Shown here: positions 1-33,270 of the stretch, piece by piece
Position numbering within the stretch: position 1 is the first letter of the stretch
How the letters are laid out: every line of letters starts with the position of its first letter
Source: Betaproteobacteria bacterium
Lineage (GTDB): Bacteria > Pseudomonadota > Gammaproteobacteria > Burkholderiales > CAIKXV01
Assembly (NCBI GenBank): GCA_947457885.1
Contig: CANGXU010000022.1
Span: 1-33,270, forward strand
Length of the DNA: 33,270 nucleotides
Direction: 5' to 3'
The notes under the pieces: generated by a model
Database searches by the model: none
The model's input: only the letters and a program-made list of their open reading frames with translations
What the model was told of the DNA's origin: nothing
Program-made: the position numbers and the translations under genes

Positions 1-865
1 CCGGCCGAGCCTGCGCCGCCGCATAGTCATCGCGTTCGAGATCGCTGGTGAGCTCGCCATGCCAGGCCGGCCGCACATAGGTGCGGCCGTTGAACCGGTT
101 CACCCACCACGTACCGATAACGCTGTTGCACAGGACCAGCGCGTCGGCCGCACACACTCGCTCGAGCGATAACGCCTCCACGGTGGTCGGGATCCCGCGC
201 TGTCGGGCCCAGTCGAGGATGCGGCCGCGCTGCACGCCCTCGACGCCGCAGCGAGCGAGGTCCGGGGTCGCAAGGCGACCGCCTTCGAGGATGAACAGGT
301 TGCTCATCGTGCCGCAAATGGCATGTCCCTCGCGGTCCAGTGTCAGCCCCTCGGCGATCCGGTCGTCATCCCATTCGGCGCGTGCCAGTACCTGTTCCAG
401 GCGGTTCAGATGCTTTACGCCCGCCAGCGCCGGCTGGTCGGCGAGGCGCAGCTTGCACAGGTGCAGCGCGACGCCGAGCGTCGCGACCTCCGCAGGCCAG
501 AGCGGCAAGGCGGTGGCACGCACGATGGTGGTCGGCGGAGTGCCGTGCGTGCGGCGATAGCCGCGGGCGGACGCGCCCGCGGTGATGGTGATGCGCGCGA
601 CGCAGTCGGGATAGTCGACCCCGAGTCGTGCGAGGTCGTCTTCGATAAGGCAGAGATCGGGCGGCGCGAGTCCGAGCCGTGCAAGGTCGTCTTTCAGCTT
701 CTGTGCATGGCGTGCCCAGCCTGCGACGCGCCCGCCTCTGACGCGTACGGTGCGGAACACACCGTCGCCGTAGCTGAATCCGCGGTCGGATGGCATCACG
801 ACTGCGGCGACCGGATCGACGTCCGCACCGTCGACACGCAGGAACAGCGTTCCCTGGTCACTCAT
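1..865 (-). CDS. pabC: Aminodeoxychorismate lyase (partial, 3' end outside window)
   Basis: PLP-dependent fold-type IV lyase that converts 4-amino-4-deoxychorismate to p-aminobenzoate and pyruvate for folate synthesis. The reading frame is open from the ATG at 865 to the window edge, giving 288 codons with no stop seen. Near the start is the class IV pattern SDRGFSYGDGVFRTVRV (residues 26-42). The Schiff-base lysine is probably K151 in GVKHLNRLEQ, and the cofactor-binding SNLF segment follows. The C-terminal end (NSVIGTWWVNRF) matches the family, so only a few residues are likely missing. It is the last visible gene of the fab operon, 60 nt after fabF, the position pabC also has in E. coli. 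A D-amino-acid or branched-chain aminotransferase of the same fold is the alternative, but the context favours PabC. Confidence 0.9.
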   Translation of the reverse strand, partial: MSDQGTLFLRVDGADVDPVAAVVMPSDRGFSYGDGVFRTVRVRGGRVAGWARHAQKLKDDLARLGLAPPDLCLIEDDLARLGVDYPDCVARITITAGASARGYRRTHGTPPTTIVRATALPLWPAEVATLGVALHLCKLRLADQPALAGVKHLNRLEQVLARAEWDDDRIAEGLTLDREGHAICGTMSNLFILEGGRLATPDLARCGVEGVQRGRILDWARQRGIPTTVEALSLERVCAADALVLCNSVIGTWWVNRFNGRTYVRPAWHGELTSDLERDDYAAAQARP

Positions 866-925
866 CGGATGCTTCCCGTGCCGCACGCCGGGGTGGTCAC
901 CCGATCGCGCGTCCGCACGGACCGG

Positions 926-2164
926 TCAGCGCAGGCGCCGGAAGACCAGCGACCCGTTGGTACCACCGAAGCCGAAGTTGTTCTTCAGTGCGGCGTCGAT
1001 CTTCATCGGCCGTGCTTCGTTGGCGCAGTAATCCAGGTCGCACTCTGGATCCTGGTTGAAGATGTTGATCGTTGGCGGCGAGACCTGGTGGTGGATCGCC
1101 AGGACGCTCACCACCGATTCCAGCCCTCCAGCGCCGCCGAGCAGGTGGCCAGTCATCGATTTTGTCGAATTGACGACGAGCCTCTTTGCGGCCTCGGTAC
1201 CGAAGGCGGCCTTGATCGCGTCGGTCTCGTTCTTGTCTCCCAGGGGCGTCGAGGTGCCGTGGGCGTTCAGGTACTGGACGTCCGCAGGATCGACGCCCGC
1301 ATTGCGCATCGCATTGACCATGCAGCGGCGCGGACCGTCCATGTTCGGCGCTGTCATGTGGTAGGCGTCGCTGCTCATGCCGTAACCGGACAGTTCGGCG
1401 TAGATCCGCGCGCCACGGGCACGCGCGTGCTCGTACTCTTCGAGCACCAGCACGCCGGCACCCTCGCCCAGCACGAAGCCGTCGCGGTCCTTGTCCCACG
1501 GACGGGACGCCGTCTTCGGGTCATCGTTGCGGCTGGACAGTGCACGCGCAGCCGCGAACCCGCCGATACCCAGCGGCGAAACCGTCGATTCGGCGCCGCC
1601 GGCAAGCATCACGTCGGCATCCCCATACTCGATCAGTCGGCCCGCCTCGCCGATGCAGTGAAGGCCTGTCGTGCAGGCGGTGACCACGGCAAGGCTGGGG
1701 CCCTTGAGGCCGAAACGGATGCTCAGGTGCCCGGAGATCATGTTGATGATCGACGCCGGCACGAAGAACGGGGAAATGCGGCGTGGCCCCTTCGCGACGA
1801 GATCGGCATGGGTCTGCTCGATCAGCGGCAGCCCGCCGATACCTGAGCCGACGATCACGCCGATGCGCTCGGCATTCTGCTCGGTGACCTCCATACCGCT
1901 GTCGACCCAGGCCTGAATACCCGCAGCCATTCCGTAATGGATGAAGGTATCCATGTGGCGGGCTTCCTTCGCCGGCATGTACTGCTCGACGTCGAATCCC
2001 TTCACCTCACCCGCGAACCGGCATGAAAACCCGGTCGTATCGAACCGGGTCACGTCGGCAATGCCGGTGCGCCCGGCCACGAGGTTGTCCCACGCTTCCG
2101 GGATACTGTTTCCGACGGGGGAGATGACCCCCAGCCCTGTCACCACTACACGACGACGTGTCAT
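926..2164 (-). CDS. fabF: 3-oxoacyl-[ACP] synthase II
   Basis: Condensing enzyme (KASII) of fatty-acid elongation that joins malonyl-ACP to acyl-ACP in the cytoplasm. The product is 412 aa, the usual length. The thiolase-fold catalytic triad is visible: C164 in VTACTTG, H302 in NAHGTSTP and H340 in [11 protein letters not shown], with K335 just before. The C-terminal NNFGFGGTN is also typical. The start at 2164 is chosen because [12 protein letters not shown] is the normal family N-terminus; an upstream in-frame ATG at 2293 would add 43 residues read across the acpP region. It lies 31 nt after acpP, as in many proteobacteria. Confidence 0.97.
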
Positions 2165-2195
2165 TAGCCCGCCTGCCGGTCCGTGAATGCCGAGA

Positions 2196-2432
2196 TTACT
2201 TCTTGTGCGAGGTGACGTAGTCGATCGCCTGCTGTACCGTGGTGATCTTCTCGGCTTCCTCGTCGGGAATCTCGGTCTCGAACTCTTCCTCAAGCGCCAT
2301 CACGAGTTCCACCGTGTCGAGCGAATCCGCACCGAGGTCGTCGACGAAGCGCGAATCGATCTTCACGTCCGCTTCGTTCACGCCGAGTTGCTCGGCGACG
2401 ATCTTCTTGACACGGCTTTCCACGTTTTCCAT
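2196..2432 (-). CDS. acpP: Acyl carrier protein
   Basis: Small acidic 78-aa carrier protein that holds growing acyl chains on 4'-phosphopantetheine. The attachment serine is S37 in the invariant GADSLDTVE motif. The rest (helix [13 protein letters not shown], then LGV, then the acidic helix II EEEF) is standard AcpP. An AGGGG Shine-Dalgarno (complement of 2439-2443) sits 6 nt before the ATG. A 181-nt gap separates it from fabG, long enough for its own promoter, which fits the high dosage needed for ACP. FabF follows. Confidence 0.98.
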
Positions 2433-2524
2433 TGCAAACCCCTATTGATAGTGTGAATCGTTTGAAGGCGCCGGGAAGTGTTCTCGCGAATGTTCCCGCG
2501 CTGCCCGCAGCGAAACGGCTGCGG

Positions 2525-2530
2525 ATTCTA
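2525..2530 (-). promoter_or_regulatory. Candidate -10 element of an internal acpP promoter
   Basis: In the fabG-acpP spacer (2433-2613) the minus strand reads TAGAAT, five of six matches to the sigma-70 -10 box, about 93 nt before the acpP start. I found no good -35 at 16-18 bp. The same spacer has a CGGCG/CGCCG inverted repeat near 2577-2592 but no T-tract, so no clear terminator after fabG. ACP genes often have their own promoter; here that is an inference. Confidence 0.3.
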
Positions 2531-2613
2531 CCAAAAACGAACCCTCGTTCCGCGAAGATCGAAACGCCCTGTCAGCCGGCGAAACCCGCCGCCCTACCGG
2601 CGTGCCGCAGTAC

Positions 2614-3369
2614 TCATTCCATGAACAGCCCGCCGTTGACGTGCAGGGTGCTGCCGGTGATGTAGCCCGCCGCCGGCGTGGCCAGAAACAGGACGGCTGC
2701 GGCCACGTCGGATGCCTCGCCCAGCCTGCCCAGCGGCACCTGGCCCAGTAGCGCCGCCTTCTGTTCCGGCTTGAGGGAGCGTGTCATGTCGGTATCGATG
2801 AAACCGGGCGCCACGCAGTTGACCGTGATGTTCCGACTCCCGACCTCGCGCGCAAGCGCCCTTGTAAAGCCGAGCATGCCAGCTTTCGATGCCGCGTAGT
2901 TCACCTGGCCGGGATTTCCGATGGATCCGACCACCGACCCGATATTGACGATCCGGCCTCGGCGCGCCTTCATCATCGGCCGCAATACCGCCCGGGAGAG
3001 GCGCCAGACCGACTTCAGATTGGTGTCGATGATCGCGTCCCATTCGTCCTCGCTCATGCGCATCAGCAGGTTGTCGCGCGTGATGCCGGCATTGTTCACC
3101 AGGATCGATACGCCACCTTCTGCGCCCGTGATCGATTCGAGCAGCGCGTCTACAGCGGCGCCATCATTGACATCCAACTGTACGCCTCGTCCGGCAAGCC
3201 CGGCCTGCGCGAAGGAGGCGTCGATCGCACGCGCGCCCTCCGCGCTGGTCGCCGTGCCGATGACCCTGGCACCCGCGCCCGCAAGGGCCTGGGCGATGGC
3301 CTGCCCGATACCGCGAGTCGCGCCGGTGACAAGAGCCACCTCCGATTGCAAACGGTCCTGGTCGCTCAT
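2614..3369 (-). CDS. fabG: 3-oxoacyl-[ACP] reductase
   Basis: NADPH-dependent SDR that reduces 3-oxoacyl-ACP to (3R)-3-hydroxyacyl-ACP. The product is 251 aa. The cofactor motif TGATRGIG is at residues 15-22 and NNAG at 92-95. The catalytic residues are S145, Y158 and K162 in NYAASKAG. It ends in the family-typical HVNGGLFM. The ATG at 3369 overlaps the fabD stop by 4 nt (ATGA), which decides the start and implies translational coupling. Placement between fabD and acpP makes this the housekeeping FabG rather than another SDR. Confidence 0.97.
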   Translation of the reverse strand: MSDQDRLQSEVALVTGATRGIGQAIAQALAGAGARVIGTATSAEGARAIDASFAQAGLAGRGVQLDVNDGAAVDALLESITGAEGGVSILVNNAGITRDNLLMRMSEDEWDAIIDTNLKSVWRLSRAVLRPMMKARRGRIVNIGSVVGSIGNPGQVNYAASKAGMLGFTRALAREVGSRNITVNCVAPGFIDTDMTRSLKPEQKAALLGQVPLGRLGEASDVAAAVLFLATPAAGYITGSTLHVNGGLFME

Positions 3370-4313
3370 GCGCACACCGCCTTCAGCGCCTCGTCCAGGG
3401 ATGCGGCATCGACCACGGCAAAGCCCTGCAGGCTGCCGTCGATGCGACGGGTCAATCCGTTGAGGACCTTGCCCGGGCCGCATTCGATGATGGTCGTTGC
3501 GCCCATGCCGGCGATGGCGCGGATGGTCTCCACCCAGCGCACCGGGGACCGTGCCTGCCGTGCCAGCGCACCCCGGATCGCTGCGGGATCGGACACGCAG
3601 GCCACGTCGACATTGTTGATGACAGGGATGACAGGTGCCGACAGCGCCACGTCGCGCAGGAACCCGGCCAGACGGTCGGCAGCCGGTGCCAGCAGGGTCG
3701 AATGGAACGGTGCGCTTACCGGCAGCAGCAACGCACGCTTTGCACCCGCCGCCTTGGCTCGATCCGCGGCACGTTCGACGGCAGCCTTGTGCCCGGCGAT
3801 CACGACCTGGCTCGGGGCATTGAAGTTCACCGCCTCCACGACCTCCCCCTGCGCGGCGCTCGCACAGGCTTCGCGTACGGCATCGTCATCCAGGCCGAGG
3901 ATTGCAGCCATGGCACCGGCTCCGACCGGCACGGCCTCCTGCATGGCCTGGGCGCGGAAGCGGACGGTCCGCACGGCATCGGCGAGGGTAAGCGATTCCG
4001 CGGCGACCAGCGCCGAATACTCGCCCAGACTGTGCCCCGCAACCACCGTCGGCGCGGGGCCTCCGCTGGCCAGCCACTCGCGCCATACGGCAACCCCGGC
4101 GGTCAGCATCACCGGCTGAGTGTTCACCGTCGCATTGAGGGCGGTGTCCGGGCCATTCTCGACCATCGCCCAGAGATCCTCCCCGAGCGCGGCAGACGCC
4201 TCGTCGAAGGTTGCGCGTACGCCCGGACGATCGGCAAAGCCGCGCATCATGCCGACAGACTGCGAGCCCTGGCCGGGAAAGACGATGGAGAAAGGTGTTG
4301 TCGAGGCAGTCAT
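3366..4313 (-). CDS. fabD: Malonyl-CoA:ACP transacylase
   Basis: Transfers malonyl from CoA to ACP. The product is 315 aa, a normal length. The N-terminus has FPGQGSQSVGM. The nucleophile is S95 in GHSLGEYSAL, followed by the RAQAMQ segment that supplies the carboxylate-binding arginine. The second catalytic residue is the His in SAPFHSTLL, around residue 205. Start 4313 is chosen because it gives the canonical N-terminus; the frame is open further upstream but reads through fabH in the wrong frame. It lies 49 nt after fabH and its stop overlaps the fabG start. Confidence 0.97.
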   Translation of the reverse strand: MTASTTPFSIVFPGQGSQSVGMMRGFADRPGVRATFDEASAALGEDLWAMVENGPDTALNATVNTQPVMLTAGVAVWREWLASGGPAPTVVAGHSLGEYSALVAAESLTLADAVRTVRFRAQAMQEAVPVGAGAMAAILGLDDDAVREACASAAQGEVVEAVNFNAPSQVVIAGHKAAVERAADRAKAAGAKRALLLPVSAPFHSTLLAPAADRLAGFLRDVALSAPVIPVINNVDVACVSDPAAIRGALARQARSPVRWVETIRAIAGMGATTIIECGPGKVLNGLTRRIDGSLQGFAVVDAASLDEALKAVCA

Positions 4314-4362
4314 GCGGTCGAACGCTCCGTTGATCGAACTGGCTCGCTGCGTGTGCGGGAAG

Positions 4363-5325
4363 CTACCACCGCAGCAGCACCGAGCCCCAGGTGAATCCCC
4401 CGCCGACACCTTCGAGCAGCACAAGTTGCCCTGGCCGGATGCGGCCGTCGCGCACGGCGGTATCGAGCGCGAGGGGGATCGAGGCCGCCGACGTGTTCGC
4501 ATGTCGGTCGACGGTGACCACGACACGCTCCATCGGCAGGCCGAGTTTCTTCGCTGTCGACTCGATGATGCGGATGTTCGCCTGGTGCGGTACCAGCCAG
4601 TCGATATCCGCCGGTGCGAGCCCGTTGGCCTCGAGCGCCTCGTGCGCGGCCTCGGCCAGTACCCGCACCGCGAAGCGGAACACGGCGTTTCCGTCCATGT
4701 GGACGAACGGCGATCCCACCACGCAGCCCTGGTCGATCCGGGCCGGCACCCCGAGGATGTCGTTGTAGCTGCCGTCGGCGTGCAGGTGCGACGACAGGAT
4801 GCCCGGGCCATCGGTGGCGCTGAGCACTACAGCGCCGGCGCCGTCTCCGAACAGCACACAGGTCGAGCGGTCGTTCCAGTCGAGGATGCGTGAATACACC
4901 TCGGCACCGACCACCAGCGCGTGGCGGCACTGGCCGGCGCGTATCGCGAGATCTGCCGACGAAAGCGCATACACGAATCCGCTGCAGACGGCCTGCAGAT
5001 CGTAGGCCGGACAGCCCGAAATACCCAGTTTCTGCTGGAGGATGCAGGCGGTACTCGGAAACACCACATCCGGTGTCGTAGTGGCGACGATCACGAGGCC
5101 GATGTCGGAGGGCTGCAGTCCGGCTGCCTCGATGGCCTGGCGCGCGGCAGGCAGGGCCAGGTCGCTCGTCAGTTCACCCTCGCCGGCAAAATACCGCTGT
5201 CGGATGCCGGTGCGCGTGGAAATCCATTCGTCCGAGGTATCGACCCGATCGGCCAGTTCGACGTTGCTCACGCAATGCGCTGGCAGGTAGCTGCCGGTGC
5301 CGCTGATCCTCGAATACATCGGCAT
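4363..5325 (-). CDS. fabH: 3-oxoacyl-[ACP] synthase III
   Basis: Initiating condensing enzyme that joins acetyl-CoA and malonyl-ACP. It is 320 aa from the ATG at 5325; a second ATG at 5319 ([13 protein letters not shown]) would give 318 aa and is equally possible. The Cys-His-Asn triad is clear: C114 in [11 protein letters not shown]247 in VPHQANIRI and N277 in RHANTSAAS. The C-terminus [13 protein letters not shown] is typical. It starts 20 nt after plsX, the usual pairing of phospholipid and fatty-acid initiation. Confidence 0.97.
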
Positions 5326-5345
5326 CCGGGCTGGCGACGGGCGGC

Positions 5346-6365
5346 TCACGCCGCACCCTGCTGCAGCAGGTTCACGCGCTCGCTGATGCGTCCGGCGAGG
5401 CCCATGCGAACTTCCTCGACCGCGCGACCGATCGCGAAACCGTAGCTGAAGGCATCGGCCGAGCCGTGGCTCTTGACCACGACGCCCTGCAACCCGAGCA
5501 GGCTCGCCCCGTTGTATCGGCGATGGTCCACCGTCCGCTTGAAGGCGCGCATCACCGGCAGCGAGCACAGACCGGCAAGCCTGGTGAGCCAGGTACGATT
5601 GACCTCACGGCGGAGTACCGCGCCGAGCATCTGCGCCAGCCCTTCCGAGGTTTTCAGCGCCACGTTGCCGACGAAACCATCGCACACGATGACGTCTACC
5701 GTACCCTTGTAGATGTCGTCGCCCTCGACGTTGCCGTAGAAATTGAGACCGCTCAGGCGCAGCAGTTCCGCCGCCTGCTTTACGGTGTCGTTGCCCTTGA
5801 TGTCCTCGACGCCGATGTTGAGCAGCCCGACGCTGGGTGCATCGACATGGTCGAGGGCACCAACGAGGCTCGCGCCCATCATGCCGAACTGCAGCAGTTG
5901 TACCGGGGTACAGTCGACATTCGCGCCCAGGTCGAGCATGTAGGTACGACCGTTGATTGACGGCAGCACACCACAGATCGCCGGGCGTTCGATGCCAGGC
6001 AGTGTCTTCAGCACGAAGCGCGATGTGGCCATCAGGGCTCCGGTGTTGCCGGCACTGACGCAAGCATCCGCCTCGCCCGACTTGACCAGGTTGATGGCGA
6101 CCCGCATCGAGGATTTCTTCTTGCTGCGCAGGGCGTTGGCCGGCGGTTCGTCCATCGCCACCACTTCGGGGGCGTGGAGGATCCGCAGCCGATCGCCTTC
6201 GGTCCGTCCGGACGCAGAAAGGGCTGCGCCGATCGCATCCGACAAGCCGACCAGCACGATCGACAGTTCCTGGTCCGCGTCGACGGCTGCGATCGAGGCC
6301 GCGACCGTCACACGTGGCCCGTGATCACCGCCCATGCAGTCAACTGCGACGACAACCCGCGACAT
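5346..6365 (-). CDS. plsX: Phosphate acyltransferase PlsX
   Basis: Makes acyl-phosphate from acyl-ACP for phosphatidic-acid synthesis by PlsY; a peripheral membrane enzyme. The product is 339 aa. Family motifs are visible: [10 protein letters not shown] at the N-terminus, [10 protein letters not shown], the GANVDC segment, and [13 protein letters not shown] in the C-terminal half. The start at 6365 is the only ATG giving the family N-terminus; I see no strong Shine-Dalgarno. The 112-nt spacer from rpmF (6366-6477) holds no gene and no clear promoter or terminator that I can see. Confidence 0.96.
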
Positions 6366-6477
6366 GGTCAGCGTAAGTCCGGCGCGGACAGGTGCGCCCG
6401 ACACGGGATGCCGCCTGCCGGTCCGCCGAAGTTCAATCCGTCTGCCCGCGTGCTGGCCGGGATGCCGGAGCCGTCGC

Positions 6478-6657
6478 TCAGTCCTTCTTGCCTGCCGTGA
6501 CCTTCTTGCCGCGGTAGTAGCCCGACGGGCTGATGTGATGGCGCAGATGCACTTCACCGGTGGTCGGCTCGACGCCGAGCGGTGCTGCGGTGAGGAAGTC
6601 ATGTGCGCGACGCATGTTGCGGCGGGACGGCGATTTCTTGTTCTGCTGGACTGCCAT
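6478..6657 (-). CDS. rpmF: 50S ribosomal protein L32
   Basis: A 59-aa basic protein beginning [20 protein letters not shown] and ending in [11 protein letters not shown], the standard bacterial L32 pattern. The two zinc-binding Cys pairs of C+ L32 proteins are absent, with [11 protein letters not shown] in that place, so this is a zinc-free form as in many proteobacteria. It lies 10 nt after yceD and upstream of plsX, the conserved yceD-rpmF-plsX arrangement. Confidence 0.97.
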
Positions 6658-6667
6658 GATGAACCTC

Positions 6668-7192
6668 TTAGTCTTGATTGCCTTGTTTGGTACCGCCGCG
6701 TCGAGGCGACAGCTTTTCGAGTGCCGCGAACGGGTGGACTGCCTGCGCCCCGCCGAAGGTCAGATCGGCGCCGCACTGCGTCATGCCATGCAAATCGTGA
6801 CGCGGCGCGATCGGCCACTGCAGCAGCAATTCATCTTCCACCAGTTCCGCGACATTCAGCTCCTGAGAAGCCTGGATCGCGTCCACCCCTTCTTCGTCGG
6901 CCACATCGAGATCGGCATCATCGCGTGCGAGCCTGATCCTGTTCTCGATCTGCACCGGCCAGCGCATCGGCCCAAGGCAGCGAAGGCAGCGGACCATCAG
7001 CCAGCCTTCGATCTTCAGTTCGAGCGCGGGCTTTTCATCCCACAGAATGCCGCGCACCTCGTAAGTGACTTCCCCGGCGCGATCGACGAGACTGTCATCG
7101 AGCCGGGTCAGGCGGTCACCCTGCATCGTACCCTGACAATGACTGCCGGCACGCGCGAAGGCGATGCTGTCTATAACGGGGGTGTGCGACAT
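6668..7192 (-). CDS. yceD: YceD/DUF177 family protein, 23S rRNA accumulation protein
   Basis: DUF177 protein of 174 aa; the family is linked to 23S rRNA accumulation and is nearly always followed by rpmF, as here. Features are a CLRC pair (C69, C72) in the centre, an acidic stretch around [16 protein letters not shown], the conserved [16 protein letters not shown], and a C-terminal [11 protein letters not shown]. The N-terminal [11 protein letters not shown] is family-like, which supports the start at 7192 over the next Met (7126). The predicted transcription start of the promoter at 7202-7230 lies only about 3 nt before this ATG, so the mRNA may be almost leaderless. Confidence 0.9.
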
Positions 7193-7201
7193 AAACGCCG
7201 G

Positions 7202-7230
7202 ATAATATTGCCCTTTCCCGACGATGTCAA
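7202..7230 (-). promoter_or_regulatory. Sigma-70 promoter of the yceD-fab operon
   Basis: On the minus strand TTGACA (complement of 7225-7230, 6/6 consensus) is followed after exactly 17 bp by TATTAT (complement of 7202-7207, 5/6). It points into yceD. The expected transcription start is near 7195. The -35 box lies inside the first codons of the divergent maf frame. Seen directly as a sequence match; activity is inferred. Confidence 0.75.
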
Positions 7231-7835
7231 AGATCGCAGCGATGCTCCCGTCAACCGCGCCCCGCCTGATCCTCGCGTCAACCTCGCCCTATCGGCGCAC
7301 CCTGCTCGAACGCCTCGGCCTGGCGTTCGAGGTGGTCGCGCCGCGCGTCGACGAGACCCCGGACGGCCGGGAGGCTCCGGCCGCGCTCGCGCGCCGGCTC
7401 GCCCGGGCGAAGGCGCTTGCCGTAGCCGCGCACGCGCCTGGGGCGGTGGTGATCGGCTCCGACCAGGTTGCCGAACTCGATGGCCTGCCCGTCAACAAGC
7501 CCGAAACCCACGCGGCGGCCGTGGCACAGTTGCGCGTGTTGTCCGGTCGTACAGTCCGGTTCCACACGGCCCTGGTCGTGATGCGGCTGGATTCTGCGCA
7601 TTGCGTCGAAACGGTGTCGGTGACCGATGTCAGGTACCGGATACTCGGCGCTGCCCTGATCGAACGCTACCTGCTGCGGGACACCCCGTATGACTGTGCG
7701 GGCAGTGCGAAGGTCGAGGGGCTGGGTATCGCGCTCACCGAAGCCGTCCACGGAGACGATCCGACGGCACTGATCGGCTTGCCGCTGATTGCACTGACCC
7801 GCCACCTGCCAGAGTTCGGCATCCAGGTCGTCTAG
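7224..7835 (+). CDS. maf: Maf-family nucleotide pyrophosphatase, YceF type (m7GTP pyrophosphatase)
   Basis: House-cleaning nucleoside-triphosphate pyrophosphatase. The product is 203 aa from 7224. ATG 7242 (MLPSTAPRLILAS) gives 197 aa, is closer to the usual family N-terminus and would avoid the overlap with the yceD promoter. Signature motifs are ASTSPYRR (18-25), VDETPDG, GSDQV (78-82, with the general base D80) and the C-terminal DDPTALIGLPL. The CAGSAKVEGLG pattern and the location next to yceD and rluC point to the YceF (7-methyl-GTP) subgroup rather than YhdE. It is divergent from yceD and convergent with the S49 peptidase gene. Confidence 0.93.
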   Translation: MSKIAAMLPSTAPRLILASTSPYRRTLLERLGLAFEVVAPRVDETPDGREAPAALARRLARAKALAVAAHAPGAVVIGSDQVAELDGLPVNKPETHAAAVAQLRVLSGRTVRFHTALVVMRLDSAHCVETVSVTDVRYRILGAALIERYLLRDTPYDCAGSAKVEGLGIALTEAVHGDDPTALIGLPLIALTRHLPEFGIQVV

Positions 7836-7837
7836 CA

Positions 7838-7851
7838 GCGGGCGCGCCCGC
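7838..7851. repeat. Perfect GC palindrome between convergent maf and S49 peptidase genes
   Basis: A perfect 14-nt palindrome (GCGGGCG/CGCCCGC) fills most of the 19-nt gap between two convergent stop codons. It could form a hairpin in either transcript but has no T-tract, so its role as a bidirectional terminator is only inferred. Confidence 0.4.
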
Positions 7852-7854
7852 CGA

Positions 7855-8814
7855 TCATCGGACCGGCGAGGCACGCGGGGCGGTTGCCGCTCCCCAGAGC
7901 GCTTCCGCCGAGGCGGCGCCGAATCGCCGTACCACGCGCTCCGCGATGTTCTCGCGGGGCGTGTAGTCGACGATCGTCTCCGCCTTGATCACTTCGCGCG
8001 CGACGTATTCGACGCTGCCGAGCCCGTCTGCCAGCCCGAGTTCGATGCTCCGCTCGCCAGTCCATATCAGCCCGCTGAAGATCTGGGGATCGGCCTTGAG
8101 CCGGTCGCCCCTGCCGCGCTTGACGACCTCGATGAACTGCGCGTGGATGTCGTTGAGCATCTGCTGCGCATGGGCACGCTGTTTCGGGTCGAGCGGCGAG
8201 AACGGATCGAGGAAGCCCTTGTTGTCGCCGGCTGTCAGCAACCGACGCTCGACACCCAGTTTGTTCAGTACGCCGGAGAACCCGAAGCCGTCCATCAGCA
8301 CGCCGATCGAGCCGACCAGGCTTGCCCGGTTGACGAATATCTGGTCGGCGGCCACGGCGACATAATAGCCGCCGGAGGCGCACACGTCCTCCACCACCGC
8401 ATAGAGCGGTATGTTCGGATGCTGCGCGCGCAGCCGCCGGATCTCGTCGTTGATCTGGCCGGCCTGCACGGGGCTACCTCCGGGGCTGTTTATGCGCAGC
8501 ACGACTCCCTGAGTATTGCTGTCCTTGAACGCCGCCTGAAGGCCAGCGGTGATCTGTTCGGACGAAGCTGCGCTGTCGTTCGCGATTACCCCGTTCACCT
8601 GGACGAGCGCAGTGTGCTTCCCGGGCGAGGTCATCTCGCGCGCACCGAACCAGCCAGTCGCGATGAAAAGCAGCAGGAACAGGTACAGGAACGTCAGGGA
8701 TTTGAAGAAGATGCCCCAGTAACGGCCGCGTCGCTGCTCCTGCAGCGCAGACAGCGCGAGTTTCTCGAGGACCTTGCGTTCCCAGTTCTCCGGATTGCCT
8801 TCGGAATGGCTCAT
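7855..8814 (-). CDS. S49-family signal peptide peptidase (SppA/SohB-like)
   Basis: Membrane-anchored serine peptidase of 319 aa that is expected to degrade cleaved signal peptides or membrane-protein fragments at the periplasmic side. A short N-terminal cytoplasmic stretch is followed by one transmembrane helix at about residues 33-55. The S49 domain carries LRINSPGGS (oxyanion segment), the nucleophile S147 in VCASGGYYVA and the general base K199 in GDNKGFLDPFSP. The length matches the short single-domain SppA form rather than the duplicated E. coli SppA (about 600 aa). It lies 35 nt after the HAD phosphatase gene and probably shares a transcript with rluC. Confidence 0.92.
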   Translation of the reverse strand: MSHSEGNPENWERKVLEKLALSALQEQRRGRYWGIFFKSLTFLYLFLLLFIATGWFGAREMTSPGKHTALVQVNGVIANDSAASSEQITAGLQAAFKDSNTQGVVLRINSPGGSPVQAGQINDEIRRLRAQHPNIPLYAVVEDVCASGGYYVAVAADQIFVNRASLVGSIGVLMDGFGFSGVLNKLGVERRLLTAGDNKGFLDPFSPLDPKQRAHAQQMLNDIHAQFIEVVKRGRGDRLKADPQIFSGLIWTGERSIELGLADGLGSVEYVAREVIKAETIVDYTPRENIAERVVRRFGAASAEALWGAATAPRASPVR

Positions 8815-8849
8815 GCGGTGGTTCTCTCTCTATGCGGTGGTGCAGCAGG

Positions 8850-9506
8850 TCAGGCGTGCTGCCTGAGCCAGTGGTGCAGTTCGTCGAAGCGGTCGATGCA
8901 GGCAAGCGGCGATGCCGCCGCCAGGTGCGGCCCGGGATGGGCACCATACGTTACAGCCACGCCGGCAACGCCCGCTGCCCGCGCCATGTCGAGGTCGTGG
9001 GTGGTGTCGCCGACCATCACGCTGCGATCGGCGCCGATGCCCAGTTCGGCGAACAGTTCGTGCAACATCAGAGGATCGGGCTTGGAGGCTGTCTCGTCCG
9101 CGCAGCGGGTTGCATCGAAGCAGTCTTCGACCCCCAGGTTGAGCATCGCCCGGTCCAGCCCGCGCCGTGTCTTTCCGGTCGCCACCGCGAGCCGGAATCC
9201 GTTCGCGCGCAGGTCGTGCAGTGCCGCCTTCGCGCCCTCGAACAGGGGAATCTGCGCGTCGCCGGAAAAGTAATGGGCACGATAGCTGTCGGCGAGCCTG
9301 CGGTAGTCCGATTGCGGGAGTTCCGGCACGAGGTGGGCGAGCGCATCGTCGAGGCCAAGTCCGATCACGTAACGCGCCCTTTGTTCGGTCGGCACCGGCG
9401 CACCGATGTCGGCGCAGGCCTGCTGGATGCAACGTGCGATCAGGCCGGTGGAATCGGCGAGCGTGCCGTCCCAGTCGAATACGATGAGGTCAAACCGGGT
9501 GGGCAT
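8850..9506 (-). CDS. HAD-superfamily phosphatase, phosphoglycolate-phosphatase-like
   Basis: A 218-aa HAD hydrolase. Motif I is FDWDGTLADST with nucleophile D11 and acid D13. Motif II is the Thr in VATGKTRRG around residue 110. Motif III is K142 in SKPDP. Motif IV is GDTTHD with D167. The helical cap between residues 20 and 90 is of the Gph type. It could act on phosphoglycolate or another small phosphate ester; the sequence does not settle the substrate. Its start at 9506 lies 17 nt inside the end of rluC in another frame, so the two are probably translationally coupled. A HAD gene following rluC is common in betaproteobacteria. Confidence 0.88.
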   Translation of the reverse strand: MPTRFDLIVFDWDGTLADSTGLIARCIQQACADIGAPVPTEQRARYVIGLGLDDALAHLVPELPQSDYRRLADSYRAHYFSGDAQIPLFEGAKAALHDLRANGFRLAVATGKTRRGLDRAMLNLGVEDCFDATRCADETASKPDPLMLHELFAELGIGADRSVMVGDTTHDLDMARAAGVAGVAVTYGAHPGPHLAAASPLACIDRFDELHHWLRQHA

Positions 9507-10512
9507 CGGGGGCCTTCGCTGTACGCAGGAGCCGCTCTTCGGCCGCGCGGGCGTCGAGTTGCTCGATGAATGAAATGAAATCGGGGGGCAGCGGCGCTTC
9601 GATCGACATCGGTTCGCCGGTCCCGGGATGCCTGAAGCGAAGGCTGAACGCATGCAGCATCAGCCGGCGGATGCCGAGACGCTTCAACGGCTTGTCGCGC
9701 TCCGGGTCGCCATACTTGTCGTCACCGAGGATCGGATGAGACACGTGCGCGAGGTGTACACGGATCTGGTGCGTCCTGCCCGTAAACAGACGCGCGTCCA
9801 GCAGGCTGAAGGCTTTCCAGGTGGACAGCGGCATGAACTCCGTCTTCGCGCTGACGGAATGGCTGACATCGCCTGCCGCGGGCACCCGCATGCGCTTCTC
9901 CGCGACCCCTTGAAGCGTTTCCTGGAGCGGTGCGTCGACCATCCTGCGCCCCTTTCGCCACGTTCCATGGGCGAGCACACGGTAGTGCTTGGTGACCCGC
10001 CCCTCGCGGAGATCTTCGTGCAGCGCGATGAGCACGCTGCGCTTCTTGGCCAGCAGCAGCAAGCCCGAGGTATCCCGGTCGATCCGGTGGACCAGTTCGA
10101 GGAACTTCGCGGTCGGCCGCTCGGCCCGGAGTTGTTCGATAACGCCCCGCGCAACGCCGCTGCCACCGTGCACAGCCCAGCCCGACGGCTTGTCGAGCAC
10201 CAGCAGCCAGTCGTCCTCGTAGATGACGTGCACGGCGAGCAGGGGCGCTTCGCCGCCGTTGCGCGGCGCGGTGCTGGAGGTCGCCGCGCCGAGACGAACG
10301 GGTGGTACCCGAACCTTGTCATCGAGCACCAGCCTTCGTTCGGGCTGAGCCCGCTGCCCGTTCACCCGCACCTCGCCGCGCCGCAGCAACCGGTACACAT
10401 GGCTCTTGGGCACCCCCTTGAGAATCTTCAGCAGAAAGTTGTCGAGTCGCTGGTTCGCGCTTGATTCATCAACGATTTCCAGCCGGACGGCCGCTTTGCC
10501 TGCGGGTTCCAT
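9490..10512 (-). CDS. rluC: 23S rRNA pseudouridine synthase, RluC family
   Basis: Pseudouridine synthase (in E. coli, 23S rRNA positions 955, 2504 and 2580). The product is 340 aa. An S4 RNA-binding domain (QRLDNFLLKILKGVPKSHVYRLLRRG) covers about residues 20-75. The catalytic domain has D145 in HRIDRDTSG and the GRTHQIRVHLAH motif. Start 10512 (MEPAGKAAVRLEIVD) gives the usual N-terminus. The gene is divergent from rne, as in E. coli, and overlaps the HAD gene by 17 nt. The candidate rne promoter lies partly inside its first codons. RluD is the alternative but the rne context favours RluC. Confidence 0.93.
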   Translation of the reverse strand: MEPAGKAAVRLEIVDESSANQRLDNFLLKILKGVPKSHVYRLLRRGEVRVNGQRAQPERRLVLDDKVRVPPVRLGAATSSTAPRNGGEAPLLAVHVIYEDDWLLVLDKPSGWAVHGGSGVARGVIEQLRAERPTAKFLELVHRIDRDTSGLLLLAKKRSVLIALHEDLREGRVTKHYRVLAHGTWRKGRRMVDAPLQETLQGVAEKRMRVPAAGDVSHSVSAKTEFMPLSTWKAFSLLDARLFTGRTHQIRVHLAHVSHPILGDDKYGDPERDKPLKRLGIRRLMLHAFSLRFRHPGTGEPMSIEAPLPPDFISFIEQLDARAAEERLLRTAKAPDAHPV

Positions 10513-10523
10513 CTTGCTATACT
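10496..10523 (+). promoter_or_regulatory. Candidate rne promoter with extended -10
   Basis: Plus strand TTGCCT (10496-10501, 4/6 of -35 consensus), 16-bp spacer, then TATACT (10518-10523, 5/6) preceded by TG at the extended -10 position. Transcription would start near 10530, giving an rne leader of roughly 480 nt. The -35 side overlaps the beginning of the divergent rluC gene. Confidence 0.55.
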
Positions 10524-11008
10524 TCCGCCGGGTGCAAACCCGCAGACAGCCCTCGCACACGAGAGACTTGCTGAACGATCAAGCCCTTAGGCTCGATCAT
10601 GGTGCTGGACAACCTTCCGGCCGAAGTGTTACACCCGAACCGGTTTTCCCTGATATCCACAGGTTACTTTCGCTCACCTGAACAAGCAGCGATCTTACTC
10701 GATCAAGTGCGTAACACCGCGGGAGTGTGTTGCAGCGGCCTTTCCGCAGCGCCCCAACGCGGCATGCAGACGCAGAAGCCTGGCTGGTCCGTTCGATGTC
10801 TTTCCTTTGCTTCCGGTCGTTCAATCAGGTCCCCGCGCACATCGACCCAGGGTCGAGCGTCGGGATCCGGATGCCCGTCAGAAGCGTGTCCTCGACAGAA
10901 AAGGTGCGAGACCCTCACCACTGACCTGACGCATCTGCAACCGGCCTCCGGTTGCCCTGCGCGCCTGGCTTCGCGCGACCCCGTGCTTGATCGCGGGAGT
11001 CTGATTCA
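10524..11008 (+). promoter_or_regulatory. Long structured leader (5' UTR) of rne
   Basis: This 485-nt stretch between rluC and rne holds no convincing gene. It contains several inverted repeats: GATCAAGCC/GGCTCGATC (10577-10598, one mismatch, 4-nt loop), GTAACAC/GTGTTGC (10711-10733), the palindrome around 10842-10856, and a perfect 8-bp stem at 10937-10955. A GGGAG Shine-Dalgarno (10995-10999) lies 9 nt before the rne ATG. In E. coli the 361-nt rne leader mediates autoregulation by RNase E cleavage; a similar role here is inferred from length, position and structure, not from sequence homology. Confidence 0.55.
10937..10955 (+). repeat. Perfect hairpin upstream of the rne start
   Basis: GCAACCGG and CCGGTTGC form a perfect 8-bp stem with a 3-nt loop (CCT), 53 nt before the rne start codon. 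No T-tract follows, so it is not a terminator. It is the most stable element in the rne leader that I can see by eye. Confidence 0.6.
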
Positions 11009-13891
11009 ATGAAACGCATGTTGTTCAATGCGACGCAGGCGGAAGAACTCCGCGTCGCGATCGTCGATGGCCAGAAGCTCATCGACCTCGATATCGAAAC
11101 CGCAGGAAAAGAGCAGCGCAAGAGCAACATATACAAAGGCACCATCACCCGGGTCGAGCCGAGTCTCGAAGCTGCCTTCATCGATTACGGCGCCGACCGG
11201 CACGGCTTCCTGCCGTTCAAGGAGGTTGCGCGGTCGAATTTCCGTAACGGCGCCGAAACCGACCCCGCACGCGCCACCATCAAGGATGCGTTGCGCGAAG
11301 GTCAGGAAGTGATCGTCCAGATCGACAAGGACGAACGCGGCACGAAGGGCGCCGCCCTCACTACCTATATCAGCCTGGCCGGCCGTTACATCGTGCTGAT
11401 GCCGAACAACCCGCGGGGTGGAGGGGTTTCCAGGCGTATCGAAGGCGAAGACCGCAACGAGTTGCGTGATCTGGTTGCCCAGTTGGACGTGCCCTCCGGC
11501 ATGAGCGTGATCGCGCGCACAGCCGGTATCGGCCGCACGCTGGAAGAACTCCAGTGGGATCTCGCTTATCTGATGCGGCTGTGGGAGGCGATCGAGTCGG
11601 CCGCGAAGCGCGAATCAGCGCCCTCGCTGATCTACCTCGAGAGCAGCCTGGTCATCCGCGCGATCCGCGACTATTTCAGCCAGGATATCGGCGAGATCCT
11701 GATCGACACCCCGGACATCTACGACCAGGCCCGTTCGTTCATGGCCGCAGTGATGCCCGGCAACCTCGACCTGATCAAGCACTATCGCGACGATGTCCCG
11801 CTGTTCTCCCGATTCCAGATCGAGCATCAGATCGAGAGCGCGTATTCGCGCCAGGTCACGCTGCCATCTGGCGGTGCGATCGTCATCGACCACACCGAGG
11901 CGCTGGTGTCGGTGGACGTCAACTCGGCACGCTCGACGCGCGGCGGTGACATCGAAACCACCGCGTTCAACACCAACTGCGAAGCGGCCGACGAGATTGC
12001 CCGGCAGCTGCGGTTGCGAGACCTCGGTGGCCTGATCGTCATCGATTTCATCGACATGGAGAACGCCCGCAACCAGCGTGAGGTAGAAACGCGCCTTCGC
12101 GATGCGCTGCACGTCGATCGAGCCCGCGTGCAGATGGGCAAGATTTCCCGCTTCGGCCTCATGGAGCTGTCGCGCCAGCGGCTGCGTCCGTCGCTGGGCG
12201 AGTCGGCACACATTCCATGCCCGCGCTGCCATGGTACCGGCTTCGTGCGCGGCATCGAATCGACCGCGCTGCATATCCTGCGCATCCTGCAGGAAGAGGC
12301 GATGAAGGAGAACACCGGCGCCGTCCACGCGCAGGTGCCGGTCGACGTCGCGACTTTTCTGCTGAACGAGAAGCGGCAGGATATCCAGAGCATCGAACTG
12401 CGGCAGAAGGTCAACGTGGTACTGGTGCCGAATCTGCACCTCGAGACACCGAACTACACGGTGGTCCGGCTGCGTCATGACGAACTGAACGCGTCCGAGC
12501 CGCCGGCGGCCAGCTACCAGCTGGTCGTGGCGCCCGAGGCACCCGAGACGTTGCCGGGAATGCCGGCCGAGCGTCCGCAGCGCCCACAGGCTGCCGTACA
12601 GGGCATCAACCCGGAGGCACCACCGCCGGCACCCGCACCCGTGGCGGTCGCAGCTCCGGTTGTTGCAGCGCCTGCACCGGCGCCCCGGTCGTTGTTCGAC
12701 AAGATGTTCGGCTGGCTCAGCAGCAAACCGTCGGCGCCAACCGTCCAGGCGGAGCCTGCGCCGGCAGCAGCCGCGTCAACAACCCCGGCTGCGCGGTCGG
12801 TCAGTGGCGACACCAGCCGTCGCGGCGGCGTGCGTGACGGCGAGCGTCGCCGTGGTGGACGTGGCGACCGGCCCGAGCGTGGCGAACGTTCGTCCGAGCC
12901 GAGACGCGAAGGCCGCGGTGGCGAGCCGCGCGCAGAGGGGGCACGCGATGGTCGGGGCGAGCGCCCTGCCCGCGGCGAACGCAACCGGGGCGGCCGCGAT
13001 GGCGCTCCGCGTACTGACGTACCGGGTAGCGCGACGGGTGCGGCTCTCGAGGCACGTCCGCCGCGTGAGCAGCGCGAGCCCAGAGAGCCCAGGGAGCCCA
13101 GGGAACCGAGAGAACCCAGGCCAGAGCGCGAACAGCGTTCGCCGCGCGAGCGCGAGCCGCAGGCCGATGCAGCTGAAGGCGTGGTGACAGATGCAGGCCT
13201 TGCCGCAGCCGATGCGACGGGTGAAGTGCGCGAGGGCCGCGAAGGGCGCCCGCGCCGTCGCCGTGGGCGCCGAGGCGGTGGTGGCGAGCGTCGCAACGAA
13301 GGTGATGCTGGCGCGGTCGAGGCCGCCGGCGCGCCAGAAGTCGCTGCCAGCGGTGACGGAATGGCCGCGTCGGTGCCACTCGCTGCCGTGGCCATCGAAG
13401 CGGTAGCGGCGCCTGCCGCTGCGGAGGCGCCAGCCCAGCTGGTTGCAACCTCGTCGTCTGCGGCAACGGTTGTCGAGGTGCCGCCGGTTCCGGACGCCGC
13501 CGTGCCAGTTGCCGATGCAGCCGGGGCTGCAGTCGCGCCTGCACCTCAGCCGGTCGCGGTGTTGCCGGTACCGTCCGCGCCACTCACCAGCGACCTCGTG
13601 CAGGTGGAATCGACTGCAGCGGCGCCGTCGGCCGATGCGGTGCCTGCTACTGCCCCGGCGTCCGTCGAGACGGCGCCAGCGGAGTACCGCAAGCCGGCCG
13701 CGACTGCACCCGAGCCGATCGCACTGCCTTCCGACCTGGTCATGATCGAGACCCGGCCGAGTGCCTCAGTGGTGCCGCCGGCAGCCGTCGAAGCGGCGCC
13801 AGTGCGGCGGCGTGCGCCGCGTCCGCGGCCCGTCGCGCCTGCGGCCGCTACCGATGCGGATGCCCTGGTGCAGATCGAGACCCGCAGGTAG
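11009..13891 (+). CDS. rne: Ribonuclease E (essential endoribonuclease, degradosome scaffold)
   Basis: Endoribonuclease for mRNA turnover and rRNA/tRNA processing, 960 aa. The N-terminal catalytic half aligns without gaps at its key sites to E. coli: an S1 domain at about 37-120, metal ligands D303 (VSVDVNSA) and D346 (VIDFIDM), and the zinc-link C404 and C407 in CPRCHGTG. After residue 520 the protein becomes a low-complexity Pro/Ala/Arg scaffold. Residues 561-573 ([13 protein letters not shown]) form an amphipathic helix where E. coli has its membrane-targeting segment. Residues 615-775 are Arg-rich with RGG/RGE repeats, likely RNA-binding, and include five REP tripeptides. The tail has three copies of an LV-x-(V/I)-E motif, the last at the C-terminus. 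Length and tail argue for RNase E rather than RNase G. The GGGAG site supports the start. Confidence 0.97.
13073..13117 (+). repeat. Five tandem 9-bp units encoding REP in the RNase E tail
   Basis: Five consecutive Arg-Glu-Pro codon triplets (residues 689-703) are encoded by 9-bp units of the type AGRGARCCC. Four of the five Arg codons are AGA or AGG (the first is CGC), and one more AGG follows directly. These codons are otherwise scarce in this GC-rich sequence. This looks like a small minisatellite that could change length by slippage. Confidence 0.85.
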
Positions 13892-13914
13892 TACCCGGCA
13901 TCCTGCCGTCGAAG

Positions 13915-13945
13915 GCCCGGCCCCGTGAGGGACCGGGCTTTTTTT
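13915..13945 (+). terminator. Rho-independent terminator of rne
   Basis: GCCCGG-C-CCC, loop GTGA, GGG-A-CCGGGC gives a 10-bp stem with one mismatch, followed by seven T residues (13939-13945). It lies 23 nt after the rne stop and 13 nt before the convergent uvrB stop. On the minus strand no T-tract follows, so it serves rne only. Confidence 0.9.
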
Positions 13946-13957
13946 CGCCTTGCCGCC

Positions 13958-16255
13958 TCAGCGACTGCCCGGATCCGCAGAGGCCGCGGTATCCCGGCCG
14001 CGGCCGAACAGCAGTTCCTTGAGCGCATTGAGCCGGTCGCGTGCCTGGGCAGCCTTTTCGAACTCGAGGTTGCGCGCCCGCTCCATCATCTCCTTCTCCA
14101 CACGCTTGAGTTCGCGCGTCAACTCCTTGTCGCTCATCAGTTCGTAGCCAGCGTCGTCCTGCGCGGCCTTCAACTGCTGGTGCGCATGTTCGGTGTCGTA
14201 GACGCCGTCGATCAGGTCGCGGATCTCCTTCTTCACGCCGCGCGGCGTGATGCCCTGCTCCAGGTTGTGCGCCTCCTGGCGTGCTCGCCGACGGTTCGTC
14301 TCTCCGATCGCCTTCTCCATCGATTCGGTGATCCGGTCGGCGTACAGGATCGCCCGGCCGTTCAGGTGCCGCGCCGCGCGTCCGATGGTCTGGATCAGCG
14401 ATCGTTCGGAGCGCAGGAAACCTTCCTTGTCGGCGTCCAGGATCGCCACCAGCGAAACCTCCGGCAGGTCGAGCCCTTCGCGCAACAGGTTGATGCCGAC
14501 CAGCACGTCGAACTGACCCAGACGCAGGTCGCGGATGATCTCGACCCGCTCGACGGTGTCTATGTCCGAATGCAGGTAGCGCACCGCGATGCCCTGCTCC
14601 GACAGGTACTCGGTAAGGTCCTCGGCCATGCGCTTGGTGAGCGTGGTCACCAGCACCCGCTCGTTCTTCGCGATGCGCAGCTTCGCTTCCGTCAGAAGGT
14701 CGTCGACCTGCGTGGCCGCCGGGCGCACCTCGATCTGAGGGTCGACCAGCCCGGTGGGGCGCACCACCTGTTCAACCACCTGGCCCGCGTGGTCCCGTTC
14801 ATAGCTCGACGGCGTTGCCGAGACGAAGATGGTCTGCGGCATCAGCTGCTCGAACTCCTCGAATTTCAGCGGCCGGTTGTCCATCGCGGAAGGCAGGCGG
14901 AAGCCGTACTCGACCAGGTTCTCCTTGCGGGCGCGATCGCCGCGGTACATGCCCCCGACCTGCGGGATGCTGACGTGGCTTTCGTCGATGATCAGCAGCG
15001 CCTCCTGCGGCAGGTAGTCGATCAGCGTCGGCGGTGGCTCGCCGGGACCTCGGCCGGACAGGTGGCGCGAGTAGTTCTCGATGCCCTTGCAGAAGCCCAT
15101 CTCATTGAGCATCTCGAGGTCGAAGCGCGTACGCTGTTCGATGCGCTGTGCCTCGATCAGCTTGCCCGTTTCGGCGAATTGGTTGATCCGGTCGTGCAAC
15201 TCCAGCTTGATCGCCTCGACCGCGCGCTGCGTCGTGCTGCGCGGGGTCACGTAGTGGCTGGACGGGTAGACGGTGTAGCGCGTGGTCTTGCGCAGGATAT
15301 GCCCGGTCAGTGGGTCGAACAGCGATAGTTCCTCGATCTCGTCGTCGAACAGCGACACGCGTACCGCGATCTCTGCGCTCTCGGCCGGAAAGATGTCTAT
15401 CGTGTCGCCGCGCACCCGGAAGGTTCCCCGCTTGAACTCCATGTCGTTGCGCTGGTACTGCATAGTGGTGAGGCGGCTGATCACTTCGCGCTGCGCGATC
15501 TTCTCGTGCGCGCGCAGGTGCAGGATCATGCTGTGGTAGTCGACCGGATCGCCGATGCCATAGATGCAGGAGACGGTGGCGATGATGATCGTGTCCCGCC
15601 GCTCCAGCAGCGACTTGGTCGCCGACAGCCGCATCTGCTCGATGTGCTCGTTGATCGACGAATCCTTCTCGATGAACAGGTCGCGCGAGGGCACGTACGC
15701 CTCGGGCTGGTAGTAGTCGTAGTACGAGACGAAATACTCGATCGCGTTCTCCGGGAAGAACTCGCGCATCTCGGCATAGAGCTGGGCGGCGAGCGTCTTG
15801 TTCGGTGCAAGCAGCAGCGCCGGGCGCCCGATGCGTGCGATCACGTTGGCCATCGTGTAGGTCTTTCCCGACCCGGTGACCCCGAGCAGCGTCTGGAACG
15901 CGAGGCCGTCACGGATGCCTTCGGTCAGCTTCTCGATCGCCGTCGGCTGGTCGCCGGCCGGCGGATAGATCAGGTGCAGTCGGAACGGGCTACCGGGCCA
16001 GGTCTTGACCTCGACCGGCTCCTTCGACGGCACGCCCGCCGGCTTTGCCGGAGCGCCAGCGCCCTCGCCGACCGCCGCCGCCGCCGCGTCGCGGTCCTGC
16101 GCGGCACGTCGCATGAACGGCGCGAGTTCGGCGAGCGCAAGTTCCGTGCCGTTGTCATTGCCGCTGCCGGCCCGGGCACCGCCGCGCGCGGCAGTCGCGC
16201 CGCCGGACCTGGGGGGATTGCGCCTCGAACGTTCCATTGCAGGTAAACTCTTCAT
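13958..16255 (-). CDS. uvrB: UvrABC excision nuclease subunit B
   Basis: DNA damage-verification helicase-like subunit of nucleotide excision repair. Walker A GVTGSGKT is at 125-132, the DNA-clamping beta-hairpin [12 protein letters not shown] at 178-189, and the DESH box at 424-427. The helicase motifs SATPSSYE and QTIGRAARH follow, and a C-terminal UVR domain lies around residues 715-755. It is 765 aa, about 90 longer than E. coli UvrB. The excess is an Ala/Gly/Arg-rich N-terminal extension before the usual [14 protein letters not shown]. The start is either 16255 or ATG 16237. A TATGAT -10-like hexamer (complement of 16272-16277) precedes it without a good -35. I see no LexA box in the 36-bp gap to the divergent aminotransferase. 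Confidence 0.96.
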
Positions 16256-16291
16256 CGAAATTCAACCGAACATCATATCTGCAAAGCGATC

Positions 16292-17512
16292 ATGAACCCG
16301 CCCGCAACGCCGTCGTTCCTCGCCGAAGTGTCCATGGCCCCGCGTGACCCCATCCTGGGGGTGACGGAGGCCTACAACGCCGACAAGAACCCGAAGAAGG
16401 TGAATCTCGGGGTGGGTGTCTACTATGACGAGGACGGCAAGGTGCCGATGCTCGAGTGCGTTCGCCAGGCTGAACGCCGGATGGAAGAATCGCCCGCCCC
16501 GCACGTCTACCTGCAGGGCGACGGATTCGCCGACTACAACCGCGCGGTGCGTGACCTCGTGTTCGGTGCCGCCAGCCCAGTGGTGACCGACGGCCGCGTG
16601 GTGACCGTGCAGTCGCTCGGCGGCACGGGTGGCCTGAAGATCGGCGCAGATTTCCTGAAGCGTTTCGCCCCGGGCGCGATGGTTTACATCAGCGACCCTA
16701 GCTGGGAAAACCACCGCGGCCTGTTCGAAGCCGCCGGCTTTCAGGTCGAGAACTACTCGTACTATGACGTCGCGACCCGTGGCGTGGCCTTCGAACGGAT
16801 GATGGCCGATTTCGAACGCATGCCCGCCGGCTCGATCGTCGTGCTGCACGCCTGCTGCCACAACCCGACCGGGGCCGACCTCAGCCGCGACCAGTGGACA
16901 TCGGTCATCGACGTGGTGACGCGGCGTGGCCTTATCCCCTTCCTCGACATCGCCTACCAGGGCTTCGGCGACGGGCTGGACGCCGATGGCGAGGTCGTCC
17001 GTCGCTTTGCCGAGTCCGGTCGGCCGTCGGTGGTCGCGAATTCGTTCTCGAAGTCGTTTTCGCTGTACGGCGAGCGCATCGGTGCGCTGTCGGTGGTGAC
17101 TACGTCGAAGGAAGAATCCGCCCGCGTGCTGAGCCAGCTCAAGCGCGTGATTCGCACCAATTACTCGAATCCCGCCGCTTTCGGGGCGAAGATCGTGGCC
17201 AGCGTACTCAATTCCGGCGATGGCCGTGCACTGTGGGACAGCGAACTCGCCCACATGCGCGATCGCATCAAGTCGCTGCGCCGGCAACTGGTCGAGAAAC
17301 TCAAGGCGCGGGTGCCTGACGCCGACTTCGACTTCGTTATCGAGCAGCGCGGGATGTTCTCGTATTCGGGGCTGACCGCCGAGCAGGTGAACCGCCTGCG
17401 CGAGGAATACTCGATCTATGCGATCGACACCGGGCGCATCTGCGTGGCGGCGCTGAACAGCCGCAACCTCGATTACGTCGCCGACGCGATCGCTGCCGTA
17501 CTCAAAAGATAG
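16292..17512 (+). CDS. Class I aspartate/aromatic amino-acid aminotransferase
   Basis: PLP-dependent aminotransferase of 406 aa from the aspartate/tyrosine aminotransferase subgroup; it moves the amino group between aspartate or aromatic amino acids and 2-oxoglutarate. The Schiff-base lysine is K254 in NSFSKSFSLYGERIG. Other family marks are NLGVGVYYDEDGKVP, the cofactor loop GGTGGLKIGADFL (110-122), SDPSWENH and HACCHNPTG. Whether it is AspC- or TyrB-like cannot be read from sequence by eye. It is divergent from uvrB with a 36-nt gap and followed by tRNA-Asn. Confidence 0.93.
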   Translation: MNPPATPSFLAEVSMAPRDPILGVTEAYNADKNPKKVNLGVGVYYDEDGKVPMLECVRQAERRMEESPAPHVYLQGDGFADYNRAVRDLVFGAASPVVTDGRVVTVQSLGGTGGLKIGADFLKRFAPGAMVYISDPSWENHRGLFEAAGFQVENYSYYDVATRGVAFERMMADFERMPAGSIVVLHACCHNPTGADLSRDQWTSVIDVVTRRGLIPFLDIAYQGFGDGLDADGEVVRRFAESGRPSVVANSFSKSFSLYGERIGALSVVTTSKEESARVLSQLKRVIRTNYSNPAAFGAKIVASVLNSGDGRALWDSELAHMRDRIKSLRRQLVEKLKARVPDADFDFVIEQRGMFSYSGLTAEQVNRLREEYSIYAIDTGRICVAALNSRNLDYVADAIAAVLKR

Positions 17513-17541
17513 GCTTCTCGAGGCGGTCGCCGCGAAGCGGA

Positions 17542-17570
17542 TTGACCACTCGCGGCGGGTTCGCTATATT
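17542..17570 (+). promoter_or_regulatory. Promoter of tRNA-Asn
   Basis: TTGACC (17542-17547, 5/6), a 17-bp spacer, then TATATT (17565-17570, 5/6). The transcription start would fall about 17577, some 9 nt before the tRNA 5' end. One of the strongest promoter matches in the window. Confidence 0.85.
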
Positions 17571-17585
17571 CGTGGGCTTGCCTGT

Positions 17586-17661
17586 TCCCCGATAGCTCAG
17601 TCGGTAGAGCGACGGACTGTTAATCCGCAGGTCCCTGGTTCGAGCCCAGGTCGGGGAGCCA
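17586..17661 (+). tRNA. tRNA-Asn (anticodon GTT), with encoded CCA
   Basis: A 76-nt cloverleaf. The acceptor strands TCCCCGA and TCGGGGA pair fully, followed by discriminator G and an encoded CCA. The D-arm (AGCTCAGTCGGTAGAGC), the anticodon GTT at 17619-17621 and the T-arm with GGTTCGAGCC are all canonical. It has its own promoter and terminator. No integrase or duplicated 3' end is visible nearby, so it does not look like an occupied attachment site within this window. Confidence 0.97.
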
Positions 17662-17676
17662 TCAGGAAGCAATTTG

Positions 17677-17699
17677 CCCAGCCCGAGTGCTGGGTTTTT
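17677..17699 (+). terminator. Rho-independent terminator after tRNA-Asn
   Basis: CCCAGC and GCTGGG form a 6-bp stem with a 6-nt loop, followed by TTTTT. It begins 15 nt after the tRNA CCA end. Confidence 0.85.
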
Positions 17700-17814
17700 G
17701 CTTTCGTGATCGCCGTGTCGTCCCATTCAGGCGCCCTCGTCAGGGTGCGTCACTCCCGGGGCGGCACCCCGGTCCCGCAGCAATGGTTCATCGAACTTGA
17801 GTTTGAGGATTGCC

Positions 17815-18234
17815 TTGAAAAGGGTCATTTGCGCATCTGCGCTGAGTTTGTTGATCCTCGGTGGCTGTGGCAACCCGGTCGACGGTACTTACGCCATCGA
17901 TATCGGTGCCACCAGGACTACCCCCGACTTCGTGGCAAAGGATCAGCAGTCGCGCGGAACAGCGACAATGGGTCTGCAGGTGTTCGGCCAGATTGCGGCG
18001 ACGGTCACGATCGAAGGCTCCCGGTTCCGCCTGGCGATGCTGGATTGCAAGCTCAACGCTGATCTCACGAAAGCAGAGTGCAAGGACCAGACAGATCCCT
18101 CCACGCCGGCCAAGACGCTGGGCTTCTCGCTGGCCAACGGCGTGATCAGGATCGTGGACCCGGGCGACGGCTATCCTGTCATCTACCGCAGCACGAAGGG
18201 CACCGGCATCGCGCCCGCCCCGCGTGCACCGTAG
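17815..18234 (+). CDS. Small predicted lipoprotein of unknown function
   Basis: A 139-aa protein of a family I do not recognise. No ATG start exists. The TTG at 17815 is chosen because GAGGA (17805-17809) lies 5 nt upstream and it gives a classical lipoprotein signal: positively charged KR, a hydrophobic stretch ICASALSLLILGG, then the lipobox cysteine. In-frame TTG codons at 17797 and 17803 are alternatives. The mature part begins CGNPVDGTYAIDIG and contains one further Cys pair (in MLDCKLNADLTKAECK), which could form a disulfide; it looks like a small beta-rich domain ending in a Pro/Ala tail. Residue 27 after the lipobox is not Asp, so outer-membrane sorting is plausible. Between the tRNA terminator and this gene lies a CCGGGG/CCCCGG hairpin (17756-17772). 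Confidence 0.65.
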   Translation: MKRVICASALSLLILGGCGNPVDGTYAIDIGATRTTPDFVAKDQQSRGTATMGLQVFGQIAATVTIEGSRFRLAMLDCKLNADLTKAECKDQTDPSTPAKTLGFSLANGVIRIVDPGDGYPVIYRSTKGTGIAPAPRAP

Positions 18235-18272
18235 CGCATAACGGTGCAGGGCTTGGTCGGCGAGAATCCTGC

Positions 18273-18779
18273 ATGGACTGTCCTGATCCCTTGCTGCCTT
18301 ACTTCGCGGGCTATCCGCCCGACCTGCTCGCCGGCGCCGCTTCAATGCTCCGGCAGGGCACTCTGCTGGATACCCTTTCGCGCCGCCACGGGCCACCCCA
18401 CGACCTCCGTACCGATGGAGCGCTGTACGGCTACGTGATTCAGATCAAGAGCCGCTACCTGCGCAACGCCGATCCGCTGTCCCGGGTCACGTACGATAAC
18501 CGACTGCATGCCGTGCGCAACGCGCTCGGCATGCATACCGCCGTCTCGCGCGTGCAGGGCGGCAGGCTCAAGGCCAAGCGCGAGATCCGCGTGGCCGGCC
18601 TGTTCAGGGACGTTCCGGAACCCCTGCTGAGGATGATCGTTGTGCACGAACTCGCGCATCTCAAGGAACGGTCTCACGACAAGGCCTTCTACGCGCTCTG
18701 CCGTCACATGGAGCCGGCCTATCATCAACTCGAGTTCGACGCCCGCCTCTGGCTCACCGCCATCGAGCACCGGCCTTGA
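18273..18779 (+). CDS. YgjP-type (DUF45/WLM-like) zinc metallopeptidase domain protein
   Basis: A 168-aa protein matching E. coli YgjP in length and layout. The zinc site is HELAHL (H125, E126, H129) followed by H135 in ERSHDKAFY, the HExxH-plus-His pattern of the family, and the C-terminal YHQLEFDARLW. The substrate is unknown. The ATG at 18273 (MDCPDP) is chosen because longer in-frame extensions overlap the lipoprotein gene. It is 38 nt after the lipoprotein gene, probably co-transcribed, and convergent with the phosphatase gene 20 nt downstream. Confidence 0.85.
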   Translation: MDCPDPLLPYFAGYPPDLLAGAASMLRQGTLLDTLSRRHGPPHDLRTDGALYGYVIQIKSRYLRNADPLSRVTYDNRLHAVRNALGMHTAVSRVQGGRLKAKREIRVAGLFRDVPEPLLRMIVVHELAHLKERSHDKAFYALCRHMEPAYHQLEFDARLWLTAIEHRP

Positions 18780-18785
18780 CCTTGA

Positions 18786-18809
18786 CGCGCGCCTGATCAT
18801 CAGCGCGCG
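18786..18809. repeat. GC-rich inverted repeat at a convergent gene junction
   Basis: CGCGCGC and GCGCGCG arms flank a 10-nt loop, straddling the end of the phosphatase gene and following the metallopeptidase stop. No T-tract. A bidirectional terminator role is possible but only inferred. Confidence 0.4.
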
Positions 18810-19654
18810 GCAGGACCCAGCGCGCGCAGGATGCGGTAGCGCCCCGCCTCGATCTGTGCAGCGGTCAAGATACCGTTGCGGCTGCTGCCACCGTCCAGGC
18901 CCAGGCGGTCGTGCATGAAGCAATGGGGATCGTCCTGCCCGGTGAGTTCGAAATGACGTACCGGCGGGGTGTGTCCATGCACTACCCGGAGGCCGCCGAA
19001 GCCGCCCTTCCATTGCAGGAAGTCCGCCATGATCCAGGCCCATTCGGCCTCCCGGAAATGCGTCCAGGGCCGGGACAGGTAGGCCGTAGGATCGACGCGG
19101 GGCCTCAGTCCCCCATGCACGAACAGCACGTTGCCCAGCTGCAGGTGCGTCTCCATAGCCTGCAGGCAGGCTGTTACCGCGCTGCCCATGGTCGCCTCCA
19201 GCAGCCTGCGGTCCAGGACGGCATCCGGGTGCCCTGCCCGCGCGCGCATCTCGGCCAGCACTGCGCCACCGCCCATGTGCTCGCCCAACCACAGCTGGCG
19301 CGCGACCGGCGCATGGGGCCCGTCGCCGACGGCGAGCAGCAGCGACATCTCGTGGTTTCCCATCAGCCGATGAATGCGATCGACGCCGCGCGCCGGCGCG
19401 TCCGCCGCCCACAGGTCGAGCACGCCAAGGCTGTCCGGTCCCCGGTCGATCAGGTCGCCGAGGAAGACCAGCCGCGAGGGCGCAGCCACGGTGCGGGCGA
19501 TGCCGGCCACCGTATCGAGGAGCACGCCCAGCTGTGCGGCGCAGCCATGCACGTCGCCCAGGGCGAACACGCATTCGCCGCCGGGGGCGAACGGCGCCTC
19601 TCGCCAGTCGGAAATGTCGATGCTGATCGGGTAGCCATCAGACGGGTTATTCAT
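18800..19654 (-). CDS. PPP-family metallophosphatase (serine/threonine phosphatase or ApaH-like)
   Basis: A calcineurin-type phosphoesterase of 284 aa with a full metal-binding set: GDVHG (33-37), GDLIDRGPDS (66-75), GNHE (99-102), H180 in VHGG and HGHT (226-229). The GDxxDRG and GNHE forms belong to the PPP group that includes bacterial PrpA/PrpB protein phosphatases and ApaH. The long insert after GNHE and lack of the ApaH N-terminal pattern make a protein-phosphatase-like enzyme more likely, but the substrate is open. Start 19654 gives MNNPSDGYPI and overlaps the stop of a short upstream frame by 4 nt (ATGA). Confidence 0.85.
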   Translation of the reverse strand: MNNPSDGYPISIDISDWREAPFAPGGECVFALGDVHGCAAQLGVLLDTVAGIARTVAAPSRLVFLGDLIDRGPDSLGVLDLWAADAPARGVDRIHRLMGNHEMSLLLAVGDGPHAPVARQLWLGEHMGGGAVLAEMRARAGHPDAVLDRRLLEATMGSAVTACLQAMETHLQLGNVLFVHGGLRPRVDPTAYLSRPWTHFREAEWAWIMADFLQWKGGFGGLRVVHGHTPPVRHFELTGQDDPHCFMHDRLGLDGGSSRNGILTAAQIEAGRYRILRALGPAAR

Positions 19655-19734
19655 CGCGGCAACACCACGTTGCCCTGTACCGTTCCGGCCTCGCGCAGCC
19701 GCATGAAGCCCGCGCCGCCGGTGGCCTCGAACAT
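19651..19734 (-). CDS. Short reading frame upstream of and overlapping the PPP phosphatase (27 aa, uncertain)
   Basis: An ATG at 19734 opens a 27-codon frame starting MFEATGGAGFMRL and ending GNVVLPR, whose TGA overlaps the phosphatase ATG as ATGA. A GTG at 19746 would add four residues and an in-frame TAA lies near 19778. The overlap suggests translational coupling. The ending resembles the C-terminal strand of an oxidoreductase, so it could instead be the remnant of a lost gene. I recognise no family. Confidence 0.3.
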   Translation of the reverse strand: MFEATGGAGFMRLREAGTVQGNVVLPR

Positions 19735-19836
19735 GATCGTCTCCACGCTGCGCCCCCACCGTTGGTGCGCGGTATGTTAGCCCCGATCAGTTGTCCATTG
19801 ACGTCCGGTGGCACCGGCTTCCGGGCAGCCGCGCCC

Positions 19837-19842
19837 TATAAT
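19837..19842 (+). promoter_or_regulatory. Candidate -10 box upstream of ygfZ
   Basis: A perfect TATAAT lies 48 nt before the ygfZ ATG. I find no good -35 at 16-18 bp. A 10-codon frame starting at 19871 (MMIEDREWLP) overlaps the ygfZ start in another frame. Confidence 0.45.
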
Positions 19843-19890
19843 CGGCACGCGCCCCTGGACGACTACTGGAATGATGATCGAAGACCGTGA

Positions 19891-20967
19891 ATGGCTACCT
19901 TGAATAGCGACTGGCAGGCCTTCCTGCGCGTCCGGGGAGCCCGGGCAGGCGCTGCATCCGCGCACATCGAGACCTTCGGCGATCCTGCCGCCGAGCGTGC
20001 GGCGGCCAGCGAAGGCGCCGTGCTGTGCGACCTGTCGCATCTCGGGCTGATCGGGTTTGCCGGGAGCGATGCACAGGTGTTCCTGCAAGGGCAGCTGACC
20101 TGCGACGTGCGCGAAGCATCCACCCTGGCCAGCCGGCCCGGGGCGCTGTGCACGCCGAAAGGCCGTGCGCTGGCGACCTTCAGGCTGTGGCAGGACGCCG
20201 ACGGTTACTGCATGCAGCTTCCTGCCGGCCAGCTCGAACCGATTCGCATGCGGCTGTCGATGTACGTGCTCCGATCGAAGGTGTCGGTGTCCGACCGCAG
20301 CGGCCAGTGCGTGCGTATCGGGGTAGCCGGGCCTCAGGCCGGCGCGCGACTGGCAGCCGCGCTGGGCACCGCGCCAGAGGCGCTGCCAGCCGCTGGCGCG
20401 ATCGTGCAGGCCGACGGCATCCAGTTGCTCGCCCTGGAAGGCGATCGCTTCGAACTGGTTGTACAGCCCGACGCCGCAGCCGCCCTCTGGACGACGCTGG
20501 CGAGGACGATCACGCCCGCCGGTGAGCCAGTCTGGCGCTGGGCATCGATCCATGCCGGGGAAGCGACGCTGCACGAAGCGACGCGCGAGCAGTTCGTGCC
20601 GCAGATGTTCGACCTCGACCTGGCCGGCGGCATCGGCTTCAGCAAGGGTTGCTACACAGGACAGGAGATCGTAGCCCGCACCCAGTACCTGGGCCGATTG
20701 AAGCAACGCCTTTACCGCGCTCATCTGGACGGCTCGGCAATGCTCCCGGCGCCTGGCGTACCCCTGTACAGCGCCGACCTCGAAGGGCAGGCGACGGGCA
20801 TGGTGGTCGAATCGGCCTGGTCGCCGGCCGGCGGCATCGACCTTCTGGCCGTGGTTCGCACCGACAGCGCAGCAGCCCATCCGCTGCATCTGTTTGCCAT
20901 CGACGGGCCGCCACTGCAGTCGCTTGTCCCCGTCCATCCAGAACCGGTTTCCGATGGTACGCACTGA
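19891..20967 (+). CDS. ygfZ: YgfZ/GcvT-domain folate-binding protein
   Basis: Tetrahydrofolate-dependent protein that supports synthesis or repair of certain Fe-S enzymes such as MiaB. The product is 358 aa with the GcvT-like fold. The diagnostic motif KGCYTGQEIVAR is present, with the key cysteine C254. The N-terminal FLQGQLTCDV and LCTPKGR segments also match. The Shine-Dalgarno is weak. It is followed after 12 nt by the NRDE gene, so the two form an operon. Confidence 0.93.
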   Translation: MATLNSDWQAFLRVRGARAGAASAHIETFGDPAAERAAASEGAVLCDLSHLGLIGFAGSDAQVFLQGQLTCDVREASTLASRPGALCTPKGRALATFRLWQDADGYCMQLPAGQLEPIRMRLSMYVLRSKVSVSDRSGQCVRIGVAGPQAGARLAAALGTAPEALPAAGAIVQADGIQLLALEGDRFELVVQPDAAAALWTTLARTITPAGEPVWRWASIHAGEATLHEATREQFVPQMFDLDLAGGIGFSKGCYTGQEIVARTQYLGRLKQRLYRAHLDGSAMLPAPGVPLYSADLEGQATGMVVESAWSPAGGIDLLAVVRTDSAAAHPLHLFAIDGPPLQSLVPVHPEPVSDGTH

Positions 20968-20979
20968 GGTCCGACCGAC

Positions 20980-21762
20980 GTGTGCCTGATACTGTTCGCG
21001 GTCGATGCGCATCCCCACTACCGCCTGCTCGTGGCGGCCAATCGCGATGAGCATTTCGCGCGCCCGTCCGCGCCGGCCGCCTACTGGAGGGATGCGCCGC
21101 ATGTGCTGGCCGGCCGCGACCTCGACCGCGGTGGCACCTGGTTCGGTGTCGGCCGCGACGGCCGCTTCGCCGCGGTGACGAACTACCGCGGGGCACCGCC
21201 GGTTCCCGGCGGTCCGTCGCGCGGTGCACTCGCGGCAGACTACCTGAGGGGTGACCTGGCTCCGCCCGCGTTCATCGAGGGCCTGGCACGGCGCGCCGGC
21301 GACTATCAGGGCTTCAGCGTGCTGCTCGGCGATTCGACCTCCCTGCACTACTACTCGAACCGGCTCGAGGGCGCCGGCGCGTGTGGCATTCCGGTCGGCG
21401 CCGGGGTCCATGGCCTGAGCAACCATCTCATCGACACTCCGTGGCCGAAGGTGATACGGGGCCGCCGGGCGCTGGAAGAAGCGCTGCCCCTGGATCCTGC
21501 CGCGCGAGAAGCGGCGCTCATCGCGGCGCTCTCGGACCGCCGCCCGCCGGAGGATCACGAACTGTCCGTGCAGGGGGCGCCGCTCGCGTTCGAACGCGCG
21601 CTGGCCGCACCGTTCATCCACGCGCCAGAGCGCGATTACGGTACGCGCTGTTCGACGTTGCTGTCGGTCGCCCGCAGTGGCGAAGTGGACTTCGTCGAAC
21701 ACACCTGGGACCGACACGCAGCGCCCTCGGGCTGCGTACGCCATCGGTTCACGATCGACTGA
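20980..21762 (+). CDS. NRDE (TANGO2) family protein
   Basis: A 260-aa protein of the NRDE family, named for the motif seen here at residues 21-24 in AANRDEHFARP. A GTG start at 20980 is chosen because it gives MCLILFAVD; a Cys at position 2 is conserved in this family and may be exposed as an N-terminal nucleophile, although that is not shown. Other family signatures are GGTWFGV and the VTNYRG and HGLSNHLID segments. The biochemical role of bacterial members is not established. It is 12 nt after ygfZ and convergent with a GNAT gene. Confidence 0.88.
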   Translation: MCLILFAVDAHPHYRLLVAANRDEHFARPSAPAAYWRDAPHVLAGRDLDRGGTWFGVGRDGRFAAVTNYRGAPPVPGGPSRGALAADYLRGDLAPPAFIEGLARRAGDYQGFSVLLGDSTSLHYYSNRLEGAGACGIPVGAGVHGLSNHLIDTPWPKVIRGRRALEEALPLDPAAREAALIAALSDRRPPEDHELSVQGAPLAFERALAAPFIHAPERDYGTRCSTLLSVARSGEVDFVEHTWDRHAAPSGCVRHRFTID

Positions 21763-21807
21763 CCGGTTTTCCCTGCCGGTGGCTGCGCGCTGCGGCGGCC
21801 TGCTTCT

Positions 21808-22254
21808 TCAGTGGCCCTGAAGCGCAAGCTGCATCGCCCGATGTTCGATACCGGCGTCGTCGAATACATCGCCCCAGGCCTGGAAGCCCTCGCGGGCATA
21901 GAAGCCGAGCGCCTGCACCTGCGCATTGAGCCGCACGATGGAGAACCCGGCCGCCGCCGCCTGCGCGAGCATGGCCCGGAGCAGCGCGCGGCCGACACCG
22001 CGGCCGCGCCACGGCGCGACTACCGCCATGCGGCCCATGTGACCGTCGGGGAGCAGCCGCGCGCATCCGATCGGCCGCCCCTGTGCATCCTCGGCCAGAA
22101 GGTGGCGGCAGCCGGGGTCGAGGCCGTCCCATTCCAGTTCGACCGGGACACCCTGTTCGGCCACGAACACCGCTTCCCGGACGGACCGCAGCGCAGCGCC
22201 GTCTTCGGCCCAGTTGGCCGTGCGCACCCTGAATGTCGTGCCCGTACTTTCCAT
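21808..22254 (-). CDS. GNAT-family N-acetyltransferase
   Basis: A 148-aa acetyltransferase. The acetyl-CoA pyrophosphate loop is RGRGVG (83-88), preceded by the beta4 strand GRMAVVAPW. The N-terminal REAVFVAEQGVPVELEWDGLD pattern is common to a ElaA-like group of GNATs. The target is unknown. Start 22254 (MESTGTTFRV) is preferred over 22284, which adds ten residues of unlikely composition. It is convergent with the NRDE gene, with a weak ACCGG/CCGGT inverted repeat (21762-21780) between them, and divergent from the catabolic operon. Confidence 0.85.
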   Translation of the reverse strand: MESTGTTFRVRTANWAEDGAALRSVREAVFVAEQGVPVELEWDGLDPGCRHLLAEDAQGRPIGCARLLPDGHMGRMAVVAPWRGRGVGRALLRAMLAQAAAAGFSIVRLNAQVQALGFYAREGFQAWGDVFDDAGIEHRAMQLALQGH

Positions 22255-22284
22255 CCAACGATGATAAGGGTGGTGACGGCGCAT

Positions 22285-22313
22285 TTGTCACGGTCGACAC
22301 CCCGGCGTAAACT
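22285..22313 (+). promoter_or_regulatory. Promoter of the catabolic operon
   Basis: TTGTCA (22285-22290, 5/6), a 17-bp spacer, TAAACT (22308-22313, 4/6). Transcription would start near 22320, leaving a leader of about 118 nt before Bug receptor 1. No operator or regulator gene can be identified in the 183-nt divergent gap. Confidence 0.6.
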
Positions 22314-22398
22314 CCGAAGGGGCGTCAGAACAACACAAGCTTCAGCCGCAGCAGCGGCGGGCCCGCCCGGGCGACGAACGAAGTCGCAGACACAGACA

Positions 22399-22432
22399 GC
22401 GCGGGAGAGAAGATCCCGCGCAGTTCGGAGGA
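22399..22432 (+). promoter_or_regulatory. Perfect hairpin directly before a strong Shine-Dalgarno
   Basis: GCGCGGGA (22399-22406) and TCCCGCGC (22414-22421) form a perfect 8-bp stem with a 7-nt purine loop. Five nt later comes GGAGGA (22427-22432), 5 nt before the ATG of Bug receptor 1. The stem has no T-tract, so it is more likely an mRNA-stability or translation element than a terminator. Confidence 0.6.
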
Positions 22433-22437
22433 AAGTG

Positions 22438-23421
22438 ATGCGAAACCCTGTTGCGGCACGTGCTGCCGCCTTCGCGCTGACCGTTTGCGCCAGCCTTCCG
22501 TCCGCTGCGATTGCACAGCCGGCGTGGCCGGTAAAGCCGATACGGGTCGTGATTCCGTTCCCGCCGGGCGGTCCGACCGACATCATCGGACGGGCCGCGG
22601 CGCGCAAGCTCGAAGAAGCCTACGGCCAGGCAGCGGTGATCGAGAACCGGGGCGGCGCAGGCGGAACCATTGGCGCCGAATTCGTCGCCCGCTCCCCGGC
22701 CGACGGCTACACGATGCTGGTCGGCTCGCTGTCGACCCATGGCATCGCGCAGTCGCTGTACCCGAAGCTCGGCTACGACGTCCTCAAGGACTTCCACCAT
22801 GTCACGCTGCTGGCGATGGTCGACAACTTTTTGGTCGTGCATCCCGGCGTGCCCGCGAAGAACCTGAAGGACCTGATCGGGCTGGCGCGCAAGAATCCCG
22901 GCCGGATGAACTACGGGTCGGTCGGCATCGGCGGCGCATCGCACCTGATGGCGGAGATGGTCAACAGCATGGCTGGCATCCGTACCGTCCATGTTCCCTA
23001 CAAGGGCGCGGCACCGGCCACGGCCGCGCTGCTCGGCGGCGAGATCGATTTCCTGCTCAGCGGCATCCCGGCGCTCCTGCCCCACGTGAAGGCCGGCCGG
23101 GTCCGGGCCCTCGCGACGACCCTGGAAAAGCGGTCGCGCCTTGCGCCCGAGGTGCCGACGATGGTCGAGTCCGGCCTGCCGGGCTACGTGGTGAGCACGT
23201 GGTACGTGCTGTCGGCACCGGCGGGTACGCCGCGCGAGATCGTGAACCGCGCGAACAGCGTGGTCGTGAAGGGGCTCAAGGCACCCGACACGGTCGAGAG
23301 CTTCACCCAGATGGGTGCCGAGGCGATGGGCACCACGCCGGAGCAGACCGTCGAGTTCCTGCGCGGCGAACTCGCCAGGTGGGCCAAGGTGGTACGCGAC
23401 TCCGGCGCCAGGCCCGAGTAG
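22438..23421 (+). CDS. Bug-family periplasmic solute-binding receptor 1 (tripartite tricarboxylate transporter type)
   Basis: Extracytoplasmic receptor of 327 aa. A Sec signal peptide covers about residues 1-26 (cleavage after AIA, before QPAWP). The mature protein shows the Bug hallmarks: WPVKPIRVVIPFPPGGPTD, the ENRGGAGG loop, RSPADGYT, and HVPYKGAAPA in the second domain. Members bind carboxylates such as citrate, aromatic acids or amino acids; the ligand here is unknown. No TctA or TctB membrane subunit is in the window. It opens the catabolic operon, behind its promoter and a strong Shine-Dalgarno. A 91-nt gap follows before the SDR gene; I see no terminator in it. Confidence 0.93.
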   Translation: MRNPVAARAAAFALTVCASLPSAAIAQPAWPVKPIRVVIPFPPGGPTDIIGRAAARKLEEAYGQAAVIENRGGAGGTIGAEFVARSPADGYTMLVGSLSTHGIAQSLYPKLGYDVLKDFHHVTLLAMVDNFLVVHPGVPAKNLKDLIGLARKNPGRMNYGSVGIGGASHLMAEMVNSMAGIRTVHVPYKGAAPATAALLGGEIDFLLSGIPALLPHVKAGRVRALATTLEKRSRLAPEVPTMVESGLPGYVVSTWYVLSAPAGTPREIVNRANSVVVKGLKAPDTVESFTQMGAEAMGTTPEQTVEFLRGELARWAKVVRDSGARPE

Positions 23422-23512
23422 CGACCGCGGCGCACCCTCGCGCCAGACGGTCAACCGGCATGGGCGGCCGATCGCGCCCCCACGCCCTCATCTAACACAC
23501 GGGAGATGCGTG

Positions 23513-24424
23513 ATGGGAATGATGGATGGCAAGGTCGTGGTGGTCACCGGCGCCGGTCGCGGCGTCGGTCGCGGCGTGGCGCTGCTGATGGCTGCCGAGG
23601 GCGCGCAGGTGGTGGTGAACGACATCGGCGCGGCGCTCGACGGCTCGGGCGGCGAGCAGACGCCGGCGCAGGAGGTGGTCGACGAGATCGAGGCCGCTGG
23701 CGGCGAGGCCATCGCCAGCTATGACAGCGTGTCCGACTGGAACAGCGCCGAGAAGATCATCCAGTGCGCGCTCGATTCGTTCGGCCGCATCGATGCGGTA
23801 GTGAACAACGCGGGCATCCTGCGCGATGTCATCTTCCACAAGATGACCGAATCCGACTTCGACGCGGTGGTGAACGTGATGCTGAAGGGCTCGTTCAACG
23901 TGTCGCGCCATGCCGCGAACCATTTCCGCAAGCAGGAAGCCGGCGCCTTCGTGCACATGACCTCCACCGCCGGGCTGATCGGCGCGATCGGACAGGCCAA
24001 CTACGCAGCGGCGAAGCTGGGAATCGTCGGGCTGTCGAACAGCATCGCACGCGACATGGAGAAATACCGGGTGCGCTCCAATTGCCTGGCACCCTCGGGC
24101 TGGACGCGGATGATCGCCTCGATCCCGACCGACAACCCGGCGCAGCAAAAACGCGTGGCGCAGCGCATGACGGTGAAGGCGGAGATGAACGCCCCGCTGA
24201 CGGTCTTCCTGTGCAGCGACGCTGCAGCCGAAGTCAGCGGACAGGTGTTTTCGGTGCGCAAGAACGAACTGTTCCTGTTCAGCCAGCACCGGCCCGTGCG
24301 CGGCGTCCACCGCAGCGAAGGCTGGACGCCAGCCACCATCGCCGAACATGCACTGCCCAGCTTCCGACCCAGCCTCACGCCGCTCGAACGGACGGTGAAC
24401 GTGTTCCCGTACGACGCGATCTGA
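23513..24424 (+). CDS. SDR oxidoreductase, MFE-2-type (3R)-hydroxyacyl-CoA dehydrogenase-like
   Basis: A 303-aa short-chain dehydrogenase, about 50 aa longer than a classical SDR. The cofactor motif TGAGRGVG is at 12-19 and NNAG at 98-101. The catalytic residues are S151, Y164 and K168 (NYAAAKLG). The NDIGAALDGSGGEQTPAQEVVDEIEAAGG stretch at 36-64 is typical of the dehydrogenase domain of peroxisomal multifunctional enzyme type 2. Together with the following MaoC-type hydratase it looks like a split MFE-2, which would oxidise (3R)-hydroxyacyl-CoA. A GGGAG site (23501-23505) lies 7 nt before the ATG. The function is inferred from context. Confidence 0.85.
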   Translation: MGMMDGKVVVVTGAGRGVGRGVALLMAAEGAQVVVNDIGAALDGSGGEQTPAQEVVDEIEAAGGEAIASYDSVSDWNSAEKIIQCALDSFGRIDAVVNNAGILRDVIFHKMTESDFDAVVNVMLKGSFNVSRHAANHFRKQEAGAFVHMTSTAGLIGAIGQANYAAAKLGIVGLSNSIARDMEKYRVRSNCLAPSGWTRMIASIPTDNPAQQKRVAQRMTVKAEMNAPLTVFLCSDAAAEVSGQVFSVRKNELFLFSQHRPVRGVHRSEGWTPATIAEHALPSFRPSLTPLERTVNVFPYDAI

Positions 24425-24437
24425 CAGCCTCCCTGCC

Positions 24438-25298
24438 ATGACCATCCACTACGAAACTCTCAAGAACTGGCAGATCCCGGATCTTCCTTTCGAACTGTCG
24501 AAGAAGGACACCATCCTGTATGCGCTGGGGCTCGGCCTCGGCGCTGACCCGATGGACCTCCACCAGTTGCGCTTCGTCTACGAGCAGGGGCTACAGGCGC
24601 TGCCGATGATGTCGGTCGTGCTGTGCCAGCCGATGGGCTGGGCGGGCGACCCGCGCACCGGCGTCGACCGAACGAAGGTGGTCCATGGCGAACAGGGCTT
24701 CCGGCTGCACCGGCCGTTGCCGGCCGAAGCCAGCCTGCGCGGCGAGACGCGCGTGGTCGACGTCATCGACAAGGGTGAAGGCAAGGGCGCGCTGATCCTC
24801 ACCGAGACGCGCATCCTCGATGCGAAGACCGGCGAGTGCATCGCCACTACCGATTCGACCAGCTTCGCCCGGGCCAACGGTGGCTTCGGCGGCCCGTCGG
24901 CGTCGCCGAAGGTGCCGCGTACCCTGCCCGCGCGCGCGCCTGACCTGACCGACGACTGGCCGGTCATCCCCCAGCTCGCCCTCATCTATCGGCTGTCGGG
25001 CGACTACAACCCGCTGCACGCCGATCCGGCGTTCGCCGCGAAGGCTGGCTTCAGCCAGCCCATCCTGCACGGCCGGGCCACTTTCGGCATCGCCGGCATC
25101 GCGCTGCTGCGGCAGCTCTGCGAATGGAACCCGGAGCGGCTGACCGCGATGGAGGCGCGCTTTTCCGCGCCGGTGTATCCGGGCGACACCATCCGCACCG
25201 AGATCTGGCGTGAGGGTGACGAGGTCTTCTTCCGCTGCAGCGTGCCGACGCGCAATGCGGTCGTCCTCAACAACGGCTGGGCCGAGGTTGCGGGATGA
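24438..25298 (+). CDS. MaoC-like hydratase 2 domain protein ((R)-specific enoyl-CoA hydratase)
   Basis: A 286-aa double hot-dog protein, the size of the hydratase 2 unit of MFE-2. The C-terminal half carries the hydratase 2 motif YRLSGDYNPLH with the catalytic D189 and H194, then the PILHGRATFGIAG segment. The N-terminal half is the degenerate hot-dog that binds the acyl chain in this family. It should hydrate trans-2-enoyl-CoA to (3R)-hydroxyacyl-CoA for the neighbouring SDR. It lies 13 nt after the SDR gene and its TGA overlaps the next ATG (ATGA). Confidence 0.9.
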   Translation: MTIHYETLKNWQIPDLPFELSKKDTILYALGLGLGADPMDLHQLRFVYEQGLQALPMMSVVLCQPMGWAGDPRTGVDRTKVVHGEQGFRLHRPLPAEASLRGETRVVDVIDKGEGKGALILTETRILDAKTGECIATTDSTSFARANGGFGGPSASPKVPRTLPARAPDLTDDWPVIPQLALIYRLSGDYNPLHADPAFAAKAGFSQPILHGRATFGIAGIALLRQLCEWNPERLTAMEARFSAPVYPGDTIRTEIWREGDEVFFRCSVPTRNAVVLNNGWAEVAG

Positions 25299-26449
25299 AC
25301 GATGGCGGCGCGGCCGACCAGCGGCGGATGCTGGCCGACAGCGTCGAGGACTATTGCCGCCGATCCGATCCGCTGCGCAGGGCGCGCGCGCTGCGCGATA
25401 CCGATCCCGGGTTCGACCGCGCTGCATGGCAGGCGATGGCCGACCTCGGCTGGACCGGGCTCGTGGTACCCGAAGCCTGCGGCGGGCTGGGGCTGTCGGT
25501 GGCCGAACATGCGATCCTGGCCAGGGGCACGGCGGCCGTGCTGATGCCAGAGCCATTGACCGCAGCGATGATCGCCACGCGCGCGATCGCCGGCTGCGGC
25601 GAGGGTGCGCTGAAGGCTTCCCTGCTGTCGAGCATCGCCTCGGGCGAGATCATCCCTGCCCTTGCCTGGCAGGAGGACGCCGGCGACCTGGACCCGATGA
25701 ACGTCGCCTTGACCGCTTCGCCGCAGCCTGCATCCGACGGTACGGCCCGGGTGTTGCTGCAAGGCGCCAAGCGATTCGTCGTCGGTGCAGCCGGCGCCGA
25801 CGGCTACGTAGTATCGGCGCGCGAGTGCGGGCAGGCAGCGCTCTACTGGGTTCCGGCGACAACAGCCGGTATTCGTCGTGTCGCGCACCGGCTCGCCGAT
25901 GGCCGTCCCGTGGTCGACCTGCAATTCGACGGCGTCGAACTGGAGGCCGATAAACGGCTCGCGCTGGGCGATGGCGCCGTGCGCGCGGTCGCCACAGCCG
26001 TCGACGATGGCAACCTCGCGCTTGCCGCCGAGCTGCTTGGCCTGTCCCGACGCTTGCTGGACGTTACGCTGGACTACCTGCGCACCCGCACGCAGTTCGG
26101 GCGCCCGATCGGCACCTTCCAGGCGTTGCAGCACCGGGCGGTCGATCTCTACATTCACCAGCGCATTGGCGATGCCACGCTCGACCACGCGCTGCGCACG
26201 GCCACGGCGCTGGACGACGGGCAGCTGCGCAGCGCGGCCGCCAGCCGCGCCAAGGCGCGTGCCTGCGAGACCGCCCGGCGAGTCACGCGCGAGGCCGTCC
26301 AGATGCATGGTGCGATCGGCTTCACTGACGACTGCGACGTCGGCCTGTACGTGAAGCGTACGCTGGTACTGTCGGCCTGGCTTGGCAATGCACGGCTGCA
26401 CCGCAGCCGGTATGCGGCGCTGGTGCCGCTGGACGCGGCCGCAGACTGA
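25295..26449 (+). CDS. Acyl-CoA dehydrogenase family protein, likely non-catalytic subunit of a heteromer
   Basis: A 384-aa ACAD-fold flavoprotein. The FAD-contacting motif RTQFGRPIGTFQALQHR is at 265-281, and the C-terminal AVQMHGAIGF matches the family. I find neither usual catalytic base. The helix-G region (AVDDGNLALAAELLG, residues 235-249) has no ER(x) glutamate at the expected spot, and the C-terminal YEGT-type motif is absent. The next gene encodes a second ACAD with the missing glutamate. By analogy with alpha2beta2 ACADs of steroid side-chain degradation (FadE28/FadE29 type), the two probably form one enzyme. The ATG overlaps the MaoC stop. Confidence 0.85.
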   Translation: MNDGGAADQRRMLADSVEDYCRRSDPLRRARALRDTDPGFDRAAWQAMADLGWTGLVVPEACGGLGLSVAEHAILARGTAAVLMPEPLTAAMIATRAIAGCGEGALKASLLSSIASGEIIPALAWQEDAGDLDPMNVALTASPQPASDGTARVLLQGAKRFVVGAAGADGYVVSARECGQAALYWVPATTAGIRRVAHRLADGRPVVDLQFDGVELEADKRLALGDGAVRAVATAVDDGNLALAAELLGLSRRLLDVTLDYLRTRTQFGRPIGTFQALQHRAVDLYIHQRIGDATLDHALRTATALDDGQLRSAAASRAKARACETARRVTREAVQMHGAIGFTDDCDVGLYVKRTLVLSAWLGNARLHRSRYAALVPLDAAAD

Positions 26450-26458
26450 GGACGCCTC

Positions 26459-27643
26459 ATGAACGATCCGCGAAACGATAGCGCCGGCGATACGCGCCTC
26501 GACTGGGACGCACTCGCCGACGAAGTGTTCCGCACGGAGGTGCGTGCCTGGCTGCAGGCCAACTGCCCGGAGCGTGTGCGCTTCCCCGCCGGCCGCATGC
26601 ACTGGCACGAGTGCCGCGACTGGTGGGACATGCTCTACCGCAAGGGCTGGATCGCACCGGCATGGCCGACCGCCCTCGGCGGCATGGGGCTGTCGCCGTT
26701 CAAGCAGATCATCATGGTCGAAGAACTCGAGCGGCACGGTTGCGGCCGCATGCCCGACCAGGGCATCACCCAGGTCGGGCCGATCCTCATCCGTTACGGT
26801 ACGCCGGCCCAGAAGGCGTGGTTCCTGCCGCGCACGTTGTCCGGCGAGGCGATCTGGTGCCAGGGCTACTCCGAACCGAACGCCGGATCAGACCTCGCCA
26901 GCCTGCAGACCACGGCGGTGGAGGATGGCGACGACTACGTGATCGACGGCAGCAAGATCTGGACAACGCTCGCGATGGACGCCACGCACATGTACCTGCT
27001 CGCGCGCACCGACCGCGGCGGGAGGAAGCAGGAAGGCATCAGTTTCCTGCTGCTCGACATGAGGGCACCTGGCATCACCGTGCGGCCGATCCGCAACATC
27101 GCCGGCGACGACGAGTTCTGCCAGGTGTTCTTCGATGGGGTGCGCACGCCGAAGGACAACCTGGTCGGCGTGCCCGGCCAGGGCTGGACGATCGCGAAGT
27201 CGCTGCTCGGCTTCGAGCGGCTCGGTATCGGCAGCCCGCGACGCCCGCAACTGGCGTTCGCGCGCCTCGAGAAGCTGGCGCGCGCCCGCGGGCTGTTCGC
27301 CGATCCGGTGTTCATGGAGCGGTTCACGGCGCTGCGCCTGGACATCGTCGACCTGTCGGCAGCCTACGAGGTGTTCGTCGAGCAGGTCCGCCGCAGCGAG
27401 CGGCTCGGCCCCGACGTCTCGCTGCTCAAGATATGGGCGACCGAGACGATGCAGCGTTGCTCCGAGCTGATGCTTGACGCGGGCGACGAGTACGGCGCGC
27501 TCGGTGGCGACATCGATGTCGATGGCACGCCGATGAACGTGCTCGCACCGTTCTACAGTTCGCGCCCGGGCACCATCTACGGCGGCTCGAACGAGATCCA
27601 GCGCAACATCCTGGCCAAGGCCGTGCTCGGCCTGCCGCAATAG
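26459..27643 (+). CDS. Acyl-CoA dehydrogenase family protein, likely catalytic subunit
   Basis: A 394-aa ACAD with the segment WCQGYSEPNAGSDLASLQT (133-151), which in the family contacts flavin and substrate, and the C-terminal YGGSNEIQRNILAKAVLG. The MCAD-type glutamate position holds Gly (YGGS). The probable base is E253 in LLGFERLGIG, the helix-G position used by isovaleryl-CoA dehydrogenase and heteromeric FadE enzymes. It lies 9 nt after the partner ACAD. It lacks a clear RTQFG motif, which the partner supplies, so the pair appears complementary. Confidence 0.88.
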   Translation: MNDPRNDSAGDTRLDWDALADEVFRTEVRAWLQANCPERVRFPAGRMHWHECRDWWDMLYRKGWIAPAWPTALGGMGLSPFKQIIMVEELERHGCGRMPDQGITQVGPILIRYGTPAQKAWFLPRTLSGEAIWCQGYSEPNAGSDLASLQTTAVEDGDDYVIDGSKIWTTLAMDATHMYLLARTDRGGRKQEGISFLLLDMRAPGITVRPIRNIAGDDEFCQVFFDGVRTPKDNLVGVPGQGWTIAKSLLGFERLGIGSPRRPQLAFARLEKLARARGLFADPVFMERFTALRLDIVDLSAAYEVFVEQVRRSERLGPDVSLLKIWATETMQRCSELMLDAGDEYGALGGDIDVDGTPMNVLAPFYSSRPGTIYGGSNEIQRNILAKAVLGLPQ

Positions 27644-27644
27644 C

Positions 27645-29297
27645 ATGGATACCGCGACCATCCTGGGCAACGTGGTGCAGGTACCCGAACCGGCTTCGGG
27701 CGGCTGGACGCCCGCGAGCTTCGAGCAGGCCCTGGACGCCGCTGCCGTAGGCTGGCCGGCGCAGGAAGCCCTGGTGATCGACGGCGTGCGCTGGACCTTC
27801 GAGCGGCTGCGGCAGGAGGCACGGCGTGTCGCATGTGCGCTGGTCGCGCACGGCGTACGTCGCGGCGACCATGTCGGCATCTGCACCGGCAACCGGGTGG
27901 AATGGGTGGCCTTCTTCCTCGGGGCAGCACTGGCCGGCGCGGTGACCGTTCCGGTCAACACCCGCTTCAAGTCGGACGAACTGCGCTACTGCCTGTCGCA
28001 GGCCGACGTCACCGTGCTCGCGGTGGCCGACCGCTTCCTGAAGGTCGACTTCATCGGCATGCTGCGCGGGATCGAGCCGGCGATCGATGGCGCACTGCCA
28101 GGCACCGCACTGCCACGATTGCGCCATGTCGCGGTACTGGGCGAGGACATCCCGGGTGGCGCCTGCCGATGGGATGACTTCCTCGCCGCGGGCGACGGCC
28201 AGCCGGTGCCGACCGGCCGTGCCGCACCGGATGACGTCGTGCTGATCCAGTACACCTCGGGCAGCACCTCGTTCCCGAAGGGCGTGCAGTTGAGCCACGA
28301 CAACATGCTGCGCAATGCCGATGCGATCGCGCGCCGGATCGGCCTGGGGCCCGGCGAACGCTACTTCAGCGCGCGGCCTTTCTTCCACGTGGCCGGGACC
28401 ACCCTGTCGATCCTGGCCGCGTTGTCGCAGGGCGCGTGCCTCGTATCCACCCCGGTGTTCGACGCAGGTACCTCGCTCGATGCCATCGAGGCCGAGCGCT
28501 GCACCTTCCTGTCCGGCAACGATCCGATGTTCCAGATGATGCTGAGCCACCCGTCGCTGGGGGCGCGGCGGCTCGCGCTGCGCGGCGGCTGGGGGTCGTG
28601 CACGCCGCAGATGATGCAGGCGGCCGAAGAGACCTTCGGCATGGCAATCTGCCACGCCTACGGATTGTCCGAAGCCTCGCCGAACGTCTGCATGTCCGAC
28701 TGGCGCGATCCGCCCGAGAAACGCTGGAACAGCTTCGCGCTTCCGCTGGCTGGCCTGTCGGTGCGCATGGCCGACCCGGAATCGGGCGAGGCGGTGCCGC
28801 CGGGCGCGACCGGGGAGATCCAGGTGCGCGGCTGGAGCCTGATGAAGGGCTACTACGGGATGCCCGAGCAGACTGCGCAGACCTTCACCGCCGACGGATG
28901 GCTGCGTACCGGCGACCTCGGTACCTTCGACGACCAGGGGCGGATGCATTTCATCGGCCGGATCAAGGAGGTGTTCCGCGTCGGCGGCGAGAACGTCGCC
29001 CCGGCCGAGGTGGAAGACCTGCTGCTGCGGCATCCGGCGGTGGCGCAGGCTCAGGTCGTCGGGGTGCCCGACGCCCGCCTGGGCGAGGTGGGTGCCGCCT
29101 ATGTCGTACTCAGGGAAGGTGCGTCGCTGGAGCCATCCGCACTGATCGAATGGACACGCCCGCGCATCGCGGGCTTCAAGGTGCCGCGCTACGCGAAGAT
29201 CGTCGACGGGTTCGAGGCGATCGGAATGACGGCCAGCGTCAAGGTGCAGAAGAACCGGCTGCGCGAACACGCGCTGCGCGATTTCGGGCTGGCCTGA
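27645..29297 (+). CDS. ANL-superfamily acyl-CoA ligase (AMP-forming)
   Basis: A 550-aa CoA ligase that activates a carboxylic acid through an acyl-adenylate. Motifs in order: P-loop YTSGSTSFPKG (203-213), YGLSEASP (339-346), D424 in LRTGDLG, the hinge GRIKE, and the C-terminal catalytic lysine K533 in TASVKVQK, where Val replaces the usual Gly of SGK. The gate residues do not let me name the substrate. It starts 1 nt after the ACAD stop, so the two are tightly coupled. The second ligase at the end of the operon is of a different, NDP-forming family. Confidence 0.9.
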   Translation: MDTATILGNVVQVPEPASGGWTPASFEQALDAAAVGWPAQEALVIDGVRWTFERLRQEARRVACALVAHGVRRGDHVGICTGNRVEWVAFFLGAALAGAVTVPVNTRFKSDELRYCLSQADVTVLAVADRFLKVDFIGMLRGIEPAIDGALPGTALPRLRHVAVLGEDIPGGACRWDDFLAAGDGQPVPTGRAAPDDVVLIQYTSGSTSFPKGVQLSHDNMLRNADAIARRIGLGPGERYFSARPFFHVAGTTLSILAALSQGACLVSTPVFDAGTSLDAIEAERCTFLSGNDPMFQMMLSHPSLGARRLALRGGWGSCTPQMMQAAEETFGMAICHAYGLSEASPNVCMSDWRDPPEKRWNSFALPLAGLSVRMADPESGEAVPPGATGEIQVRGWSLMKGYYGMPEQTAQTFTADGWLRTGDLGTFDDQGRMHFIGRIKEVFRVGGENVAPAEVEDLLLRHPAVAQAQVVGVPDARLGEVGAAYVVLREGASLEPSALIEWTRPRIAGFKVPRYAKIVDGFEAIGMTASVKVQKNRLREHALRDFGLA

Positions 29298-29332
29298 TCG
29301 TCAGGCGCGGCGCTGATACCAAAGGAACGAAG

Positions 29333-30103
29333 ATGACGGTACGGATGGAACAATCGGATGGCATCGCGACGCTCACGCTCGACCGCCCCGACAAGCTCAA
29401 TGCGATGTCCGACGAGATGTACGACCTGCTGCACGATCACGCGCACCAGCTGTCGGCGGACCCGGCGGTGCGCGCGATCATCCTGACTGGCAGCGGCAAG
29501 GGTTTCTGCTCAGGGGGCGACATCGGCAACATGGCGAAGACCGATCTCACCGGCTCGCGCGCACGGTCGAAGTCGCGCCATCGCACCTTCCTCGCGCTGG
29601 CCGCGATCGAGAAACCGGTGATCGCCGCGGTGCACGGCCCGGTCTACGGCATCGGCACCAGCCTGATGTTCGCCTGCGACCTGATCGTGGCCGCGCAGAG
29701 CACGACGCTGGCCTTGTCGTTCAAGCGCGTCGGCGTGGTACCCGATGGCGGCGCGATCTTCTTCCTGTCGCAGTACCTGGGCATCGCCAAGGCGAAGGAA
29801 CTGGTCTACACCGGACGCAAGGTCGGCGCAGATGAACTCGCGGCGCTGAACATCGCGATGAAGGTGGTGCCCGACGCCGCGCTGCAGGCCGAGGCCCGGG
29901 CGCTGGCGGCCGAGATGGCGGCGTCTGCGACGTGGATGCTCGGTCTCACCAAGAAGATGTTCCAGTTCATGTACACGCCGACCCTGGAACAGCTGCTCGA
30001 CTACGAGGCGCTGATGCAGACGCACGTTCGCCTCTCCGAGGACCACAAGGAAGGGGTGGCGGCGTTCAAGGAAAAGCGCGCGCCGCGCTTCCAGGGACGC
30101 TGA
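29333..30103 (+). CDS. Crotonase-family protein, PaaG/isomerase-like
   Basis: A 256-aa crotonase. The oxyanion-hole elements are CSGGD (59-63) and GPVYGIG (102-108). Neither hydratase glutamate is present: the first position is Ser in GIGTSLMFACD and the second is replaced in LSFKRVGVVPDGG. D138 in VVPDGG matches the acid used by PaaG and related isomerases. So a double-bond isomerase role is more likely than a hydratase role; this is inferred from residues only. An AAGGA site (29322-29326) lies 6 nt before the ATG, 35 nt after the ligase. Confidence 0.85.
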   Translation: MTVRMEQSDGIATLTLDRPDKLNAMSDEMYDLLHDHAHQLSADPAVRAIILTGSGKGFCSGGDIGNMAKTDLTGSRARSKSRHRTFLALAAIEKPVIAAVHGPVYGIGTSLMFACDLIVAAQSTTLALSFKRVGVVPDGGAIFFLSQYLGIAKAKELVYTGRKVGADELAALNIAMKVVPDAALQAEARALAAEMAASATWMLGLTKKMFQFMYTPTLEQLLDYEALMQTHVRLSEDHKEGVAAFKEKRAPRFQGR

Positions 30104-30106
30104 GCG

Positions 30107-30847
30107 ATGGGCACGGATGTCCTGCTCGTCGAGACCCGAGGCGCGGTCCGGCTGCTCACGCTGAACCGCCCCGACAAGCTCAACGCGATGAACACGGTAC
30201 TGATCGAAGCGCTGATCGCCGCGTTGCAGTCGGCCGACGCGGACGAGGCGATCGGTGCGATCGTCCTGGCCGGTGCCGGTCGCGCCTTCTCGGCGGGCGC
30301 CGACATGGCGGAGTTCAGGGATGTCCCGCCCGGGGAACGCCTGGGCGTCGAACGGCGCAGCGCCCTCACCGCCTCGCTCCAGCTGCTGCTGCCCGGCCTT
30401 GCAAAGCCGGTGGTCGCCGCTACCCGGGGCCACGTGCTCGGCGGTGGCTGCGCGCTCGCGATTGCCTGCGACATGGTGGTGGCTGCCCGCAGCTCCCGTT
30501 TCGGCTATCCCGAGGTCAGGCGGGGCATCCTGGCCGCGTCGGTGACGCCGAACCTGGCGCGCCAGGTGGGCACCAAGGCCGCGTTCGAACTGCTCGCCAC
30601 CGGACGCTCGATCGAGCCTGCGCGTGCGCTCGAACTCGGCCTGATCAACCAGGTGGTCGAAGACGGTGCAGAAGTGGACGCGGCGCTGGCGCTCGCGGCC
30701 GAACTGGCAGCGCTGCCCGGGCCTGCGCTGCAGGCGACCAAGCGCCTTTTCTATCGCGCGCTCGACGCCGAGTTCGCGCGGGCGATGCAGCTCGCGCACG
30801 AGTCCCACGCCGAGTTGCATGCCGCGACCCGGCGCCCTGCCGACTGA
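30107..30847 (+). CDS. Crotonase-family enoyl-CoA hydratase/isomerase with one catalytic Glu
   Basis: A 246-aa crotonase starting 3 nt after the previous one. The oxyanion elements are FSAGADM (61-67) and GHVLGGG (108-114). The first glutamate of hydratases is Ala here (GGGCALAIACD, A116), while the second is kept as E136 in YPEVRRGI. One-glutamate crotonases include isomerases and other CoA-thioester enzymes, so standard hydration is uncertain. Its sequence differs enough from its neighbour that the two are not a recent duplication. Confidence 0.85.
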   Translation: MGTDVLLVETRGAVRLLTLNRPDKLNAMNTVLIEALIAALQSADADEAIGAIVLAGAGRAFSAGADMAEFRDVPPGERLGVERRSALTASLQLLLPGLAKPVVAATRGHVLGGGCALAIACDMVVAARSSRFGYPEVRRGILAASVTPNLARQVGTKAAFELLATGRSIEPARALELGLINQVVEDGAEVDAALALAAELAALPGPALQATKRLFYRALDAEFARAMQLAHESHAELHAATRRPAD

Positions 30848-30870
30848 ACGCTTCGCAGAGGATCCACTGA

Positions 30871-31872
30871 ATGAACCCGACATCGAAGACCCTTCCATTC
30901 ATCGCCGCGCTCGGCGCGGCGTCATTGCTGGCGATGCCCGTGGCGCTGGCGCAGGCGCCCAGGAGCGGCGGCGACGACTGGCCCGCGCGGCCGGTTCGCT
31001 TCATCGTGCCTTTTGCACCGGGCGCGGCGAACGATCTCATCGCGCGTGCGGTCGGCTCGAAGCTGGCCGATATCTGGGGCCAGAGCGTCCTGGTCGACAA
31101 CCGTCCGGGCGGTGGCACGGTGATCGGCAGCGACCTGGTCGCCCGATCGCCCGCCGACGGCTACACGCTGCTGCAGATCGGCCTGGCGCATGCCGTCAAC
31201 CCGAGCGTGATCGCGAAGCTGCCCTACGATTCGCTGCGCGACTTCACGATGGTCGCGCAGACGGGCGAGTCGCCGTTCGTCATGGTCTCGAACGTGTCGC
31301 TGCCGGTGAAGAACGTGCGCGAACTGGTTGCCATGGCCAAGGCGAAGCCGGGCACGCTCGCCTACGGGTCGACCGGCTCCGGCGGCACCTCGCACCTGAT
31401 GGGCGAACTCCTCAAGAGCATGGCCGGCATCGACGTGATCCACGTTCCCTACAAGGGATTGTCGCCGGCACTGACCGAGGTGATCGGTGGCCAGATCCAG
31501 TACAGCTTCGGCAGCTGGTCGACCGTGGGCCCGTTCGTGAAGGCAGGCAAGCTGCGCGCCCTCGCTGTGACCAGCGCGAAGCGCAGCCCGGTCACGCCCG
31601 ACCTGCCGACGATCGCCGAAGAAGGGTTCAAGGGCTACGATGCGACGCCGTGGTGGGGCATCGCCGGCCCCGGGGGGATCCCGCGTCCGCTGCTCGCCCG
31701 CATCAACTTCGGTGTGCGCACCGCGATGGCCTCGCCCGAAATGAAGGAACGCTTCGCCATCCAGGGTATCGAGATCGCTACCGGGACTTCGGAGGCATTC
31801 CTGGCGCTGGTAAAGTCGGAGATCGACCGCTGGGCGAAGATCGTCAAGACGGCCGGCATCAAGGCGGACTGA
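30871..31872 (+). CDS. Bug-family periplasmic solute-binding receptor 2
   Basis: A 333-aa receptor with a Sec signal peptide of about 27 residues (ALA, then QAPRSGG). Family marks are WPARPVRFIVPFAPGAANDLIAR, DNRPGGGT, RSPADGYT and HVPYKGLSPA. It differs clearly from receptor 1 (FAPGAAND versus FPPGGPTD at the ligand loop), so the two may bind different ligands or conformers. GAGGA (30858-30862) is 8 nt before the ATG. It sits between crotonase 2 and the NDP-forming ligase, inside the operon rather than at its edge. Confidence 0.93.
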   Translation: MNPTSKTLPFIAALGAASLLAMPVALAQAPRSGGDDWPARPVRFIVPFAPGAANDLIARAVGSKLADIWGQSVLVDNRPGGGTVIGSDLVARSPADGYTLLQIGLAHAVNPSVIAKLPYDSLRDFTMVAQTGESPFVMVSNVSLPVKNVRELVAMAKAKPGTLAYGSTGSGGTSHLMGELLKSMAGIDVIHVPYKGLSPALTEVIGGQIQYSFGSWSTVGPFVKAGKLRALAVTSAKRSPVTPDLPTIAEEGFKGYDATPWWGIAGPGGIPRPLLARINFGVRTAMASPEMKERFAIQGIEIATGTSEAFLALVKSEIDRWAKIVKTAGIKAD

Positions 31873-31873
31873 C

Positions 31874-33270
31874 ATGACGGTGGATTTCGCCCGGCTGATC
31901 GAGCCACGCGGCGTTGCGGTGATCGGCGCCACCGAGGACGCGCGCAAGATCGGCGGCCAGCCGATGCGGTTCCTGACCGAGTTCGGTTACGAAGGCGCTG
32001 TCTATCCGGTGAACCCGCGCTACCAGACAGTGCGCGGGCTGCGCTGTTACGCCAGTGCCGCCGAGTTGCCCCAGCCGTGCGACATCGGGCTGATCGCCGT
32101 GCCGGGCGCTTCGGTGCCGCAGGCTATCCGCGACCTTGGTCGCGCAGGCGTGCCCCACGCAATCGTGCTGTCTGCAGGCTTTCGCGAGCTCGGCGAGCGT
32201 GGTATGGGCCTCCAGCGCGAACTCGACAGCGCGCTGGCGGACACGGGTATCCGGATCATCGGTCCGAACTGCCAGGGCGTGATGAACCTGCGCGCGCGTG
32301 CCTACCTGGGCTTTGGCCACTCGTTCGCCAATCCCGCGCTGAAGGCGGGGCCGGTCTCGATGGTCACGCAGAGCGGTGGCTTCGGCTATTCGGTGGTTTC
32401 CGCCGCGCAGCGCGAGGGCATCGGTTTCAGCTATGTGTTCTCGACCGGCAACGAGGCCAACATAAGTTCCCTCGAAATGATGGCCTGCCTGATCGAGCGG
32501 CCGGAGGTCGAGGTGCTGGTGACCTACATGGAGGGCCTGACCGATGGCCGCGCGCTGCTCGCGCTGGGCGAACGCGCGCTGCAGCTGCGCAAGCCCATCC
32601 TCGTCTGGAAGGTCGGGAACACCGCTGCCGGGCAGCGCGCGGTGGCCTCGCATACCGCCAACCTGACCGCGAGCGCCGAACTTTACCGCGCGGCGTTCGA
32701 ACGCGGAGGCTTCGTGCAGATCCGCGATATCGACGACCTGATCGATACGCTGCACGTCTTCCTCGGCGGCCGCTTGCCCAAGGGCAAGGGCGTGACCATC
32801 CTGACCACCTCCGGTGGCGCAGGCGTGCTGATGGCGGACCGCTGCGAGGAAGCCGGGCTGGAACTGCCGCTGCCCGGCCAGGCGTCGATCGATGCGATAC
32901 GGCCGGTCGCTCCAGACTTCGCGTCGCTCGGGAATCCGGTCGACGTGACCGCGCATTTCTCCGCGGCCTGGAAGGAATACAACCAGATCATCCGTACGCT
33001 GCTCGCCGACCCGTCCGTCGACATGCTGATCCCGCGCTCGATCGGCGGCGCCAATGCCGAGCCCTGGTGCGCCGAACTGCTCGAGATCCTGAAGGGCACC
33101 GACAAGCCGGTGATCATCAGCCAGAACGAACCGCCCGAGCGCATCCAGTCGATGATCGCGATGCTGCGGGCGGCGCGGGTGCCGCTGATATCGACGCCGG
33201 CGCGCTGCGCGGTCGCGGCCGGGGCGCTGTCAGGCTTCGCCGCGCGGCTGAGGGCGCACGCCTTGCGCCC
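31874..33270 (+). CDS. NDP-forming acyl-CoA synthetase (acetate-CoA ligase family, partial)
   Basis: Acyl-CoA synthetase of the ADP/GDP-forming superfamily that contains succinyl-CoA synthetase; 465 residues are visible and the frame is still open at the window edge. Full-length members have about 700 aa. The N-terminal CoA-binding domain has RGVAVIGATED (12-22), then IIGPNCQGV (128-136) and TQSGGFG. The phosphohistidine is probably H260 in ASHTANLTAS. The ATP-grasp half lies outside the window if it is present. It begins 1 nt after the Bug receptor 2 stop. Its presence beside an AMP-forming ligase means that two activation routes exist in one operon. Confidence 0.88.
   Translation, partial: MTVDFARLIEPRGVAVIGATEDARKIGGQPMRFLTEFGYEGAVYPVNPRYQTVRGLRCYASAAELPQPCDIGLIAVPGASVPQAIRDLGRAGVPHAIVLSAGFRELGERGMGLQRELDSALADTGIRIIGPNCQGVMNLRARAYLGFGHSFANPALKAGPVSMVTQSGGFGYSVVSAAQREGIGFSYVFSTGNEANISSLEMMACLIERPEVEVLVTYMEGLTDGRALLALGERALQLRKPILVWKVGNTAAGQRAVASHTANLTASAELYRAAFERGGFVQIRDIDDLIDTLHVFLGGRLPKGKGVTILTTSGGAGVLMADRCEEAGLELPLPGQASIDAIRPVAPDFASLGNPVDVTAHFSAAWKEYNQIIRTLLADPSVDMLIPRSIGGANAEPWCAELLEILKGTDKPVIISQNEPPERIQSMIAMLRAARVPLISTPARCAVAAGALSGFAARLRAHALR

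Follow-up and report, generated by a model that had tools for sequence, protein, structure and literature searches.

The two adjacent ACAD genes at positions 25295-27643, here called ACAD1 and ACAD2, very probably encode the beta and alpha subunits of one alpha2beta2 acyl-CoA dehydrogenase, because catalytic and flavin-binding motifs are partitioned between them, the genes adjoin each other, two fusions of such genes occur, the alpha and beta trees match and the best matches of the two proteins are the alpha and beta chains of solved heterotetramers. An earlier note on this DNA had proposed such an enzyme from the half-sites, and the sequence comparisons described here strongly support that reading.

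Two adjacent ACAD genes with complementary motifs

The window, i.e. the whole stretch of 33,270 nucleotides that was analysed, is contig C22 of a draft genome (4.03 Mb, 289 contigs) whose nearest named relatives are metagenome-assembled Burkholderiales/Betaproteobacteria. The operon runs on the + strand in the order Bug1, SDR, MaoC, ACAD1, ACAD2, AMP-ligase, ECH1, ECH2, Bug2, and ends with an incomplete gene for an ADP-forming-type ligase. MaoC extends 4 nt into ACAD1, the ACAD1 stop lies 9 nt before the ACAD2 start and the ligase starts right behind the ACAD2 stop, which suggests co-transcription and translational coupling. The features are as follows.

22438..23421, + strand: Bug/TctC periplasmic binding protein 1 (PF03401), first gene of the operon and conserved in the genus
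23513..24424, + strand: SDR, probable 3-hydroxyacyl-CoA dehydrogenase (PF00106), 58% identity to the SDRs of the P. aeruginosa and Polaromonas clusters
24438..25298, + strand: MaoC / MFE-2-type enoyl-CoA hydratase 2 (PF01575, PF22622), overlapping ACAD1
25295..26449, + strand: ACAD1, predicted beta (small, non-catalytic) subunit, 384 aa, from the motif map; best PDB match the beta chain Tcur3481; TIGR03203 pimD_small below cut-off
26087..26101, + strand: RTQFG codons of ACAD1 (residues 265-269), predicted contact to the partner's FAD
26459..27643, + strand: ACAD2, predicted alpha (catalytic, FAD- and substrate-binding) subunit, 394 aa, from the motif map; best PDB matches the alpha chains Tcur3483 and ChsE4; TIGR03204 pimC_large below cut-off
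27215..27217, + strand: codon of the putative catalytic Glu253 of ACAD2, helix G position
27645..29297, + strand: AMP-forming acyl-CoA ligase (PF00501)
29333..30103, + strand: enoyl-CoA hydratase/isomerase 1 (PF00378)
30107..30847, + strand: enoyl-CoA hydratase/isomerase 2 (PF00378)
30871..31872, + strand: Bug/TctC periplasmic binding protein 2 (PF03401)
31874..33268, + strand: ADP-forming-type acyl-CoA ligase (TIGR02717 below cut-off), interrupted by the contig end; full length in the relatives L043, L045 and L047 (702-714 aa)

ACAD1 and ACAD2 were placed in one alignment together with their relatives, the other ACADs of the same genome and homotetrameric ACADs of solved structure. In homotetrameric ACADs such as MCAD, the RTQFG and QMHG segments reach the FAD of the neighbouring subunit. 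ACAD1 carries both segments (residues 265-269 and 336-339) and is devoid of Glu at the helix-G position (VDDGN) as well as at the position of MCAD E376 (AWLGN). Its FAD loop reads QEDAGDLD instead of the pattern [ST]EPxAG[ST]D and is thus lost, and the Pfam middle domain PF02770 was not matched. In ACAD2, a YSEPNAGSD FAD loop starts at residue 137 and WTT at residue 168, and E253 in LLGFERLG aligns with Glu247 of ChsE4 in a HMMER alignment; RTQFG and QxHG are absent from its aligned sequence, and the residue at the MCAD E376 position is Gly. The open reading frames lie as originally given, and the alignment bears out what had been noticed by eye, namely an RTQFG segment and no catalytic Glu in the first protein, a candidate base and no RTQFG in the second.

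The same complementary half-sites recur throughout the relatives. The catalytic Glu together with the FAD loop was found in all 50 alpha sequences and in none of the 48 beta sequences; RxQF was present in 48/48 beta sequences and in no alpha sequence, except for a single gapped match by chance in Roseibium (RGAFD, picked up by the regular expression for RxxF). In the homotetrameric controls of the same alignment, the flavin-loop and RxQF features occur together in one chain. Neither ACAD1 nor ACAD2 unites all catalytic and FAD motifs in a single chain as a homotetrameric ACAD does. Since the split is repeated in every alpha and beta sequence, it is, as judged from the alignment, far beyond chance. 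An alpha-like ACAD at L111:2191-3426 (- strand), adjoining a beta-like gene, has RxQF, SEP and QxHG in addition to Glu, and is possibly of homotetrameric type or an intermediate form.

The Arg of the GRMPD segment of ACAD2 (residues 96-101) was also considered as a possible carboxylate-binding residue, as it lies near what we take to be the place of Arg94 of glutaryl-CoA dehydrogenase. It is found in most but not all members of the clade of the window pair, and was dropped as too weak.

Pairing, gene fusions and solved heterotetramers

The alpha and beta genes are adjacent in every locus of the window clade that is long enough to show both. In a phylum-wide sample of 20 loci with a PimD-like beta subunit, a separate alpha gene adjoins the beta gene in 19; the remaining locus is a fusion. 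Two fused frames were found: L055:8846-11386, from the order of the window's genome, is a single frame of 847 aa with beta preceding alpha, and L101:2023-4407 is a single frame of 795 aa with alpha preceding beta. Their opposite orders indicate at least two independent fusion events. Furthermore, the same three main proteobacterial clades appear in the alpha and the beta tree, and in relatives from the genus the pair sits within the same operon with conserved gene order, the L050 lineage being without the AMP-ligase and one ECH. Neighbouring genes are also shared with the clusters of P. aeruginosa and Polaromonas.

Each chain is nearest to the corresponding chain of a solved heterotetramer. 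Among PDB sequences, ACAD2 matched Tcur3483 (2e-47) and ChsE4 (2e-46) best, and ACAD1 matched Tcur3481 (7.5e-25; by profile 1.9e-64). Foldseek returned Tcur3481 chains at the top for the beta model and Tcur3483 chains, followed by ChsE4 chains, for the alpha model. The single-chain model of alpha is moderate (pLDDT 81), with low values at residues 139-148 and 370-394. These low values at the FAD loop and the C-terminus were not used as a sign of a missing partner or cofactor, as alignment depth could explain them too.

Like members of the ChsE-type family of heterotetrameric ACADs, the window encodes adjacent ACADs with Glu in just one of them and with the FAD-site residues split across the chains, and, within the reach of sequence comparison, the pair's membership in this family is supported. 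The motif partition, the pairing, the fusions and the operon are read directly from the genes; the quaternary structure, FAD count and activity of the enzyme we infer. The heterotetramer would hold two FADs and two active sites. ACAD2 would bind the isoalloxazine and the acyl-CoA, and its Glu253 would remove the alpha proton, while ACAD1 would be catalytically dead and secure the other end of the FAD of ACAD2 by RTQFG and QMHG. In the solved complexes the isoalloxazine, Glu and substrate are on alpha and the ADP-ribose part is on beta (PMC11153573).

Several ACADs are common in catabolic operons, and in Polaromonas (L076) further ACADs stand beside the pair, which would suit two independent homotetrameric dehydrogenases with unusual active sites that act in successive steps. 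We consider this hardly credible: ACAD1 and all its relatives have neither a Glu at the two known positions nor the FAD loop, ACAD2 and all its relatives are likewise without RTQFG/QxHG, and the two fusions and the strict pairing favour one enzyme. ACAD2 might instead work alone as a homo-oligomer and ACAD1 be a decaying or moonlighting relic. The beta chain does evolve faster than alpha, with about 70% as against 87% identity to the same relatives (window 25295-27643 compared with L045, L046 and L047). However, R265, Q267, F268, H338 and G339 do not vary among beta chains of 29-95% identity to ACAD1, the ACAD1 frame is intact over its 384 aa, and ACAD2 is devoid of the flavin-bridging segments of a homotetramer, making a relic very improbable. 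As beta diverges faster than alpha, its role within the alpha2beta2 enzyme may be looser than in ChsE4-ChsE5.

Subfamily, operon context and candidate substrates

The best NCBIfam matches of ACAD1 and ACAD2 were TIGR03203 (165.7 bits, cut-off 652.7) and TIGR03204 (269.3 bits, cut-off 623.85), so by the curated cut-offs the pair is not PimCD. The trees agree with this, as the window clade stands apart from L092 and L093, the loci whose beta subunits exceed the PimD cut-off. It is well supported (alpha 100/99, beta 100/96), distinct from PimCD and from ChsE4/Tcur3483, and includes pairs from Polaromonas JS666, Variovorax, Roseibium and P. aeruginosa plasmid records. The pair does not score as IpdE1-IpdE2 either (beta NF050027 130.5, cut-off 450). 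A search for IpdE2 across the phylum returned no match anywhere; controls were likewise silent, and the search thus has no bearing on absence. Of 249 genomes taken from throughout the phylum, 46 have a PimD-like beta subunit at E up to 1e-60. The metagenome record L044 bears the label Bordetella parapertussis, but its ACAD2 is 94% identical to that of the window and, in the alpha tree, groups with the genus of the window; the label looks wrong.

In relatives from the genus, the cluster extends past the ADP-forming-type ligase into a DUF35 OB-fold protein and an SCP-x-like thiolase, and the window ends before both. Because of this continuation, the cassette is predicted to encode activation, dehydrogenation, hydration, 3-hydroxyacyl dehydrogenation and thiolysis. 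ACAD1 and ACAD2 would catalyse the first (alpha,beta-dehydrogenation) step of the beta-oxidation operon, following the acyl-CoA ligases and followed by the MaoC or ECH hydratase and the SDR as 3-hydroxyacyl-CoA dehydrogenase; in the relatives, the pathway would end with the DUF35 protein and the thiolase.

A P. aeruginosa record carries the same set, with identities of 55% for alpha, 34% for beta, 58% for the SDR, 50% for MaoC, 33% for ECH, 37% for the ligase and 58% for the thiolase (compared with that of the relatives), and DUF35 is present too. This cluster, for which our literature search found no assigned function, presumably corresponds to the PA1015-PA1024 region of PAO1, where the ligase reportedly bears the name pimeloyl-CoA synthetase (pauA); we take this as a lead. 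Downstream of the operon in L072, L073 and L074, translations inspected by eye showed frames resembling an amidase, a Gfo/Idh-like oxidoreductase, an aconitase-X-like large/small pair and another TctC-like gene.

Transport genes vary by cluster: Bug in the window, DcaP in Polaromonas, and MFS with an OprD-type porin in P. aeruginosa. TctC/Bug binding proteins are extremely expanded in the window's genome, with at least 150 genes (the best 150 of 357 candidates). A nearby Bug gene is therefore expected and weakly informative, and we reject the Bug link that the earlier note had taken as a clue to the substrate. Its further suggestion, that a heterotetramer points to a bulky or branched CoA substrate, does not follow, because PimCD-like pairs serve straight-chain dicarboxylates; the nearest characterised proteobacterial relatives, which are of the PimCD type, act on linear dicarboxylyl-CoAs.

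Two other proposals leave the heterotetramer in place and concern its substrate alone. The pair could be an equivalent of PimCD that oxidises pimeloyl-CoA or longer dicarboxylyl-CoAs, as the best profile matches and the C8-C12 dicarboxylates served by beta-proteobacterial PimCD-like pairs (PMC12543098) would suggest. We regard this as unlikely given the scores far short of the curated cut-offs, the well-supported separate clades in both trees and the other neighbours. A bulky or branched acyl-CoA, such as that of a steroid or terpenoid, would agree with the steroid enzymes being the best solved relatives and with the DUF35 and SCP-x-like thiolase pair of the relatives, which belongs to the superfamily of the steroid aldolase Ltp2-ChsH2. 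Yet the argument from PDB matches is biased, solved heteromers of this kind being mostly steroid enzymes, ChsE4 and Tcur3483 lie outside the proteobacterial alpha clade, and no steroid-ring genes were recognised in the operon or the flanks read. A bulky substrate is therefore improbable as well. No report of the substrate of the window pair's subfamily was found; our guess, weakly held, is an imported medium-chain or alicyclic (di)carboxylate. We tentatively suggest that the window clade may be a separate, biochemically undescribed split-ACAD subfamily that acts on a substrate class new to heterotetrameric ACADs. It would form the centre of a mobile beta-oxidation cassette (ACAD-alpha/beta, MaoC, SDR, DUF35, thiolase, CoA ligase), present whole or in part in freshwater Burkholderiales, on Polaromonas and Roseibium plasmids and on a Pseudomonas aeruginosa plasmid.

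Relation to known split ACADs

Split ACADs have mostly been discussed as steroid enzymes. ChsE4-ChsE5 (FadE26-FadE27) of M. tuberculosis (PDB 4x28) has the same division of labour, with Glu247 matching E253, but it is actinobacterial, acts on the cholesterol side chain, falls outside the proteobacterial clade and is 26-30% identical to the window pair in the Foldseek alignment. The steroid ACAD Tcur3481-Tcur3483 (PDB 6wy8/6wy9) gives the best sequence and fold matches for both subunits, at 29-30% identity; it belongs to Actinobacteria and acts on a bile-acid side chain. PimCD, the pimeloyl-CoA dehydrogenase of Rhodopseudomonas palustris (TIGR03204/TIGR03203), is likewise made of adjacent alpha and beta ACADs in a proteobacterial beta-oxidation operon, and the PimCD-type loci L092 and L093 show the motif split of the window pair. 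It differs from that pair in clade, profile scores and neighbours, and beta precedes alpha in the window, whereas alpha precedes beta in the loci that exceed the PimD cut-off.

The adjacent genes of Scd1AB from Pseudomonas stutzeri Chol1 have been proposed to form an alpha2beta2 enzyme, and ScdC1/ScdC2 of Comamonas and the fused CasC are described in the same review (PMC8399759). By these descriptions, Scd1AB and ScdC1/ScdC2 are proteobacterial adjacent pairs like that of the window, but in steroid gene clusters. CasC of Rhodococcus jostii RHA1, a fused two-domain ACAD, follows the half-site principle in one chain, whereas the window has two separate genes in a family that includes fusions (L055, L101). 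A 2025 fitness study of beta-proteobacteria identified an adjacent ACAD pair akin to PimCD and ChsE1-ChsE2 that is required for C8-C12 dicarboxylates, and suggested a heterotetramer (PMC12543098). This pair, Ralstonia ABZR87_RS14790/RS14795 with its homologues, resembles that of the window in arrangement and, by description, is nearer to PimCD and set apart by its dicarboxylate phenotype. Since PimCD, Scd1AB, ScdC1/ScdC2 and the Ralstonia pair came before, a proteobacterial version is not new; the split two-gene arrangement is already known and common in Proteobacteria.

The window pair is a further member of this known kind, from a subfamily for which we found no reported substrate, and gives further evidence from sequence that split ACADs occur widely in Proteobacteria and have been fused into one chain at least twice. 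Such pairs become easy to annotate correctly. The finding also carries a warning for annotation, as an ACAD in an operon that is devoid of the catalytic Glu is probably a structural partner and not a pseudogene.
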